A stretch of DNA of 64,000 nt from Devosia epidermidihirudinis (GTDB lineage: Bacteria; Pseudomonadota; Alphaproteobacteria; Rhizobiales; Devosiaceae): positions 56,443 through 120,442 of the forward strand of contig NZ_LANJ01000002.1 of NCBI RefSeq assembly GCF_000971295.1. Direction: 5' to 3'. Made by a program: the position numbers and the translations under genes. A model generated the notes under the pieces. The model did no database searches. It had not been told where the DNA came from and saw only the letters and a program-made list of their open reading frames with translations. Positions 1 through 64,000 of the stretch are shown in pieces. Position 1 is the first letter of the stretch, and every line of letters starts with the position of its first letter.

Positions 1-145
1 CGACGATCGCGAAGATCAGGTACATGATGCCGATGTCTTTGTGGTTGGTCGAATAGACCCAACGACGCCAACCCTTCGGCGTGTGATCATCATGGGCAGC
101 ATCGTGGCCAGTAGCGTGGGCCTCGAGGTGAGCGGTGTTTGCCAT
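1..145 (-). CDS. coxA: Cytochrome c oxidase subunit I, 5' fragment (left-arm copy, truncated by window edge)
   Basis: These are the first 48 codons of coxA, identical to the start of the complete gene on the right arm. The fragment covers the His-rich cytoplasmic N-terminus and the beginning of the first membrane helix. The gene runs off the window, so it cannot be told whether the copy continues or the contig ends here. Because it is part of the perfect inverted duplication it may not exist as a second copy in the cell. Confidence 0.85.
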
Positions 146-166
146 TATTATGTCCCCTGACCCGTC

Positions 167-1090
167 TTACTTAATCGCAACCAGCGTGGCGTTGGCAGCG
201 TCATAGTCGCCCGCCTTGAACGCCGCGATGAACGCTGCATATTCAGCCTTGGTGACCACGCGCACGGCGATGGGCATGAAGGCATGGTCCTTGCCGCAAA
301 GCTCAGAGCACTGACCGTAATAAACGCCGGTTTCGCGCGCATTGAACCAGGTCTCATTGAGACGGCCGGGCACGGCGTCGATCTTGATGCCGAAGGACGG
401 CACTGCAAAGGCGTGGATCACACCCATTGGATCGGCAGTGACCTGAACGCGAACAGTGGTGTCGACTGGAACAACCAGCTCATTGTCCACTGCAAGCAGG
501 CGCGGCTGGCCAGGCTTGGTCGCATTGCGATCGGTTTCATTCAGCATCAGCTGCGTGAAAGCCAGATCGTCATCGACGTATTCATAGTCCCAGTACCACT
601 GCTGACCGGTTGCCTTGATGGTCAACTCGGGCGCAGGCACCTCGATCTCACCGAACGAGAAGATGTTGGCGCCAAGATATTTGCGCTCGCCATCTGGCGT
701 CGTCAGCTGATCGCTCAGCACGCCGAAAGACGGCACCGAGATCACGATCAGCGCGATGATTGGCAACACGGTCCAGACGATTTCAACCAGCGTATTGTGG
801 GTGAAACCTGCCGGCACCGGATTGGCCTTGGCATTATAACGAATAACAACCCAGATCAGCAGCGCCAGAACCAGGATGACGATGAGCGAAATGCTCCACA
901 TCAAAATCCCGTCGTGGAACGCCGTGATCGAATCCATAATAGGCGTCACTGAACGCTGCAGATGGAACTGGCCAGGGAGCGGATGACCAGCTGCGTAGCC
1001 GCCCTCTTCCTGCGCCGTGGCAAGAACTGGGGCCAGCGCCATTGCGGCTGCCGAAATCGCCCCCATCTTCCTCAAGAACTGCCCGGTCAC
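167..1090 (-). CDS. coxB: Cytochrome c oxidase subunit II (left-arm duplicate)
   Basis: This is an exact mirror copy of the right-arm coxB, with the same GTG start, signal peptide, two membrane helices and CuA-binding CSELC segment. It precedes the truncated coxA copy with the same 21-nt gap. The copy is probably an artefact of the fold-back; see the right-arm entry for the functional description. Confidence 0.85.
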   Translation of the reverse strand: MTGQFLRKMGAISAAAMALAPVLATAQEEGGYAAGHPLPGQFHLQRSVTPIMDSITAFHDGILMWSISLIVILVLALLIWVVIRYNAKANPVPAGFTHNTLVEIVWTVLPIIALIVISVPSFGVLSDQLTTPDGERKYLGANIFSFGEIEVPAPELTIKATGQQWYWDYEYVDDDLAFTQLMLNETDRNATKPGQPRLLAVDNELVVPVDTTVRVQVTADPMGVIHAFAVPSFGIKIDAVPGRLNETWFNARETGVYYGQCSELCGKDHAFMPIAVRVVTKAEYAAFIAAFKAGDYDAANATLVAIK

Positions 1091-1199
1091 CTCAAACCCC
1101 CGTATCGAATTCCATTGGTGCATCCACACCGGATTGAGGGCGAAATAAGCGGCATAGCTAACGCCGCCCCGACTCAACCTCGGAGCGAAAAACTCTGGC

Positions 1200-1213
1200 T
1201 TGACCTAAATCAC
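1200..1213. promoter_or_regulatory. FNR/FixK-like box (left-arm copy)
   Basis: The sequence TTGACCTAAATCAC fits the FNR/FixK half-site pattern TTGA-N6-TCAA except for the last base. It lies in the 329-bp divergent gap between coxB and the ialB-like gene. It is the mirror of the site on the right arm. Confidence 0.35.
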
Positions 1214-1419
1214 ATTGAATTGGCCGAGTCTATTGCGGCATTGGCGCGCGCATCTGCGTCATATTGAACCCTTTAGGCCACCTTGCCGCCTCACCCTCGC
1301 CGCAGTTTCACACCCATATTCCCAGCATTTCCGGGCTTTGGTTGACTTGGACACAAGCCTGTCGGAAACAGAGAACTGCCCACGCGGCCGCGCGATTCGT
1401 CTGGAGAAGTGATAGAGTG

Positions 1420-1929
1420 ATGTCGATTTTCAAGCGCTACCTGACCGGTGCGAGCCTGGCTCTCGTCGCCCTCGCCTCTACCAGCCACGTCACTTTTGCC
1501 CAGGGCACAGTGCGCGCGCAGTATGGCGACTGGCAGATGAGCTGCGATACGCCTCCCGGCGCCAGCGCAGAGCAGTGCGCCATCATTCAGAATGTGATGG
1601 CTGAAGATCAGCCCAATGTGGGCCTCTCTGTCATCGTATTGCGCACGGCCGATCGCGAAGCGCGCCTGCTGCGCGTACTGGCACCCCTTGGCGTGCTGCT
1701 GCCAAACGGCCTTGGCCTCAATGTTGATGGCAAGGATATGGGCCGCGTCGCCTTCGTGCGCTGCCTGCCCAATGGCTGCGTCGCCGAAGTGGTCCTCGAT
1801 GACGCACTGATCCAGACGCTGTCCGATGGCACAGACGCGGTTTTCGTCGTCTTCAAGACACCTGAAGAGGGCATCGGCATTCCCGTATCGCTCAAGGGCT
1901 TCAAGGACGGCTTCGCGCAGCTGCCCTAA
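1420..1929 (+). CDS. Invasion-associated locus B (IalB)-like exported protein (left-arm duplicate)
   Basis: This is an exact mirror copy of the right-arm gene: 169 residues with a signal peptide and the IalB pattern YGDWQMSC...C. The ATG is preceded by GGAGAAG about 11 nt upstream, which favours it over an in-frame upstream ATG 52 codons earlier. See the right-arm entry. Confidence 0.8.
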   Translation: MSIFKRYLTGASLALVALASTSHVTFAQGTVRAQYGDWQMSCDTPPGASAEQCAIIQNVMAEDQPNVGLSVIVLRTADREARLLRVLAPLGVLLPNGLGLNVDGKDMGRVAFVRCLPNGCVAEVVLDDALIQTLSDGTDAVFVVFKTPEEGIGIPVSLKGFKDGFAQLP

Positions 1930-1947
1930 TCCTCAGAGGGGGGAATT

Positions 1948-2193
1948 ATGGAAGAGGAAAAGCGCGCTGCGCCGCGTCACCGTACGCTCAAGGGCGCGCG
2001 CATTGCCTTTCACGATGGCTTTTCAACCATCGAATGCACAGTCCGCAACATGTCGGACATCGGCGCCATGCTCAAAGTGGCAAGCGTGATCGGGATTCCC
2101 GATCACTTCGATCTCGTGTTGAGTGATGGGCAGAAGTTCACCTGCACTGTCGCCCGCCGCACCGCCACCGAAGTGGGCGTGACGTTCGACTAG
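1948..2193 (+). CDS. PilZ-domain protein (left-arm duplicate)
   Basis: This is an exact mirror copy of the right-arm PilZ gene, 81 residues, starting 18 nt after the ialB-like stop behind a GAGGGGGGA ribosome-binding site. The two genes are probably cotranscribed. Confidence 0.8.
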   Translation: MEEEKRAAPRHRTLKGARIAFHDGFSTIECTVRNMSDIGAMLKVASVIGIPDHFDLVLSDGQKFTCTVARRTATEVGVTFD

Positions 2194-2217
2194 GCCACCG
2201 GGCCACTCCCCAGACAG

Positions 2218-2249
2218 AAAAAAGCCGGACAAGCACGAAGCTGTCCGGC
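2218..2249 (-). terminator. Rho-independent terminator of the DUF1127 gene (left-arm copy)
   Basis: An 8-bp stem (GCCGGACA / TGTCCGGC) is followed on the minus strand by a run of T. It lies about 120 nt downstream of the DUF1127 stop codon and mirrors the right-arm copy. Confidence 0.8.
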
Positions 2250-2372
2250 AAGTCATCAGGAAACGGGACCAGCGGCAAAACCGGCCCGAAGATGGCACGA
2301 GCACTCAATTGGGGGGTCGTACCAACACGGTGGCAGCGGCGCCTTTGGGCGTCGGTGCAAAGACAATCGCAG

Positions 2373-2633
2373 TCAGCGGCGGGCGTTCCGCGCCCGGGCA
2401 GCGTTCAGGACATGCGCGCCGGCCCCACCCTTATGGGCCAGGGCAGCGGTGACGTCCGAGCGCGAAATACCCAAATCCTCAAACTGCTCGCGATCGAAGT
2501 CCAACAGGCCTTTCAGTGCCGCGCGGCGGGTACGTGCAGCTTGTGCCTTTGCGATCCAGCGCAGAATTGCGACAAAAGGATTGGCAGGCGAGGCAGCCGC
2601 GACTGTCCGCTCGCTGGGCAGCGAGAGAGCCAT
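2373..2633 (-). CDS. DUF1127 (YjiS-like) small protein (left-arm duplicate)
   Basis: This is an exact mirror copy of the right-arm DUF1127 gene, 86 residues. GGAGA five bases upstream fixes the ATG. It is transcribed divergently from the lysR gene. Confidence 0.8.
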   Translation of the reverse strand: MALSLPSERTVAAASPANPFVAILRWIAKAQAARTRRAALKGLLDFDREQFEDLGISRSDVTAALAHKGGAGAHVLNAARARNARR

Positions 2634-2741
2634 GATAGTCTCCAAAAATGTGGTTGTGCCGAGGGAGTCGGCGGGGTTCGGTACAAACTGACTGCACCGA
2701 TAGTCCTGATTACCGCACTGGACTTCCATTCGTCTAACAAA

Positions 2742-2754
2742 TAGATTTCATCTA
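2742..2754. promoter_or_regulatory. LysR-type T-N11-A dyad (left-arm copy)
   Basis: TAGAT-TTC-ATCTA is a perfect interrupted dyad with the T-N11-A form of LysR-family operators. It sits in the divergent gap, 30 bp before the lysR start codon. Confidence 0.5.
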
Positions 2755-2784
2755 CTCTATCAATTTGAGTGATGGGAATGGACT

Positions 2785-3675
2785 ATGGCCGCTCCACTTG
2801 ATCTCGACCAGTTGCAAAGCTTCTGCGCTATTGCCGACTGCGGCAGCTTCACCGAAGCCGCGCGGCGTGTGAACAAGACCCAGTCCGCCGTCTCCATGCA
2901 GATCAAGCGGCTTGAAGAGCGCCTTGGTCACTCGCTACTTGCGCGCGACGGCCGCACCGTCACCCTGACCCGGCAAGGCGAGGCGCTCTATTCCCGCGCC
3001 CGCAAAATGCTGCGCACCAATGCCGAAATCCTCGACCACTTTTCCGATGGCGACCTCTCGGGCTCGATCCGCTTTGGCGTGCCGGACGATTATGCAGTTC
3101 GCCTCCTGCCCGTGATCCTGTCGAGCTTCCAGCGTACTCACCCCAAGATTGCCGTGGATGTTTCCTGCATGGCGTCCGAGCATCTGCTCGAGGGCATGCG
3201 CGCTGGGCGCTATGATCTGATCGTCTTCACGCAGGGCACCGAGCAAAACTACGGCGAGCTGTTCCGCACCGAAAAGATGTTCTGGGTGGCCAGTCATGGC
3301 GGCCGCGCACTGGCCAGCGAACCCCTCGCCATCGCTTCGGGCCCGAACTATTGCATCTGGCGCAAGGACGCGATGGAAGCCCTCGACCGCAGCGGCATGG
3401 ACTATCGCATCGCCTATACATCCTCCAACGCCACCGCCATTTCCAGCGCCGTGCTGTCTGACCTGGCCATTGGCTTCCTGCCGGAAAGCGCCATGCAGCC
3501 CGGCATGCGCGTGGTCAACGAAGAGTATGGTCTGCCGCGCCTCGGCGACGCCCAGATCGCCCTCAAACGCGCCAGCCACGCCTATGGCGGCATTTACGAC
3601 GCGCTAGCGAACCACATCGTCCAGTCGATGGGCAACCTGGACCATCCGCCAGTCACAGCCGAAGCGGCGGAGTAG
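2785..3675 (+). CDS. LysR-family transcriptional regulator (left-arm duplicate)
   Basis: This is an exact mirror copy of the right-arm regulator, 296 residues. Its stop codon lies about 100 bp from the axis of the duplication, so this is the last gene before the turn-around. Confidence 0.85.
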   Translation: MAAPLDLDQLQSFCAIADCGSFTEAARRVNKTQSAVSMQIKRLEERLGHSLLARDGRTVTLTRQGEALYSRARKMLRTNAEILDHFSDGDLSGSIRFGVPDDYAVRLLPVILSSFQRTHPKIAVDVSCMASEHLLEGMRAGRYDLIVFTQGTEQNYGELFRTEKMFWVASHGGRALASEPLAIASGPNYCIWRKDAMEALDRSGMDYRIAYTSSNATAISSAVLSDLAIGFLPESAMQPGMRVVNEEYGLPRLGDAQIALKRASHAYGGIYDALANHIVQSMGNLDHPPVTAEAAE

Positions 3676-3696
3676 AGGGTTCCTCCCCACTGGGTC

Positions 3697-3716
3697 ATTC
3701 CGGCGAAGGCCGGAAT
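3697..3716. repeat. REP-like hairpin, left of the axis
   Basis: ATTCCGGC-GAAG-GCCGGAAT is an 8-bp stem with a GAAG loop, the kind of extragenic palindrome often seen between genes in Hyphomicrobiales. Its mirror copy is at 3843-3862. Together with the half-hairpin at the axis it seems to be one arm of a natural two-stem REP unit. Confidence 0.6.
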
Positions 3717-3763
3717 CCATGTCCGCAACGCGCCCCCGCATCCACATTAATGGACAACCCACA

Positions 3764-3795
3764 GCATGGATCCCGGCCTAGGCCGGGATCCATGC
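3764..3795. repeat. Palindromic axis of the inverted duplication
   Basis: The stem CATGGATCCCGGCCT meets its own complement at the central CCTAGG. In an ordinary REP unit this arm would continue as a short loop and an imperfect complement. The strand switch therefore falls in the loop of a natural hairpin, which is where a snap-back of a nascent strand would prime itself. Confidence 0.7.
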
Positions 3796-3883
3796 TGTGG
3801 GTTGTCCATTAATGTGGATGCGGGGGCGCGTTGCGGACATGGATTCCGGCCTTCGCCGGAATGACCCAGTGGGGAGGAACCCT

Positions 3884-4774
3884 CTACTCCGCCGCTTCGG
3901 CTGTGACTGGCGGATGGTCCAGGTTGCCCATCGACTGGACGATGTGGTTCGCTAGCGCGTCGTAAATGCCGCCATAGGCGTGGCTGGCGCGTTTGAGGGC
4001 GATCTGGGCGTCGCCGAGGCGCGGCAGACCATACTCTTCGTTGACCACGCGCATGCCGGGCTGCATGGCGCTTTCCGGCAGGAAGCCAATGGCCAGGTCA
4101 GACAGCACGGCGCTGGAAATGGCGGTGGCGTTGGAGGATGTATAGGCGATGCGATAGTCCATGCCGCTGCGGTCGAGGGCTTCCATCGCGTCCTTGCGCC
4201 AGATGCAATAGTTCGGGCCCGAAGCGATGGCGAGGGGTTCGCTGGCCAGTGCGCGGCCGCCATGACTGGCCACCCAGAACATCTTTTCGGTGCGGAACAG
4301 CTCGCCGTAGTTTTGCTCGGTGCCCTGCGTGAAGACGATCAGATCATAGCGCCCAGCGCGCATGCCCTCGAGCAGATGCTCGGACGCCATGCAGGAAACA
4401 TCCACGGCAATCTTGGGGTGAGTACGCTGGAAGCTCGACAGGATCACGGGCAGGAGGCGAACTGCATAATCGTCCGGCACGCCAAAGCGGATCGAGCCCG
4501 AGAGGTCGCCATCGGAAAAGTGGTCGAGGATTTCGGCATTGGTGCGCAGCATTTTGCGGGCGCGGGAATAGAGCGCCTCGCCTTGCCGGGTCAGGGTGAC
4601 GGTGCGGCCGTCGCGCGCAAGTAGCGAGTGACCAAGGCGCTCTTCAAGCCGCTTGATCTGCATGGAGACGGCGGACTGGGTCTTGTTCACACGCCGCGCG
4701 GCTTCGGTGAAGCTGCCGCAGTCGGCAATAGCGCAGAAGCTTTGCAACTGGTCGAGATCAAGTGGAGCGGCCAT
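3884..4774 (-). CDS. LysR-family transcriptional regulator
   Basis: The 296-residue protein has the full family length. An N-terminal winged helix-turn-helix (about residues 6-66, with the FTEAARRVNKTQSAVS helix pair) is followed by a linker helix and a periplasmic-binding-like effector domain (about 90-290). The effector is unknown. It is divergent from a DUF1127 gene across a 151-bp gap that carries a perfect T-N11-A dyad, so control of itself and of that neighbour is the simple inference. The protein looks intact. Some LrhA/PecT-like regulators have a similar layout, but I cannot place it in a subgroup. Confidence 0.9.
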   Translation of the reverse strand: MAAPLDLDQLQSFCAIADCGSFTEAARRVNKTQSAVSMQIKRLEERLGHSLLARDGRTVTLTRQGEALYSRARKMLRTNAEILDHFSDGDLSGSIRFGVPDDYAVRLLPVILSSFQRTHPKIAVDVSCMASEHLLEGMRAGRYDLIVFTQGTEQNYGELFRTEKMFWVASHGGRALASEPLAIASGPNYCIWRKDAMEALDRSGMDYRIAYTSSNATAISSAVLSDLAIGFLPESAMQPGMRVVNEEYGLPRLGDAQIALKRASHAYGGIYDALANHIVQSMGNLDHPPVTAEAAE

Positions 4775-4804
4775 AGTCCATTCCCATCACTCAAATTGAT
4801 AGAG

Positions 4805-4817
4805 TAGATGAAATCTA
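4805..4817. promoter_or_regulatory. LysR-type T-N11-A operator dyad
   Basis: TAGAT-TTC-ATCTA is a perfect 5-bp inverted repeat with a 3-bp centre and the T-N11-A signature of LysR-family sites. It lies 30 bp before the lysR start and about 108 bp before the DUF1127 start, in their shared promoter region. Confidence 0.5.
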
Positions 4818-4925
4818 TTTGTTAGACGAATGGAAGTCCAGTGCGGTAATCAGGACTATCGGTGCAGTCAGTTTGTACCGAACCCCGCCGACTCCCTCGG
4901 CACAACCACATTTTTGGAGACTATC

Positions 4926-5186
4926 ATGGCTCTCTCGCTGCCCAGCGAGCGGACAGTCGCGGCTGCCTCGCCTGCCAATCCTTTTGTCGCAATTCTGCGC
5001 TGGATCGCAAAGGCACAAGCTGCACGTACCCGCCGCGCGGCACTGAAAGGCCTGTTGGACTTCGATCGCGAGCAGTTTGAGGATTTGGGTATTTCGCGCT
5101 CGGACGTCACCGCTGCCCTGGCCCATAAGGGTGGGGCCGGCGCGCATGTCCTGAACGCTGCCCGGGCGCGGAACGCCCGCCGCTGA
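4926..5186 (+). CDS. DUF1127 (YjiS-like) small protein
   Basis: This is a small basic protein of 86 residues. The DUF1127 core is at about residues 28-70: a helix rich in Arg and Ala, then LLDFDREQFEDLGISRSDV, the typical 'L-x-D-x-x-L-x-D-I-G-I-x-R' end of the family. Related proteins in alphaproteobacteria are small RNA-binding-like or stress-linked factors; the exact role here is unknown. GGAGA five bases before the ATG sets the start, so a longer in-frame reading from 4830 is unlikely. It is divergent from lysR and is followed by a strong terminator. Confidence 0.8.
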   Translation: MALSLPSERTVAAASPANPFVAILRWIAKAQAARTRRAALKGLLDFDREQFEDLGISRSDVTAALAHKGGAGAHVLNAARARNARR

Positions 5187-5309
5187 CTGCGATTGTCTTT
5201 GCACCGACGCCCAAAGGCGCCGCTGCCACCGTGTTGGTACGACCCCCCAATTGAGTGCTCGTGCCATCTTCGGGCCGGTTTTGCCGCTGGTCCCGTTTCC
5301 TGATGACTT

Positions 5310-5341
5310 GCCGGACAGCTTCGTGCTTGTCCGGCTTTTTT
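5310..5341 (+). terminator. Rho-independent terminator after DUF1127 gene
   Basis: The stem GCCGGACA / TGTCCGGC with a 10-nt loop is followed directly by six T. It ends the DUF1127 transcript and lies between two convergent genes. Confidence 0.85.
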
Positions 5342-5365
5342 CTGTCTGGGGAGTGGCCCGGTGGC

Positions 5366-5611
5366 CTAGTCGAACGTCACGCCCACTTCGGTGGCGGTGC
5401 GGCGGGCGACAGTGCAGGTGAACTTCTGCCCATCACTCAACACGAGATCGAAGTGATCGGGAATCCCGATCACGCTTGCCACTTTGAGCATGGCGCCGAT
5501 GTCCGACATGTTGCGGACTGTGCATTCGATGGTTGAAAAGCCATCGTGAAAGGCAATGCGCGCGCCCTTGAGCGTACGGTGACGCGGCGCAGCGCGCTTT
5601 TCCTCTTCCAT
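5366..5611 (-). CDS. PilZ-domain protein
   Basis: The 81-residue protein is essentially one PilZ domain. It shows the N-terminal Arg-rich c-di-GMP motif (RHRTLKGAR, near residue 10) and the second motif NMSDIGA, close to the D/N-x-S-x-x-G consensus. By family it would bind cyclic di-GMP. It has no signal peptide or extra domain, so it is a stand-alone adaptor. It follows the ialB-like gene by 18 nt in the same direction. Confidence 0.82.
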   Translation of the reverse strand: MEEEKRAAPRHRTLKGARIAFHDGFSTIECTVRNMSDIGAMLKVASVIGIPDHFDLVLSDGQKFTCTVARRTATEVGVTFD

Positions 5612-5629
5612 AATTCCCCCCTCTGAGGA

Positions 5630-6139
5630 TTAGGGCAGCTGCGCGAAGCCGTCCTTGAAGCCCTTGAGCGATACGGGAATGCCGATGCCCTCTTCAGGTG
5701 TCTTGAAGACGACGAAAACCGCGTCTGTGCCATCGGACAGCGTCTGGATCAGTGCGTCATCGAGGACCACTTCGGCGACGCAGCCATTGGGCAGGCAGCG
5801 CACGAAGGCGACGCGGCCCATATCCTTGCCATCAACATTGAGGCCAAGGCCGTTTGGCAGCAGCACGCCAAGGGGTGCCAGTACGCGCAGCAGGCGCGCT
5901 TCGCGATCGGCCGTGCGCAATACGATGACAGAGAGGCCCACATTGGGCTGATCTTCAGCCATCACATTCTGAATGATGGCGCACTGCTCTGCGCTGGCGC
6001 CGGGAGGCGTATCGCAGCTCATCTGCCAGTCGCCATACTGCGCGCGCACTGTGCCCTGGGCAAAAGTGACGTGGCTGGTAGAGGCGAGGGCGACGAGAGC
6101 CAGGCTCGCACCGGTCAGGTAGCGCTTGAAAATCGACAT
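5630..6139 (-). CDS. Invasion-associated locus B (IalB)-like exported protein
   Basis: The 169-residue protein has a cleavable signal peptide (about residues 1-28) and then an IalB-type domain. This begins YGDWQMSCDT, has a second Cys in EQCAI, later Cys in RCLPNGC, and ends with the family's SLKGFKDGFAQL. In Bartonella, IalB takes part in red-cell invasion; in free-living relatives it is a periplasmic or outer-membrane protein of unknown role. GGAGAAG supports the chosen ATG. The PilZ gene follows and coxB is divergent. Confidence 0.82.
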   Translation of the reverse strand: MSIFKRYLTGASLALVALASTSHVTFAQGTVRAQYGDWQMSCDTPPGASAEQCAIIQNVMAEDQPNVGLSVIVLRTADREARLLRVLAPLGVLLPNGLGLNVDGKDMGRVAFVRCLPNGCVAEVVLDDALIQTLSDGTDAVFVVFKTPEEGIGIPVSLKGFKDGFAQLP

Positions 6140-6345
6140 CACTCTATCACTTCTCCAGACGAATCGCGCGGCCGCGTGGGCAGTTCTCTGTTTCCGACAG
6201 GCTTGTGTCCAAGTCAACCAAAGCCCGGAAATGCTGGGAATATGGGTGTGAAACTGCGGCGAGGGTGAGGCGGCAAGGTGGCCTAAAGGGTTCAATATGA
6301 CGCAGATGCGCGCGCCAATGCCGCAATAGACTCGGCCAATTCAAT

Positions 6346-6359
6346 GTGATTTAGGTCAA
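6346..6359. promoter_or_regulatory. FNR/FixK-like box upstream of coxB
   Basis: Read on the minus strand, TTGACCTAAATCAC matches the FNR/FixK pattern TTGA-N6-TCAA with one mismatch at the last base. It is about 110 bp before the coxB start, in the gap shared with the ialB-like gene. Oxygen-responsive control of aa3 oxidase genes is known in related bacteria; here the site is inferred from the motif only. Confidence 0.4.
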
Positions 6360-6468
6360 GCCAGAGTTTTTCGCTCCGAGGTTGAGTCGGGGCGGCGTTA
6401 GCTATGCCGCTTATTTCGCCCTCAATCCGGTGTGGATGCACCAATGGAATTCGATACGGGGGTTTGAG

Positions 6469-7392
6469 GTGACCGGGCAGTTCTTGAGGAAGATGGGGGC
6501 GATTTCGGCAGCCGCAATGGCGCTGGCCCCAGTTCTTGCCACGGCGCAGGAAGAGGGCGGCTACGCAGCTGGTCATCCGCTCCCTGGCCAGTTCCATCTG
6601 CAGCGTTCAGTGACGCCTATTATGGATTCGATCACGGCGTTCCACGACGGGATTTTGATGTGGAGCATTTCGCTCATCGTCATCCTGGTTCTGGCGCTGC
6701 TGATCTGGGTTGTTATTCGTTATAATGCCAAGGCCAATCCGGTGCCGGCAGGTTTCACCCACAATACGCTGGTTGAAATCGTCTGGACCGTGTTGCCAAT
6801 CATCGCGCTGATCGTGATCTCGGTGCCGTCTTTCGGCGTGCTGAGCGATCAGCTGACGACGCCAGATGGCGAGCGCAAATATCTTGGCGCCAACATCTTC
6901 TCGTTCGGTGAGATCGAGGTGCCTGCGCCCGAGTTGACCATCAAGGCAACCGGTCAGCAGTGGTACTGGGACTATGAATACGTCGATGACGATCTGGCTT
7001 TCACGCAGCTGATGCTGAATGAAACCGATCGCAATGCGACCAAGCCTGGCCAGCCGCGCCTGCTTGCAGTGGACAATGAGCTGGTTGTTCCAGTCGACAC
7101 CACTGTTCGCGTTCAGGTCACTGCCGATCCAATGGGTGTGATCCACGCCTTTGCAGTGCCGTCCTTCGGCATCAAGATCGACGCCGTGCCCGGCCGTCTC
7201 AATGAGACCTGGTTCAATGCGCGCGAAACCGGCGTTTATTACGGTCAGTGCTCTGAGCTTTGCGGCAAGGACCATGCCTTCATGCCCATCGCCGTGCGCG
7301 TGGTCACCAAGGCTGAATATGCAGCGTTCATCGCGGCGTTCAAGGCGGGCGACTATGACGCTGCCAACGCCACGCTGGTTGCGATTAAGTAA
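6469..7392 (+). CDS. coxB: Cytochrome c oxidase subunit II
   Basis: This subunit of the aa3-type terminal oxidase takes electrons from cytochrome c through the binuclear CuA centre. The 307-residue product has a signal peptide ending near LATAQ, two membrane helices, then a periplasmic cupredoxin domain. The CuA ligands are visible in the HAFAVPSFGIK region and in GQCSELCGKDHAFMP. The GTG start is chosen because it begins exactly at the signal peptide. A longer reading from a TTG at 6382 would add 29 residues with no export logic. It opens the cox operon, 21 nt before coxA. Confidence 0.92.
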   Translation: MTGQFLRKMGAISAAAMALAPVLATAQEEGGYAAGHPLPGQFHLQRSVTPIMDSITAFHDGILMWSISLIVILVLALLIWVVIRYNAKANPVPAGFTHNTLVEIVWTVLPIIALIVISVPSFGVLSDQLTTPDGERKYLGANIFSFGEIEVPAPELTIKATGQQWYWDYEYVDDDLAFTQLMLNETDRNATKPGQPRLLAVDNELVVPVDTTVRVQVTADPMGVIHAFAVPSFGIKIDAVPGRLNETWFNARETGVYYGQCSELCGKDHAFMPIAVRVVTKAEYAAFIAAFKAGDYDAANATLVAIK

Positions 7393-7413
7393 GACGGGTC
7401 AGGGGACATAATA

Positions 7414-9108
7414 ATGGCAAACACCGCTCACCTCGAGGCCCACGCTACTGGCCACGATGCTGCCCATGATGATCACACGCCGAAGGGTTGGCGTCGTTGG
7501 GTCTATTCGACCAACCACAAAGACATCGGCATCATGTACCTGATCTTCGCGATCGTCGCGGGGATCGTCGGTGGCCTTCTCTCCGGCGTTATGCGCATGG
7601 AGCTGCAGGAGCCCGGCATTCAGATTTTCCACGGCCTTGCAGCCATGGTCTATGGTGTGGATGGCGACGCAGCCCTCGACGCCGGCAAGCACATGTACAA
7701 CGTGTTCACCACGGCGCACGCGCTGATCATGGTGTTCTTCGTGGTCATGCCAGCCACCATGGGTGGTTTTGCAAACTACTTCGCGCCCCTGATGATCGGT
7801 GCGCCCGATACCGCGTTCCCGCGTATCAACAACATCGCCTTCTGGCTGCTCCCTCCAGCATTCATCCTGCTGCTGATGAGCCTGTTCTTTGAAGGTACCG
7901 GCCCTGGCGCGCTCGGCTTCGGCGGCGGCTGGACGATCTACCCACCACTGTCCACCTCCGGCCACCCTGGCCCGGCAATGGACTTCGCGATCCTGTCCCT
8001 GCACGTTGCCGGTATCAGCTCGATCCTTGGTGCGATCAACCTGATCACCACCATCTTCAACATGCGCGCTCCGGGCATGACGCTGCACAAGATGCCGCTG
8101 TTCGCCTGGTCGGTTCTGGTGACTGCATTCCTGCTGCTGCTGGCTCTGCCAGTGCTGGCTGGTGCCATCACCATGCTGCTGACGGACCGTAACTTCGGTA
8201 CTGCCTTCTTCAAGCCTGCCGAAGGTGGCGACCCGATCCTGTTCCAGCACCTGTTCTGGTTCTTCGGTCACCCCGAAGTGTACATCATGATCCTGCCGGG
8301 CTTCGGCATCATCAGCCACATCGTGTCGACCTTCAGCCGCAAGCCAATTTTTGGCTACATGGCAATGGCTTACGCCATGGTCGCCATCGGCTTCGTCGGG
8401 TTCGTCGTGTGGGCTCACCACATGTACACCACCGGCCTCAGCCTCGACGTGCAGCGTTACTTCGTGGCCGCCACGATGGTTATCGCGGTGCCGACCGGCG
8501 TGAAGATCTTCTCGTGGATCGCCACCATGTGGGGCGGCTCCATCACCTTCCGCACGCCAATGCTGTGGGCAATCGGCTTCATCTTCCTGTTCACCGTTGG
8601 TGGTGTGACCGGTGTGGTGCTCGCCAATGCTGGTGCCGACCGTGCCCTGCACGACACCTACTACGTGGTTGCTCACTTCCACTACGTGCTGTCGCTGGGT
8701 GCCGTGTTCTCGATCTTCGCTGGCTGGTACTACTGGTACCCCAAGATGTTCGGTTACATGTACTCGGAGTTCCTGGGTAAGCTGCACTTCTGGGTCATGT
8801 TCGTTGGCGTGAACCTGATTTTCTTCCCGCAGCACTTCCTCGGCCTTGCCGGTATGCCGCGCCGCTACATCGATTACCCAGATGCGTTTACCCTGTTCAA
8901 CCGCATCTCCTCCTACGGCTACTACATCACCTTCTTCGCGATGCTGATCTTCTTCTACGCGACGTGGGAAGCCAGCCGTAAGAAGCGTCCAGCGGGCGAC
9001 AGCCCATGGGGCGAGGGTGCAACGACACTGGAATGGACCCTGTCCAGCCCACCACCGTTCCACCAGTTCTCGACCCTGCCACGTATCGAGTCGACAAACG
9101 CGCACTAA
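7414..9108 (+). CDS. coxA: Cytochrome c oxidase subunit I
   Basis: This is the catalytic core of the aa3 oxidase. It binds heme a and the heme a3-CuB centre, where oxygen is reduced and protons pumped. At 564 residues it has the usual length, with about twelve membrane helices. Visible motifs include [20 protein letters not shown] (heme a His), [17 protein letters not shown] (CuB His with the Glu of the D-channel and the cross-linked Tyr), the adjacent His pair in AHHMYTTG, and VAHFHYVLS (heme ligands). An AGGGGA ribosome-binding site precedes the ATG. It is complete only on the right arm of the duplication. Confidence 0.97.
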
Positions 9109-9124
9109 GCGCAACGTATAGATC

Positions 9125-9144
9125 GGGCCGCGCTCGCGCGGCCC
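9125..9144 (+). other. Strong intercistronic hairpin between coxA and ctaB
   Basis: GGGCCGCG-CTCG-CGCGGCCC is an 8-bp all-GC stem 16 nt after the coxA stop. There is no T-run, so it is more likely an mRNA-stabilising or attenuating element than a full terminator. It would let coxBA be made in excess over the assembly genes. Confidence 0.55.
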
Positions 9145-9168
9145 GCTTCCCTAACTGAGGCAAAGCCA

Positions 9169-10104
9169 GTGGCTTTTATGGATGACACCAGGAACACACC
9201 CGGATTGACCGGCGAGGCACGCGTCGAGGACTACCTCGCGCTGCTCAAGCCGAGCGTCATGCAGCTGGTCGTGTTCACCGCCATTGTTGGCCTGGTGGCA
9301 GCACCAGGTGGCATCAACCCATTCATCGGCATCATCGCCATCGTCTGCATCGCTATCGGGGCAGGGGCCTCTGGCGCGCTGAACATGTGGTACGACGCCG
9401 ATATCGACGCCATCATGAGCCGGACCGTCAACCGTCCAATCCCGGCCGGTCGCATCACCAAGGGTGAAGCGCTGGTCTTCGGTCTCGTGCTATCGGTCTT
9501 CTCGGTGGCGCTGCTAGGGCTTGCGACCAATTGGGTCGCGGCAGGCCTGCTCGCCTTCACCATCTTCTTTTATGCCGTCATCTATACGATGTGGCTCAAG
9601 CGCGCGACGCCGCAGAACATCGTCATCGGTGGTGCTGCTGGTGCCTTCCCGCCGATCGTCGGCTGGGCTGCGGTCACCGGTACCATCTCGATGGAAGCCG
9701 TCGTGCTGTTCCTGATCACGTTCCTCTGGACCCCGCCACACTTCTGGGCGCTCGCCCTCTACAAGCAGAGCGACTATGGCGCAGCCGGCATTCCCATGAT
9801 GCCAAACGTCGTGGGCAACCAGTCCACCAAGGTTCAGATCTTCGCTTATACGGTGCTGCTGGCGGCCTCCGCCATGCTGCCGACCTGGCTCGGATATTCG
9901 GGCATGGTGTACACGGTCGTCGCTGTCATTACCGGCGCGTCGTTCCTGTTCCTGTCCTGGCGATTGCTGCAGGCCCGTGAAGACGTGGCCATGCGCAAAG
10001 CGGCGCGGGTGGTGTTCAATTACTCGCTGAGCTACCTGTTCATCGTGTACTTCGCCTTCCTCACCGACAATCTTCTGACACGGTATGGGAGCTTCTTCGG
10101 ATGA
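9169..10104 (+). CDS. ctaB: Protoheme IX farnesyltransferase (heme o synthase)
   Basis: This UbiA-family membrane prenyltransferase attaches farnesyl to protoheme to give heme o, the precursor of heme a for the neighbouring oxidase. The 311-residue protein has eight to nine membrane helices, the first Asp-rich motif [21 protein letters not shown] and the second loop [30 protein letters not shown] eight bases upstream supports the GTG start over an ATG three codons later. It overlaps the next gene by four bases (ATGA). Confidence 0.93.
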
Positions 10105-10283
10105 GCGCACCAGACGAAATTCACAGCGTAGCCATCGAGACACCAGAGATAGCCGCCGCGCGCTCGCGCGTGCGTCGCCGCCGCTCGATTGCTCTGGCCA
10201 TCGCCCTCGCGCTGTTTGCGATCACCTTCTATACGCTGACCATCGTCAAGATGGGCCCTGCTCTGTTTGATCGGGCACTCTGA
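10101..10283 (+). CDS. Small membrane protein of the cox operon (CoxF-like)
   Basis: The 60-residue protein has a basic stretch (RSRVRRRR) followed by one membrane helix (about residues 29-50). It sits where Hyphomicrobiales cox operons carry a short 'CoxF' assembly protein, between ctaB and ctaG. It overlaps ctaB by ATGA and ctaG by TGATG, so translation of all three is coupled. The function is unknown; the position points to oxidase assembly. Confidence 0.75.
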
Positions 10284-10849
10284 TGGCTGATCTGACGAAC
10301 CAGCGTATCGACCCAGCAATGGCGCGCCGTAACAAGCGCGTGGCTGTGATCGGTCTGTCCATTGCCATCGGCATGGTCGGCTTGGCCTATGCCTCTGTGC
10401 CGCTCTACAACATCTTCTGCCAGGTGACTGGCTTTGGTGGTACGCCCGGCAAGGCAACGGACAATCCAAAGGGCATTATCGACCGCATCATGACGGTGCG
10501 CTTTGACTCCAACGTGGCCAACGATCTGTCCTGGTCGGTCAAGGCTGCGCCATCCATCACCGACAACATCGGTGCCGTGGATACGGTCAATTACATTGCC
10601 ACCAATCTTTCCGATAAGCCGCTGACCGGCATGGCCACGTTCAACGTGTCGCCCGAACGCGCAGGCGTCTATTTCAACAAGATCGAATGCTTCTGCTTTA
10701 CCGAGCAGACGCTGCAGCCCGGTGAAACCGTGGAAATGCCGATCGTGTTTTTCGTCGATCCTGAGCTCAACGATAATCCTGAGCTCAATACCATCAAAGA
10801 GATCACACTCTCTTATACCTTCTACGCTTCAGAGAACGGGGGAAGCTGA
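10283..10849 (+). CDS. ctaG: Cytochrome c oxidase assembly protein CtaG (Cox11)
   Basis: This copper chaperone delivers Cu to the CuB site of subunit I. The 188-residue product has one N-terminal membrane anchor (about residues 15-40) and a periplasmic beta domain with the copper-binding CFCF motif (NKIECFCFTEQTL), followed by the conserved EMPIVFFVDPEL. The length is normal. It is coupled to the small gene before it and lies two bases before coxC. Confidence 0.94.
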   Translation: MADLTNQRIDPAMARRNKRVAVIGLSIAIGMVGLAYASVPLYNIFCQVTGFGGTPGKATDNPKGIIDRIMTVRFDSNVANDLSWSVKAAPSITDNIGAVDTVNYIATNLSDKPLTGMATFNVSPERAGVYFNKIECFCFTEQTLQPGETVEMPIVFFVDPELNDNPELNTIKEITLSYTFYASENGGS

Positions 10850-10851
10850 CG

Positions 10852-11688
10852 ATGTCGGCAATTACCAAGAACCACGACTACCACATGGTCGAACCGAGCC
10901 CGTGGCCGTTTGTCATGTCGGCCGCCGTCTTCGTCTTTGCCCTGGGCATCATCTTCTGGATGCACCAGTGGACACCGTTCGTCTTCTTCATCGGCCTGGT
11001 TGGCGTGCTCTACACCATGTACGCATGGTGGAGCGACGTGATCAAAGAAGCCAATAATGGCGTTGATCACACCCCGGTCGTGCAGATGCACCACCGCTAC
11101 GGCATGATGCTGTTCATCGCTTCTGAAGTGATGGTGTTCTTCGGCTTCTTCTGGGCCTATTTCGACGGCTTCTTCCGCTTCGACGACATTGAGCAGTATG
11201 CTCGTGTTGCGGCCACTGGCGGTCATTGGCCGCCAACCGGCATCGAGCTGTTTGACCCGTTCCACCTGCCGCTGTTCAACACGCTGCTGCTGCTGACCTC
11301 GGGCACCACGGTGACCTGGGCGCACCACGCGCTGCTGGAGAATGACCGCGAAGGCCTCAAGTGGGGTCTGATCCTCACCGTTGCTCTCGGCGCTGTCTTC
11401 ACCGTCGTTCAGGGCATTGAGTACTCGGAAGCCGGCTTCTCGTTCGCTGGCGACATGTATGGCGCGACCTTCTTCATGGCGACGGGCCTGCATGGTCTGC
11501 ACGTTCTGATCGGCACCATCTTCCTGGCCGTCTGCCTGCTGCGCGCTTACCGTGGTGACTTCACCCCAGAACGCCACCTCGGCTTCGAATTTGCGGCCTG
11601 GTACTGGCACTTTGTGGACGTGGTCTGGCTGTTCCTGTTTGCCTCCATCTATGTGTGGGGCAGCTGGGGCGTGGCGTTGAGCCACTAA
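10852..11688 (+). CDS. coxC: Cytochrome c oxidase subunit III
   Basis: This is the third core subunit of the aa3 oxidase, a seven-helix membrane protein that stabilises subunit I and proton uptake. The 278 residues match the family. Typical segments are HHRYGMMLFIASEVMVFFGFFWAYF, HATGLHG-type HGLHVLIGTIFL and the C-terminal GFEFAAWYWHFVDVVWLFLF. It follows ctaG by two bases. A hairpin after the stop probably separates it from the DUF983 gene. Confidence 0.96.
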   Translation: MSAITKNHDYHMVEPSPWPFVMSAAVFVFALGIIFWMHQWTPFVFFIGLVGVLYTMYAWWSDVIKEANNGVDHTPVVQMHHRYGMMLFIASEVMVFFGFFWAYFDGFFRFDDIEQYARVAATGGHWPPTGIELFDPFHLPLFNTLLLLTSGTTVTWAHHALLENDREGLKWGLILTVALGAVFTVVQGIEYSEAGFSFAGDMYGATFFMATGLHGLHVLIGTIFLAVCLLRAYRGDFTPERHLGFEFAAWYWHFVDVVWLFLFASIYVWGSWGVALSH

Positions 11689-11711
11689 CGGTCCCGCCCG
11701 ACGTCTTTTAC

Positions 11712-11740
11712 GGGGCGCAGCTGCTGGCTGCGCCCCGATT
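11712..11740 (+). terminator. Hairpin after coxC (probable terminator or attenuator)
   Basis: GGGGCGCAG / CTGCGCCCC forms a 9-bp stem with a 7-nt loop, followed by GATTTGTTT, a weak T-rich tail. It lies 23 nt after the coxC stop and before the DUF983-SURF1 pair, so it is probably a partial terminator. Confidence 0.6.
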
Positions 11741-11755
11741 TGTTTGGAGAGCCTT

Positions 11756-12109
11756 GTGGCACAACCTTCCCCCCTGACCACTGGTCTGCTCTGCCGCTGT
11801 CCGCGCTGCGGAGAGGGCAAGCTGTTCTCCAGCTATCTCAAGGTCGCCCCGTCCTGTTCGGTCTGCGGGATCGATCTCAAATTTGCCGATAGCGGCGACG
11901 GTCCTGCGATCTTCGTGATTTTTCTAGTCGCGCCTATCGTCATCACCCTCGCGCTGATCGTCGGGGCAATGTTCAATCCGCCGCCGCTGGTTCATCTGGC
12001 GCTGTGGATCCCCACCACCATCATTCTGTCGCTGGCGCTGCTGCCCCCGTTCAAGGGCGTGCTGGTGGCCCAGCAATATCGTCACGATGCTCACGAGGGA
12101 CACCAATGA
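11756..12109 (+). CDS. DUF983 membrane protein
   Basis: The 117-residue protein has an N-terminal double CxxC zinc-ribbon-like part (CRCPRCGEGKLF and SCSVCGIDL), then two membrane helices (about residues 50-75 and 80-102). DUF983 proteins are regularly found between coxC and SURF1 in alphaproteobacteria, which suggests a role in oxidase biogenesis, but the biochemical function is not known. GGAGAG about 6 nt upstream favours this GTG over a TTG four codons earlier. It overlaps the SURF1 gene by ATGA. Confidence 0.85.
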   Translation: MAQPSPLTTGLLCRCPRCGEGKLFSSYLKVAPSCSVCGIDLKFADSGDGPAIFVIFLVAPIVITLALIVGAMFNPPPLVHLALWIPTTIILSLALLPPFKGVLVAQQYRHDAHEGHQ

Positions 12110-12864
12110 GCGAGAAACGCCTCAGCACAGTCATGACCGGCACGTTCGTCGTGCTGATGCTGATACTGGCCGTGGTCTGCGCCTGGCTCGGTACCTGGCA
12201 GCTTGAACGCCTCCACGAAAAGGAGGCGTTGATCGCCGCCGTCGACTCGCGCCTGACGGCTGCGCCGATCCCCGTGCCGGAAGCCGCCACCTGGTCTACG
12301 CTCGATACTGAAGCCCTGAACTTCCAGCCGGTCTCGCTGACTGGCGCTTTCCGCTACAATCAGACGCTGACCGTGTTCACCAGCCTTGCCAACAGCAAGG
12401 GCAAGGCATCTGGGCCGGGTTATTGGGTGATGACCCCGTTTGTGCTGGCCGATGGCGGCACGGTCTTCGTTAATCGCGGTTTTATTCCGCAACAGGTTCA
12501 GGAAGCCGCCGTCACCGATGGTGAGGGCGCGGAAAACCAGGTGACCATCACCGGCTTGTTGCGTCCCGGTGAACATGCTGGCTTCATGACGCCCGCGCCC
12601 AATACGTCGGACCGCATCGAGTGGGTGCGGGACCCCCAGCGCATGGCGGCGATGGCCGATCCAGCGCTGGCGCCGATTGCGCCCTTCTATGTGGATCTGC
12701 CTGCCGGCGCTCCCGGCGAGCTGCCACAGGGTGGCGAGACCGTGGTTGAGTTTCCCAATAACCATCTGGGCTACGCCTACACCTGGTTCGGCTTTGCCAT
12801 CGTGGCTGTCGTCATGCTGGGCTTCTGGATTTGGCGGCAGCGGCAGGGCGCAAAGGCGGGCTAA
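12106..12864 (+). CDS. SURF1 family oxidase assembly protein
   Basis: This membrane protein helps insert heme a into subunit I of cytochrome c oxidase. The 252-residue product has the expected two helices, one at the N-terminus (about 10-30, followed by GTWQLERLHEK) and one at the C-terminus (about 222-243, ending WRQRQ). The periplasmic part contains the family's NRGF(I/V)P motif and NNHLGYAYTWFGFA near the end. The ATG start overlaps the DUF983 stop. It ends the oxidase cluster. Confidence 0.92.
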   Translation: MSEKRLSTVMTGTFVVLMLILAVVCAWLGTWQLERLHEKEALIAAVDSRLTAAPIPVPEAATWSTLDTEALNFQPVSLTGAFRYNQTLTVFTSLANSKGKASGPGYWVMTPFVLADGGTVFVNRGFIPQQVQEAAVTDGEGAENQVTITGLLRPGEHAGFMTPAPNTSDRIEWVRDPQRMAAMADPALAPIAPFYVDLPAGAPGELPQGGETVVEFPNNHLGYAYTWFGFAIVAVVMLGFWIWRQRQGAKAG

Positions 12865-12932
12865 CCATCAAACTTGCGGTTCATCGCCCGTTTCTCTAGG
12901 TTGCAACAATTCTAAAAGGGCTTTCTCCCCGA

Positions 12933-14327
12933 ATGCAGTTTGTCTCAACGCGCGGCCAGGCGCCCGTGCTCGGCTTCTCCGACGCAGTCCTGGCGGGCCT
13001 CGCCTCCGATGGCGGGCTTTATGTCCCACAGAGCTGGCCTCAGGTTTCTCCTGCTCAAATTGCCGCTTTTGCTGGCAAATCCTATGCAGACGTCGCGTAC
13101 GATATTATCGGTCGTTTCGTCGGCGATGAGATCGCACCCGACAAACTGCGTGCCATCATTGATGGGGCCTATGCCTCGTTCCGCCACCCGGCCGTTGCGC
13201 CACTGGTCGAGATCGAATCCAATCACTTCGTGCTTGAGCTGTTCCATGGGCCAACCTTGGCGTTCAAGGACGTGGCCATGCAGTTCCTCAGCCGGGTCAT
13301 GGATCACATCCTGACCGAGCGGGGCCTTAAGGCAACGATCGTTGGCGCCACTTCGGGCGACACCGGTTCGGCAGCCATCGAGGCCTTCCGGGGCCGCGAC
13401 ACCACCGACATCTTCATTCTCCATCCGCGCGGCCGCACCTCCCCGGTGCAGCGCCTGCAGATGACGACTGTGCTCGACGCCAATGTGCACAACATTGCCA
13501 TCGAGGGCACGTTTGACGACTGCCAGAACATCGTCAAGGCGATGTTCAACAACCACAATTTCCGCGATCGCGTGCGCCTCAGTGGCGTCAATTCGATCAA
13601 TTGGGGCCGCATCGTCGCGCAGATTGTCTATTATTTCACGGCGGCTGTGTCGCTGGGTGCGCCGCATCGCAAGGTGAGCTTCACCGTGCCGACCGGCAAT
13701 TTCGGCGATATTTTTGCCGGTTATTGCGCCAAGGCCATGGGCCTGCCCATTGAGCGCCTGATCATCGCGACCAACGCCAATGACATTCTGCGTCGCGCGA
13801 TGGACACCGGCCGCTACGATATGGACGGCGTTGCGCCCACCATCAGCCCATCGATGGACATCCAGATCTCGTCCAACTTCGAGCGCCTGCTGTTTGAAGG
13901 TGCGGGCCGCGATGCGGGCGCCGTCGTGCGCATGATGGATGGCCTCAAGCAGTCGGGTGGTTTCGCGCTGCCAGAGAGCGCATTGGCCGCCATCCGTCGC
14001 GACTTTGCCGCTGGCACCACCGGCGAGGCTGAGACCAAGGCGGCTATTGCCGCAACGCTCGCCCAGTCGGGATATCTCCTCGATCCGCACACCGCCGTCG
14101 CCGTGCATGTGGCGCAGGCGCAGCCGCGCTCGGCTGTGCCGATGATTACCCTGTCGACGGCGCATCCGGCCAAGTTCCCGGCTGCCGTCAAGGATGCTTC
14201 CGGCATCGAGCCACCCCTGCCGGCGTGGCTGGCCGATCTCTATTCGCGGGAGGAGCGCCTCAGCGTGCTTGCCAACGAGCAGAGCGCGGTTGAAGAATTC
14301 ATCTCGGCGCGGACACGCGCTGCCTGA
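12933..14327 (+). CDS. thrC: Threonine synthase
   Basis: This PLP enzyme converts O-phospho-homoserine to threonine, the last step of threonine synthesis. The 464 residues fit the long bacterial ThrC form. The N-terminal STRG segment, the PLP lysine in GPTLAFKD (Lys112), the phosphate loop SGDTGSAA and the NSINWGRI motif are all visible. It begins 68 bp after the SURF1 gene. The SURF1-thrC-M16 order is common in Hyphomicrobiales and is genomic habit rather than a pathway link. Confidence 0.96.
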   Translation: MQFVSTRGQAPVLGFSDAVLAGLASDGGLYVPQSWPQVSPAQIAAFAGKSYADVAYDIIGRFVGDEIAPDKLRAIIDGAYASFRHPAVAPLVEIESNHFVLELFHGPTLAFKDVAMQFLSRVMDHILTERGLKATIVGATSGDTGSAAIEAFRGRDTTDIFILHPRGRTSPVQRLQMTTVLDANVHNIAIEGTFDDCQNIVKAMFNNHNFRDRVRLSGVNSINWGRIVAQIVYYFTAAVSLGAPHRKVSFTVPTGNFGDIFAGYCAKAMGLPIERLIIATNANDILRRAMDTGRYDMDGVAPTISPSMDIQISSNFERLLFEGAGRDAGAVVRMMDGLKQSGGFALPESALAAIRRDFAAGTTGEAETKAAIAATLAQSGYLLDPHTAVAVHVAQAQPRSAVPMITLSTAHPAKFPAAVKDASGIEPPLPAWLADLYSREERLSVLANEQSAVEEFISARTRAA

Positions 14328-14379
14328 CGTGTTGAGGGAGCGGCGGTCCCCCAACCGCCGGGCCTGAGGAGGACCTTGC

Positions 14380-15642
14380 GTGAGCGTAGAATCGACGACA
14401 CTCGACAACGGCATGGTGGTTCTCACCGACGACATGCCGCATCTGGAAAGTGCTTCGCTGGGCGTCTGGGTCAAGGCCGGGGCGCGCAGCGAACGCAAGG
14501 CCGAGCACGGCATTTCCCATCTGCTCGAGCACATGGCGTTCAAGGGCACCGAGGGGCGTTCGGCCCTGCAGATCGCCGAAGCCATCGAAAATGTGGGTGG
14601 CGATCTCAACGCTGCGACGTCGATCGAGCATACCGGCTATTTCGCCCGCGTGCTCAAAGAGGATGTGGTGCTGGCCGCTGACATTCTCTCCGATATCCTG
14701 CAGAATTCGCGCTTTGAGGAAGAAGAGCTCAGCCGCGAAAAGCAGGTCATCGTGCAGGAAATTGGCGCGGCGCGCGATAATCCGGACGATCACGTGTTCG
14801 ACCTGTTTCAGGCCGCAGCCTTTCCCACCCAACCCATCGGCCGCACGATTTTGGGCACAGTGGATTCGGTGCGCGAATTCAGCTCCGACACCATCCGCAA
14901 ATATATGAACCGCAACTATGTGGGCGACCACATGGTGATGGCGGCTGCGGGCAATGTGGACCATGAGGGGCTCGTCGAAGTTGCGCGCCAGCGCTTTGCC
15001 GACCTCAAGCCCAATGGCGCGCCAGCGCCGCAGCGAGCTGAATATCAAGGCGGCGAAGAGCGCCTCGTGTCCGACCACGAGCAGGCTCACATCGTCATCG
15101 GCTTTGAAGGCCGCGCCTATAATGCTGACGGCTTCTATGCCGCGCAGGTGCTGGCCTCGATCCTTGGCGGCGGCATGAGCTCGCGCCTGTTTCAGGAAGT
15201 GCGCGAAAAGCGTGGTCTCTGTTACTCGGTCTATTCGTTCCACTGGGCGTTTGCCGATAGCGGCGTGTTTGGTGTTGCCGCGGCAACGGGGGAAGACGAG
15301 GTCGCCGACCTTGTGCCGGTCGTGCTCGACGAGCTCAAGCGCGCCACGGAATCGATCACCGAGGAAGAGGTGATCCGCGTCCGTAACCAGATCCGCGCGG
15401 GCCTGCTGATGTCTCTGGAAAGCCCATCGGCGCGTGCCGGGCAGCTGGCGCGCCAGCAGATCCTGTGGGGTCGCCCGATCCCGATGCAGGAAACAGTGGA
15501 TCGCATCAACGCCATCACCGCCCAGCGCGTGCAAGACGTGGCCGAGCAGATTTTCACCATGGGTGCACCCACGTTGGCCGGTATCGGCCCGATCGCTGGT
15601 CTGCCCGACCTTGGCGCCATTGGCGACCATCTCAAACGCTGA
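14380..15642 (+). CDS. M16 family zinc peptidase (processing-peptidase-like)
   Basis: The 420-residue protein carries the inverted zinc motif HLLEH (residues 47-51) and a downstream Glu ligand in EEELSREKQVIVQEI, so it should be an active metallopeptidase. It resembles mitochondrial processing peptidase beta and bacterial PqqL/YmxG types. There is no signal peptide, so it probably acts in the cytoplasm on short peptides. A GAGGAGG site precedes the GTG start. It lies between thrC and a GNAT gene on the same strand. Confidence 0.92.
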   Translation: MSVESTTLDNGMVVLTDDMPHLESASLGVWVKAGARSERKAEHGISHLLEHMAFKGTEGRSALQIAEAIENVGGDLNAATSIEHTGYFARVLKEDVVLAADILSDILQNSRFEEEELSREKQVIVQEIGAARDNPDDHVFDLFQAAAFPTQPIGRTILGTVDSVREFSSDTIRKYMNRNYVGDHMVMAAAGNVDHEGLVEVARQRFADLKPNGAPAPQRAEYQGGEERLVSDHEQAHIVIGFEGRAYNADGFYAAQVLASILGGGMSSRLFQEVREKRGLCYSVYSFHWAFADSGVFGVAAATGEDEVADLVPVVLDELKRATESITEEEVIRVRNQIRAGLLMSLESPSARAGQLARQQILWGRPIPMQETVDRINAITAQRVQDVAEQIFTMGAPTLAGIGPIAGLPDLGAIGDHLKR

Positions 15643-15654
15643 GGCCAGACGCGC

Positions 15655-16263
15655 ATGCTGTGGCCATGGTCATCGCCGGCGTCGTTGATCTCCCTGCGGG
15701 GACATCGCCTGCTTCTGCGCCTGCCGCAGATGGGCGATTACGACGCCTGGTATGCCCTGCGCCGTGGCAGCCGCGACTTCCTGCGCCCGTTTGAGCCGCG
15801 CTGGACCGAGGCCGACTTGGCCCGGCAGGTGTTTATCAATCGCGTGAAACGCGCCCGCCAGGAAGTCGAAGAGGGGACCGATTATTCCTTCTTCATTTTC
15901 AGCGGCGAGGGACGCGCCGAAGATATTGTCGGCGGCATAACCCTATCCAATGTGCGCCGACGCGCCGCCCAGTTCGTCAACCTCGGCTATTGGATGGGCC
16001 AGCAATATGCCGGGCAGGGGATCATGAGCGAGGCCGTTTCGGTCTGCCTGCCCTTTGTGTTCGACACGCTCGACCTGCACCGTATCCATGCCGCGTTTTT
16101 GCCGGGCAACGTGCCGTCGCGACGGGTTCTCGAAAAGAACGGCTTTGTCGAAGAAGGCTTTGCCGAGAAGTACCTGCAGATCAACGGGCGCTGGGAAGAC
16201 CATGTGCTGTTTGGCATGACGCGCGAGCGCTACGAATTGCACCGCGCAGCCAATCGACGCTGA
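15655..16263 (+). CDS. GNAT family N-acetyltransferase (RimJ-like)
   Basis: The 202-residue protein has the GNAT fold. An N-terminal RLRLPQMGDYDAWYALR type start, the acetyl-CoA segment YWMGQQYAGQGIMSEAV and the C-terminal RVLEKNGFVEEGFAEKYLQINGRWEDHVLFGM are typical of RimJ/RimL ribosomal-protein N-terminal acetyltransferases. The true substrate is not certain. It starts 12 nt after the M16 gene, so the two are probably cotranscribed. Confidence 0.9.
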   Translation: MLWPWSSPASLISLRGHRLLLRLPQMGDYDAWYALRRGSRDFLRPFEPRWTEADLARQVFINRVKRARQEVEEGTDYSFFIFSGEGRAEDIVGGITLSNVRRRAAQFVNLGYWMGQQYAGQGIMSEAVSVCLPFVFDTLDLHRIHAAFLPGNVPSRRVLEKNGFVEEGFAEKYLQINGRWEDHVLFGMTRERYELHRAANRR

Positions 16264-16295
16264 CGCTTTCGCCTCGACAGGCGCAGCGACGCAAA

Positions 16296-16305
16296 TTATC
16301 TATAA
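16296..16305. promoter_or_regulatory. BioR box before bioR
   Basis: TTATCTATAA equals the palindromic BioR consensus (TTATMKATAA type). It ends 3 bp before the bioR start codon and overlaps a TATAAA-like -10 element, leaving no room for a ribosome-binding site. Autorepression and a leaderless or very short leader are inferred. Confidence 0.75.
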
Positions 16306-16308
16306 AAC

Positions 16309-16977
16309 ATGACCCAGACCAAAGACGACACCATTGCCGTGCGGATCAGCAAGGTGCTGGCCGATCGCATCATTGCCGGCGAGATCGAGCCGGGCAGCCG
16401 TCTGCGGCAGGATCACATTGCCAGTGAGTTCGGGGCTAGCCATGTGCCGGTGCGCGAGGCGTTCCGCCGGCTGGAAGCGCAGGGTCTGGCGATCAGCGAA
16501 CCACGGCGCGGGGTACGTGTCGCCGCGTTCGATCTGGCCGAAGTGCGCGAAGTCGCTGAAATGCGGGCCTCGCTTGAAGTGCTGGCATTGCGCCATGCCG
16601 CACCGCACCTGACCAAGGCGATTCTGGATCTGGCCGAAGACGCCACGCGGGCTGGGGATAAGTCGCGCGATGTGCATTCATGGGAGGAGGCGAACCGCAC
16701 GTTCCACCGCACCATTCTGGCTCCTTGCGCCATGCCGCGTCTGCTTGCCACGATTGATGATTTGCATGCGGCCAGTGCCCGGTTTTTGTTTGCCGCGTGG
16801 CGCACCGAGTGGGAAACCCGCACCGATATGGATCATCTGGCCATTCTGGCAGCGCTGCGGCAGGGCAATGTCGACGCTGCACTGACGACCTTGGGACGGC
16901 ATGTGCAATGGATCGGCCAGAAGCCCGTCCGCACCGCCGCTGGCACCACCCGCGAGGCCTTCGCCATCGTCGGGTAA
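16309..16977 (+). CDS. bioR: GntR/FadR-family regulator, probable biotin repressor BioR
   Basis: The 222-residue protein has an N-terminal GntR winged helix-turn-helix (residues about 10-75, with LRQDHIASEFGASHVPVREAFRRLEAQGL) and a C-terminal all-helical FCD effector domain. In alphaproteobacteria BioR is a GntR protein that represses biotin genes at TTATCTATAA sites. Identical copies of that box lie just before this gene and before bioY downstream, which makes the assignment firm. No Shine-Dalgarno is visible before the ATG. Confidence 0.85.
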   Translation: MTQTKDDTIAVRISKVLADRIIAGEIEPGSRLRQDHIASEFGASHVPVREAFRRLEAQGLAISEPRRGVRVAAFDLAEVREVAEMRASLEVLALRHAAPHLTKAILDLAEDATRAGDKSRDVHSWEEANRTFHRTILAPCAMPRLLATIDDLHAASARFLFAAWRTEWETRTDMDHLAILAALRQGNVDAALTTLGRHVQWIGQKPVRTAAGTTREAFAIVG

Positions 16978-17121
16978 TGGCGTCAGGCCCCCGCTTTTTA
17001 GCTCCAACTATCATCTGTGCATCCGTTCAACGGACGGACGTGGCCGGTCTATGCGCGCTTGGATGCCGCGCGGGCATTGCTCCGGGCGCAGATTTTCGGT
17101 TTAATAGATGAGTCGACAGAA

Positions 17122-17131
17122 TTATCTATAA
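17122..17131. promoter_or_regulatory. BioR box before bioY
   Basis: A second perfect TTATCTATAA lies 22 bp before the bioY start codon, where bound BioR would block transcription of bioY and the coupled DUF1284 gene. Confidence 0.8.
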
Positions 17132-17153
17132 TTTATCGAAACGAGAAATCTTC

Positions 17154-17717
17154 ATGACGACGACACTGACTTCCACCCGATCCTTCAGCCCGCTGCGCCT
17201 TGAGACTCGGCCTTTGGCCTGGCAGGCTGCCGCTGTCGTGCTGGGCACCGTGCTGCTGGCACTCTCATCTTACATCGAGGTGCCGATGGTGCCGGTGCCC
17301 ATGACCATGCAGACATTGGCTGTGACGCTGGTTGGCGCGCTCTATGGCTGGCGCCTGGGCGCTGTCACCGTTGCTGCCTGGTTGGTTGAGGGCGCATTTG
17401 GTCTGCCGGTGCTCGCAGGCGGGGCAGGCGGCCTTGCCCACTTTGCCGGGCCAACGGTCGGCTATCTCTTTGCCTTCCCACTGGCTGCGGCCCTCGTCGG
17501 CTTTCTGGCCGAGCGTGGCTGGAACGGTCATCGCGTCGTGCTGGCCTTTGCTGCGATGCTGCTGGGCAATGTGGTTTGCCTCGCTGTCGGCGGCGCGTGG
17601 CTTGGTGTTAATTTTGGCGCTGAAGTGGCAATCGCTTCGGGGGTTGCGCCATTCGTCGTTGGTGCCGTGCTGAAATCGGTGCTGGGCGCGGCGGCTCTCA
17701 AGGCTCTCGCCCGTTGA
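17154..17717 (+). CDS. bioY: Biotin transporter BioY
   Basis: This is the substrate-binding membrane (S) component of a biotin ECF transporter. Some BioY proteins work alone; the ATPase and T subunits (bioM, bioN) are not in this window. The 187-residue protein has six membrane helices and the family motifs VPMVPVPMTMQTLAVTL and the Gly-rich PVLAGGAGGLAHFAGPTVGYL. It is preceded by a perfect BioR box and lies next to bioR, so it should be derepressed when biotin is scarce. Confidence 0.95.
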   Translation: MTTTLTSTRSFSPLRLETRPLAWQAAAVVLGTVLLALSSYIEVPMVPVPMTMQTLAVTLVGALYGWRLGAVTVAAWLVEGAFGLPVLAGGAGGLAHFAGPTVGYLFAFPLAAALVGFLAERGWNGHRVVLAFAAMLLGNVVCLAVGGAWLGVNFGAEVAIASGVAPFVVGAVLKSVLGAAALKALAR

Positions 17718-18157
17718 CCGTCAACCTGCGCGCCCACCATCTGCTCTGCATGCTGACCTATGTCGGCAAGGGCTACACGCCTGCCTTTACCGTCAACTAC
17801 GACGCGATTGTGCAGCGACTCAATGGTGGCGAGGACATTCAGATTGTGGATGGCCCCGACGATATCTGCGCGCCCCTGCTCGGCGAGCCCGATCCCCATT
17901 GCTGGCGCGATAGCGTCATTGAGCGGGATCGCCAGGCTGCCAAAGCCCTCACAAATCTGCTGGCGCGGTCTATCCGCGCTGGCACCCGTTTTCGTCTTGG
18001 AGAGGCCGAACTTGCCATGATGCGCCGCGCCTTTGCGGGGCGAGATATCCGGCAGGCGTGCGAGGGGTGCGAGTGGAGCGGGCTTTGCACAGCAATTGCT
18101 GGTGCCGATTATCCGGACGTCCGGCTTGATATTGCTGGGGCGCAGCAGGCCCTCTGA
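17714..18157 (+). CDS. DUF1284 protein coupled to bioY
   Basis: The 147-residue protein of the DUF1284 family begins LRAHHLLCMLTYVGKGYTPAF and ends with a Cys cluster, CEGCEWSGLC. The two His, the N-terminal Cys and the C-terminal Cys could hold a metal or iron-sulphur cluster, but nothing is proven. The TTG start overlaps the bioY stop by four bases, so its translation depends on bioY and it should fall under the same BioR control. The function is unknown; a biotin-related role is inferred from the coupling. Confidence 0.82.
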   Translation: MTVNLRAHHLLCMLTYVGKGYTPAFTVNYDAIVQRLNGGEDIQIVDGPDDICAPLLGEPDPHCWRDSVIERDRQAAKALTNLLARSIRAGTRFRLGEAELAMMRRAFAGRDIRQACEGCEWSGLCTAIAGADYPDVRLDIAGAQQAL

Positions 18158-18161
18158 CCCC

Positions 18162-18181
18162 CTGTTGCCTATTGGCAACAG
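18162..18181. repeat. Perfect hairpin after the DUF1284 gene
   Basis: CTGTTGCC-TATT-GGCAACAG is an 8-bp stem with a 4-nt loop just after the DUF1284 stop. No T-run follows, so it may be an mRNA 3'-end stabiliser or an operator for the divergently unrelated downstream gene. Confidence 0.5.
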
Positions 18182-18321
18182 CCCCCAGTGCTTGTCGCAC
18201 AGGCCAATCCCCGCTACCAAAGGTGCTTCTCGACACGCGGATGCCGTTCGGCAACGGGGTGATTTTTGTCCCCGCGCGTTGCCGCCACAATGAAGCCTAG
18301 CGCAGGATATACTCACCCCTG

Positions 18322-21204
18322 ATGCGTCACCTCAAAGCACTCGCGATGTGGCTTGCGTTCGCGCTTGCGATGATCGTGCCCGCCACCGCGTTCGAAGTCA
18401 TTTCCGTCCCGCAGGACGTTAACGCGGTCAATCTGTCCGACGTGATCGAGATCGTTCCCGGCTCCGATGGCAAGGTTCAGCTGTCGACCGCCCCGGGCGA
18501 GGACGGCATTATCCGCCGCATCGAAGTGCTAGCGAGCGAGCGTGGCACCAATCCAGATTTCGCACTGTTTGCGCTGCGCAACGAAAGCGATCAGCAGATC
18601 GAGCGCCTGCTCGTCGCGCCGTTCTATCGTCTGCCCGGCTCCGGGCTGATCCAGCCTGATCTGGGCGACGAGCGCGTTAAGGCGCTGACCCCAAGCGCCG
18701 GCATTCGTCCGGTGAAGCTGGTGGACAGCGAGGCCGACGTCTTCGAGGTGACCCTCGATCCCGGCGCGACCGTGACCTTCGTGGCCGAGCTCCAATCCAA
18801 CAAATTGCCCGAGCTTTATCTCTGGCAGCCCAATGCCTATCGTGATTACGTCAACTCGTTCACGTTGTTCCGCGGCGTGGTGCTGGGCGTGGCCTCGCTG
18901 GCGGCTGTGTTCCTGACCATTATGTTTGTGGTCAAGGGGCGTGGCGTATTCCCGGCGACGGCAGCTTTTGCCTGGGCCGTGCTGGTGTATCTGCTGATCG
19001 ATTTTGGCGTTTTGGGCCGCTTGCTGGGCCTACCAGCGGGAGGGGTGCAACCGCTGAGAGCTGCCTCCGAGGCGGGCATAGCGACGACATTAGCCGGGTT
19101 CTTATTTATCTATCTGAACCTGCATCGATGGCATCTGCGGTTTGTGCATCTGGCGCTTGGTCTGGCGACCCTGTTCCTCGCGCTGTTTGCCTTCGCGTTT
19201 TTCCAGCCTGAAATTGCGGCGACGATCTCACGTCTCGTGCTGGCGATGCTGGGTATTTCGGGCTTCTTCCTGATCCTGCTGCTCGCGCTGCGTGGCTATG
19301 ACCGCGCCGTGCTGCTGGTGCCGACCTGGATCATCATCATCGCCTGGCTGTTCTATTGCTGGCTGGTGATTTCGGGTCAGGTGTCCAACGACGTGGCACA
19401 GCCCGCTGTGGGCGGTGGCCTTGTTCTCGTGGTCATGCTGCTCGGCTTTACCGCAGTACAACACGCCTTCTCCGAGGGGCAGGTTTCCATCGGCACACTG
19501 AGCGAAGTCGAGCGCCGCGCTCTGGCACTCACTGGCTCGGGCGACTTCGTCTTTGACTGGAATATCGAGCGCGATCGCGTGTCGGTCAGCGATGAGCTGG
19601 CGACGCGGCTCGGCGAAAAGCGCGGGGCGCTCAAGGGCGCCATCAAGCGCTGGCTTGACCGGGTGCATCCCGATGATCGTGACCGTTTCCGCACGGCGTT
19701 CGATACACTGGTGGAGCTGCGCCGTGGCAAGGTGTCGTCCGACATGCGCATTGCCAGCCATGATGGCAGCTATCGTAGCTTCCGCATGCGGGTGAAGCCC
19801 GTATTGGGCGGCGACGGGCAGGTGAACCGTATCGTCGGCACCCTGCAGGACGTGACCGATGATCGTGCAGCGCGCGAACGCCTGTTGCACGACGCCGTGC
19901 ATGACAGCCTGACCGGCCTTCCCAACCGCATGCTGTTCCTGGATCGGTTGGAACGCGCTCTGGTGCGGGCAAGGACGCCCGGCGGCACTAAGCCTGCCGT
20001 GTTCCTGATCGATATCGACCGGTTCATGGAGCTCGAAGAACGCATTGGTCACTCGGCGGCCGATTCTGTGCTGCTGGCAATTTCCCGCCGCATCTCCCGC
20101 ATCATGCGTCCGCTCGACACCGTTGCGCGCGTCACGGGCGACCAGTTTGCTGTGATCCTGGCCTCCGAGCAGGCGGCGGGCAAGATTGCCGAAACTGCCG
20201 AGCAGATCCGCAAGGCGCTGAAGGCTCCGTTCAATTTTGGTGATCGCGACCTGACGCTGTCGGCGTCCATTGGTGTCACCATCTACGACAGCAATCCGGC
20301 AACGGCGGCGGACGTGCTGCGCGATGCCGAACTGGCGATGTATTACGCCAAGCGGCTTGGCGGCGACCGTATTGAGGCCTATCGCGCCTCTGCCCGTTCG
20401 ATCTCGGCCTATAATCGCGCCAGCGAGGAAGACCTGGAACGCGGCATGAAGCAGGGCGAGCTGCATGTGCAGTTCCAGCCGGTCATGGATATTCAGACTG
20501 GCCAGATCGCTGGTGCTGAAGCCCTGATGCGCTGGAACCACCCAACGCGTGGTGCGGTCAATCCCGATGAGTTCGTGCCGCTGGCCGAACGCTCTGGGCA
20601 GATCGAAAAGCTCGGCCGCCTGGCATTCGAACAGTCCGCGGCACAGGCCAAGGAATGGATGTCTTCCATGGGTGGATTGCCCGAGGACTTCTTCATTTCG
20701 GTCAATCTGTCGCCCACCCAACTGGCGACCGAAACGCTGCTCAACGACATGCGCAACCTTGTCAGTCAGGACAAGAACCTGGCGCGTCACCTCAAGCTCG
20801 AGATTACCGAGAGCCAAGTGATGACCAATCCAGAGCACTCCGCCTATATGCTGCAGGCGCTGCGCAATCTGGGGCTGGGTCTGGCGCTGGACGATTTCGG
20901 CACCGGGCACTCATCGCTGAGCTATCTGCACCGCTTCCCCTTCGACACCATCAAGATCCCCGCGCCATTCGTGAAGATCAGCGACGCGAACGGCATTTCT
21001 CATACGCAGGGGCCGATCATCCGGGCGGTCGTGGCCTTGGCCACCGATCTCGATCTGATGCTGATTGCAGAAGGGGTGGAGACGCTGGATGAGATTGAGC
21101 GCCTGCGCCAACTCAACTGCCGCTATGCCCAGGGCTTCGCCTTTGGCGCAGCGATGAGCGGGCCTGAGTTCGGCAAGAAGCTGAGCGCACAGTTGGCGCG
21201 GTAG
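18322..21204 (+). CDS. Membrane PAS-GGDEF-EAL protein with degenerate catalytic motifs
   Basis: The 960-residue protein has a signal peptide, an extracytoplasmic sensor-like region (about 25-180), seven or so membrane helices (about 185-390), a PAS domain (about 395-515), a GGDEF domain (about 525-690) and an EAL domain (about 700-955). The GGDEF signature reads TGDQF, so cyclase activity is unlikely. The EAL domain keeps EALMRW, VNLSPTQ, LEITES, DDFGTGHSS and AEGVET, but the usual KID is KIP. It may be a weak phosphodiesterase or a c-di-GMP/GTP-responsive sensor. It is transcribed alone. Confidence 0.88.
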   Translation: MRHLKALAMWLAFALAMIVPATAFEVISVPQDVNAVNLSDVIEIVPGSDGKVQLSTAPGEDGIIRRIEVLASERGTNPDFALFALRNESDQQIERLLVAPFYRLPGSGLIQPDLGDERVKALTPSAGIRPVKLVDSEADVFEVTLDPGATVTFVAELQSNKLPELYLWQPNAYRDYVNSFTLFRGVVLGVASLAAVFLTIMFVVKGRGVFPATAAFAWAVLVYLLIDFGVLGRLLGLPAGGVQPLRAASEAGIATTLAGFLFIYLNLHRWHLRFVHLALGLATLFLALFAFAFFQPEIAATISRLVLAMLGISGFFLILLLALRGYDRAVLLVPTWIIIIAWLFYCWLVISGQVSNDVAQPAVGGGLVLVVMLLGFTAVQHAFSEGQVSIGTLSEVERRALALTGSGDFVFDWNIERDRVSVSDELATRLGEKRGALKGAIKRWLDRVHPDDRDRFRTAFDTLVELRRGKVSSDMRIASHDGSYRSFRMRVKPVLGGDGQVNRIVGTLQDVTDDRAARERLLHDAVHDSLTGLPNRMLFLDRLERALVRARTPGGTKPAVFLIDIDRFMELEERIGHSAADSVLLAISRRISRIMRPLDTVARVTGDQFAVILASEQAAGKIAETAEQIRKALKAPFNFGDRDLTLSASIGVTIYDSNPATAADVLRDAELAMYYAKRLGGDRIEAYRASARSISAYNRASEEDLERGMKQGELHVQFQPVMDIQTGQIAGAEALMRWNHPTRGAVNPDEFVPLAERSGQIEKLGRLAFEQSAAQAKEWMSSMGGLPEDFFISVNLSPTQLATETLLNDMRNLVSQDKNLARHLKLEITESQVMTNPEHSAYMLQALRNLGLGLALDDFGTGHSSLSYLHRFPFDTIKIPAPFVKISDANGISHTQGPIIRAVVALATDLDLMLIAEGVETLDEIERLRQLNCRYAQGFAFGAAMSGPEFGKKLSAQLAR

Positions 21205-21220
21205 GCTGGCGGAGGATCAG

Positions 21221-21258
21221 AGTACCCCCTCCTGGCCTCCCCCTGATAGGGGGAGGGA
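21221..21258. repeat. Intergenic GC-run repeat, copy 1
   Basis: This 38-bp unit begins AGTACCCCCTCC and ends in the hairpin CCTCCCCCT-GAT-AGGGGGAGG. It differs by a single base from the copy at 24125. It lies between convergent genes and may act as a transcription end signal. Confidence 0.7.
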
Positions 21259-21281
21259 TTTGCCCTGTGGGTTTGCCTTGG

Positions 21282-21857
21282 TCAGGCGTGCCCGGCATCC
21301 GGGCTCAGCGTCGCCCGCGTAATGTGCAGGCTGGCCAGTGCGGCGTCGTAGCGCTCTTCCACTGGCGTATCGAACAACAGCTCACGGGAGAACGGCACGG
21401 TGAGCCAGCCATTGTCGCTGATCTCGCCTTCCAGTTGCCCCGGGGCCCAGCCACAGCACCCCAGCGCGAAAAATGTAGACTTGGGTGCGGGGCCGAAGGC
21501 GATGGCCTTGAGCACGTCGAGTGTGGCGGTCAGGCTGATGCCTTCGGCGACCGGATAGGTGTTGCCGCTGTGATAGTCCGCGGAATGCAGCACGAAGCCA
21601 CGCCCTTTTTCCACCGGGCCACCGCGCATCACCACGCGATCGCGGATCGCCTCGGGCAGGCGGATGACCGCGTCCGGATCGCCCAGGTCGATCTCGTCGA
21701 GCACATCGGCGAAGCGCAGGTCGGTCAGTTCCTGATTGATGACAAGGCCCATCGCCCCCTCGCTGCCATGGCCAACGAGCAGGATGACGCTTTCTGCAAA
21801 GCGTTCATCGGCCATGTCGGGCATGGCCACTAGGAATTGTCCTTCAAGCGAGTTCAT
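21282..21857 (-). CDS. YqgE/AlgH family protein (UPF0301)
   Basis: The 191-residue protein has the family opening LEGQFLVAMPDMADERFAESVILLVGHGSEGAMGLVINQEL and the later motifs GGPV and FALGCCGWAPGQLEGEI. AlgH/YqgE proteins are small cytoplasmic proteins of unsettled function, linked to alginate control in Pseudomonas. The gene is complete. It is divergent from the DsbD-like gene, with a perfect palindrome in the gap. Confidence 0.93.
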   Translation of the reverse strand: MNSLEGQFLVAMPDMADERFAESVILLVGHGSEGAMGLVINQELTDLRFADVLDEIDLGDPDAVIRLPEAIRDRVVMRGGPVEKGRGFVLHSADYHSGNTYPVAEGISLTATLDVLKAIAFGPAPKSTFFALGCCGWAPGQLEGEISDNGWLTVPFSRELLFDTPVEERYDAALASLHITRATLSPDAGHA

Positions 21858-21888
21858 GGTGTGATTGTAGGGACGCGCGTCTCCTGTG

Positions 21889-21902
21889 CCAAGTTAACTT
21901 GG
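21889..21902. promoter_or_regulatory. Perfect 14-bp palindrome in a divergent promoter region
   Basis: CCAAGTT/AACTTGG lies 32 bp from the yqgE start and about 85 bp from the DsbD-like start, a position that suits an operator. No regulator is identified. Confidence 0.4.
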
Positions 21903-21986
21903 TCGAATGGCTGTCCTGCAGCCATCACGAAGGCCTGATGGCGTGTCAGCTATTTCTTCATCCCATCCTGCGCTAATGCCTCAATC

Positions 21987-22796
21987 ATGCGTCTGTCGAT
22001 CCTAGCCATCTCCACCCTGAGCCTTGTTGTGCCCGCTTTTGCGGGCGAAACGCCATGGCAGGAAGTGGCTCCGGGCGTGAACCTGCGACTGGTGAGCACT
22101 GGCCAGATCAATGCCGATGGCACCGCGCTGATCGGGCTTGAACTCGATATGCCGGAAAACACCAAGACCTATTGGCGTGTGCCCGGCGACACCGGCCTGC
22201 CCACCGAGCTTGATTTCGCTGGGTCGACTGGCGTGCTGGATCACGAAATTCTCTGGCCCTATCCGACCCGATACGAGGCCGATGGCTATCTGGACTACGT
22301 CTATCTCGGCCCGACCATGCTCCCGATCGAGCTGAAGCTCGCGGCGGGGGCGAATAATATTGAGGTTTCGGCCGTGCTGGGCGTCTGTTCGGACATCTGT
22401 GTGCCGGCGCAAGCCCATTTCAGTCTGCCCGTCGACGGCGATGAAGCGGACATGCCAAATGGGCTGCGCATCAAGCAGGCGGCGGCCGAGGTGCCGATCG
22501 AGTGGGATGGCAAGAGCCAGCCTTTCGACACGATCGAGTACCGCGCAGATGACGACATGCTGGCGGTGCACATTGCCGATCCGGATGTGGACCCGGCCTC
22601 GCTGATTGCCGCGACGGACACCGGCGAGCCGCTATTCGGTGCGCCGCAAAAAAGCCCGGAACCAAACCTAGTCCTGATCCCGATCCTGGGTAAAAGCCGC
22701 GATCACGGCTTGGAAACCCGCAGCGTTCAGATCACATTCATGACCAGCATGGGACCATACGAAGTCTCGCGGTCCATCACGGTGCCGAAGAGCTAG
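21987..22796 (+). CDS. DsbD-alpha-like periplasmic thiol protein
   Basis: The 269-residue protein has a signal peptide ending at AFAGE and then a region matching the N-terminal domain of DsbD: the WRVPGDTGLPTELDF segment, and AVLGVCSDICVPA with the redox pair Cys-x3-Cys. It lacks the membrane and thioredoxin domains of DsbD, so it must work with a separate CcdA-type partner that is not in the window. It probably carries reducing power in the periplasm. A peroxiredoxin gene follows. Confidence 0.85.
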   Translation: MRLSILAISTLSLVVPAFAGETPWQEVAPGVNLRLVSTGQINADGTALIGLELDMPENTKTYWRVPGDTGLPTELDFAGSTGVLDHEILWPYPTRYEADGYLDYVYLGPTMLPIELKLAAGANNIEVSAVLGVCSDICVPAQAHFSLPVDGDEADMPNGLRIKQAAAEVPIEWDGKSQPFDTIEYRADDDMLAVHIADPDVDPASLIAATDTGEPLFGAPQKSPEPNLVLIPILGKSRDHGLETRSVQITFMTSMGPYEVSRSITVPKS

Positions 22797-22923
22797 CAGC
22801 GCGTGTAAACGGGGAAGGTCGGTCGCAGACCTTGAATGCGGGGGCAAAGCCGCATATCCCGAATGCACGATTTCTTGGGGAAGTGGCCGCCGCCCGGCAG
22901 CCAGAGGCATGGGACTATCACGC

Positions 22924-23418
22924 ATGATCGAAAACGGATCCGCAATTCCATCCGTGGGGATCAAACTGGTCACTGCCGACGGCGTGAGCGATGCCACCAG
23001 TGACGCGGTGTTGGGCGCGGGGACCGTGGTCCTTTTCACCGTTCCAGGCGCCTTCACCCCCACCTGCCATGTCAATCATCTGCCCGGCTATGTGGCCAAT
23101 GCCGAAAAGCTTCATGCTGCCGGTGTGGACCGCATCGTCTGTGCGTCGGTCAACGACGTGCATGTGATGAAGGCCTGGGCTGAAGCCTCGGGCGCATTGG
23201 GCAAGGTCGATTTTATTGCCGACGGCAATGGCGATCTGGCCGAAGCCCTTGGAATTGCCAAAGATTTCTCCGGAGCAGGCATGGGCAAGCGCTTTGCGCG
23301 GTCCGCCCTGCTGATCCGTGATGGCATCGCTCAGGCGGTGTTCGTCGAAGATGCGCCGGGCGTCAATGCCAGCGGCGCACCCGCCATTCTGATGGCGCTT
23401 GAAGCCGCAAATGCCTAA
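22924..23418 (+). CDS. Peroxiredoxin, Prx5/AhpE-like (hybrid Prx type)
   Basis: This thiol peroxidase reduces peroxides, usually with glutathione or thioredoxin. The 164-residue product carries the peroxidatic motif VPGAFTPTCH near residue 45 and the Prx5 features VDRIVCASVNDVHVMKAW and ARSALLIRDG. An in-frame ATG five codons upstream has its GAGG too close, so the inner ATG with GGGA nine bases upstream is preferred, though not certain. It ends 22 nt before the lipoprotein ATG. Confidence 0.93.
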   Translation: MIENGSAIPSVGIKLVTADGVSDATSDAVLGAGTVVLFTVPGAFTPTCHVNHLPGYVANAEKLHAAGVDRIVCASVNDVHVMKAWAEASGALGKVDFIADGNGDLAEALGIAKDFSGAGMGKRFARSALLIRDGIAQAVFVEDAPGVNASGAPAILMALEAANA

Positions 23419-23440
23419 AGTCAGCGTCAGGAGACCCTAT

Positions 23441-24031
23441 ATGACCCAGTCCACTTCTCTGGTCCTGCGCTTGTCCGCTCTGTGCGGTGTTGCGGCGCTG
23501 CTTGCTGGTTGCTCGATGGGCGGCATGTTTGGCGGCGGCAATTCTGCGGCGCAGACCCAGTCGCTGCAGAACGCGACGGCCAGTCCAGCGGCTGTGGCCC
23601 AGGCTCAGTCGAGCGCGCTGCCCGCAATCGCCACCCAGTGCCCGCCGATCAAGGTGCGCGCCGGTACCGAGGCGATGTTCTATTACGGCAATGGCCAGAC
23701 TGGGAACGCCAAGGCGCTGCAATACCAGGGCGTGATCGACGAAACTTCGCGCAACTGCGTGGTCTCGAACGGCCTCATCACCGTGAATATGGGCGTGGTC
23801 GGCCGCGTGCTGCTTGGTCCCGCTGGTAGCCAGTCGACCGTCAACGCGCCGATCCGCTTCGCTGTCGAGCGCGATGGTCAGGCTGTGTTCTCGGAGAAAT
23901 ACACCATCCCCGTCGCCATCACCCCACCGGCCCAGTCGGCTGAGTTCGTCAAGGTGATCGACAATGTCGCGATCCCCTATCTGGGCGGCGAGACCATCAC
24001 CATCTGGGTCGGTTTCGATACCAAGGGCTAA
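23441..24031 (+). CDS. Putative lipoprotein
   Basis: The 196-residue protein has a type II signal peptide with the lipobox LLAGC (Cys near residue 24), a low-complexity Ser/Ala/Gln linker, then a beta-rich domain (about 65-196). CAGGAGA eight bases upstream fixes the ATG. I do not recognise the domain beyond its being a predicted outer- or inner-membrane-anchored envelope protein. A strong terminator follows. Confidence 0.8.
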   Translation: MTQSTSLVLRLSALCGVAALLAGCSMGGMFGGGNSAAQTQSLQNATASPAAVAQAQSSALPAIATQCPPIKVRAGTEAMFYYGNGQTGNAKALQYQGVIDETSRNCVVSNGLITVNMGVVGRVLLGPAGSQSTVNAPIRFAVERDGQAVFSEKYTIPVAITPPAQSAEFVKVIDNVAIPYLGGETITIWVGFDTKG

Positions 24032-24053
24032 GCTCTGGTGCAGTTTGAATAGC

Positions 24054-24086
24054 AAAAGGCCCGCGGATCGCTCCGCGGGCCTTTTT
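24054..24086 (+). terminator. Rho-independent terminator after the lipoprotein gene
   Basis: AAAAGGCCCGCGGA-TCGC-TCCGCGGGCCTTTT is a 14-bp stem with a T-run at its end; the leading A-run would let it work from the other strand too. Confidence 0.92.
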
Positions 24087-24124
24087 GTCCTTGGGGGACG
24101 TTGGGGAGTTTTCTGGGGCATCGG

Positions 24125-24244
24125 AGTACCCCCTCCTAGCCTCCCCCTGATAGGGGGAGGGACTGATCGAGTTTGGCGCGGCATTGTGCTTAAGCACCGG
24201 CCGCATTCCTCCCCCTTTTCAGGGGGAGGTTAGGTGGGGGTACT
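24125..24244. repeat. Intergenic GC-run repeat, copies 2 and 3 in inverted order
   Basis: A copy of the AGTACCCCCTCC unit (24125-24162) faces an inverted, slightly diverged copy (24208-24244), giving long arms around a 45-bp centre. The element ends one base before the gcvPB stop codon and fills the gap between the convergent lipoprotein and gcv genes. Confidence 0.75.
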
Positions 24245-24245
24245 C

Positions 24246-25769
24246 TTAAGTCCGTTCCCACTTCAAAATCGGCGAGCGAGCTGCGCGGGTCTCATCCAGA
24301 CGACGGCGCGGTGCTTTGAGCGGGGCTGAGGTGAAGCGTTCCTTGTTGCCCGCCTTGGCGTCGGCGGCCAGCTCCTCCATCACGTCGCAGAACCGATCCA
24401 GCGTTTGCTTGCTTTCGCTTTCGGTGGGCTCGATCAGCATGGCGCCGTGAACGACCAGCGGGAAATACATGGTCATGGGGTGGAAACCCTCGTCGATCAG
24501 CGCCTTGGCGAAATCGAGTGTGGTGACGCCGGTGCCGGCCAGGAACGTATCGTCGAACAGCGCCTCATGCATGGTCGGGTAGTCGCCGAACGGCACCGAG
24601 AAGGCGTGGGCGAGGCGCGCCTTGATGTAGTTGGCGTTGAGCACGGCGTCCTGCGCCGCCTGTGCGAGGCCGTCGCCGCCATGGCTGAGCATATAGGTCA
24701 ATGCCCGCACATACATGCCCATCTGGCCCTGGAAGGCCGTAATGCGGCCCAGAGCGCTATCCTTGGCGTGTTCCACCAGCTCAAGCCCACCGGCACCCTT
24801 GCGCACGAAGGGCACGGGCGCGAATGGCGCCAGAGCCTCGGACAGCACAACGGGGCCAGCACCGGGACCGCCGCCGCCATGCGGCGTCGAGAAGGTCTTG
24901 TGCAGGTTGATATGCATGGCGTCGATGCCGAGGTCACCCGGACGGACAACACCCATGATCGCGTTGAAATTGGCGCCGTCGCAGTAGAAGAACGCCCCGG
25001 CCTGATGCACGGCTTCGGCAATCTCGATGACTTGTGGCTCAAACAGGCCGCAGGTGTTGGGATTGGTCAGCATGATCGCCGCAACGTCTGTAGACAGCGC
25101 ATCCTTGACCGCCTGCACGTCGACCGTGCCATCGGCGCGGGCCGGGATTGGCTTGACCGAATAGCCGAGGAACGCGGCGGTGGCTGGATTGGTGCCGTGG
25201 GCGCTTTCGGGAACCAGCACGATGGTGCGGTGGCTCTGGCCAGCGGCGTCCTGGGCTGCCTTGATCGCCATCATGCCGAGCAGCTCACCATGTGCGCCCG
25301 CCTTGGGCGTCAGGGCGACGGCAGCGGTATTGGTGAGGGTCATCAGCCAATGGCTGAGCTCGTTCATCAGCGTCAAAGCGCCCTGAACCGTCGAAACAGG
25401 CTGCAGCGGATGGATGTCCGAAAAGCCGGACAGGCGGGCCATCTTTTCGTTGAGGCGCGGATTGTGCTTCATCGTGCACGAGCCGAGTGGGTACATGCCG
25501 CTGTCGATCGAGTGGTTGAGGCGGCTGAGGCGCACATAGTGGCGCATCGCCTCGGGCTCGGTGAGCCCAGCCAGATCAAGCTTGGACTTACGCTCGAAGC
25601 CGCCGAGGCGGTCATTGCTGATGGTCACGTCAGGCAGATCGACGCCAGAATGCTCGGTGTCGCCGATTTCAAACAGCAGCGGCTCATTGGGGAGCAGCGC
25701 TGAGCCGGAGGTGGAGGCAAAGCCGGACGTGCCGACGCCGGTGGGGCGGCCCTGATTGTTCATGCTCAT
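24246..25769 (-). CDS. gcvPB: Glycine dehydrogenase (decarboxylating) subunit 2
   Basis: This is the C-terminal half of the P protein of the glycine cleavage system. It holds the PLP lysine (Lys291 in NLHKTFSTPHGGGGPG) and, with GcvPA, decarboxylates glycine and passes the aminomethyl group to GcvH. The 507 residues match the split-type subunit. It overlaps gcvPA by four bases (ATGA), so the two halves are translationally coupled, and it is the last gene of the operon. Confidence 0.96.
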   Translation of the reverse strand: MSMNNQGRPTGVGTSGFASTSGSALLPNEPLLFEIGDTEHSGVDLPDVTISNDRLGGFERKSKLDLAGLTEPEAMRHYVRLSRLNHSIDSGMYPLGSCTMKHNPRLNEKMARLSGFSDIHPLQPVSTVQGALTLMNELSHWLMTLTNTAAVALTPKAGAHGELLGMMAIKAAQDAAGQSHRTIVLVPESAHGTNPATAAFLGYSVKPIPARADGTVDVQAVKDALSTDVAAIMLTNPNTCGLFEPQVIEIAEAVHQAGAFFYCDGANFNAIMGVVRPGDLGIDAMHINLHKTFSTPHGGGGPGAGPVVLSEALAPFAPVPFVRKGAGGLELVEHAKDSALGRITAFQGQMGMYVRALTYMLSHGGDGLAQAAQDAVLNANYIKARLAHAFSVPFGDYPTMHEALFDDTFLAGTGVTTLDFAKALIDEGFHPMTMYFPLVVHGAMLIEPTESESKQTLDRFCDVMEELAADAKAGNKERFTSAPLKAPRRRLDETRAARSPILKWERT

Positions 25770-27109
25770 GCCAGTTCCTCCGCAAGAGCGACGCAGAGTT
25801 CGCTGATGTCGCTATCGGTGGTGAGTTCGGTTGCCGCCAGGACGAGGAGGTTGGCGACATCCGGATTGGTCGGCTCAAGGCGGCTGACGGGAACACCAGC
25901 CAGAATGCCGCGCTCGGCAAGACGCTCAATCAGCTGCGCAGCTGGCTGGGCAGTGCGGATGGTGAGCTCGTTAAAGAACGACTTGTTGAGCACCTCAACG
26001 CCCGGCACACCGGCCAACGCGTCGGCCAGCTTGCAGGCCTGCGCGTGGTTGAGGCGTGCAAGGCGGGTGAAACCGGCCTCCCCAAGCAGCGCCATGTGAA
26101 TGGAGAAGGCGAGGGCACAGAGGCCCGAATTGGTGCAGATGTTCGACGTCGCCTTTTCGCGGCGGATGTGCTGCTCGCGGGTGGAGAGCGTCAGCACGAA
26201 GCCGCGCTGGCCATCGGCATCGACGGTTTCGCCACACAGGCGCCCGGGCATCTGGCGGATGAATTCCTTGCGGGTCGCCATCAGGCCGAGATAGGGGCCG
26301 CCAAAGTTCAGGGCGTTGCCGATCGACTGGCCTTCAGCCACGACGATATCCGCGCCGAGCGCGCCGGGGGCTTCGAGCACGCCGAGCGATACCACCTCGG
26401 TGATCACCACGATCAGCAGCGCGCCCTTGGCGTGAGCGGCGTCGGCGGCGGTCTTGACGTTGCGCAGGTGGCCGTAAAAGTCCGGGGTCTGCACCACGAT
26501 GGCGGCGGTGTTCTCGTCGATATGGTCGAGAATATCGCCCTGACCTTCGGGGGAGGCCGACAGGATTTCGAGGTCGGCGTCGTCCTTGAGATAGGCGCGG
26601 ACCACGTCGCGATAATGCGGGTGCAGGCCTCCCGAGAGAACGATCTTGTTGCGACGGGTCAGGCGGCGCGCCATCAGCACGGCCTCGGCAGTGCCGGTGG
26701 AGCCGTCATAGAGGCTGGCATTGGCCACGTCCATGCCGGTGAGCTTGGCGACCTGGGTCTGGAACTCGAACAGCATCTGCAGGGTGCCCTGCGAGATTTC
26801 GGGCTGATAGGGCGTGTAAGCGGTGAGCCATTCCGAGCGCTGGATCAGATGATCCACTGTCGCCGGAACATGGTGGCGATAGGCGCCAGCACCGACGAAG
26901 AACGGGCCGTCTGCGCCCGCGCGGTTCTTGGCGGCCAGCGCCCGCATATGGGCTTCGACCAGAAATTCGGGGCTATGGGCGGGCAGGCCGAGATCGAAGC
27001 TTTTCAGTGCCGATTTGGGCACGGCGCTGAACAGGGCATCGATATTGGCCGCGCCAATGACGCCAAGCATTTCGGCGCGTTCGGCATCGGAATGGGGAAG
27101 GTAGCGCAT
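25766..27109 (-). CDS. gcvPA: Glycine dehydrogenase (decarboxylating) subunit 1
   Basis: This is the N-terminal half of the split P protein, 447 residues. It begins MRYLPHSDAERAEMLGVIG and contains the family's YTPYQPEISQGTLQ segment near residue 95. It forms a heterotetramer with GcvPB. It lies nine bases after gcvH behind AGAGAG and overlaps gcvPB. Many Hyphomicrobiales have one fused gcvP, so the split form is a point of difference. Confidence 0.96.
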   Translation of the reverse strand: MRYLPHSDAERAEMLGVIGAANIDALFSAVPKSALKSFDLGLPAHSPEFLVEAHMRALAAKNRAGADGPFFVGAGAYRHHVPATVDHLIQRSEWLTAYTPYQPEISQGTLQMLFEFQTQVAKLTGMDVANASLYDGSTGTAEAVLMARRLTRRNKIVLSGGLHPHYRDVVRAYLKDDADLEILSASPEGQGDILDHIDENTAAIVVQTPDFYGHLRNVKTAADAAHAKGALLIVVITEVVSLGVLEAPGALGADIVVAEGQSIGNALNFGGPYLGLMATRKEFIRQMPGRLCGETVDADGQRGFVLTLSTREQHIRREKATSNICTNSGLCALAFSIHMALLGEAGFTRLARLNHAQACKLADALAGVPGVEVLNKSFFNELTIRTAQPAAQLIERLAERGILAGVPVSRLEPTNPDVANLLVLAATELTTDSDISELCVALAEELA

Positions 27110-27118
27110 GAAGCTCTC

Positions 27119-27484
27119 TTACTTGGTCAGGTCGGCATAGCCGGCGTCATCGAGCAGGCCATCGAGTTCGCCCGCATCGGCGATGGCGATCTTGTAGATC
27201 CAGCCGCCAGCGGTCGGGTCCTGATTGACCAAGCCCGGTTCGCCCGAGAGCGCTTCGTTGATTTCGGTGACGGTGCCCGAAACGGGGGCGTAGATCTCGG
27301 AGGCGGCCTTGACCGATTCAACGACGGCGGCCTCGTCGCCCTTCTTGAGCACTTTGCCGACGCTGGGCAGCTCGACGAAGACGATGTCGCCAAGCGCTTC
27401 CTGCGCATAATTGGTGATGCCGACAACGCCAGTGGCGCCCTCGACGCGAATGTATTCGTGGTCAGGCGTGAATTTGGTGGTCAT
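27119..27484 (-). CDS. gcvH: Glycine cleavage system H protein
   Basis: This small lipoyl carrier shuttles the aminomethyl group from the P protein to the T protein. The 121-residue product has the lipoylated lysine in [10 protein letters not shown] (Lys59) and the family pattern [19 protein letters not shown]. The ATG lies ten bases after the gcvT stop; an in-frame extension into gcvT is spurious. Confidence 0.97.
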
Positions 27485-27494
27485 GACAGATCCC

Positions 27495-28652
27495 TCAACT
27501 GGACTTGCGGAAATAACGATGGGGCACGAAGGGTGTTGCCACCACTTCGGCCGATTGGGCACGGCCACGGACGCTGACAGCCAGCTTGGTTCCAATGGCG
27601 GTATGGGTCGGCGGCACAAAGCCGAGGGCGATAGCTTTGCCCAGCGACGGGGCAAAGCCACCGCTGGTGACAACGCCGATGACGGCGCCAGCCTCATCCA
27701 GGATTTCGGCGCCTTCGCGGGCGGGGGCACCTTCAACGATCAGGCCGACGCGCTTGCGGGCAGGGCCGTTCTCGCGCTCCGCCAGAATGCGGGACGCACC
27801 GGGAAAGTCAGCGGCCTCGCGGCGGCGCTTGGAGACGGCAAAGCCGAGATCGGCCTCAATGGGGGAGGTGGTCTCGTTGAGGTCGTGGCCATAAAGCGGC
27901 AGACCCGCCTCAAGGCGGAGACTGTCGCGGGCGCCAAGGCCAACGGGTTTGACGCGCGGATCGGAGAGCAGTGCTGCCCACAGCGTGGGTGCAGTGGCCG
28001 CAGAGGAGAGGATTTCAAAGCCATCTTCGCCGGTATAGCCAGCGCGGGCGATGGTTAGCGTTTCGCCTGACCACTCGAAGGTGCCAAATTGCATGAAGCC
28101 GAGCTCAACGACGCCCGGGATCATGGCGCTCAGCACGCCAACGGCCTCGGGTCCTTGCAGGGCGAGAAGTGCACCATCATCGGCCCGGGTCAGCTTGGCC
28201 TTGTCGCCAGCGGCAGCGGCGATCCGAGCGAAGTCGCCCTCCTTGGTCCCGGCGTTGACCACGATGTAGAGCGTGCCCGGCGTCGTGGTACGCGCGACCA
28301 TCAGATCGTCGATGACGCCACCGGTCTCGTTGAGCAGCAGGGTGTAGCGGATCTGGCCGGGCTTGAGGGCAGCAATGTCGCCGGAGATCAGCGGCTCGAT
28401 TATGGCGGCAATGGCAGCATGATCGGCTTCGGCGTCGCCGCTTGGCTGGGTGAGCGCCAAAAAGCTCGGCCCCATATGGCTCACGTCGAACAGGCCAGCC
28501 TGTTCGCGGGTCCATTTGTGCTCCGTCATGATGCCGGAGGGGTATTGCACGGGCAGGTTATAGCCCCCGAACGGCACCATGCGGCCGCCAGCGGCAACGT
28601 GCTGATCGAACAGGGGCGTGATCTTGAGGTCTTCGGCTGAGGTCTGGGCCAT
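27495..28652 (-). CDS. gcvT: Glycine cleavage system aminomethyltransferase (T protein)
   Basis: This tetrahydrofolate-dependent enzyme releases ammonia and makes methylene-THF from the H-protein intermediate. The 385-residue product begins with [34 protein letters not shown], and the folate site segment GLFDVSHMG is present. The start is the ATG with GGGA eight bases upstream, not the longer reading that would run into the riboswitch. It opens the gcvT-H-PA-PB operon. Confidence 0.95.
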
Positions 28653-28711
28653 CAACACATCCCGGAAATTGAACAAGGCGACACGACTACACTCGCCTTG
28701 CGGCGAATTCC

Positions 28712-28893
28712 GTGCCCCCTCTGTCCTCATCACCTGAGAGATTTCCCGGCTGAGCGCCGGTTGCTCCTTCGGTGGGACCTGGCGCTGTGCCGGTCCGCTT
28801 TCCAGAGTTGTATCGGTACTGCGGTCCTTTTGCCTGAGAGTTTCCGGGGCGGTTGCTCCTTCGGCGCTGGAGAAAATCCAATCTCTCCCGCAG
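28712..28893 (-). promoter_or_regulatory. Tandem glycine riboswitch
   Basis: On the minus strand two aptamers follow each other. Each has the P1/P3 hallmarks GGAGAG or its partner CTCTCAGG and the core CCGAAGGAGCAA, preceded by GCG in the first and CA in the second. The first runs from about 28893 to 28805, the second to about 28712, and the gcvT start lies about 60 nt further on. Glycine binding should turn on the cleavage operon, as in other tandem glycine switches. Confidence 0.93.
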
Positions 28894-28965
28894 TGAGGGC
28901 ACCATGGTGGAGAATCCAAGGGGCGTCAATCGGGGGGAGGGCGGTTTTGCAACGCCGGTCGTGAC

Positions 28966-28985
28966 CCTCGGGTCAAGCCCGAGGC
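28966..28985. repeat. REP-like palindrome
   Basis: CCTCGGG-TCAAG-CCCGAGG is an imperfect unit of the same kind as the larger inverted repeats near 51.3 and 56.7 kb. It lies between the riboswitch and the atp terminator. Confidence 0.5.
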
Positions 28986-29015
28986 CACGAGTGGTGAGCG
29001 AGGTGATGCCAAACG

Positions 29016-29040
29016 AAAAAGGCGGACCTTGCGGCCCGCC
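29016..29040 (-). terminator. Terminator of the atp (F0) operon
   Basis: On the minus strand GGCGGGCC-GCAA-GGTCCGCC pairs fully with one G-U and is followed by five T. It lies 25 nt after the atpF stop. Confidence 0.88.
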
Positions 29041-29065
29041 TTCAAATTTCAAATCCATCCGAACC

Positions 29066-29554
29066 TTAGTTCAGGCGGCTTCCGACATCGGCGATGGCCT
29101 TGTCGACGACCTGAGCACCCTTGCGGTTCATTTCGTCGGTGAGCACAGCGCGGGCGGCTTCGATCGCGACATCCGCGGAGCGGGCACGCACTTCAGCAAC
29201 GGCCTGAGCTTCTGCCTGGGCGATCTTGTCTTCCACAGCCTTGGTACGACGCGTGACCATTTCCGAAAGGGCGGTCTGTGCGTCGGCAGTCAGGCGCTCG
29301 GCCTCCTGCTTGGCAGCGGCGATGATCTCTTCGGCTTCGCCTTCAGCGGCAATGCGTTTCTGCTCATATTCCACGAGCAGGGCAGCGGCTTCCTCGCGCA
29401 GCTTCTGGGCTGCTTCGAGTTCGTCAGCGATCTGCTGGATGCGCTTGTCGAGCATCTTGCCGATAACGCGTGGCACGCCAAAATAGACCATAAGGCCAAG
29501 GAACAGGACCAGACCGACGGCGGCCCAAAAACTGTTATCCATCCACTCTGCCAT
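29066..29554 (-). CDS. atpF: ATP synthase F0 subunit b
   Basis: This is a peripheral stalk subunit linking F0 to F1. The 162-residue protein has one N-terminal membrane helix (about 9-28) and a long charged coiled coil (about 35-155). It is the second of two b-type subunits, five bases after b', and the last gene of the operon. The F1 genes (atpHAGDC) are not in the window, as is usual for this order. Confidence 0.93.
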   Translation of the reverse strand: MAEWMDNSFWAAVGLVLFLGLMVYFGVPRVIGKMLDKRIQQIADELEAAQKLREEAAALLVEYEQKRIAAEGEAEEIIAAAKQEAERLTADAQTALSEMVTRRTKAVEDKIAQAEAQAVAEVRARSADVAIEAARAVLTDEMNRKGAQVVDKAIADVGSRLN

Positions 29555-29559
29555 CGTCG

Positions 29560-30198
29560 TTACTCCTTGCTGGCCTTGGCGACGGCAGCGCGAACGCTGT
29601 CAGCCGAGACGTCGCCGACCAGCTGGGTCACGACAGTCTGTGCAGTTTCTGCAGCAATCTCATCGACATGCGACATGGCAGCAGCCTTGGTCGCCGCAAT
29701 GCGGGCCTCAGCGGACGTCACCTTGGATGCGAGATCGGCTTCGACGGCCTTACGCTTGGTCGCGAGCTCGGTCTTGATCGCATCGCCAGTCTCTGCAGCA
29801 ATGCCCTGGGCCTTGGCCTTGGCAGCAGCGAGAGCGGCTTCGTAAGCAGCGATAGCCGCGTCGGTCTTCTGCCGGCTGGCATCGGCCGCAGCGATATCGG
29901 CATCTATACGTGCCTTACGCTCTTCCAGAATGGAGCCAACCCGAGGAAGGGCCAGCTTGCTCATCAGGAGATAGAGCGCAGCAAAACTGATCGCCAGCCA
30001 GAGCAGCTGGGATGGGAAAGTTGCCGGATCGAAGGGAGGGAACACATCGGAGTGCCCACCATCATGCGCTTCGGTGGTGGCATGGGTATCAGCGGTCGGA
30101 TCGGCGTGGGTCGCGTCAACTGCACCAGTGGTGCCGTCAACGGTCACATGCTCTTCGGCCGGGGTTACCGCCTCTTGGGCGTAGGCTTGCGTTACCAT
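29560..30198 (-). CDS. atpF2: ATP synthase F0 subunit b'
   Basis: This is the second peripheral-stalk subunit, found in photosynthetic and alphaproteobacterial ATP synthases that use a b/b' heterodimer. The 212 residues comprise an acidic and His-rich N-terminal extension (about 1-60), one membrane helix (about 65-85, QLLWLAISFAALYLLM) and a coiled coil rich in Ala and Lys. It lies between atpE and atpF. Confidence 0.92.
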   Translation of the reverse strand: MVTQAYAQEAVTPAEEHVTVDGTTGAVDATHADPTADTHATTEAHDGGHSDVFPPFDPATFPSQLLWLAISFAALYLLMSKLALPRVGSILEERKARIDADIAAADASRQKTDAAIAAYEAALAAAKAKAQGIAAETGDAIKTELATKRKAVEADLASKVTSAEARIAATKAAAMSHVDEIAAETAQTVVTQLVGDVSADSVRAAVAKASKE

Positions 30199-30301
30199 CA
30201 GGTGAGGTCCCGTTAAATCCGGTCAGTCCGGCAGAAGGCCGGATAATAGTGCGCAGCCGGGAAGAAGCCCCGGCTGCGAAAGCAGGCAGATCGTGCCGAT
30301 A

Positions 30302-30529
30302 TTAGGCGACGAACAGCAGGATCAGGGCAACCAGGAACGAGAAGATGCCCAGAGCTTCGGTCATAGCCATACCGAAAATCAGGTTACCGGTCTGGCTTGG
30401 AGCAGCCGATGGGTTGCGCAGAGCACCCGACAGGAAGTTCGAGAAGATGTTCGACACGCCGAGCGCAGCGCCGGCCATACCGAGAGTTGCAATACCAGCG
30501 CCGATAAACTTTGCGGCTTCAGCTTCCAT
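30302..30529 (-). CDS. atpE: ATP synthase F0 subunit c
   Basis: This is the proton-binding ring subunit: 75 residues, two membrane helices and the RNP loop (ALRNPSA). The proton carboxylate is Glu58 in [15 protein letters not shown] before the ATG sets the start; an upstream in-frame extension covers non-coding DNA. It lies between atpB and b'. Confidence 0.96.
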
Positions 30530-30591
30530 TTTTGTAGTCCTTTCAAGGGTCGTAGTTTGCCGGCGGGGCCCGCCGTTGAGGGACTCAACGC

Positions 30592-31365
30592 TCAGTGTGA
30601 AGGGTGAACCGCGTCGTTGAGATACATCGAAGTCAGCACTGCAAACACATAAGCTTGAACTGCTGCGACGAGGAATTCGAGTGCCGTAATCGCTACCGTC
30701 ATGATGAGCGGGAGAATGGCGCCAAGCCATCCGAGCCAGCCCAGTGCACCAAGGCTCACCACAAAGCCGGCGAAGACCTTCAGCGTGATGTGACCAGCAA
30801 GGATGTTACCGAACAGACGAACCGACAGGCTGACAGGGCGCGAAAGGAACGAAATGATTTCGATCGGCACCACGATTGGCAGCACATAGCCGGGAACGCC
30901 AGCAGGCACGAAGAGCTTGAGGAACTTTGGACCGTGGCGGAAGAAGCCATAGCCAATCACAACAGTCATCACGAGAACCGCGAGAGCCACGGTGACGATG
31001 ATATGGCTGGTGACCGTAAAGAAGTAAGGGACGAGGCCAAACAGGTTGGCGAACAGCACGAAAGTGAAGAGCGAGAACACGAAGGGGAAGAACTTCATGC
31101 CCTCTTTGCCGGCTGAACTGCGCAGCATGTTGGCTACGAATTCATACAGCAGCTCACCCGAGAGCTGGAGGCGCGATGGCACCAGCGAGCGCTTGGACGA
31201 AGCCAGCAGCACGAAGGTGGTGATCGCAGCAACCGTCAGCACCATAAAGAGCGACGAGTTGGTAAAGGAGAAATTCAGGCCGCTTCCGGCCGTACCGTCA
31301 CCACCGAGGTGGATCGGAATCATGTCCTCGATGACAAACTGGTGGATTGGGTCAGTACCGGCCAA
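30592..31365 (-). CDS. atpB: ATP synthase F0 subunit a
   Basis: This membrane stator subunit forms the proton half-channels. The 257-residue product has five to six helices and the essential Arg in [15 protein letters not shown]. The start is a TTG with GGGG about seven bases upstream; the first in-frame ATG would remove 14 residues of a conserved-looking N-terminus. It follows atpI by 24 nt. Confidence 0.94.
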
Positions 31366-31389
31366 AACAGAGCCCCTTGCGCGTCGTCA

Positions 31390-31782
31390 TCACTGTTCGT
31401 TCCGCTTGTCGTCTTCCGCGTCATGCCGTGGTGGCATAGGCGGGGGAGGCGATGCGGCGTTCATTTCTGCCACCGATCTGGTGACATTTAGTATTCCTGC
31501 GGCGAAGCCCAACATGAACATGATGAGCAAGCCCCACGGGCTCGTATTGAGACCCAGATCGATCAGGTAGCCAAGAATGCCACCAATCACAATCGCCGCG
31601 ACGAACTCGGTGCCGATGCGCATGCCGCGCGCCAGACTGGTTCGATCGTCAGGGCCGTTTCCCGAAGCTCTATTGGCTTCGATGATGCGACCCCTCTGGG
31701 CTGAAGCAATACGCGATGCGAGATCGCGCGTCACCTCACCTGAGCTCGGGCCTTCGCCTTTGGTATCTTGCGGTTTAGACAT
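31390..31782 (-). CDS. atpI: ATP synthase protein I
   Basis: AtpI is thought to help assemble the c-ring. The 130-residue protein has a hydrophilic N-terminus (about 1-50), two membrane helices (FVAAIVIGGILGYLIDLGL and WGLLIMFMLGFAAGILNV) and a Pro-rich acidic tail. It is the first gene of the F0 operon. Confidence 0.9.
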   Translation of the reverse strand: MSKPQDTKGEGPSSGEVTRDLASRIASAQRGRIIEANRASGNGPDDRTSLARGMRIGTEFVAAIVIGGILGYLIDLGLNTSPWGLLIMFMLGFAAGILNVTRSVAEMNAASPPPPMPPRHDAEDDKRNEQ

Positions 31783-32142
31783 CCGCTCGCTCCCCTCGGC
31801 TGGCCCCTATCCCGGATGGTTCCGTGGCGCCCTTTTTAGTCGCGCGCAACATAGTGGTGGGGTCTTGGAGTGTCAAGATTCGCCTCAGCTAGGTAAATTA
31901 TTGAAAGAATTGGGGTTTTTGGCGCAGTAGGGGGGTGCGGCATGCTGTCCACACCCAATCGTGGCAGAGTCAGGGCAGTGGCGCGAGGATTCTCTGTGTC
32001 CTGAGGCGTTCCGGGCCATTGCCGCTGCAATGGCTTAGGCATGGCCCTTTGCGCTCCCGGAATGGATCAGAGCGGTGAATTTGGGTCCGAAAAAGCTGTG
32101 TATTACGACGCAGCAGAACCAACCTAAGACCAATATCGTCCC
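31783..32142. other. 360-bp gap between smc end and atpI start
   Basis: This gap must hold the atp operon promoter. The only clear structure is a hairpin GCCATTGC-CGCT-GCAATGGC at 32015-32034, without a T-run. I see no open reading frame worth calling and no RNA gene. Confidence 0.6.
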
Positions 32143-35100
32143 TTAGACGGCTTCGCGGAAGCTTTCGGCGGTCGTCAGGTCGACCGAAACCAGCTGGCTG
32201 ACACCGCGCTCGGCCATGGTGACGCCGAACAGGCGATCCACCCGGCTCATGGTGATCGGGTTGTGAGTGATGACCATGAAGCGCGTATTGGTGCGCTGGC
32301 GCATGGATTCGAGCAGGTTGCAGAAGCGCTCCACATTGGCGTCGTCGAGCGGGGCGTCCACTTCGTCGAGCACGCAGATCGGTGCCGGATTGGTGAGGAA
32401 CACCGCAAAGATCAGCGACATGGCTGTCAGGGCCTGCTCGCCACCCGAGAGCAGCGTCATGGTCTGAGGCTTTTTGCCGGGTGGGCGCGCGATGATTTCT
32501 AGGCCGGCTTCCAGCGGATCGTCGCTCTCGACAAAGGTCAGCTCAGCCGTGCCGCCGCCAAAGAGGGTGGTGAACAGCTCCTGGAAGTGGGCGTTGACCT
32601 TGACGAAGGCCTCGTTGAGGCGGGCGCGGCCTTCGCGGTTAAGCGACTGAATGCCGGTGCGCAGCTTGGCAATGGCCTCGATCAGGTCGTCCCTGTCCTT
32701 GACCATGGTGTCGAGCTTTTCCTGAACCTCGATAGATTCCTTTTCCGCCGACAGGTTCACCCCGCCCAGTCGCTCGCGCTCGGCTTTGAGCCTGTCCAGC
32801 CGCTGCTCGGTCGCCGCTTCATTGGGCAACGCCTCCTCTGGGCGAATGCCCGAGGCCTCGAGTGTCTTGGACGCGGGGATGTCGAGGCTTTCTTCGATCT
32901 GGCGTTCAATCTGCTGGCGCTGGGCAATGAAGCCCTTGAGGCGCTCGTCGATGCGGGTCAACTCAATGCGGGCATTGGCGAGCAGGTCGGTTGCTGATTT
33001 CAGCGCCTTGTCAGCTTCGCGATAGCCGGTCTGGGCAAGGTTGAGTGCGTCGCCCGCGGCCTTGTGTTCGATGCTGGCAGTTTCGATCTGGTCTTCGAGC
33101 TGCGCACGACGATCGGCGAAACCATCGGGGGATTGATTGACAGCTGCGAGTTGTGCCGCGACTTCTGCCGTACGCTGATCGAGCGTTGCCAATTGGGCCA
33201 GCGCGCCTTCACGGCGACGCTGCCAGCTGGTGCTGTCGCGTTCAAGTTGGGCAATGCGGCTCTCGCGCATACGCGCCGAGGTTTCAAAGCTGCCCAGTTT
33301 CAGCCGCGACTGGTCGGCGCGCTCGCGGGCGGCGTCGAGGGAGATCTGCCGGGTCTCGGCAATATCTGCGGCGTCGTTCTCGTCACCTGCCTCATAAAGG
33401 GACTGCTCGGCCTCCTCGCGGATGGCCTCGGCCTCGGCAAGGCTGGTGGCCAGACGCGTGCGGGCTTCTTCGAGCGCCGACTGACGGGTGACAAGATCGC
33501 CAATGGCGCGCTGCGCCTTGTCGACTTCGCCCTGTGCCGCGCCGATGGCATGTTGGGCCGCGCGCCAGGCTTCACGCTGTTGGCGCTCCTGTTGGCGGGT
33601 GGCCTCCAGCGCTGCGGTCAGGGCATCGACATCGCGCTTGAACGCGTTGCGTTCGCCCTTGGAGCGGGCAATGTCTTCATCGAGTTCGGCCAGGCGGTTG
33701 CGCTGGGCAAGGCGCTGGGCCGCAGCGCTTGGCGCGTCGGCGGCGGCGATAAAGCCATCCCAGCGCCACAACGCGCCTTCCATGGTGACAAGGCGCTGAC
33801 CGGGCTTGAGCGCATGCATCAGCGCCGGGCCATCAGCTTCGGAGATCAGGCCGATCTGATCGAGGCGGCGCTTAAGCAGAGCGCTGCCGGTCACATAGCG
33901 CGACAGCGGTTCGGCGGCCTGGGGCAGGGCGGGATCATCGGTATGGTCGACCGGCACTGACCAGTGCATCGGCGCGCCGGCGTCCGAGCTGGCGTCGAGG
34001 TCATCTCCCAAAGCCGCGCCGAGCGCGGTTTCATAGCCCGGGGCGACCTTGAGTTCATCGACAATGGCTGGCCAGAGGCTGGCGCCGACATTGAGCATTT
34101 TCCCCAAAGTGGCCGCTTCCGCCTCAAGGCGGTTGAGGGCGGCTTCGATCTCGGCGAGACGTGGCCGCGTTTCGTCCAGTTTGATCTGCGCCTCTGCAGT
34201 CGCCTCTTCGGCGAGCACGGCAGAGTATTCGGCCTCGGCCGTTGCGGCCTGTGCGGCCTCGAGGGCCGCGCGCTTCAGGCTCAGCGTTTCGTCGGCATCC
34301 AGGCTGGCATTGACGGTTCGGGCCTCGGCCTCGACATCGGCGATCTCGGTCGTAAGGCGGGCAATGCGCTGGGCGGCTTCCTGGGCGCTGCGCTGCGCCT
34401 GGCTGCGACGGGCGCGCATTTGCGAGAGCGCATCGGCTGCGGCGCGCGCTTCGGCCTCCGCGCTAACCACGGCGGCACGCGCGCTTTCGGCCCCCTGCCG
34501 GGCGCGGTCGAAATCGGCTTGGGCGGCTTCGCCCTCGGCTGCGAGGATTTCGAGTTCCTCGGCATAGGTCGCGAGCGTGACTTCGCTTTCTGCGCTCAAT
34601 TCGCGTTCGCGCTCGCCGTCGGCGGCAAGCTGGCGAATGCGGTCCTCAAGTTCGATGCGGCGCTGGCCCATACGGCGCGATTCTTCGGCCAACTGCTCGG
34701 CCAGGATGGTGTAGCGCTGCAGCACCGCGCCGGTGACGGCCTCGCGTTCGCGCAGCGGTTGCAGCGATGCGTCGGCGGCTTCGAGTTTCTTCTGTGCCGC
34801 CAGTTCGAGGTGGGTAGCGTCGGCCAGATCGCGGATCAGGATAGCCTGCTGCGCCTCGGTTTCCTTTTCGGCGAAGCGGGCGGCGACCCAGCGGATATGA
34901 TAAAGCGTCGCCTCTGTACGACGGATGTCGCCCGATAACCCACGATAGCGCGTCGCAAGGCGCGCCTGCCGCTTGAGGGTTTCAAGCTGGGTGTCGACCT
35001 GCGCGATGATGTCATCGACGCGCTCAAGGTTGGCTTCGGCGGCGCGTAGGCGCAGCTCAGCCTCGTGGCGGCGAGAATGCAGCCCGGAAATGCCGGCTGC

Positions 35101-35598
35101 CTCTTCGAGCAGGGCGCGGCGGGCGGTCGGCTTGGCAGCAATCAACTCGCCAATCTGGCCCTGGCGCACCATGGCGGGCGAATGGGCACCCGTCGAGGCA
35201 TCGGCAAACAGCAACTGCACATCGCGGGCGCGCACTTCCTTACCATTGACGCGATAGACCGAGCCATTCTCGCGCTCGATGCGACGCGTGACTTCCAGCA
35301 CATCAGCATTGTTGAGCGCAGCAGGGGCAGTGCGGTCGGAGTTGTCGAGAACGAGCGTAACTTCGGCAGAGTTGCGGCCTGGGCGATTGCCCGAGCCCGA
35401 AAAGATCACGTCATCCATGCCCGAAGCGCGCATGGCCTTGTAGGAGCTTTCGCCCATGACCCAGCGCATGGCTTCCACGAGATTGGATTTGCCACAGCCA
35501 TTTGGCCCGACAATTCCGGTCAGGCCCGGCTCCATGACAAGGGTCATCTCATCGCAGAACGATTTGAAGCCGTGCAATTTGAGGCGGGAGAATTTCAT
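32143..35598 (-). CDS. smc: Chromosome segregation protein SMC
   Basis: This is the condensin ATPase that organises and segregates the chromosome. The 1151-residue protein has Walker A GPNGCGKSN (residues 31-39), long coiled coils on either side of a hinge (about 500-640), then the ABC signature LLSGGEQALTAMSLIFAVF and Walker B PICVLDEVDAPLDD near the C-terminus. The length is usual. It lies downstream of the thioredoxin-like gene in a conserved cluster; the partners ScpA and ScpB are not here. Confidence 0.97.
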   Translation of the reverse strand: MKFSRLKLHGFKSFCDEMTLVMEPGLTGIVGPNGCGKSNLVEAMRWVMGESSYKAMRASGMDDVIFSGSGNRPGRNSAEVTLVLDNSDRTAPAALNNADVLEVTRRIERENGSVYRVNGKEVRARDVQLLFADASTGAHSPAMVRQGQIGELIAAKPTARRALLEEAAGISGLHSRRHEAELRLRAAEANLERVDDIIAQVDTQLETLKRQARLATRYRGLSGDIRRTEATLYHIRWVAARFAEKETEAQQAILIRDLADATHLELAAQKKLEAADASLQPLREREAVTGAVLQRYTILAEQLAEESRRMGQRRIELEDRIRQLAADGERERELSAESEVTLATYAEELEILAAEGEAAQADFDRARQGAESARAAVVSAEAEARAAADALSQMRARRSQAQRSAQEAAQRIARLTTEIADVEAEARTVNASLDADETLSLKRAALEAAQAATAEAEYSAVLAEEATAEAQIKLDETRPRLAEIEAALNRLEAEAATLGKMLNVGASLWPAIVDELKVAPGYETALGAALGDDLDASSDAGAPMHWSVPVDHTDDPALPQAAEPLSRYVTGSALLKRRLDQIGLISEADGPALMHALKPGQRLVTMEGALWRWDGFIAAADAPSAAAQRLAQRNRLAELDEDIARSKGERNAFKRDVDALTAALEATRQQERQQREAWRAAQHAIGAAQGEVDKAQRAIGDLVTRQSALEEARTRLATSLAEAEAIREEAEQSLYEAGDENDAADIAETRQISLDAARERADQSRLKLGSFETSARMRESRIAQLERDSTSWQRRREGALAQLATLDQRTAEVAAQLAAVNQSPDGFADRRAQLEDQIETASIEHKAAGDALNLAQTGYREADKALKSATDLLANARIELTRIDERLKGFIAQRQQIERQIEESLDIPASKTLEASGIRPEEALPNEAATEQRLDRLKAERERLGGVNLSAEKESIEVQEKLDTMVKDRDDLIEAIAKLRTGIQSLNREGRARLNEAFVKVNAHFQELFTTLFGGGTAELTFVESDDPLEAGLEIIARPPGKKPQTMTLLSGGEQALTAMSLIFAVFLTNPAPICVLDEVDAPLDDANVERFCNLLESMRQRTNTRFMVITHNPITMSRVDRLFGVTMAERGVSQLVSVDLTTAESFREAV

Positions 35599-35757
35599 CG
35601 GTCGACGCTGCCAACCGGTGGGAAGACTGGATGCAACGCAATCACGGAAGAGCGACGCTTCATGCGTGCCAGATTTGAGCGGCGGGCAGGCGTACCTGCC
35701 CAGCCAGAAAGGGGATAACCCTCTCCCGATGGGGGAGAGGGCACCAATTTTTCAGTG

Positions 35758-36510
35758 TCAGTTGACAGGCGTTGCGCCCTGATCGGCTGGTGCAGCGTCA
35801 GCGGCTGGCTCGGCTGGTGCTGCCGCAGCGGGGGCTGCGCCGGTATCGGTGGCAACGAAATCGGCAGGAATAAGCGGATCGATTTCAGCGCCGAGCTGCT
35901 CGAGGGTCTTGTCGCCGCTGAGTGTCTTTCCGTTGACATAGAATGTCGGGGTACCTGAGAGGCCGAAATCATTGAGCGCCTGCTCGCGCACAGCTTCCAT
36001 CCCGGTGAACAGCGCCTGATTCGTCAATGCGGCGTCGAAAGTTTCCTGGGTAAAGCCGAGCTGCTTGGCGATTTCGAGGATCGCATCGCGCGGTGCTGCC
36101 GAGGCAGCCCAGGTTTCCTGGGTCTTGAAGAACGTGGTCAGCACGTTGTGATAATTGGTCGGGCCAGCAGCTTCGGCCAGCATGAACACAGCGGCGTCGA
36201 GCACGTTGCGCACGAATGGGCGCGTGATGAACTTGACCTTGCCGGTGTTGACATAGGCTTCAACAAAGCTTGGGGCCACATTGACCGCAAATGCCGCGCA
36301 GTGCGGGCAGGTTGGGGAAGCATATTCGATAACGGTGACAGGAGCGCTATCGCTGCCCTGGACGTGATCAACATAGTCACCAGCAGGCGCCATCAGCTTG
36401 GCGACATCAACCACGTCGCCTTCTGCGGCGCTGGCAGTGGCGACCCCGCAAAGGCTCAGAGCCGAGGCGGCAGCGGCCAGAATAAGGGTGTCACGGCGGG
36501 TAAAGTTCAC
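35758..36510 (-). CDS. DsbA-like thiol-disulfide oxidoreductase
   Basis: The 250-residue exported protein has a signal peptide (about 1-29, with an RR pair at residues 5-6), the active site CPHC (Cys68-Cys71) and the cis-Pro loop GLSGTPTFYVNG. This is the DSBA_like/thioredoxin_4 type often encoded next to smc in Hyphomicrobiales. The last 35 residues are an Ala/Pro/Glu-rich low-complexity tail. It probably forms or shuffles disulfides in periplasmic proteins. Confidence 0.92.
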   Translation of the reverse strand: MNFTRRDTLILAAAASALSLCGVATASAAEGDVVDVAKLMAPAGDYVDHVQGSDSAPVTVIEYASPTCPHCAAFAVNVAPSFVEAYVNTGKVKFITRPFVRNVLDAAVFMLAEAAGPTNYHNVLTTFFKTQETWAASAAPRDAILEIAKQLGFTQETFDAALTNQALFTGMEAVREQALNDFGLSGTPTFYVNGKTLSGDKTLEQLGAEIDPLIPADFVATDTGAAPAAAAPAEPAADAAPADQGATPVN

Positions 36511-36642
36511 TTCTAACGCTCCTGTTTTGGTGTGCGGACACTACACGGGGCAATTGTGTGGGCAAGTGGGCACATTCATCAACCTAAGGTGAACGGTCCG
36601 GTTGCATTGCGTTGACAGTGAGGCACGATGACGTTGAGGGGC

Positions 36643-37155
36643 TTATTTCCCCTTCTCTGTCGATCTGTTGGACAGCGCATGGCCAAGCAGGCGAAGCGCC
36701 TCCCTCAGATCTTCATTCTCGATATCGGCCACAAGGGCCCCGACCTTTGCAACGGTGCTCGGGCTCGGTTGGTTAGTGTTTTGCTGCCGACCCGCTGAAC
36801 CAGGCGTGAATGGCTCTGCCGACAAACGGACACTATCCACCAGCACGAAGCCGAAATAGCGGTTCACCGCAGCAGCGATCTTGCCGCCCTCATGGGATAT
36901 TGCCAGCGCGTGACCCGGAATGCAGCGCAACAGCAATGTGGCGCCCTCGGCGCTGCGTTCGCCGCGCGGCCAGGTCAGCTTGTCGGGAATGGCGACAGTG
37001 TCATAGGGCTTGGGTGCCATCACGCTCCAATGGGCAATCAGGTCCCGGCTGGCAAAGCCGCGCTTTTTCAACACCGGATCGAGCGCGCCACTGAGCGCAT
37101 CAGCGACGCTGAGCGAGCGATTGCGGCGTTTCGGTTCGGGCAGGTCTTTGGCCAT
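36643..37155 (-). CDS. dciA: DUF721 protein, DciA-like
   Basis: The 170-residue protein has a DUF721 core (about 15-110, with VLKKRGFASRDLIAHWSVM) and a less conserved C-terminal part. DciA-type proteins help load the replicative helicase DnaB in bacteria lacking DnaC; that function is assumed from the family. A TTG three codons upstream is another possible start. It is divergent from mutY and precedes the thioredoxin-like gene. Confidence 0.8.
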   Translation of the reverse strand: MAKDLPEPKRRNRSLSVADALSGALDPVLKKRGFASRDLIAHWSVMAPKPYDTVAIPDKLTWPRGERSAEGATLLLRCIPGHALAISHEGGKIAAAVNRYFGFVLVDSVRLSAEPFTPGSAGRQQNTNQPSPSTVAKVGALVADIENEDLREALRLLGHALSNRSTEKGK

Positions 37156-37249
37156 AGCAAGCAAGTAGCCCCAGCATGCCTATCCCACAAGAGGGGAGCG
37201 TGATCGTGGCCCTTGTGGGAAGGGCAGCGGTGATTGTATCCGAGGGACT

Positions 37250-38302
37250 ATGTATCTCGCCAATCCCGCCCCCATCGACGCGACTGCCGTATTGGCCTGG
37301 TATGATCGGCATGCGCGCGATCTGCCGTGGCGGGTTTCCCCTGCGGATCGCGCAGCCGGCGTGCGGCCCGATCCCTATCGGGTCTGGCTCAGCGAAGTGA
37401 TGCTGCAGCAGACGACGGTTGCGGCCGTCAAAAAGTTCTTCCTGCGCTTCACCAGCTTGTGGCCGACCGTGTTCGACCTGGCCGCCGCGCCACTCGATAG
37501 CGTGCTCAAGGAATGGGCTGGGCTCGGCTACTACGCCCGCGCGCGCAACCTCCATGCCTGCGCCGAGGCGGTGGTGCGCGACCATGGTGGCGTTTTTCCG
37601 CAGACGTCGGCGGGCCTGCAAACCCTGCCGGGCGTCGGCGCCTATACCAGTGCTGCCATTGCCGCGATCTGTTTTGACGAAAAAATTGCCGTGCTCGATG
37701 GCAATCTCGACCGGGTCTTGGCGCGCTATTATGCGCTGCCGGTTCCCGTGCGAGAGGCAAAGGACGAGCTGCGCGCTGCCTTGCAGGCCTCGGTGCCCCA
37801 ACGTGCCGGCGATTTTGCGCAGGCCATGATGGATCTCGGTGCCACGATTTGCGCGCCGCGCACCGCTCTCTGCATGCTGTGCCCCATCCAGCGCGGTTGC
37901 ATCGCCACCGAGGCAGGCGATCCGACAGTGTATCCGATCAAGCCAACCAAGGCCGAGCGCCCCGTGCGCAAGGGCCACGCCTATGTAATGCTCGACGCGT
38001 CTGGCGACGTCTATCTGCAGTCGCGCCCCGACAAAGGCCTGCTCGCCAAAATGACCGAAGTGCCGGGGTCCGACTGGGCGGCCGATCTCCCTGATGCAAA
38101 CTATCCGGCCCAAGGCGACTGGCGCCATCGCGGGCAAGTGGTCCACATCTTCACCCATTTCCGACTGGAACTGGAAATCTGGTCGGCAACCGTCCCCGCC
38201 GAAACCCTCGACGGTGGCTGGTGGACCGAACCAGCAGCCCTGAAATCCGAAGCCCTGCCAACACTGTTCCGCAAGGTGCTGGCAACGGCGGGGTTGGAAT
38301 AG
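37250..38302 (+). CDS. mutY: A/G-specific adenine glycosylase MutY
   Basis: This removes adenine mispaired with 8-oxoguanine. The 350-residue protein has the catalytic Glu49 in LSEVMLQQTTV, the helix-hairpin-helix LPGVGAYTSAAI followed by the catalytic Asp in VLDGN, four Cys of the [4Fe-4S] cluster (C-x6-C-x2-C-x5-C in CAPRTALCMLCPIQRGC) and a C-terminal NUDIX-like domain that recognises 8-oxoG. GAGGGA is just before the ATG. Confidence 0.96.
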   Translation: MYLANPAPIDATAVLAWYDRHARDLPWRVSPADRAAGVRPDPYRVWLSEVMLQQTTVAAVKKFFLRFTSLWPTVFDLAAAPLDSVLKEWAGLGYYARARNLHACAEAVVRDHGGVFPQTSAGLQTLPGVGAYTSAAIAAICFDEKIAVLDGNLDRVLARYYALPVPVREAKDELRAALQASVPQRAGDFAQAMMDLGATICAPRTALCMLCPIQRGCIATEAGDPTVYPIKPTKAERPVRKGHAYVMLDASGDVYLQSRPDKGLLAKMTEVPGSDWAADLPDANYPAQGDWRHRGQVVHIFTHFRLELEIWSATVPAETLDGGWWTEPAALKSEALPTLFRKVLATAGLE

Positions 38303-38372
38303 AAGGGCTGCCATGACCGAGTTTTCGTCCTACATTTCTTCCTAACGCAGGACCGAAGATCGAGGCGAGCAA

Positions 38373-38783
38373 TTGTCGACACCACGGAATGAGCGCTTTT
38401 CTCGGATATGGCTCGCGGCCAACACGGGAAATGCTCCCAAAGTGCGCCGTCGATCCGGGAACAGGCCACACCAATTGTTGCTGGATCTCAGTCACACCAA
38501 ACCCGAAAGGGCTGTGGAGCTGGTTCTGGTGATTGCTGAACGAACGGATGACCAGAGCGCGCTCAGCTACTTGGGGGGCGGGCCTTTGGTCAATGTTCTG
38601 TGGAGCGATGCGGCGTCTATAGCGCTAAAACAGATACATGCTGCGCCCAAGACCTTTGGTAAAACCTCGGTCGTGCGAGAGGCTCTGTCCTACGCGCATA
38701 CACCTGAGATTGATCGAGGGCTTCGCGCAGCGCTCGATCCTTCGGATCGACCGGTATTTGGACACAAACAAAAAGGCCGCTGA
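38373..38783 (+). CDS. Uncharacterised small protein (possible DUF6869-type)
   Basis: The 136-residue protein has a central part, VELVLVIAERTDDQSALSYLGGGPLVNVL, that resembles small DUF6869-type proteins (helical, 'xxGPLxxLL'). I am not certain of the family. It starts at a TTG with GAGG about seven bases upstream. It is 70 bp after mutY and borders a gene-poor region. Nothing indicates a membrane or secreted location. Confidence 0.5.
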   Translation: MSTPRNERFSRIWLAANTGNAPKVRRRSGNRPHQLLLDLSHTKPERAVELVLVIAERTDDQSALSYLGGGPLVNVLWSDAASIALKQIHAAPKTFGKTSVVREALSYAHTPEIDRGLRAALDPSDRPVFGHKQKGR

Positions 38784-38982
38784 GCGCTTCCTCCGTTTCA
38801 TTGTCGACGAAGTTATCCAGCATCATAGAGCTGCCGCAGGCGCGGCAATCTGAACAGTATAGAAGGGGGTGGGAAGCCGACGGTCAGTTTTTGGACGGCT
38901 GCTCTGGGAAACTATCATTCGCTGGGCGAACAAGCTTCGATGGCAACCGTCCCCACTTATGTCGTTTTATTCCCTCTCCGGA

Positions 38983-39675
38983 TTACAGCGGCCTGACACT
39001 TGTCCCACTGGGCCTCACGGCAATCCAAATGGTGTGACGGTCGCCCTTGCCGTTGCTGCGGGCGCGAACGGTCACTTCCTCGATCGCCATTCCGGTTTGC
39101 CTCAAGCGCTTGGTAAATCTGGCATCGGAGTAAGAGGACCAAACGGCCAGGTGGCCGCCCGTCGTCAGTGCCGACCTGGCGGCAGCAAGGCCAGCGGCAT
39201 TGTACAGCCGGTCATTGGCGGGACGAAACAGTCCGTCGGGACTATTGTCTACATCAAGCAGGATAGCATCGAATAGCTTGCCGCCGCCGATGGCGGTAGC
39301 GACGTCACCCTGGTGAATGCGAACACGAGGATCGTCGAGGCTGGTGCCATGCAAAACGGCAAGCGGACCACGCGCCCAGGCGACCACCTCGGGAACCAAC
39401 TCGGCCACCACGATTTCGCTGTCGGCGGCAAAGCACTGAAGGGCAGCACGCAAGGTAAACCCCATGCCAAGGCCGCCGATTAGAATTCGGGCTTTTGGGC
39501 GAGCGCCTACCCGGGAGGCCGACAGCGCGGCCAATTGCTCTTCTGAATGGTTCTGCCGGTTGTTCATCAGGGTGACAACGCCGGACATAATGGAGAATTC
39601 GCTGCCGCGTTGCATCAGTGTCATGACGCCACCACCCGGCATGGTGGTTTCACCGAGTTTTACCCATGGTAGCAT
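38983..39675 (-). CDS. Spermidine-synthase-like SAM-dependent methyltransferase
   Basis: The 230-residue protein has a Rossmann fold with the glycine loop ILIGGLGMGFTLRAAL, the acidic strand end VAELVPEVV, DPRVRIHQGDV and the LLDVDN segment, as in spermidine synthases and related methyltransferases. It lacks a clear polyamine N-terminal domain, so the product is not certain. GGAGA before this ATG is better placed than for the longer reading. Confidence 0.85.
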   Translation of the reverse strand: MLPWVKLGETTMPGGGVMTLMQRGSEFSIMSGVVTLMNNRQNHSEEQLAALSASRVGARPKARILIGGLGMGFTLRAALQCFAADSEIVVAELVPEVVAWARGPLAVLHGTSLDDPRVRIHQGDVATAIGGGKLFDAILLDVDNSPDGLFRPANDRLYNAAGLAAARSALTTGGHLAVWSSYSDARFTKRLRQTGMAIEEVTVRARSNGKGDRHTIWIAVRPSGTSVRPL

Positions 39676-39927
39676 CAATATCTCCAGTCTGGTCCAGCGA
39701 ATCGCCACTGCTGCACCGCGCTATGCTCTAGCGTAGGTCATAGGACACTCCCCACAAACGTCGGCTTTTGGCTCCGGCTGTTGCTGAGTTCAACGGCCGG
39801 AATGGGGTCGACTGCCGACCGGCAACATCGGGGTGGTTTGCTGCCTGACGGCTTCTGGCCGGCGAAGCTGTGGTAGCGGCCGTTTAGGTAGCCGCCGCAC
39901 TTCGACGGCAACGCACCTCACTTCCGA

Positions 39928-41616
39928 CTAATAGCCCCCGTAATCGTCGCCGGGGAGTTCCCATTCGTCGGGAAAATCCTGGGCGTCTATTTCTTCCATT
40001 TTCCAGCTCCGAAGCGCTGCCATGTGGCGCACGAAGGCATCCGATGGCTTCTTAGGCTTGCTGCGTCGAACATTCTTGAGACGCCGCTCCTTATCGTAAA
40101 ACGACACGTTCCGCCGTCGGAGTTCGGCAAAATAGAGGTGGTTTTGAACGAAGCCAGCAGTGGGAGGCGTCAACCAGCCTTTCAGGTCCGCTTCGTAGGC
40201 TACGAGCCACAGATTGGACTCAAGCCCTTTTGTCGTCATCGCTTGGGTCCACAGCGACACATCAATCGCCCCGTCAATGAGGCCCATCTGGCGCAGGTCG
40301 AGCAAGACCAAAGCGCAAGCCGAGCTCTCCAATTTCGTCACTGGCTGCACCCAATCCGCTGGAAGGGTGATCCTCAGCATCTTAGCTAGGAACAAGGCCC
40401 ACGAGATTTCGTAGTGAGCGGCCGATGGCCCACACTTCGCGATGGTATCTTTAATGAATTTTGCAATCCGGTCCTTTTTAACCGGAAAGCCCTTTGCATT
40501 GTATAGTGCCAAAAGGTGCACCACCATCGGTACGGTGGTCGCGTTCGCCCGAGCCGCTTTCAATAAGTAAGTCTCGAACTGAGGCCAGTTCACCCTTAGA
40601 ATATCGACGCTTCGGAGAAGGTTGACGGCGAAGCGAAGGACATTCGACCGTTTATATTCGGCGGCGAAGTGGAAAGCTTGAGCGAAATAGTGGTCGATGG
40701 TCTTGGATTGCTCGGAAAACTCAGAGGAAATGGGGCTCTGGCGTAGTGCGGTCGGCCAAACAGCCTGTATCTCGGTGGCCGAGTTCACTACCTTTGTCTT
40801 CTCAGGATGTATCTCCAACTCGTAATCACGGGCAGCCGCTGCGAGCACGGCTATCGCCTCTTCGGCCTGCCCAGCATTGTCGAAGCCGATGTACCAATCG
40901 TCCACGTTCCGAACGATACTTTCGGCCGCTAAGTTCAACTCCGCTTGCACTCTGGCATCAATGGACACTGCTACAATTTCCGCGATTATGCGGGATGTGT
41001 CGGGCCCGACGGGAATGCCGATAGTCTGGTTGTCCTGCCCCTTGCGAACAGCCTTATCCAAACGAGCTCCCAGTGAGGGGTCATAAACAGCGGCGTTGTT
41101 CAAGTTAGTCTTGGCCCATGCCTTGGTATGCAATCCCCACGGAATGGCATGAGTATAGAGTGTGCCGTAAAATCGAGAAATATCCGCGACGAGCGCATGA
41201 TTGTGGATCGCCGAGATTTCAGAGTGCCTCAAGGAGACAAGTCGGAAGTCTGGCGTCGAGACGGCCCTATCTCGGTCGAATTTAATCTCAACCTCTTCGA
41301 CGCCAAAAGTACACGAAGTAAGGTGCTTATGAATTTGTTGCCAATCATCGGCAATGAGCTTCGCCACATGGTACTGCGCGATCGGATTGACGATCGCTAA
41401 TTCCCGTCGCCAATCAGTTACCTTTGGGATGCTAAATCGCTCCGGATTTGTCCTCGGATACTGCGGATAATTTGGGAGTGCTGCCCATGCATCACCAATG
41501 GCACGGCGGTACTTTGCGAAATCTGCAGTCGTGAATGCCGGCGGCAACTCTTCTGGGAAGTACCCGGCCGCCAATAGCGCTTTCAGTCTTTCGCTTTTGG
41601 ACATTACTTCCCCCAT
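39928..41616 (-). CDS. Stand-alone reverse transcriptase, UG/Abi (DRT)-like, candidate phage defence
   Basis: The 562-residue protein carries a reverse transcriptase domain in about residues 130-290. It has motif A ADISRFYGTLYTH with Asp145, the GIPVGPDTS motif (200-208), the catalytic VDD in RNVDDWYIGF (Asp239, Asp240) and HPEKTKVV (270-277). The second half is a string of helices, like the helical repeats of defence-associated UG/Abi reverse transcriptases. No group II intron maturase or endonuclease domain and no retron msr-like unit is obvious. The bases look less GC-rich than in neighbouring genes. The exact subtype cannot be told by eye. Confidence 0.85.
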   Translation of the reverse strand: MGEVMSKSERLKALLAAGYFPEELPPAFTTADFAKYRRAIGDAWAALPNYPQYPRTNPERFSIPKVTDWRRELAIVNPIAQYHVAKLIADDWQQIHKHLTSCTFGVEEVEIKFDRDRAVSTPDFRLVSLRHSEISAIHNHALVADISRFYGTLYTHAIPWGLHTKAWAKTNLNNAAVYDPSLGARLDKAVRKGQDNQTIGIPVGPDTSRIIAEIVAVSIDARVQAELNLAAESIVRNVDDWYIGFDNAGQAEEAIAVLAAAARDYELEIHPEKTKVVNSATEIQAVWPTALRQSPISSEFSEQSKTIDHYFAQAFHFAAEYKRSNVLRFAVNLLRSVDILRVNWPQFETYLLKAARANATTVPMVVHLLALYNAKGFPVKKDRIAKFIKDTIAKCGPSAAHYEISWALFLAKMLRITLPADWVQPVTKLESSACALVLLDLRQMGLIDGAIDVSLWTQAMTTKGLESNLWLVAYEADLKGWLTPPTAGFVQNHLYFAELRRRNVSFYDKERRLKNVRRSKPKKPSDAFVRHMAALRSWKMEEIDAQDFPDEWELPGDDYGGY

Positions 41617-41659
41617 CAGCTTGGTCCGAAGGAAGGAATTACATAGCGGGGATTTGCTA

Positions 41660-41899
41660 TCAACGACTTATCGTAATGACGTTATGGCGGGTCGCAGGCG
41701 ATGTGTGCCAATCGCCGCATGGGAATCCGCTGATAGGAGTGAACTGCGAGAGGCCGCGTTCGTCGATGTGAATCCAAACCCGGACAGTCTCGCTCCGGCC
41801 CAGCTTAAGCCGGTGCTGAATGAACGGCAGGTTTCGGGTGCTCCGCATCTTATCGTCAAGGACTGACTTGGGGTCGAAAACAGACAGCCTGTAGGTCAT
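41660..41899 (-). CDS. Possible 79-residue protein upstream of the reverse transcriptase
   Basis: The frame ends 43 bp before the reverse transcriptase start and runs the same way. The translation (with QHRLKLGRSETVRVWIHIDE in the middle) looks protein-like rather than random, but there is only a weak GGTGA before the ATG and I do not recognise a family. It may be a gene remnant. Confidence 0.25.
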   Translation of the reverse strand: MTYRLSVFDPKSVLDDKMRSTRNLPFIQHRLKLGRSETVRVWIHIDERGLSQFTPISGFPCGDWHTSPATRHNVITISR

Positions 41900-42238
41900 T
41901 CATTCACCGCGCCGAGGTGCCCTCCCACCGGCTCTCACCCTCGGGTCGGCTTGAGGGTGACCAATGCGGTTCGGACAGCTCGGCTCCCCAGAATTCAAAA
42001 TAGTTATCCCCGGCCGCAAGACCTTGCCCATACTTGCGCTCATCCCCGCCAATCACGCGGTGCTGACGAGGCATTGGGCGGGGGGACTGGAAGCTGGGGT
42101 CGCCCGGCACCGGCGTGGATGCTGACCACCGGCCCGCCGGGGCGTCTGCAGCAGGGCCAATCGACTGGTCTCGACTGCAAGCCGCTTCGGAACCCCACAG
42201 GGGAAGCCGCTCGATGCGTGCGCTGGAAAAGCCAGATC

Positions 42239-42314
42239 GTGTGAAGCGGCTTTTGCCTCTTCAATAAACCAATCTGGGGGCGTCAAGCCCTCGGGGGCGA
42301 AAGCCGCTTCACAC
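42239..42314. ncRNA. Long stem-loop, candidate structured RNA
   Basis: GTGTGAAGCGGCTTTTGCC (42239-42257) pairs with GGCGAAAGCCGCTTCACAC (42296-42314) over 19 bp with one G-U type mismatch, around a 38-nt loop. It lies upstream of the reverse transcriptase and before the ccrM terminator. No coding sense is seen. Strand and function are unknown. Confidence 0.4.
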
Positions 42315-42372
42315 CGTGTCACCGCAAGCCATCTGGCCGGGCGGCGCTTTTGCACGTCCGTGCCCCCAAAAC

Positions 42373-42402
42373 AAAAAGGCCGCCGGGGATGAACCGGCGG
42401 CC
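42373..42402 (-). terminator. Rho-independent terminator of ccrM
   Basis: GGCCGCCGG / CCGGCGGCC is a perfect 9-bp stem with a 7-nt loop, followed on the minus strand by TTTTTGTTTT. It is 36 nt after the ccrM stop. Confidence 0.92.
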
Positions 42403-42437
42403 AGTTAAAGAGCCTGAGACATGATTGGAGGTCAGGA

Positions 42438-43596
<1,159 letters not shown>

Positions 43597-43642
43597 CCAG
43601 CCCGTTATAGCGCGTCAGAGTTAATGGAGCGTTCGCAAGGGG

Positions 43643-43657
43643 TTAGCGGGAGGTTAA
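43643..43657 (+). promoter_or_regulatory. CtrA-like site 2 in the ccrM promoter
   Basis: TTAG-CGGGAGG-TTAA matches TTAA-N7-TTAA with one mismatch. It lies about 72 bp upstream of ccrM, between it and rnhB. Confidence 0.4.
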
Positions 43658-43689
43658 GAGCTGTCTCAACTTGGCCCCGGCCAACGAGA

Positions 43690-44340
43690 TTACCCGACGA
43701 CCGTCAACCGGACCCGCGCGGCGGCAACCGGGGCGAAGGCCTCGCGGTGGTGGCGGCAAGGGCCGTGCTCGGTCAGCGCCCGCAAATGCTGGGGCGTGCC
43801 ATAGCCCTTGTGCCCGGCAAAGCCGAAATGCGGTGCGTCACAATCCATAATGGCACACATGCGGTCACGGGTGACCTTGGCGACAATGGACGCCGCCGCA
43901 ATCGACACGCTCCGCCCGTCGCCACCGATCAGCGCGAGGCCCTCGCAGGGCAGGCCCATTGGCACGTCACGGCCATCAACCAAGACGCGATCGGGCAGCA
44001 GCGACAGGCCGCGCACCGCCTGGGTCATTGCCCATAGGGTGGCGCCACGAATGTTATGGCTGAGAATGATCGAGGGTGGGGCGACGACGACCGACACGCT
44101 GGCGCAAGCGACGATCTGCTCGAACAGCGCTTCGCGCTGATCTTCGTTGAGCTTTTTGGAGTCGTTGAGCCCTTGGGGGATGTGCGCTGGGTTCAGCACG
44201 ACCGCCGAAACCACTACGGGGCCTGCCAGCGGACCGCGACCAGCCTCGTCCACACCTGCAACAAGGCGGGCCCCCCGTGCCTGCAATGCAAGCTCGTGGC
44301 TATAATCGGGAGCTGTCTGAACGGTCGAATCGAATAACAT
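43690..44340 (-). CDS. rnhB: Ribonuclease HII
   Basis: This removes RNA from RNA-DNA hybrids and single ribonucleotides in DNA. The 216-residue protein shows the catalytic GVDEAGRGPLAGPV motif, the following LNDSKKLNEDQRE and the later ASIVAKVTRD with the DCDAPHFGFAGHKGYGT region. Length and motifs are complete. It lies upstream of ccrM on the same strand, separated by the ccrM promoter region. Confidence 0.96.
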   Translation of the reverse strand: MLFDSTVQTAPDYSHELALQARGARLVAGVDEAGRGPLAGPVVVSAVVLNPAHIPQGLNDSKKLNEDQREALFEQIVACASVSVVVAPPSIILSHNIRGATLWAMTQAVRGLSLLPDRVLVDGRDVPMGLPCEGLALIGGDGRSVSIAAASIVAKVTRDRMCAIMDCDAPHFGFAGHKGYGTPQHLRALTEHGPCRHHREAFAPVAAARVRLTVVG

Positions 44341-44380
44341 CGCGCCAGCATCCGCCTCGGCGCCGTCAAGTCAACGCGCG

Positions 44381-44737
44381 TTAGAGGCGATCCAGCATGG
44401 TTTGCCGGTCTGGCACGAAAAGGTGATGGCCACGTCGGTTGGTCTCATACACAAAGTCATGCAGCGACTTGCTCGCGGTGACTTCGGCTGAGATGTCGCC
44501 CACGATCACCAACCGGCAGTCGTAGTTCTGCAATTTTTGGAAGAAGCCTCCCGCCAGCCCGCTGCGCAGCTCGAAGAACTGTGGATCAAGCCGATCAACA
44601 GGAATGACCACCACACTTGCATCGACAGCGAAGGCCTCGCTCAGCACATCTGACGCGTCGCGTTCGGTCCCGAGGCGCGGCCCTTGGCTGTCGAACTCGA
44701 TCAGCGTGAGGCCATTGTACTGCGTCGTCTTCACCAT
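44381..44737 (-). CDS. DUF4180 protein
   Basis: The 118-residue cytoplasmic protein matches the DUF4180 pattern: an N-terminal strand, DASDVLSEAF, VVVIPVDRLDPQFFELRSGLAGGFFQKLQNY and LVIVGDISAE. The function is unknown. It is divergent from a secreted-protein gene and 40 bp before rnhB on the same strand. Confidence 0.85.
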   Translation of the reverse strand: MVKTTQYNGLTLIEFDSQGPRLGTERDASDVLSEAFAVDASVVVIPVDRLDPQFFELRSGLAGGFFQKLQNYDCRLVIVGDISAEVTASKSLHDFVYETNRRGHHLFVPDRQTMLDRL

Positions 44738-44813
44738 AAGCTCCAGTTCTGCGCGCTGCCCTGCAATCTTCGCATTGCCTTGCTATATTATGGCAATGAG
44801 GGGGGCATTAGTC

Positions 44814-45419
44814 GTGAGTTATGCGTCGATGATCAATGCCAGTTTGCGGGCTTTCGCTTTGTTGCTGGTCTCAATTGCCCCGGTTGCGGCGGCGCCGTTT
44901 CATCATCCCTTGGGAGAGTGGCGTGAGTATAACCGCGATTGGCTGGCAGTATGCCCCGACGTGATAGACGAAGACGCGACACATTTTTACGGGTTCTCCT
45001 GCTTTGCGAGTACGGGAGGGGCCCAGCTCAACGCCACCAGACTACCGGCCTATAAGCTGACCGTTTTGCACAATCGCCTGTCGGGTGATCTCGATATTGC
45101 GGTGACGGTAGCCGCCGACGGGGTGACGACAGATACCAGTCGACCGCTGGTGTTGGCGTTTGGCGGTGAAGCGCCAACCTTGCTGGATTTTACCAGCGAT
45201 CTCGAAACCCGCTACGACACTGCCAACCAGTTTTTCGTTGTGGACGAGGCCAAGCGCATGGCGTTGCTCGACAAAATGGTGGAGCGGAACGCGCTTGTCA
45301 TGACTGTGCCACTAACGGGTGGCACGGCAAGCATGGTCGAAGTGCTCCTTTCGCTGCGGGGACTGGCCGCGTCCCTCGATTTTATGGCCACCTATGCCCG
45401 CAAGGTCGCGCAATACTGA
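44814..45419 (+). CDS. Exported protein, possibly IalB-related
   Basis: The 201-residue protein has a signal peptide (about 1-31, cut near VAAAP). A single Cys pair (DWLAVCPD and FSCFAST) and the end LLSLRGLAASLDFM recall the IalB layout of the protein at 5.6 kb, but the similarity is slight and inferred by eye. A G-rich ribosome-binding site nine bases upstream supports the GTG start; an ATG five codons on is possible. The function is unknown. Confidence 0.65.
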   Translation: MSYASMINASLRAFALLLVSIAPVAAAPFHHPLGEWREYNRDWLAVCPDVIDEDATHFYGFSCFASTGGAQLNATRLPAYKLTVLHNRLSGDLDIAVTVAADGVTTDTSRPLVLAFGGEAPTLLDFTSDLETRYDTANQFFVVDEAKRMALLDKMVERNALVMTVPLTGGTASMVEVLLSLRGLAASLDFMATYARKVAQY

Positions 45420-45461
45420 TAGGTGTGGCCGCACTCTCTTTCTTTCTGTTCGGATACGACG

Positions 45462-46148
45462 ATGATTCCCACGCCTGGCGCCGCACTGCTGTTTGATATC
45501 GATGGCACGCTGGCCGATACCGATCCGATCCACCTCGAAGCATTTAACCGCACGTTCGAGCCCTACGGGTTTCACTTCGACAAGGCGCGCTTTGCCATTG
45601 AACTGCAGGGCATGGCCAACGAGGCGATTGCTCGTAAGTTCGTGCCACATCTGTCGCCGGACGAGCAGATGGCCGTGATGCTGGAGAAGGAGGCGATCTT
45701 TCGCGACCTCGCTGCCACCGAGATCCATGCCGTGCCGGGTCTGTTCGATCTGATGGATATGGCTGATGCGGCTGGATTGCCCATGGCGGCCGTGACCAAT
45801 GCGCCACGCCTCAATGCCGATTTGATTCTCAATGGCCTGGGGATCGCGCATCGGTTCAAAGCACTGGTGATTGGCGAGGAATTGGCGCACGGCAAGCCGC
45901 ACCCACTGCCTTACCTTGAAGGTCTCCGCCAGCTCGGCGCCAATCCTGCGTTCACCGTTGCCTTCGAAGACTCTCGCACCGGCATCACGTCAGCCACTGG
46001 GGCAGGGTTGCAGACTGTGGGCATCCGCACGAGCCTTGCCCATGATGAGATGATCGCCGCCGGAGCCTCGATCACGGCATCACGCTATGACGATCCGGTC
46101 CTGCTCGAATTCATCGCGGCCCGTACAGGCGCGCTTGTCGCGAGCTAG
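45462..46148 (+). CDS. HAD-superfamily phosphatase, beta-phosphoglucomutase-like
   Basis: The 228-residue protein has motif I LFDIDGTLADTD, motif II AAVTNAPR, the Lys in GKPHPLPY and motif IV FEDSRTGI, with a helical cap after motif I. This is the phosphoglycolate phosphatase/beta-phosphoglucomutase subgroup; the substrate is unknown. The stop overlaps the convergent radical SAM gene by four bases. Confidence 0.9.
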   Translation: MIPTPGAALLFDIDGTLADTDPIHLEAFNRTFEPYGFHFDKARFAIELQGMANEAIARKFVPHLSPDEQMAVMLEKEAIFRDLAATEIHAVPGLFDLMDMADAAGLPMAAVTNAPRLNADLILNGLGIAHRFKALVIGEELAHGKPHPLPYLEGLRQLGANPAFTVAFEDSRTGITSATGAGLQTVGIRTSLAHDEMIAAGASITASRYDDPVLLEFIAARTGALVAS

Positions 46149-47293
46149 AACAGGCTCATCTGGCGGTCTTCCAACTTCGGCGCGACAAACAGATCGTTGC
46201 GCAGAGGCGGGAGCTTGGCATCCAGACCATAGCGCTCGCGCCCCTTGTCAAAGCGCTGGCGCAACAGCGTGGCATATGGACCCTCGCCAGTGAAACGCGT
46301 GCCAAAGCGTGGGTCATTGTCGCGACCGCCTCGCGTATCGCGGACCAGCGACAGCACATGACGCACGCGGTCTGGGAAATGGCGCAGCAGCCATTCACGG
46401 AAAACGTCGCGCACTTCGCCGGGCAGCCGCAGCAATATCATCGAGGCGCTGCGTGCGCCCTGGGCCGCAGCGGCATCCAGAATACGCTCCAGCTCCATAT
46501 CGTTGATCGCCGGGATCATCGGCGAGGCGAACACCGCAACGGGCACACCTGCCTCGCTCAACGCCCGGATCGCCTCGAGGCGACGGGCGGGCGAGGAGGC
46601 GCGGGGCTCCATCTTGCGGCTCAGCTTGTGGTCCATCGAGGTCATCGAGATGGCGACCTTGACCAGCCCCAGCGTAGCAAGCTCGGTCAGCAGATCTAGA
46701 TCGCGCAGGATCAGGGCTGATTTGGTGGTGATCATCACCGGATGCTTGGTTTCCAGCATCACCTCAAGAATGCCACGCGTCAGCTTATGCTTGCGCTCGG
46801 CAGGCTGGTAGGGATCGGTATTGGTGCCCATGGCGATGGGCTTGGGCTTGTAATTGCGCGCGCCAAATTCGGCTCGCAGCGCCTCGACGGCATTGGCCTT
46901 CACATAAATATCGCGCTCAAACTCGATTCCGGCCGAGTGGCCCAGGAAGGCGTGGGTGGGCCGCGCGAAGCAATAGGAGCACCCGTGCTCGCAGCCACGA
47001 TAGGCGTTGATCGAGCGCTCAAAGCCAATGTCGGGGCTGTCATTGGTGGTGATGATGGTTTTGGCGCGCTCGGTGTGCTCGACGGTTTCGAACAGGCCGA
47101 GCGGTTCGACATTGTCCCAGCCGTCATCGAAGCTCTCGCGGGTCTGCCTTTCAAAGCGGCCGCTATTGTTGGACTGAGCGCCACGGCCACGAATGCGGTC
47201 TGGGTTCAGCAGTTCGCGACGTGCCAGATCGGCATCGCGGCTGCGACTGAGCTGTTCCAATGCTTCGAAAGATGGAGCCTGATAGAGGGCCAT
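46145..47293 (-). CDS. PA0069 family radical SAM protein
   Basis: The 382-residue protein has the radical SAM cluster motif CEHGCSYC (Cys-x3-Cys-x2-Cys) near residue 90 with ARPTHAFLGHSAGIEFERDIYVK after it. The N-terminal RGRGAQSNNSGRFE and the C-terminal part are typical of the PA0069 family, which is related to spore photoproduct lyase-like proteins but has no settled function. The ATG is chosen at MALYQAPSFE; a longer frame lacks support. Confidence 0.92.
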   Translation of the reverse strand: MALYQAPSFEALEQLSRSRDADLARRELLNPDRIRGRGAQSNNSGRFERQTRESFDDGWDNVEPLGLFETVEHTERAKTIITTNDSPDIGFERSINAYRGCEHGCSYCFARPTHAFLGHSAGIEFERDIYVKANAVEALRAEFGARNYKPKPIAMGTNTDPYQPAERKHKLTRGILEVMLETKHPVMITTKSALILRDLDLLTELATLGLVKVAISMTSMDHKLSRKMEPRASSPARRLEAIRALSEAGVPVAVFASPMIPAINDMELERILDAAAAQGARSASMILLRLPGEVRDVFREWLLRHFPDRVRHVLSLVRDTRGGRDNDPRFGTRFTGEGPYATLLRQRFDKGRERYGLDAKLPPLRNDLFVAPKLEDRQMSLF

Positions 47294-47717
47294 GGGCTGT
47301 CTCCTGCCGGACGCGCAACAGTCGAATCGTGACTGAGGAACGTGTCCCAGGATGTAACAGCTCCATGAGAACAAAACAAGAACTGTAACTTTGTGGCCTT
47401 TCTGATATGGGATACCACCTTCGGATAAGGAAGGGCGGAATCACGCATTTTGCAGGGCAGGGCTGCAAATGAACGACTGGACGGCTTAAAATGAGACGGC
47501 TAAACCATCGTTCCTTGGCGATGGTGGGCGTAACAGTCCCGTCGTCCAGCACAGATATTGAATGTTGATCTTTACTGGCTGCCGCCTTTCGTAAAGCCAC
47601 AACTTAACTATCAGATCACTGACAGAGCCTGTCGCAGATTAAATTGAAGATGGCGTCGAACTACGACGACGCCATTCGTCGCCGTGCCGACAGCGCAAAT
47701 GAATCCGGGGAATGACT
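47294..47717. other. 424-bp divergent gap between radical SAM and MFS genes
   Basis: This holds two divergent promoters. I see no gene, no clear operator and no RNA. A regulator such as a TetR protein, often paired with DHA2 exporters, is absent. Confidence 0.5.
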
Positions 47718-49199
47718 ATGAGTACCGACGCAACAACTTTTGACGCCGCGACGGCGAGTGAGCCGAGTAGCGCAGACAATGCGGCCCGCAGCAAGCTGGT
47801 TATCGCCCTGCTGCTGGTGTCGACCTTTGTCGTCTTTTTGAACGAGACGATCATGAGCGTGGCCATCCCCCACCTCATGCACGATCTTGGTGTAGCGGCG
47901 AGCGCCGCTCAGTGGCTGACGACGGCATTCCTTTTGACCATGGCCATCGTCATTCCGGTGACCGGCTTTCTGTTGCAGCGCATGAATACCCGCCCGATCT
48001 TCGTGCTGGCCATGTCCACCTTCACTATCGGAACCCTGATCTGCGCCGTCTCACCAGGTCTTGAGCTGCTCATCACCGGTCGTGTGGTGCAGGCTATCGG
48101 CACGGCGATTATGATGCCGCTGCTGATGACCACGCTGATGACGTTGGTGCCGCCCGAAAGCCGCGGCAAGACCATGGGCAACGTGTCCATCGTCATGTCA
48201 GTGGCGCCGGCAATCGGCCCAACGGTTGGTGGCTTCATTCTCGCTCATTTCGAATGGCGCTGGATGTTCATCCTTGTCCTGCCAATCGCCATCGGCGCGC
48301 TGATCCTGGGCTTCAAGAAGATCCAGAACGTATCGACCCCGCGCTATGCACCGCTCGACGTACTCTCGGTGATCCTGTCGGCATTTGCCTTCGGCGGTCT
48401 GGTCTATGGCTTGTCGAGCCTTGGCGAAGGGGCACATGAAGGCGCAATGTTCCCGATCTGGCTGCCACTGGTCATCGGTGTCGTCGCCATGGCGGCGTTC
48501 GTCTGGCGTCAGCTGGCCCTGCAGAGCGACAATCGCGCTCTGCTTGACCTGCGTACCTTCCAGTCGCGCAACTACAGCGTGTCGGTCATCACCATGGCGA
48601 TCGCCATGATGGCGCTTTTCGGCACGGTCATCTTGCTGCCGATCTACACCCAGAACGTGCTTGGCCTCGACACGCTGCAGACCGGTCTGCTGATGCTTCC
48701 CGGTGGCCTGATCATGGGCGTGCTTGGTCCGGTTGTTGGTCGTCTCTACGACAAGGTTGGTCCGACCGTTCTGCTGGTTCCCGGCACTGTGGTAGTTTCG
48801 GCCGTGATGTGGGCGCTGACCCTTGTGGATCAGAACACGTCTGTGTGGGCAGTCCTGGCTGGCCACATGGCCATCAGTATTGGCCTCGCGTTCACCTTCA
48901 CCCCGCTTTTCACTGCTTCGCTGAGCTCGGTACGCAAGGATCTCTATTCGCACGCCAGTGCCATTCTGGGCTCGATTCAGCAGGTTGCCGGTGCAGCCGG
49001 TGTGGCTCTGTTCGTCGCATTGATGACCATTCAGACGACGAGCCTTGTGACCTCCGGTACCGATCAGGTGACCGCGCTGGCAGGTGGCATCCGTCTCGCC
49101 TTCCTCGTTGGAGCCGTGATCTCGCTGTTCGCCGTGCTGGCCGCCTTCATGGTGCGCAAGCCTGACAACGATGATTCCGAGCCGCATTACGGCCACTAA
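47718..49199 (+). CDS. MFS multidrug exporter, DHA2 family (14 helices)
   Basis: The 493-residue membrane protein has the DHA2 opening FLNETIMSVAIPHLMHDLGVAASAAQWLTTAFLL, motif C-like MSVAPAIGPTVGGFI and a long second half giving 14 helices. It is like the EmrB/LfrA drug/proton antiporters. The ATG at 47718 has GGGGA six bases upstream; the ATG two codons earlier touches that site. A terminator follows the stop. Confidence 0.92.
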   Translation: MSTDATTFDAATASEPSSADNAARSKLVIALLLVSTFVVFLNETIMSVAIPHLMHDLGVAASAAQWLTTAFLLTMAIVIPVTGFLLQRMNTRPIFVLAMSTFTIGTLICAVSPGLELLITGRVVQAIGTAIMMPLLMTTLMTLVPPESRGKTMGNVSIVMSVAPAIGPTVGGFILAHFEWRWMFILVLPIAIGALILGFKKIQNVSTPRYAPLDVLSVILSAFAFGGLVYGLSSLGEGAHEGAMFPIWLPLVIGVVAMAAFVWRQLALQSDNRALLDLRTFQSRNYSVSVITMAIAMMALFGTVILLPIYTQNVLGLDTLQTGLLMLPGGLIMGVLGPVVGRLYDKVGPTVLLVPGTVVVSAVMWALTLVDQNTSVWAVLAGHMAISIGLAFTFTPLFTASLSSVRKDLYSHASAILGSIQQVAGAAGVALFVALMTIQTTSLVTSGTDQVTALAGGIRLAFLVGAVISLFAVLAAFMVRKPDNDDSEPHYGH

Positions 49200-49205
49200 A
49201 ACTGC

Positions 49206-49236
49206 AAACGGCGCCCATTGGGCGCCGTTTGTTTTT
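49206..49236 (+). terminator. Terminator after the DHA2 exporter
   Basis: AAACGGCGCCC-ATTG-GGCGCCGTTTG is an 11-bp stem with a GTTTTT tail. Confidence 0.9.
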
Positions 49237-49262
49237 GGTACAGTCAGATTGGATGGACGTGC

Positions 49263-49799
49263 TCAGCGCTCATCGAGACGCGGCATCAGCTCGACGAAAT
49301 TGCAGGGCTTGTGGCGGTAGTCGAGCTGGTGGGTCAGAATTCCTTCCCACGCGTCCCGACATGCGCCGCGCGAGCCGGGCAGGCAGAAGACGAATGTCGT
49401 GCCGATCAGGCCGCCTGTCGCGCGCGACTGGATCGAACTGGTGCCCACGGTGGTCGCCGAGTACTGGTGGAACAGCACCGAGAACCCATCCATCCGCTTG
49501 TCGAACAAGGGCTCCACGGCCTCTGGCGTGACGTCGCGGCCCGAAAAGCCCGTGCCGCCCGTGGTGAGGATCACGTCGACCCTCGGGTCGGCGACAAAGC
49601 CCTGCACCGCATGGCGGATCAACTGGATATCGTCGCGGATGACGACGCGCTCGGCACAGCTGTGGCCATCTGCCTCCAGCAGCGATTTGAGCAGTGCGCC
49701 GCCGGTGTCGGTTTCCAGCGTGCGCGTGTCAGAGACGGCAATGACGGCGATGGACAGGCGCTTAAACGCGCGGTCCTCAAATCTTTCCGTCTTGAACAT
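49263..49799 (-). CDS. moaB: Molybdenum cofactor biosynthesis protein MoaB
   Basis: This is a molybdopterin adenylyltransferase-type protein of the MogA/MoaB fold. The 178-residue product has AVSDTRTLETDTGG, the TTGGTGFSGRDVTPEAVEPL loop and the C-terminal LPGSRGACRDAWEGIL, all typical. GGAGAG eight bases upstream supports this ATG. The start lies inside the end of the upstream MFS gene (23-bp overlap), so translation is probably coupled. Confidence 0.93.
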   Translation of the reverse strand: MFKTERFEDRAFKRLSIAVIAVSDTRTLETDTGGALLKSLLEADGHSCAERVVIRDDIQLIRHAVQGFVADPRVDVILTTGGTGFSGRDVTPEAVEPLFDKRMDGFSVLFHQYSATTVGTSSIQSRATGGLIGTTFVFCLPGSRGACRDAWEGILTHQLDYRHKPCNFVELMPRLDER

Positions 49800-51102
49800 T
49801 GCCGGTCTCTCCATTGCTCGACGCCAATTCCTCGGGCACCGGCTCTTCATCCACCGGCATTTCGTACTCTTCACTATCAGTCCGTGGGTCGAGCACAATA
49901 GTTTCCGGGGTCACCTGCTTGTCATTGCCCATTGGCTGGAATGGCGCACGGTCGGCCGCATCAACGCTCTTGCGCACGCGCATCCGCAGATAGGCGGCGA
50001 TGGCGAGAAGGGCATGGAACAGGGCGGTGATGACAAACAGGCCCACCGGCGACCACGCGCCCATGATCATCGAGGCGATGGCAGGGCCAATGGCCAGGCC
50101 AATGCCCAGGATAAGCAGCATACCGCCAGCAATCTTGGCGAAATCTCCATCCTTGGCGAAGTCGTTGGCATGGGCGACGGCCACCGCATAGATCGGGTTG
50201 GCGGCAAAGCCGTAGGCGGCAAAGAGGACATACATCACCCAGCCCGCCTCCGGATTGATCAGGAGGATCAGCAGACCGACGAGCGATGCGAAGCCTGAAA
50301 GGCCAATCAGAACGAGGCGGCGGTCGATGCGATCGGACAGGCGGCCAAAGGGGATTTGCGCCACCGCGCCAAGAATAGCGGCAACGGCGAAGAGCAGGGC
50401 GATGCCGCTGGCATCGAGCCCACGCTCATAGCCGTATACCGGCGCCAGCGTACCAAAGGCGCCGTTGGCCATGCCCACCGAAAAGGCGGCAATCGCCGCG
50501 ACGGGCGAGGTGCGATAGAGCAGGCCCACGTCGATCTTGGCCGAGGCCAGCGGGCGGGGCTGGGGGCTCGAGGTCAGGGCAGTGGGCAGCACGGCGCAGA
50601 TAAAGCTAATGGCACCAAGGACGAACGGCACATAACCCGCAGTGCCGGTGATCGACATGGCGATCTGGCCTAGGGTCGAAGCGGCCATGTTGATGGTCAC
50701 ATAGACCGAAAAGATCGTGCCGCGGCTTTTGTTCTCCGCAACTTCATTGAGCCAGCTCTCGACGATCATCGCGGCGCCGGCAAAGCAGAAGCCGGACAGC
50801 GCACGCAGCAGTATCCAGCTGATATCGTTGATCAAAAGCAGGTTGAGCAGGATGGTGATCGTGCCAATCGCCGCCATAACCGAAAACGCGCGGATATGGC
50901 CAACCTTGCGCACCACCAGCGGTACGGTGATCGAACCAGCAACGAAGCCGACTGACCAGCCGGTACCAATCAGGCCCAGCGAAAGTAGCGAAAAGCCTTC
51001 CTCCGCGCCACGAACCGACAGCAAGAGACCCTGCAGGCCACCACCGAACATAAGGAGAGCGGAGCCCAGAAACAGGGCATAGATCTTGATAACGGAGGCC
51101 AT
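49777..51102 (-). CDS. MFS transporter, YcaD-like
   Basis: The 441-residue protein has twelve membrane helices and motifs of the YcaD group (AGAAMIVESWLNEVAENKSRGTIFSVY near residue 115). The last 65 residues are acidic and cytoplasmic (EEYEMPVDEEPVPEEL). The substrate is unknown. It overlaps moaB by 23 bp, a link that is probably only transcriptional. Confidence 0.88.
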   Translation of the reverse strand: MASVIKIYALFLGSALLMFGGGLQGLLLSVRGAEEGFSLLSLGLIGTGWSVGFVAGSITVPLVVRKVGHIRAFSVMAAIGTITILLNLLLINDISWILLRALSGFCFAGAAMIVESWLNEVAENKSRGTIFSVYVTINMAASTLGQIAMSITGTAGYVPFVLGAISFICAVLPTALTSSPQPRPLASAKIDVGLLYRTSPVAAIAAFSVGMANGAFGTLAPVYGYERGLDASGIALLFAVAAILGAVAQIPFGRLSDRIDRRLVLIGLSGFASLVGLLILLINPEAGWVMYVLFAAYGFAANPIYAVAVAHANDFAKDGDFAKIAGGMLLILGIGLAIGPAIASMIMGAWSPVGLFVITALFHALLAIAAYLRMRVRKSVDAADRAPFQPMGNDKQVTPETIVLDPRTDSEEYEMPVDEEPVPEELASSNGETGNVQDGKI

Positions 51103-51282
51103 GACGCTTTCGGCTGCTTTGGTTTTGAAAAACGTTGCAAATCACGTGAAGGTGACAATAACGCGGCGACCTTGACAACCCATGACAGACAACACGGTTG
51201 CCTGTTTTTTCATCATGGCGGTGAGGAGGGGAATGAGGACGACGCTAATCTTGTCGTTTGCGCCTAGTTCGCCCTCGCGCAG

Positions 51283-51367
51283 TCGCTTCCCTCGGACTTG
51301 ATCCGAGGGTCTCTTGCCATGCGTGCCGTGCTGCGAGTGGCCCGCGGATCAAGTCCGAGGGCAGCGA
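51283..51367. repeat. REP-like inverted repeat, copy A
   Basis: Arms of 23 bp (51283-51305 and 51345-51367) with the core CGGACTTGATCCG and its complement differ by one base. The left arm overlaps its own small hairpin CCCTCGGA/TCCGAGGG. A close copy is at 56721-56801. It lies in the 337-bp gap between the MFS and uracil-DNA glycosylase genes, which otherwise holds no gene. Confidence 0.8.
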
Positions 51368-51439
51368 CGGTGATTTGGGGTGGACCTTGCATCAGCTCGG
51401 TGTCATTCCCGCGAAGGCGGGGTCGACGTTGGCCGGGCC

Positions 51440-52246
51440 CTAACCCAGACCCAGCTCTTCGAGCTTCATCTTCAAACTCAGCAAATCCATCCAGGCCTGC
51501 TGCTTGGCGGGTGGATTGCGCAGCAGGTAGGCGGGATGCAGCGTCGGGAGCGCCTCTACTGAGTACTTGCCAATTGTCACGGTCTGCCATTTGCCGCGCA
51601 TCTTGATGATACCATTGGTGGTATCGAATACGGTCTGCATGGCGGGGCCACCCAGCGTCAGGACGATCTTGGGCGCAACCAGTTCAACCTGGCGGTGGAG
51701 GAAGGGCAGGCAGAGGGCCAGTTCTTCTGGCGAGGGCGTGCGATTGCCTGGGGGACGCCATGGCACGGTGTTGGCGATATAGACCTTGGTACGATCCAAC
51801 CCAATCGCCGCGAGCATGCGATCGAGCAATTCACCTGATTTTCCGACAAACGGTTTGCCCTGACGATCCTCTTCAGCGCCAGGGGCTTCGCCGATCAGCA
51901 TGATGTCTGCCTCAGGATTGCCATCGGCGAACACCAGCTGGGTCGCGCGCAGCTTGAGGCCGCAGCCGTTGTAGGCAGCCAGAGTTGCCTGTAGCTCGTC
52001 CAGCGTCTGGGCGGATGCAGCAAGGTTTCTGGCCTCGGTGGGATCGCCGCCAATGGGCAAGACGTCGGCGGTTCGTTCTGGTGGCCGCTCGGTTTGCGGC
52101 ATGGCAATCGGCGCGGTGCGCACGGGGGCGCGCTGCGCGAACCGGTCTATCGGTTCCTCGCCAACAGCGATGTCGACCCCGGCCGCTCGATACCATTCGA
52201 GCACCGAGACCATTTCGTCGCGATTTAGCGGTCGATCTTCAGACAT
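51440..52246 (-). CDS. Uracil-DNA glycosylase, family 4-like, lacking two cluster cysteines
   Basis: The 268-residue protein has motif 1 GEAPGAEEDRQGKPFVG and motif 2 LHPAYLLRNP of family 4 uracil-DNA glycosylases, which remove uracil from DNA. Family 4 enzymes normally bind a [4Fe-4S] cluster with four Cys. Here only the Cys of GCGLKLRATQ and of ELALCLPFL remain; the first position is Tyr and the third is Trp (NTVPWRPPGN). The N-terminal 85 residues are an extra, Pro/Arg-rich part. It is divergent from the ETF-QO gene. Confidence 0.9.
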   Translation of the reverse strand: MSEDRPLNRDEMVSVLEWYRAAGVDIAVGEEPIDRFAQRAPVRTAPIAMPQTERPPERTADVLPIGGDPTEARNLAASAQTLDELQATLAAYNGCGLKLRATQLVFADGNPEADIMLIGEAPGAEEDRQGKPFVGKSGELLDRMLAAIGLDRTKVYIANTVPWRPPGNRTPSPEELALCLPFLHRQVELVAPKIVLTLGGPAMQTVFDTTNGIIKMRGKWQTVTIGKYSVEALPTLHPAYLLRNPPAKQQAWMDLLSLKMKLEELGLG

Positions 52247-52314
52247 GTTCTCTGTTATGTCACAGCGCGTTTGGCGCGGCCACCCGCGCATCTGCACGTT
52301 CAAGGGCATCCTAT

Positions 52315-53961
52315 ATGGCAGAGGCCGGTAACCGCGAAAGCCTTTCGACCGATATCGTCATTGTTGGCGCCGGTCCGTCTGGGCTTGCCGCTGCAATTCG
52401 CCTCAAGCAGCGCCATCCCGAGCTGTCGGTGACAGTGGTGGAAAAAGCCGCAGAAGTCGGCGGGCATATTCTGTCGGGCGCGGTGATGGACCCTATTGGG
52501 CTCGATGCGCTGATCCCGGACTGGCGCCTCAAGGGTGCGCCGGTTGGCCCGGACGTCACGACCGACACCTATCATTTCCTCACGGCGCAGCACGACTTCG
52601 CCTTTCCACACGCGCTGATTCCGCCGCAGATGAAAACGCCCAACGGCGTCATCGTCAGCCTCGGGAACCTGGTGCGCTGGCTCGGCGAGCAGGCGGCTGA
52701 GCTGGGCGTTGATATTTTTCCGATGACAGCTGCTGTCGATGTACTCGGCTCAGACAAGGGCCCAGTGCGCGGCATCATTACCGGCGACCTCGGTCGTGAT
52801 CACGCGGGTAATCCAAAGCCCGGCTTTGCCGAAGGCATTGCGCTGGAAGCCAAATATACGCTGATCGCCGAAGGCGCGCGGGGCTCGCTGGCCAAAAAGG
52901 TCATCGCCAACCATCGCCTGGAGCGCGAGCCGCAGAAATATGGCCTGGGCATCAAGGAAGTCTGGGAAATCCCGGCTGATCGGCACCAGCCCGGCAAGGT
53001 CGACCACTACCTCGGCTTCCCGCTCGATAATGGCACCGCTGGCGGTGGTTTTGTTTACCACGCCGAGGATCGCAAGCTCTATGTTGGGCTCGTGACCTAT
53101 CTCGATTACAAAGATCCGACGCTTTCGCCATTCGACGAATTCCAGCGCTTCAAAACGCATAAGGCCGTTGCGCCACTGCTTGAAGGCGCCACGCGCATCA
53201 GCTACGGCGCGCGCACGGTGACGGCCGGTGGCTGGCAATCGATTCCCACGCTGGCGTTTGCTGGCGGTGGTTTGATCGGCTGCGCAGCAGGCTTCATGAA
53301 TGCCCCACGGCTGAAGGCGATCCACAATGCCATCCTTTCCGGTATTGGCGCAGCTGATGCCGTTGCCGATGCCATCGCGAAGGGCCGTCAGCACGATATC
53401 ATCAAAGACCTCGGCCACCGCGTGTTGGCCACTGGCATTGGTCGGGAACTGCAGGGCGTCAGCAACGTCAAGCCACTGTGGTCGCGACTGGGCACTGTGG
53501 TGGGTGCAATGGCGGGCGGTGCGGACCTTTGGTGGCGGGCGATTTTCAAGACGTCGCTGCTCGGTCCGCTGCACCACAAGCATCAGGACTATGTCGGCCT
53601 GCGCCACAAGGGGCAGCGGCCAGCGCGCAGCTATGCCAAGCCTGACGGTAAGTTGACCTTTGATCGGACCTCGTCGGTCTATCTCGCCAATCTGGCGCAT
53701 GATGAAGACCAGCCGGTTCATCTCAAACTGGCTGATCCCGCTGTGCCCGTGCGCGATAACCTGCCGCTTTATGGTGAGCCCGCGCCGCTCTATTGCCCGG
53801 CTGGTGTTTATGAAGTGGCCGAAGAGGGCGGGGCGCCTGGATTCCGCATTCACGCGGCCAATTGCGTGCACTGCAAGACCTGCGACATTAAGGACCCGGC
53901 CCAGAACATCACATGGGTTCCGCCCGAGGGTGGTAGCGGCCCGAATTACAGCGGGATGTAA
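52315..53961 (+). CDS. Electron transfer flavoprotein-ubiquinone oxidoreductase
   Basis: ETF-QO passes electrons from reduced ETF to the ubiquinone pool. The 548-residue protein has the N-terminal FAD site IVIVGAGPSGLAAAI, GGHILSGAVMDP, and a C-terminal ferredoxin-like [4Fe-4S] part (YCPAGVYE and CVHCKTCDIKDPAQNITWVPPEGG). A longer frame upstream overlaps the divergent glycosylase and is spurious. The etfAB genes are not in the window. Confidence 0.95.
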   Translation: MAEAGNRESLSTDIVIVGAGPSGLAAAIRLKQRHPELSVTVVEKAAEVGGHILSGAVMDPIGLDALIPDWRLKGAPVGPDVTTDTYHFLTAQHDFAFPHALIPPQMKTPNGVIVSLGNLVRWLGEQAAELGVDIFPMTAAVDVLGSDKGPVRGIITGDLGRDHAGNPKPGFAEGIALEAKYTLIAEGARGSLAKKVIANHRLEREPQKYGLGIKEVWEIPADRHQPGKVDHYLGFPLDNGTAGGGFVYHAEDRKLYVGLVTYLDYKDPTLSPFDEFQRFKTHKAVAPLLEGATRISYGARTVTAGGWQSIPTLAFAGGGLIGCAAGFMNAPRLKAIHNAILSGIGAADAVADAIAKGRQHDIIKDLGHRVLATGIGRELQGVSNVKPLWSRLGTVVGAMAGGADLWWRAIFKTSLLGPLHHKHQDYVGLRHKGQRPARSYAKPDGKLTFDRTSSVYLANLAHDEDQPVHLKLADPAVPVRDNLPLYGEPAPLYCPAGVYEVAEEGGAPGFRIHAANCVHCKTCDIKDPAQNITWVPPEGGSGPNYSGM

Positions 53962-54073
53962 CCAATTATGCGCATGATCACGCTATCGTGGCGCGACCTT
54001 GCGGCGCAGTCCCAAAACGGACAATCTTCGCCCTCAGAACGGGCCCGGTAGGGCCAAGGGAGTTATCAGCCTC

Positions 54074-55813
54074 GTGACATTGTTTCTGAACCGCTTCGCG
54101 CGTCCGGCCCTGGTGGCTCTCCTGTTGTCGACGACCGCCGCGAACGCCGCACAAACGGCCCAGTCGGCGGACTCGCCGCGCCAAATGCAAAACGGTCTCG
54201 ACATGCTGTCGCTGGCCCGCATCAGCGTCACGGGTGCCTATATGGCTGGCCAGCAGGCGCTGCAGGATCTGCGCACCGAGGAAGCTGCGCGCTACTTCAA
54301 TCGCGCTGCACAGGGCGATTGGAGCAATCCCATCATGGTCGAGCGCGCGTTCATCGCGTTTGCCGCCGATGGGCAGATCGGTCAGGCTGCGGCCACGGCC
54401 AAGCATTTGCTCGATATCGACCCACAGAATCAGCTGGCCGAACTCGTCGTTGCGACTGAGGCGCTGAAAGAGCGCCGCTATGGCGCAGCCGACAAACTGC
54501 TCGGCACCATCGGACAGGACAGCTTTACTGGGATCACCGCCAGTATTCTGCGGGCCTGGGCACTGGTTGGCGCAAACCGCAAGCCCGAAGCAGATGCGCT
54601 GCTCGACAAGCTCGGCAATACCGGCCTCGAAGATTTCCTCGTTTTCCATCGTGCGCTGATGGCCGAGACCGCTGGTGACACGCAGCTGGCGATCCGTCTT
54701 GCCCGTCAGGCGTTTGAAGCCGAGCCCTATGTGGCGCGGATCGTTGAGGTCTATGCGCGCATCCTTGCCAATGCCGGCCGGTTTGAAGACGCCAAGGCGG
54801 TTATCGCAGAGTTCGAGGCGCAGGGGCTGACCCATCCGGTTGTCACTATCGTCAAACACCAGATCGAAGCTGGTCAGCGCCCCGGCATCTTCGCCGCCAA
54901 TGTACAGATCGGCGCGGCCGAAATGTTCCACGGCATCGGTGTTGCGCTGTCGCGCGATGGCAGCCTGGATCTTGCCTTGGTGTTCCTACGCATGGGGCTC
55001 TATCTCGACCCCAATGCCGATGTGATTGCGCTGGCCATTGGTCAGTTGCTCGACAATTCCAACCAGCACACCGCCGCAAACTCGATTTACGAGGCCATTC
55101 CGGCGACCTCGGCGATGAAGCCGACTGCTGTTGTGCGTGTGGCGCAGAACCTCGACGCTACCGGTGATCGGAAAGAAGCGCTCCGTCGCTTGAACAACAT
55201 CGTCGCCGCCCAGCCCGAGGATCTTGATGCGGTTTCCGTGTTGGGTGACCTGCTGCGCTACGATGAGCAATATACCAAGGCCGCCGAAGCCTACACCAAG
55301 GCGTTGGAACTGACGGGAGGTACCAACCCGGCCGATTGGCGTTTCTACTATGTGCGTGGCATTGCCTATGAGCGCGCCAAGGAATGGCCGAAGGCCGAGG
55401 CGGACTTCCAGGAAGCGCTCAAGCTCAACCCAGACCAGCCACAGGTGCTGAATTATCTCGGCTATAGCTGGATCGATCAGGACATGAACCTGCAGCCTGC
55501 GCTCGAAATGATCGAAAAGGCCGTCGCCGCACAGCCGCAGGATGGCTACATCGTTGATTCGCTCGGCTGGGCTTTCTACAAGCTGGGTCGCATCGATGAA
55601 GCGGTCAAAACCCTTGAGCGTGCTGTGTTGCTGCGCCCCAACGATGCCGAGATCAACGACCATTTGGGCGATGCTTATTGGAAGGCCGGGCGCAAGCTCG
55701 AAGCCAGGTTCCAGTGGAATGTCGCATCGTCGGTCGATCAGGAAGGCAACGTCAAGGAGCGGGTCGCGTCCAAGCTGGTCGACGGACTGACCGACCAGAA
55801 CGCCACCGAATAG
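54074..55813 (+). CDS. TPR-repeat exported protein
   Basis: The 579-residue protein has a signal peptide (cut near TTAANA) and many tetratricopeptide repeats. The clearest are in the second half (PADWRFYYVRGIAYERAKEWPKAEADFQEALKLNP, then NYLGYSWIDQ and DSLGWAFYKLGRIDEAVKTLERAV). It probably acts as a periplasmic or outer-membrane scaffold. The GTG start gives an intact signal peptide and has GGGAG about 11 bases upstream. ispE starts eight bases after the stop. Confidence 0.85.
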   Translation: MTLFLNRFARPALVALLLSTTAANAAQTAQSADSPRQMQNGLDMLSLARISVTGAYMAGQQALQDLRTEEAARYFNRAAQGDWSNPIMVERAFIAFAADGQIGQAAATAKHLLDIDPQNQLAELVVATEALKERRYGAADKLLGTIGQDSFTGITASILRAWALVGANRKPEADALLDKLGNTGLEDFLVFHRALMAETAGDTQLAIRLARQAFEAEPYVARIVEVYARILANAGRFEDAKAVIAEFEAQGLTHPVVTIVKHQIEAGQRPGIFAANVQIGAAEMFHGIGVALSRDGSLDLALVFLRMGLYLDPNADVIALAIGQLLDNSNQHTAANSIYEAIPATSAMKPTAVVRVAQNLDATGDRKEALRRLNNIVAAQPEDLDAVSVLGDLLRYDEQYTKAAEAYTKALELTGGTNPADWRFYYVRGIAYERAKEWPKAEADFQEALKLNPDQPQVLNYLGYSWIDQDMNLQPALEMIEKAVAAQPQDGYIVDSLGWAFYKLGRIDEAVKTLERAVLLRPNDAEINDHLGDAYWKAGRKLEARFQWNVASSVDQEGNVKERVASKLVDGLTDQNATE

Positions 55814-55820
55814 GTTCGGC

Positions 55821-56696
55821 ATGCCCGAACCGATCGTTCAGGTCGCTCCGGCCAAGATCAATCTCGCGCTGCACGTCACCCGTCGGCGCGAGGATGGCTA
55901 CCACGACCTCGAAAGCCTCGTGGTGTTCGCGGACGTGGCGGACGAGCTTTCGGCCATTCCAGCGAACACCGATACGCTCGCCATCACTGGGCCGTTTTCC
56001 GGTGGGCTGAGTAATGGCGATACGAACCTCGTGGCCCGTGCAGTCGCCGCGTTTCGCGCGCGCTGGCCGGATGCTATCGAGAGCGGGCTGGCGCTGCGCC
56101 TGCAAAAGAACCTTCCGGTTGCGGCCGGCATTGGCGGTGGTTCTGCTGATGCGGCCGCTGCCTTGCGCCTGTTGGCCGGGATGGCGCCTTATCCCATTCC
56201 GTTTGCCAATCTGTCTGACCTTGCAGCAAAGCTCGGCGCGGATGTGCCCGCTTGCCTCGTCTCGGCGCCGCTGATCGCCAAGGGTGTCGGCGAAAAGCTC
56301 GAGCCGCTACCGGACTTCCCAGCGTGCCATATCGTGCTGGTCAATCCGATGGTGCCGCTGGCGACAGTCGATGTGTTCCGCCGCCTGCGGGCGCATGACA
56401 ATTATCCGCTCCCCGAATTGCCGACGCCGCTGACACGCCCGGCGCAGTTGGGCATCTGGCTGGCCGAGACGCGGAATGATCTGGAACCTCCAGCAGTGAA
56501 GCTGGTGCCGGTTATTGGCGATATCATCGAGCAATTGGGGCAGACGCAGGGATGTATCCTCGCCCGCATGTCTGGTTCAGGCGCCACTGTGTTTGGGCTG
56601 TTCGGGTCGAGCGGGCAGGCCCATCAGGCCGCGCAGGTCATGCGGGCAGCAAATCCTGACCATTGGGTCGCGGCAGCGCCGCTGGTATTGCCCTGA
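55821..56696 (+). CDS. ispE: 4-diphosphocytidyl-2-C-methyl-D-erythritol kinase
   Basis: This GHMP kinase carries out the fourth step of the MEP isoprenoid pathway. The 291-residue protein opens with APAKINLALHVTRRREDGYHDLESLVVF and has the ATP loop LPVAAGIGGGSADAAAALRLL and the C-terminal ARMSGSGATVFGLF. It follows the TPR gene by eight bases. A polyprenyl diphosphate synthase gene, which uses the pathway's products, is convergent downstream. Confidence 0.97.
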   Translation: MPEPIVQVAPAKINLALHVTRRREDGYHDLESLVVFADVADELSAIPANTDTLAITGPFSGGLSNGDTNLVARAVAAFRARWPDAIESGLALRLQKNLPVAAGIGGGSADAAAALRLLAGMAPYPIPFANLSDLAAKLGADVPACLVSAPLIAKGVGEKLEPLPDFPACHIVLVNPMVPLATVDVFRRLRAHDNYPLPELPTPLTRPAQLGIWLAETRNDLEPPAVKLVPVIGDIIEQLGQTQGCILARMSGSGATVFGLFGSSGQAHQAAQVMRAANPDHWVAAAPLVLP

Positions 56697-56720
56697 AAAC
56701 TAACTAGTCCGCCGACAGAC

Positions 56721-56801
56721 GCTTCCCGCGGACTTGATCCGCAGGTCTTGGTTCACATGTGCTGTGCTGAAAGTGGCCCGCGGATCACGTCCGCGGGAAG
56801 C
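56721..56801. repeat. REP-like inverted repeat, copy B
   Basis: Arms of 22 bp (56721-56742 and 56780-56801) with the core CGGACTTGATCCG/CGGATCACGTCCG share their design and much of their sequence with the copy at 51283-51367. It lies between the convergent ispE and polyprenyl synthase genes. Confidence 0.8.
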
Positions 56802-56807
56802 GATGGG

Positions 56808-57821
56808 TCAATAAGCCCGCAATACGCTGAATTCGACGACGTCGTTCAGCAACGTCCGCATTTCGGAGGGTGGCAGGACTTCAAGTGCCTGCTGGGCCGA
56901 GCGGGCGTGGGCGTGAGCCTGCTCCATCGTGCGGGTCAGGGTCTTGTGTGCCTCAAGGATCGCGACGACTTCGGCAACCTGCGCGTCGGTGGCGTCCATC
57001 TTGCCAAGAGCGGCGGCAATGGTCGCGCGCTCGGCTTCACTGCCTTCCGACAGTGCCAGAATGATCGGCAGGGTCATCTTGCCCTCGCGCAGATCGTCGC
57101 CGGTGTTCTTGCCAAGGGTGCCGGCCTGCCCGCCATAATCGAGCACGTCGTCGACCAACTGGAACGCATTACCTAGCTCAAGGCCATAACGCGCCAGAGC
57201 CTGGCGCCCGGCTTCGTCTGCGCCGCCGGACATGGCGCCCACTTCGCACGCCGCCTGGAACAGCACGGCGGTCTTAGCGCGAATGACTTCAGCATAGTCG
57301 GCGGGAGTCGTCGTCAGATCGCCCGTCTTGGACAGCTGGAACACTTCACCTTCTGCCATGACAGCCGAGGCGGCGGACAGTACGCCGAGCGATGCAATGT
57401 CGCCGGTTTCCACCATCATCATGAAGGCTTGGCCGAGCAGGAAATCGCCAACTAGGATCGATGCCTTGTTGCCCCAGACCATGCGCGCTGCTGGCTTGCC
57501 GCGACGCATGTCGCTCTCGTCCACCACATCATCGTGCAACAGGGTGGCATTGTGCATGAATTCGACGGCGGCGGCGAAATTGATGGCGGTGCCGGTACCT
57601 TTGGCGAACAGCATGGCTGCGGCCACGGTCAACATCGGGCGCAAACGCTTGCCGCCGCTCTCGATCAGATAGCGAGCCAGCTCGGGCACCATGTCGACGT
57701 GGGAATGGGCGCGCGAAAGAATCAGCGCGTTGACCTTGGCCATTTCAGCTTCGGTCGCAGTCAGGAGCCGCTCGATTGGGCTGGCAACCGGCGCCTCTTT
57801 CATTTGCGTCAGAATTGACAC
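56808..57821 (-). CDS. Polyprenyl diphosphate synthase (octa-/decaprenyl type)
   Basis: This long-chain trans-prenyltransferase makes the side chain of ubiquinone. The 337-residue protein has the two Asp-rich motifs LLHDDVVDESDMRRG and FQLVDDVLDYGG, GGKRLRP near the N-terminus and normal length. Chain length cannot be read safely; decaprenyl is usual in alphaproteobacteria. It is divergent from the methyltransferase gene. Confidence 0.93.
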   Translation of the reverse strand: MSILTQMKEAPVASPIERLLTATEAEMAKVNALILSRAHSHVDMVPELARYLIESGGKRLRPMLTVAAAMLFAKGTGTAINFAAAVEFMHNATLLHDDVVDESDMRRGKPAARMVWGNKASILVGDFLLGQAFMMMVETGDIASLGVLSAASAVMAEGEVFQLSKTGDLTTTPADYAEVIRAKTAVLFQAACEVGAMSGGADEAGRQALARYGLELGNAFQLVDDVLDYGGQAGTLGKNTGDDLREGKMTLPIILALSEGSEAERATIAAALGKMDATDAQVAEVVAILEAHKTLTRTMEQAHAHARSAQQALEVLPPSEMRTLLNDVVEFSVLRAY

Positions 57822-57916
57822 GCTATTTAGTCCTCATCTACCCGCGAGCGGCAAAACTGGTTGAGCCTGTCGCGCCTGCGCATATATGGTCGCGCCAAAC
57901 CGGCCCTGCGGGTGCG

Positions 57917-58702
57917 ATGTCCCTAGACCAGCCTAACACCGTTGTAAAACACCAAACCGTAACGCGCGATGCCTTTTTGGCTGGCAGGATCACTCTGTCG
58001 CAACCAAGGCACGGTTTTCGCGCGGGGCTCGATAGTGTCCTGCTGGGCGCCGCTGTTCACGAAGGGCGGCGCAATCTGCTTGATTTGGGCTGTGGCGTCG
58101 GCACGGCAGCCTTCGTCGCCATGGCTCATGCGCCCGAATTGTCAGCCACCTTGGTCGACCAAAATCCAGAGGCAAAGGCACTGGCAGAGACCAATGCGGC
58201 GGACAATGGCTTTGCCGCCCGGGCCACGATCCTGCTGGCTGATGTCGCTGGCAAAGGCGAGGTGCGCAAGGCTGCAGGGCTGGCTGAGAATGCCTTTGAT
58301 GTCGTCATCGCCAACCCGCCGTTCTTTGTGGATGGCGCGGGCACGCTTGCCGGGGATGCCGGACGGGCAGGGGCCCGCCACATGGACGCGGCTATGCTCG
58401 ATCTTTGGGTGCGTACGGCGGCTGGGTCTGCTGCGGGTGGGGCCGAGATCATCTTCGTCTATCCGGCGGAGAGCCTGTCGCCTCTTCTGGGTGCTTTCAC
58501 CCAACGCTTTGGCGCTGTGACCGTGCTCCCATTGACGCCGCGACCGGATGCTCCGGCGAGCCGTGTGCTCATTCGCGGCATCAAAGGCTCGCGCGCGCCG
58601 CTGACATTATTGGCCAGTAGGGCGCTGCATGACGCCGAGGGTCGCGCTTTTCGGCCCGAATTCGACGCAATCTTTCGTGGGGCGGCCCGCCTCGACTGGT
58701 AA
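57917..58702 (+). CDS. TrmN6-like N6-adenine methyltransferase
   Basis: The 261-residue protein has the SAM motif LLDLGCGVGTAAFVA and the catalytic NPPFF (IANPPFFVDGAG). It starts with the DAFLAGRITLSQPRHGFRAGLDSVLL segment of the tRNA1(Val) adenine-37 methyltransferase (TrmN6/YfiC) group. The position methylated is inferred from the family. It precedes the S49 peptidase gene by about 50 bp. Confidence 0.88.
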   Translation: MSLDQPNTVVKHQTVTRDAFLAGRITLSQPRHGFRAGLDSVLLGAAVHEGRRNLLDLGCGVGTAAFVAMAHAPELSATLVDQNPEAKALAETNAADNGFAARATILLADVAGKGEVRKAAGLAENAFDVVIANPPFFVDGAGTLAGDAGRAGARHMDAAMLDLWVRTAAGSAAGGAEIIFVYPAESLSPLLGAFTQRFGAVTVLPLTPRPDAPASRVLIRGIKGSRAPLTLLASRALHDAEGRAFRPEFDAIFRGAARLDW

Positions 58703-58753
58703 TCGCGCCTCGCACGCCCTAAGTCTGGCCACGACCACACAATTGGAGTGACC

Positions 58754-59590
58754 ATGGCCGACAGACCCGCTCGCAACTGGCTTGCCCGGATCATGCGCCG
58801 TTCGCCGGTGATTCCTGTCGTCAAACTCCATGGTGTTATCGCTGCCGACCAGCGTCAGGGGCGGCTCAATATCGCCAATGTTGGCCCTCTGCTTGAGCGG
58901 GCCTTTGCTATCAAATCCGCGCCCGCCGTGGCCATCGTCATTAATTCGCCCGGTGGCTCGCCCGTGCAGAGCCGGCTGATTTCCAAGCGTATTCGCGATC
59001 TGGCCGACGAGCATGACAAGCCTGTGCTGGTGTTTGTCGAGGACGCAGCCGCCTCGGGTGGCTATTTCATCGCGGTGGCAGGCGACGAAATCATCGTTGA
59101 TCCATCCTCGATCGTCGGCTCCATCGGCGTCATCATGGCCGGGTTTGGTTTTGTTGGCGCGCTGGAAAAGCTCGGTATTGATCGTCGCGTGCACACAGCA
59201 GGCAACAACAAGTCGACGCTCGATCCCTTCCTGCCCGAAAAGCAGTCCGACATCGAACGCGTCAAGCAGTTCGAACTCGATATCCATGGCGTGTTTATCG
59301 ACGCCGTAAAGGCGCGGCGGGGCAATAAGCTCAAAGCGGACGACGATGTGCTATTCACCGGTGAATGGTGGACAGGATTGCGCGGCGTGGAGTTGGGTCT
59401 AGTTGATGCCATCGGTGATCTGCACCAAACTCTGCGCGACCGCTTCGGCAGGGATGTCGAACTGCGCATGATCGCGCCAAAGCGCGGCTGGTTATCCCTG
59501 CCACGTTTCGGCTTTTCGGCATCCGGGCTCACGTCCGATCTTGCCGCTACCATCGAGGACCGCGCCGCCTGGGCGCGATTTGGGCTTTAA
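58754..59590 (+). CDS. S49 family serine peptidase (SppA-like)
   Basis: The 278-residue protein is a short SppA/SohB-type peptidase. It has the INSPGGSPVQSRLI oxyanion part, the Ser nucleophile in AAASGGYFIAVAGDEI and the catalytic Lys in AGNNKSTLDPF. No clear signal anchor is seen beyond a basic N-terminus. GGAG sits five bases before this ATG, which excludes the GTG six bases upstream. It is four bases before a small membrane-protein gene. Confidence 0.9.
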   Translation: MADRPARNWLARIMRRSPVIPVVKLHGVIAADQRQGRLNIANVGPLLERAFAIKSAPAVAIVINSPGGSPVQSRLISKRIRDLADEHDKPVLVFVEDAAASGGYFIAVAGDEIIVDPSSIVGSIGVIMAGFGFVGALEKLGIDRRVHTAGNNKSTLDPFLPEKQSDIERVKQFELDIHGVFIDAVKARRGNKLKADDDVLFTGEWWTGLRGVELGLVDAIGDLHQTLRDRFGRDVELRMIAPKRGWLSLPRFGFSASGLTSDLAATIEDRAAWARFGL

Positions 59591-59593
59591 AGC

Positions 59594-59827
59594 ATGAGCG
59601 CTTTTCTCATCCGCATTCTGATCTTCGCTATCGTGGGGATCGCTATCTATCTCGGTATCCGCAGAATCTGGCGCGACTGGACCAGCCAGTTCAAGGCAGA
59701 CGATGAGGAGGCGCGCCGTGTACGCCGCGAGCGCGACCTGCGCGAACGCGATGAACCGGGCGTAGTTGACCTCAAACGCGACAAGGACGGCACGTTCCGT
59801 CCCGGTGATGACGACAAACGCCGTTGA
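59594..59827 (+). CDS. Small single-span membrane protein
   Basis: The 77-residue protein has an N-terminal membrane helix (about 4-22) followed by a highly charged Arg/Asp/Glu tail. No family is recognised. It starts three bases after the S49 gene and lies before glyQ, so it probably belongs to their operon. Confidence 0.75.
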   Translation: MSAFLIRILIFAIVGIAIYLGIRRIWRDWTSQFKADDEEARRVRRERDLRERDEPGVVDLKRDKDGTFRPGDDDKRR

Positions 59828-59879
59828 CCGGCAGAGGCGGCCAAACTAGAGGTTTGTCCCGCATGTTAGGGACTGCCAA

Positions 59880-60803
59880 ATGACCAATCGCCCACCGCAT
59901 ATGGACCCAAAGAATTCGTTCCAGGGCCTCATCCTGACCCTCCAGCAATTCTGGGCGGAGCAGGGCTGCGTGATTTTGCAGCCTTATGACATGCCAATGG
60001 GCGCTGGTACGTCCCATACCGCGACCGTGTTGCGGGCCCTCGGTCCCAAGCCGTGGAAGGCCGCCTACGCGCAGCCATCGCGTCGTCCCAAGGACGGCCG
60101 CTATGGTGAGAACCCCAATCGGCTGCAGCACTATTATCAGTTTCAGGTCATCCTGAAGCCGTCGCCAGACAACATCCAGGACCTCTACCTTCAGTCGTTA
60201 TACGCGATTGGGCTCGACCCCGCAGTGCACGACCTGCGCTTCGTTGAGGACGATTGGGAAAACCCGACGCTGGGCGCATGGGGCCTGGGCTGGGAAGTTT
60301 GGTGCGACGGCATGGAAGTCAGCCAGTTCACCTACTTCCAGCAGGTCGCTGGTTTTGAGTGCAATCCGGTTGCCGGTGAGCTGACCTATGGTCTTGAGCG
60401 CCTGGCCTGCTACCTGCAGAACGTTGATTCCATTATGGATCTCAACTTCAACGGCGGCGTGGGCGAGGACAAGGTCACCTATGCAGACGTGTTCCTGCAG
60501 AACGAGCAGGAGTCCAGCAAGTACAACTTTGAAGCTGCCGACACCGAGATGCTGTTCCGCCACTTCGCCGATGCGGAGAAGGAATGCCGGGCGGTGCTGG
60601 AAAAGGGCAAAATTGGCGAGCGCCAGACAATGGCTATTCCTGCCTATGAGCAGGTCCTAAAGGCCGCCCATAACTTCAATCTCCTGGATGCCCGTGGCGT
60701 GATTTCGGTGACGGAACGCCAGAGCTACATTCTGCGCATTCGCGAACTGGCCAAGGCCTGTGGCGCGGCCTGGCTGGAAACAGCGGGCGGCGGCGCCGAG
60801 TAA
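59880..60803 (+). CDS. glyQ: Glycine-tRNA ligase alpha subunit
   Basis: This is the catalytic subunit of the bacterial alpha2beta2 glycyl-tRNA synthetase. The 307-residue protein has [36 protein letters not shown] near the start and [32 protein letters not shown] motifs. The beta subunit gene glyS usually follows, but here the next genes are rnk, lemA and DUF2207. Confidence 0.97.
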
Positions 60804-60856
60804 ATATTCGCTCTGTCCTCGGGCATGTCCCGAGGACTTTTTGTATCTGGAGTCGA

Positions 60857-61273
60857 TTATTCGGCAGCAGGCTTGGCGGGCAGCACGGATAGCACTGTCA
60901 GCATGTGGCGCTTGTTGTTGCGACCGCGCCAGGTGATGGACTGACCCGCACGCAAGCCGATAAGGGCCGTGCCCACTGGGGTCATTACCGAAATACGCCC
61001 TTCGGCAATATCGGCGTCAGCTGGGTAAACCAGCACCACGTCAGTTTCCTGGCCAGTATCAGTGCGATAGCGGACAGAGGAGCCCATGCGCACAATGTCG
61101 GTGGGGACGTCGGTGTCTTCAAGAACGCGAGCGCGCTCAAGCTCATAGAGCAGATTGTCGGACTGCTCGGGTGTGTGGTCGAGGCCGGCCATCGCAAGGA
61201 TGTTCAGCTGGCGGTGGTCGGCATGGCCCAGAATGATCTCTGGGTTGAGGTCGTTGTGAATAGTTTCAGTCAT
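60857..61273 (-). CDS. rnk: Nucleoside diphosphate kinase regulator Rnk (GreA-like)
   Basis: The 138-residue protein has a C-terminal GreA/Rnk domain (VVLVYPADADIAEGRISVMTPVGTALIGLRAG) and a short N-terminal helical arm, as in Rnk, which binds RNA polymerase. GreA itself has a longer coiled coil, so Rnk is preferred. The ATG is the second of two; the longer frame has no ribosome-binding site. It is convergent with glyQ. Confidence 0.9.
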   Translation of the reverse strand: MTETIHNDLNPEIILGHADHRQLNILAMAGLDHTPEQSDNLLYELERARVLEDTDVPTDIVRMGSSVRYRTDTGQETDVVLVYPADADIAEGRISVMTPVGTALIGLRAGQSITWRGRNNKRHMLTVLSVLPAKPAAE

Positions 61274-61565
61274 GATGATATCTCGAATGGCCACCGTCGC
61301 GCGGAATGCGCGCCGGGCGGGCCAAAAATTGTGAAAAATGGAATGTGCGCCAGATCGCGCGATAAACGCGGCGAGCCTACCCTAAGCAGGCGCCAGCGCG
61401 GCAGGCATGCTTAGGGCTACGATCCCGCGAGGGGGTTTTCCAGCCAATATGTCACGTGCATGCTCATGGGTATAAGGTAGTGCCTCGTTCTGTTGTGTCA
61501 AGGTGCAGCCATTGCGCTTGCCCGACAGCGGTGCCAGTGTTCGGCTAACTCACGGAGAACGCGTC

Positions 61566-62123
61566 ATGATCGGTTGGATTATCCTTGGATTGGTGGTTGT
61601 GGCAGCCGCTTACGGCGTCGCCCTCTACAATGGTCTCGTCAAAAACCGGCAGCTGGTGGAAGAGGGCTGGTCCGGGATCGATGTGCAGCTCAAGCGCCGC
61701 ACCGATCTCATTCCCAACCTGATGGAAACCGTCAAAGGCTATATGAGCCACGAGCGCGAAACGCTCGAAGCGGTGACCAATGCCCGCGCTGCCGCAACCA
61801 GCGTTGCCAATGGTACACCCGAGCAACGTGCTGCAGCAGAAGGACAATTGTCGTCTGCACTGGGACGCCTGATCGCGACCGCCGAAGCTTATCCCGACCT
61901 CAAGGCCAATACGACCTTCCTCGAATTCCAGGCTGCGTTGCAGACTGTCGAAGACGAAATCCAGATGGCGCGCCGGTATTATAACGGCGCCGTGCGCAAT
62001 CTGAACGTGATGGTCGAGTCTGTGCCGTCCAACTTCATCGCCGGGCCATTCGGCTTCCAGAAAGCCCAGTATTTCGAGCTGGAAAACGAGGCTGATCGCG
62101 CCGTTCCAAGCGTAAAGTTCTGA
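61566..62123 (+). CDS. lemA: LemA family protein
   Basis: The 185-residue protein has an N-terminal membrane anchor (about 1-20), then the LemA body, [50 protein letters not shown], and ends [29 protein letters not shown]. The function of LemA is not settled. GGAGA lies about ten bases upstream. The stop overlaps the DUF2207 start (TGATG), a common gene pair. Confidence 0.93.
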
Positions 62124-64000
62124 TGCGTCGGATTTTTTTCCGGGTTGCACTATGCGTGTTGCTGGCTCTGACGCTGGCCTTGCCAGCGCATGCACGCGAA
62201 GAGATCACTTCCTACCAAAGTGATATCACACTGTTAACAAATGGCGCGGTTTCGGTCGTCGAAGCGCTTGCCGTTAACGCTGAAGGCGTGGACATTCGGC
62301 GCGGGATCTATCGCGACATCCCGACGACCCAGGTTTCCATATCCGGACAAAAAATACGCTCGACCCTGACGGTCACAAACGTCACCCATAATGGTGCGCC
62401 AGAGCCCTTCCGTACCGAGCGGATGGGCGACTTCGTGCGCATCTGGATCGGCGACCCCGAACAGTTCGTGCCGCGCGGACGCAATAGCTATGTGATCGAC
62501 TACACCATGGATCGCATGGCGCGCAGCTTTGACGATCATGACGAACTCTACTGGAACGCTACCGGCAATTACTGGATATTCCCGATCGTCAACGCGACGG
62601 CGCGGGTGACGCTGCCGAGTGGCGCCGTGATTTCCGACCTCATCGCCTATACCGGTGCGGTCGGCTCGATGGAGCAGGCCGTTACCAGCCGCAAGACCTC
62701 GGACAATACCGCCACCTTTACCACCACACGCCAGCTGATGGCTGGCGAAGGCATGAGCTTTGCGGTGAAGTTCCAGAAGGGCATTTTGGTGCCGCCGAGC
62801 GGGGCCGAGGCCCTGCTGCAATGGCTGAGTGACCTGCGCGAAATCATCCTGCCGGTTTTTGGCGTGATTCTGGTGCTGGCCTATAATCTGATCTCCTGGA
62901 ACAAGGTTGGCCGTGATCCGCCAAAGGGGACGATCATACCCCTGTTTCATCCCCCCAAGGATTTCTCGCCCGCGCTGACCCATTTCGTGCACCGCTGGGG
63001 CTTTTCTGGTTGGACGGCCTTCACCGCGACGCTGTTTGATCTCGGCGTCAAAGGGCTGGTCAAAATCGACAACCCCAAAAGCGGGCTATCGGTCGAAGTG
63101 ACGGGCAAGCAGCCGGATGAACCACTGCCGGTAGGCGAGCAGACGCTGTTTGACTATATCCAGACCAAAGGCACGCTGAACGTCGACAAATCGACCGGCG
63201 TTGAGCTTGCAGCGCAGCATCAGGCGTTCAACGAGGCCATCTCGCGAGAAAACCGCAAGGTGTGGTTCAACCACAATTTCGGCTATGCCGCGTTCGGCTT
63301 TTTCCTGGCGTTTATGGTGCTAGGCGTCATGGTGCTGTTCGATGCGTTGGAGCCAATCTGGCTGTTCGGCGCGGTCGTTGTGGGCATCATACTCGGCATT
63401 TTCAGCACCATCGTCACCAATATGTGGAAAGGGCGCGGCTTTCAGCGGTTCTTCCTGATCTTGTGGGTCGGTGTCGTCGGGTTCAACTTTTTCGGCAGCG
63501 GGCTGGAAATGTTGACCCATCTCTCGATCAACACGGCTGCTATCTCTGCGGGTTCGATTGTCTTGATCACGGTGATTTTCGCCGCGCTGATGCGGGCGCC
63601 GACCATTCAGGGCCGCAAGGTCATGGACCAGATCGACGGCTTTAAAATGTATCTGGAAACTGCAGAAAAGAACCGGCTCAACATCGTCGGCGAGCCGCCC
63701 ATGACGGTCACGCGCTTTGAGCGTATCCTGCCCTACGCCATCGCCTTGGGTGTGGAAAAGCCGTGGTCTGACCATTTCGATGGCGAGTTATCGCGGAATG
63801 CAGTCAGCGATGCGCGCGGCGTTTCGACCTATCAACCCTATTGGTATTCCGGCTCGGCGCCGTTTTCCGCAGGCAGTATGTCCAACACCATAGGTGCAGC
63901 CGCCACGGCCATGTCGGCGGCAATGGTCGCCGCTCAGCCCGTGCAGGCCAGCTCGTCCGGCTTTAGCTCAGGCGGTGGTGGCGGAGGCGGTGGCTCCGGC
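62123..64000 (+). CDS. DUF2207 membrane protein (3' end beyond window)
   Basis: At least 626 residues are visible: a signal peptide (ends PAHAR), the DUF2207 domain (about 25-240, with [26 protein letters not shown]), membrane helices near 235 and 390-480, and at the window end a Ser/Gly-rich tail. Similar proteins often end in Gly-rich repeats, so the stop is probably close. The function is unknown; it goes with LemA, to which it is translationally coupled. Confidence 0.9.

Follow-up and report, generated by a model that had tools for sequence, protein, structure and literature searches.

An open reading frame (ORF) on the minus strand of Devosia epidermidihirudinis DNA, within a stretch of 64,000 nucleotides that we call the window, raises the question of what kind of reverse transcriptase (RT) it encodes, whether that enzyme works with a partner and on which residue it might start DNA synthesis. 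The ORF spans positions 39928–41616 (562 aa) and is open throughout, and the palm motifs that an earlier note on this DNA had quoted from it (ADISRFY, GIPVGPDTS, VDD and HPEKTK) are all present. The fifth codon, an ATG at 41604, is the likely start, since both alignments of the window's clade keep M5 almost without exception, and the true frame is probably 39928–41604 (558 aa). The palm (residues 139–281; 40774–41202, minus strand) carries the four motifs, with D145 in ADISRFY and D239 and D240 in VDD; this catalytic triad is invariant in 29 aligned sequences and intact in 57 of 57 DRT6-like rows. The Pfam profile RVT_1 reached 31.4 bits, which exceeds its gathering score of 29.6. As had been supposed from the letters alone, the C-terminal half is made up mostly of helices in the structures predicted by AlphaFold2. 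A helical domain (approximately residues 282–513; 40078–40773, minus strand) ends after an SFYD motif that contains Y507, and is followed by a C-terminal tail (residues 514–562; 39931–40077, minus strand) that ends in DDYGGY, in which Y559 and Y562 are candidate protein-priming tyrosines. The last 21 residues (542–562) have pLDDT values below 50 in both models.

The gene almost certainly encodes a DRT6-type enzyme. Drt6 was the best PADLOC profile (563.5 bits; E 1.2e-169, far above chance), aligning residues 9–537 of the protein with positions 2–498 of the 511 in the profile, and the predicted model matches the fold of the solved DRT6 hexamer 9wy8 over its full length, with the alignment running through residue 511. 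The second-best PADLOC profile, a model named Drt4, scored 487 bits; the NCBIfam Drt4 profile gave 170.4 bits and did not reach its cut-off of 450, while an AbiK profile yielded 122 bits versus 563 for Drt6. The best profile and the fold match thus uphold the earlier placement among the defence-type UG/Abi/DRT reverse transcriptases. There is next to no chance that the enzyme belongs instead to a group II intron or a retron, the grouping against which the earlier note had set its own reading: weak matches exist to group_II_RT_mat (30.5 bits, cut-off 300) and retron_St85 (15.7 bits, cut-off 235), but both scores lie far below these curated cut-offs, no matching Rfam hit was found and the ranking of profiles and folds refutes the idea. 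Among the fold matches listed, none indicated kinship with retrons, DRT2 or DRT9 beyond the RT domain.

Judged by its sequence, the protein is therefore a member of the already known DRT6 family, described as single-gene anti-phage reverse transcriptases. It shares with DRT6 a near full-length sequence match (PADLOC Drt6), a full-length fold match (9wy8), the same triad, a single-gene arrangement and a C-terminal tail with a conserved tyrosine. It differs from 9wy8 in that the two are only 33–34% identical and lie on separate branches of the tree, and its tail ends in YGGY at the extreme C-terminus, whereas the acidic tail of the 9wy8 clade encloses a DEEYFDS-like motif. DRT4, or UG15 (9vdo and 21ou), is approximately 20% identical and has the motif GPA in place of GPD. 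AbiK (7r06 and 7z0z) carries its primer, Y44, in a finger loop that has no conserved tyrosine across the DRT6-like set; the window's clade has Y53 in that loop. The tree, from which nine of the 63 loci described below were left out as having an RT frame shorter than 480 aa, does not show DRT6 as a group separate from DRT4 and AbiK; its reference rows are very long-branched, and forks and placement are weak.

Homologues at E 1e-10 or better numbered 355 among the 7996 candidates scored. A search of a species-level genome collection with two peptide patterns taken from the window's clade yielded 63 RT loci; going by their record titles, these are mainly alphaproteobacterial, with a few from Bacteroidota and other Proteobacteria and one from a cyanobacterium. 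The closest relatives are found in Nitratireductor indicus (97% identity) and an uncultured Erythrobacter (92%), which belong to two different families, and near-identical copies with different flanks occur in other bacterial families. Only the organism's own genome, among 75 of the genus, has a close copy; two others have a relative of 31–32% identity and a further four weaker partial matches. DNA in common extends over 39830–41879 with the Nitratireductor locus L003 and over 39928–41689 with a second relative, L004. Given relatives in different families, this shared DNA and the patchiness within the genus, the gene was likely acquired horizontally, and the comparisons suggest that it travels from one family of Alphaproteobacteria to another in a block of approximately 2 kb that has no visible partner genes. 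With a GC content of 53.8% versus 60.9% for the window, and a close copy in one genome of the 75, the stretch is accessory in character, as the earlier note had thought. Collections of phages and plasmids gave no match to the RT at 60% identity or more, and a pattern-based scan of IMG/VR found relatives on only two contigs (33–34% identity). In a separate locus on an Agrobacterium plasmid (L068, 111–5692), a DRT6-like RT gene directly follows genes for an AAA ATPase and a helicase, perhaps as part of a larger defence island.

The gene is under strong purifying selection, with dN/dS values of 0.114 against L003 and 0.052 against L004, and in L003 it is flanked by genes for an ABC-transporter ATPase and an S1-domain protein. 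Both observations would suit an RT that has been domesticated for a housekeeping or stress function, not for defence. We regard this as very improbable in view of the patchy occurrence, the near-identical copies in other families, the kinship to tested defence enzymes and the surroundings of the gene in L004, where a phage-type integrase gene lies nearby upstream and a resolvase-type recombinase gene nearby downstream.

In the window, the RT gene occupies a variable slot between ccrM and mutY (38303–42368). We compared the ccrM flank in 20 congeners, out of 73 genomes with a ccrM match, and found mutY within reach in 17, at a distance of 14 to 4405 bp (approx. 4.07 kb here). The idea that ccrM–mutY is a defence hotspot was not supported, as none of the 20 congeners has DNA similar to the RT there, RT similarity being the only kind compared. 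A 15-bp direct repeat is present at 38766–38780 and 42369–42383, and one copy overlaps a terminator-like site after ccrM. Adjoining the RT gene, 38983–39708 holds a gene weakly like spermidine synthase, far below cut-offs, which has relatives in 68 of the 75 genomes and a paralogue of 56% identity in the same genome. Positions 1–7558 of the window form an inverted repeat without mismatches whose centre is the midpoint of the contig (120442 bp), and the RT gene and ccrM each occur twice at mirror positions of the contig with 100% identity. This inverted repeat is most likely an assembly artefact, and the RT gene is therefore probably single-copy.

Does the enzyme have a protein partner? We analysed 2212 ORFs of at least 70 aa within 4.5 kb of the RT gene in 67 loci including the window, some of which have short flanks. 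Six ORF groups recur, each in three to six of the 67 loci and at varying distances and on varying strands: a dehydrogenase-like group is the largest (six loci), a helicase-like group is found in four, a DNA methylase group in three, including the ccrM of the window, and three further groups recur (names being our own reading or profile-based). None is convincing as a recurrent partner gene within this distance. A candidate partner ORF of 79 aa at 41660–41899 was rejected, since its frame is broken in L003 despite the shared DNA. The suggestion that this may be a single-gene system is consistent with these results, and no toxin was recognised beside the RT gene, as the earlier note had observed. 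Its description of the RT as lacking a known partner stands to the extent that none was found; the gene is not an orphan, however, because the lack of a partner is the described state of the DRT6 family, which is listed as single-gene (PMC13213688).

The earlier note had also placed a possible RNA partner in the gap upstream. Some DRTs, among them DRT2, DRT3a, DRT9 and DRT10, make a defined product on the template of a non-coding RNA encoded in the flank. If the same were true here, conservation upstream of the RT gene might be a trace of such an RNA: the 263 bp upstream (41617–41879, minus strand) are shared with L003; L004 has approximately the last 73 bp of these in common, and L005 a short core. 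The longer flank may simply hold the promoter. Against an RNA, homology with L004 ends after some 73 bp, in a comparison that rests on three sufficiently close relatives. Such a stretch would be small compared with the RNAs that other DRTs use. Folding also argues against it, since the piece 41617–41879 folds no better than shuffled sequences (z 0.17) and the upper gap only slightly better (z −1.42). This upper gap is a dispersed repeat: a 752-bp sequence from the gap has matches at E 0.001 or better in at least 48 of 75 genus genomes, often several per genome, although few candidates were scored in each, and all the matches listed for it fall within 41996–42357 (minus strand). Only the organism's own genome, among the 48 or more with the repeat, has a close RT copy, and we do not count the repeat as part of the RT system. 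The repeat, of approximately 360 bp, contains a 19-nt inverted repeat (42239–42314), looks mosaic and has additional partial copies in the same genome. At Rfam gathering scores there was no RNA family near the RT gene, the only hit being a distant glycine riboswitch aptamer at 28812–28900 on the minus strand; two sub-threshold microRNA matches were taken as chance, and ARAGORN found no tRNA. Downstream, the flank at 39830–39927 (minus strand) is mostly common to L003, and the window is without some 60–70 bp that L003 and L004 share. Together with the single-gene listing of DRT6 in PMC13213688, these results make a templating RNA very unlikely, and the proposed RNA partner was not borne out.

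What the enzyme does can be predicted from its kin. According to published work, DRT4 makes template-independent single-stranded DNA primed on a conserved tyrosine, the phage protein ORF55 protects the 3′ end of that DNA, and DRT6 is also activated by ORF55, with a product chemistry that is less resolved and not yet fully characterised (PMC13213688, PMC13314766). Other papers describe AbiK as a hexamer that primes on Y44, with the Abi-P2 primer Y61 in the same loop (PMC9508834), and the Class 1 DRTs as template-independent (PMC13174585). Assigning the chemistry of DRT4, AbiK and Class 1 to this RT is an inference from kinship. On that footing, the enzyme would assemble as a hexamer and, once phage infection sets in, synthesise DNA without a template; an ORF55-like phage DNA-binding protein would protect the product, and its accumulation would arrest the infected cell. 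Template-free, protein-primed synthesis is quite probable for this RT, and abortive defence likely. Taken as a whole, the best explanation of the locus, with a probability of roughly 0.7, is a DRT6 enzyme, likely hexameric, that is predicted to synthesise template-free DNA upon phage infection.

To this scheme we add a proposal of our own for the primer, namely Y559 and/or Y562 in the tail. Precedents are DRT3b, which primes from a C-terminal tail (Y666, tail 622–667; PMC13174585), and DRT9, which probably does so too (Y496/Y498); like both, the RT has a tail with a conserved tyrosine close to its end. The primer need not be a tyrosine, as DRT1 uses Ser402 (PMC13275509). Tail priming of DRT6 was not found in the literature searched. 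In an alignment of the window with 42 homologues, tyrosine occupies position 559 in 41 of 43 sequences and position 562 in 39, while residues 545–549 vary. A tyrosine lies within the last six residues in 40 of 55 DRT6-like rows (12.8 expected when each tail is shuffled) and in 18 of 22 representatives, one for each lineage at 45% core identity (5.2 expected), and none of 5000 shuffles reached the observed count in either set. The 9wy8 segment and the partial L039 were set aside for this test, and the representative of each cluster followed a fixed rule: the window stood for the cluster that contains it, and every other cluster was represented by the sequence whose name came last. Phenylalanine was not enriched among the 22 representatives (8, with 6.6 expected). 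In a wider DRT6 set, limited to homologues of at least 520 aa and averaged over cluster members, the expected number of clusters with the tyrosine was 5.4, and the observed number 16.4 of 22. For comparison, a tyrosine is found there in 21 of the 263 neighbouring ORFs that have at least 350 aa, not all of them real genes. In the 9wy8 clade, a DEEYFDS-like motif within the acidic tail, sought within the final 75 residues as [DE]..Y[FS][DE] or EY[FS], was matched in 114 of 115 sequences; a narrower first count gave tyrosine in 106, another residue in seven and no motif in two. Tails in this clade (P0121–P0240) are acidic, and many have D/E plus F or W at their end. They bring to mind the acidic tips found on single-stranded-DNA-binding proteins.

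Several results speak against a tail primer. Among the 114 window homologues that could be anchored on SFYD, from 120 listed of the 355, 76 have a tyrosine in the last eight residues but 38 do not; four of the 55 rows (L007, L009, L026 and L049) have no tail tyrosine at all, and only 13 of 115 sequences in the 9wy8 clade have one within the last six. Other residues are enriched as well: phenylalanine when clusters are drawn at 60% (24.2 of 48 versus 16.2 expected; 0 of 400 shuffles) and aspartate among the 22 lineages (15 versus 9.9 expected; 29 of 2000 shuffles). In the AbiK control, limited to homologues of at least 560 aa, the primer is Y44, and yet a C-terminal tyrosine is kept in 12.98 of 13 clusters.

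The same DRT6 enzyme could instead prime elsewhere, on Y53 or Y50 of the finger loop, or on Y474 or Y507, in which case the C-terminal tyrosine would serve assembly or product binding; we give this close to an even chance. Y53 is nearly invariant in both alignments of the window's clade and sits in the loop from which AbiK (Y44) and Abi-P2 (Y61) prime (PMC9508834). The AbiK family itself (P0241–P0360) offers a parallel, keeping Y597 in 13 of 14 representatives while the priming Y44 is present in all 14. Position 53 is a tyrosine in only six of 57 DRT6-like rows, however, and finger loops such as those of 9wy8 or L005 have none. Y474, conserved in 55 of the 57 rows, is a further candidate, as is Y154, conserved in 56, but Y154 lies in the palm and is common to AbiK, Abi-P2 and DRT4. 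Y507, invariant in 29 of 29 aligned sequences, is present in 41 of the 57 rows and replaced by F or L in 14; it was dropped as a universal primer but is still a candidate.

Priming from Y559 and/or Y562 thus stays a tentative proposal, to which we give somewhat less than an even chance. We put forward as just as tentative the notion that a flexible ‘primer arm’, a tyrosine on a mobile and otherwise fast-evolving C-terminal arm, is a design shared by DRT6, DRT3b and DRT9. If true, such an arm (Y559/Y562 here, DEEYFDS in the 9wy8 clade) would not be peculiar to each of these systems, and the conserved tail tyrosine offers a two-residue test of how DRT6 starts its DNA.
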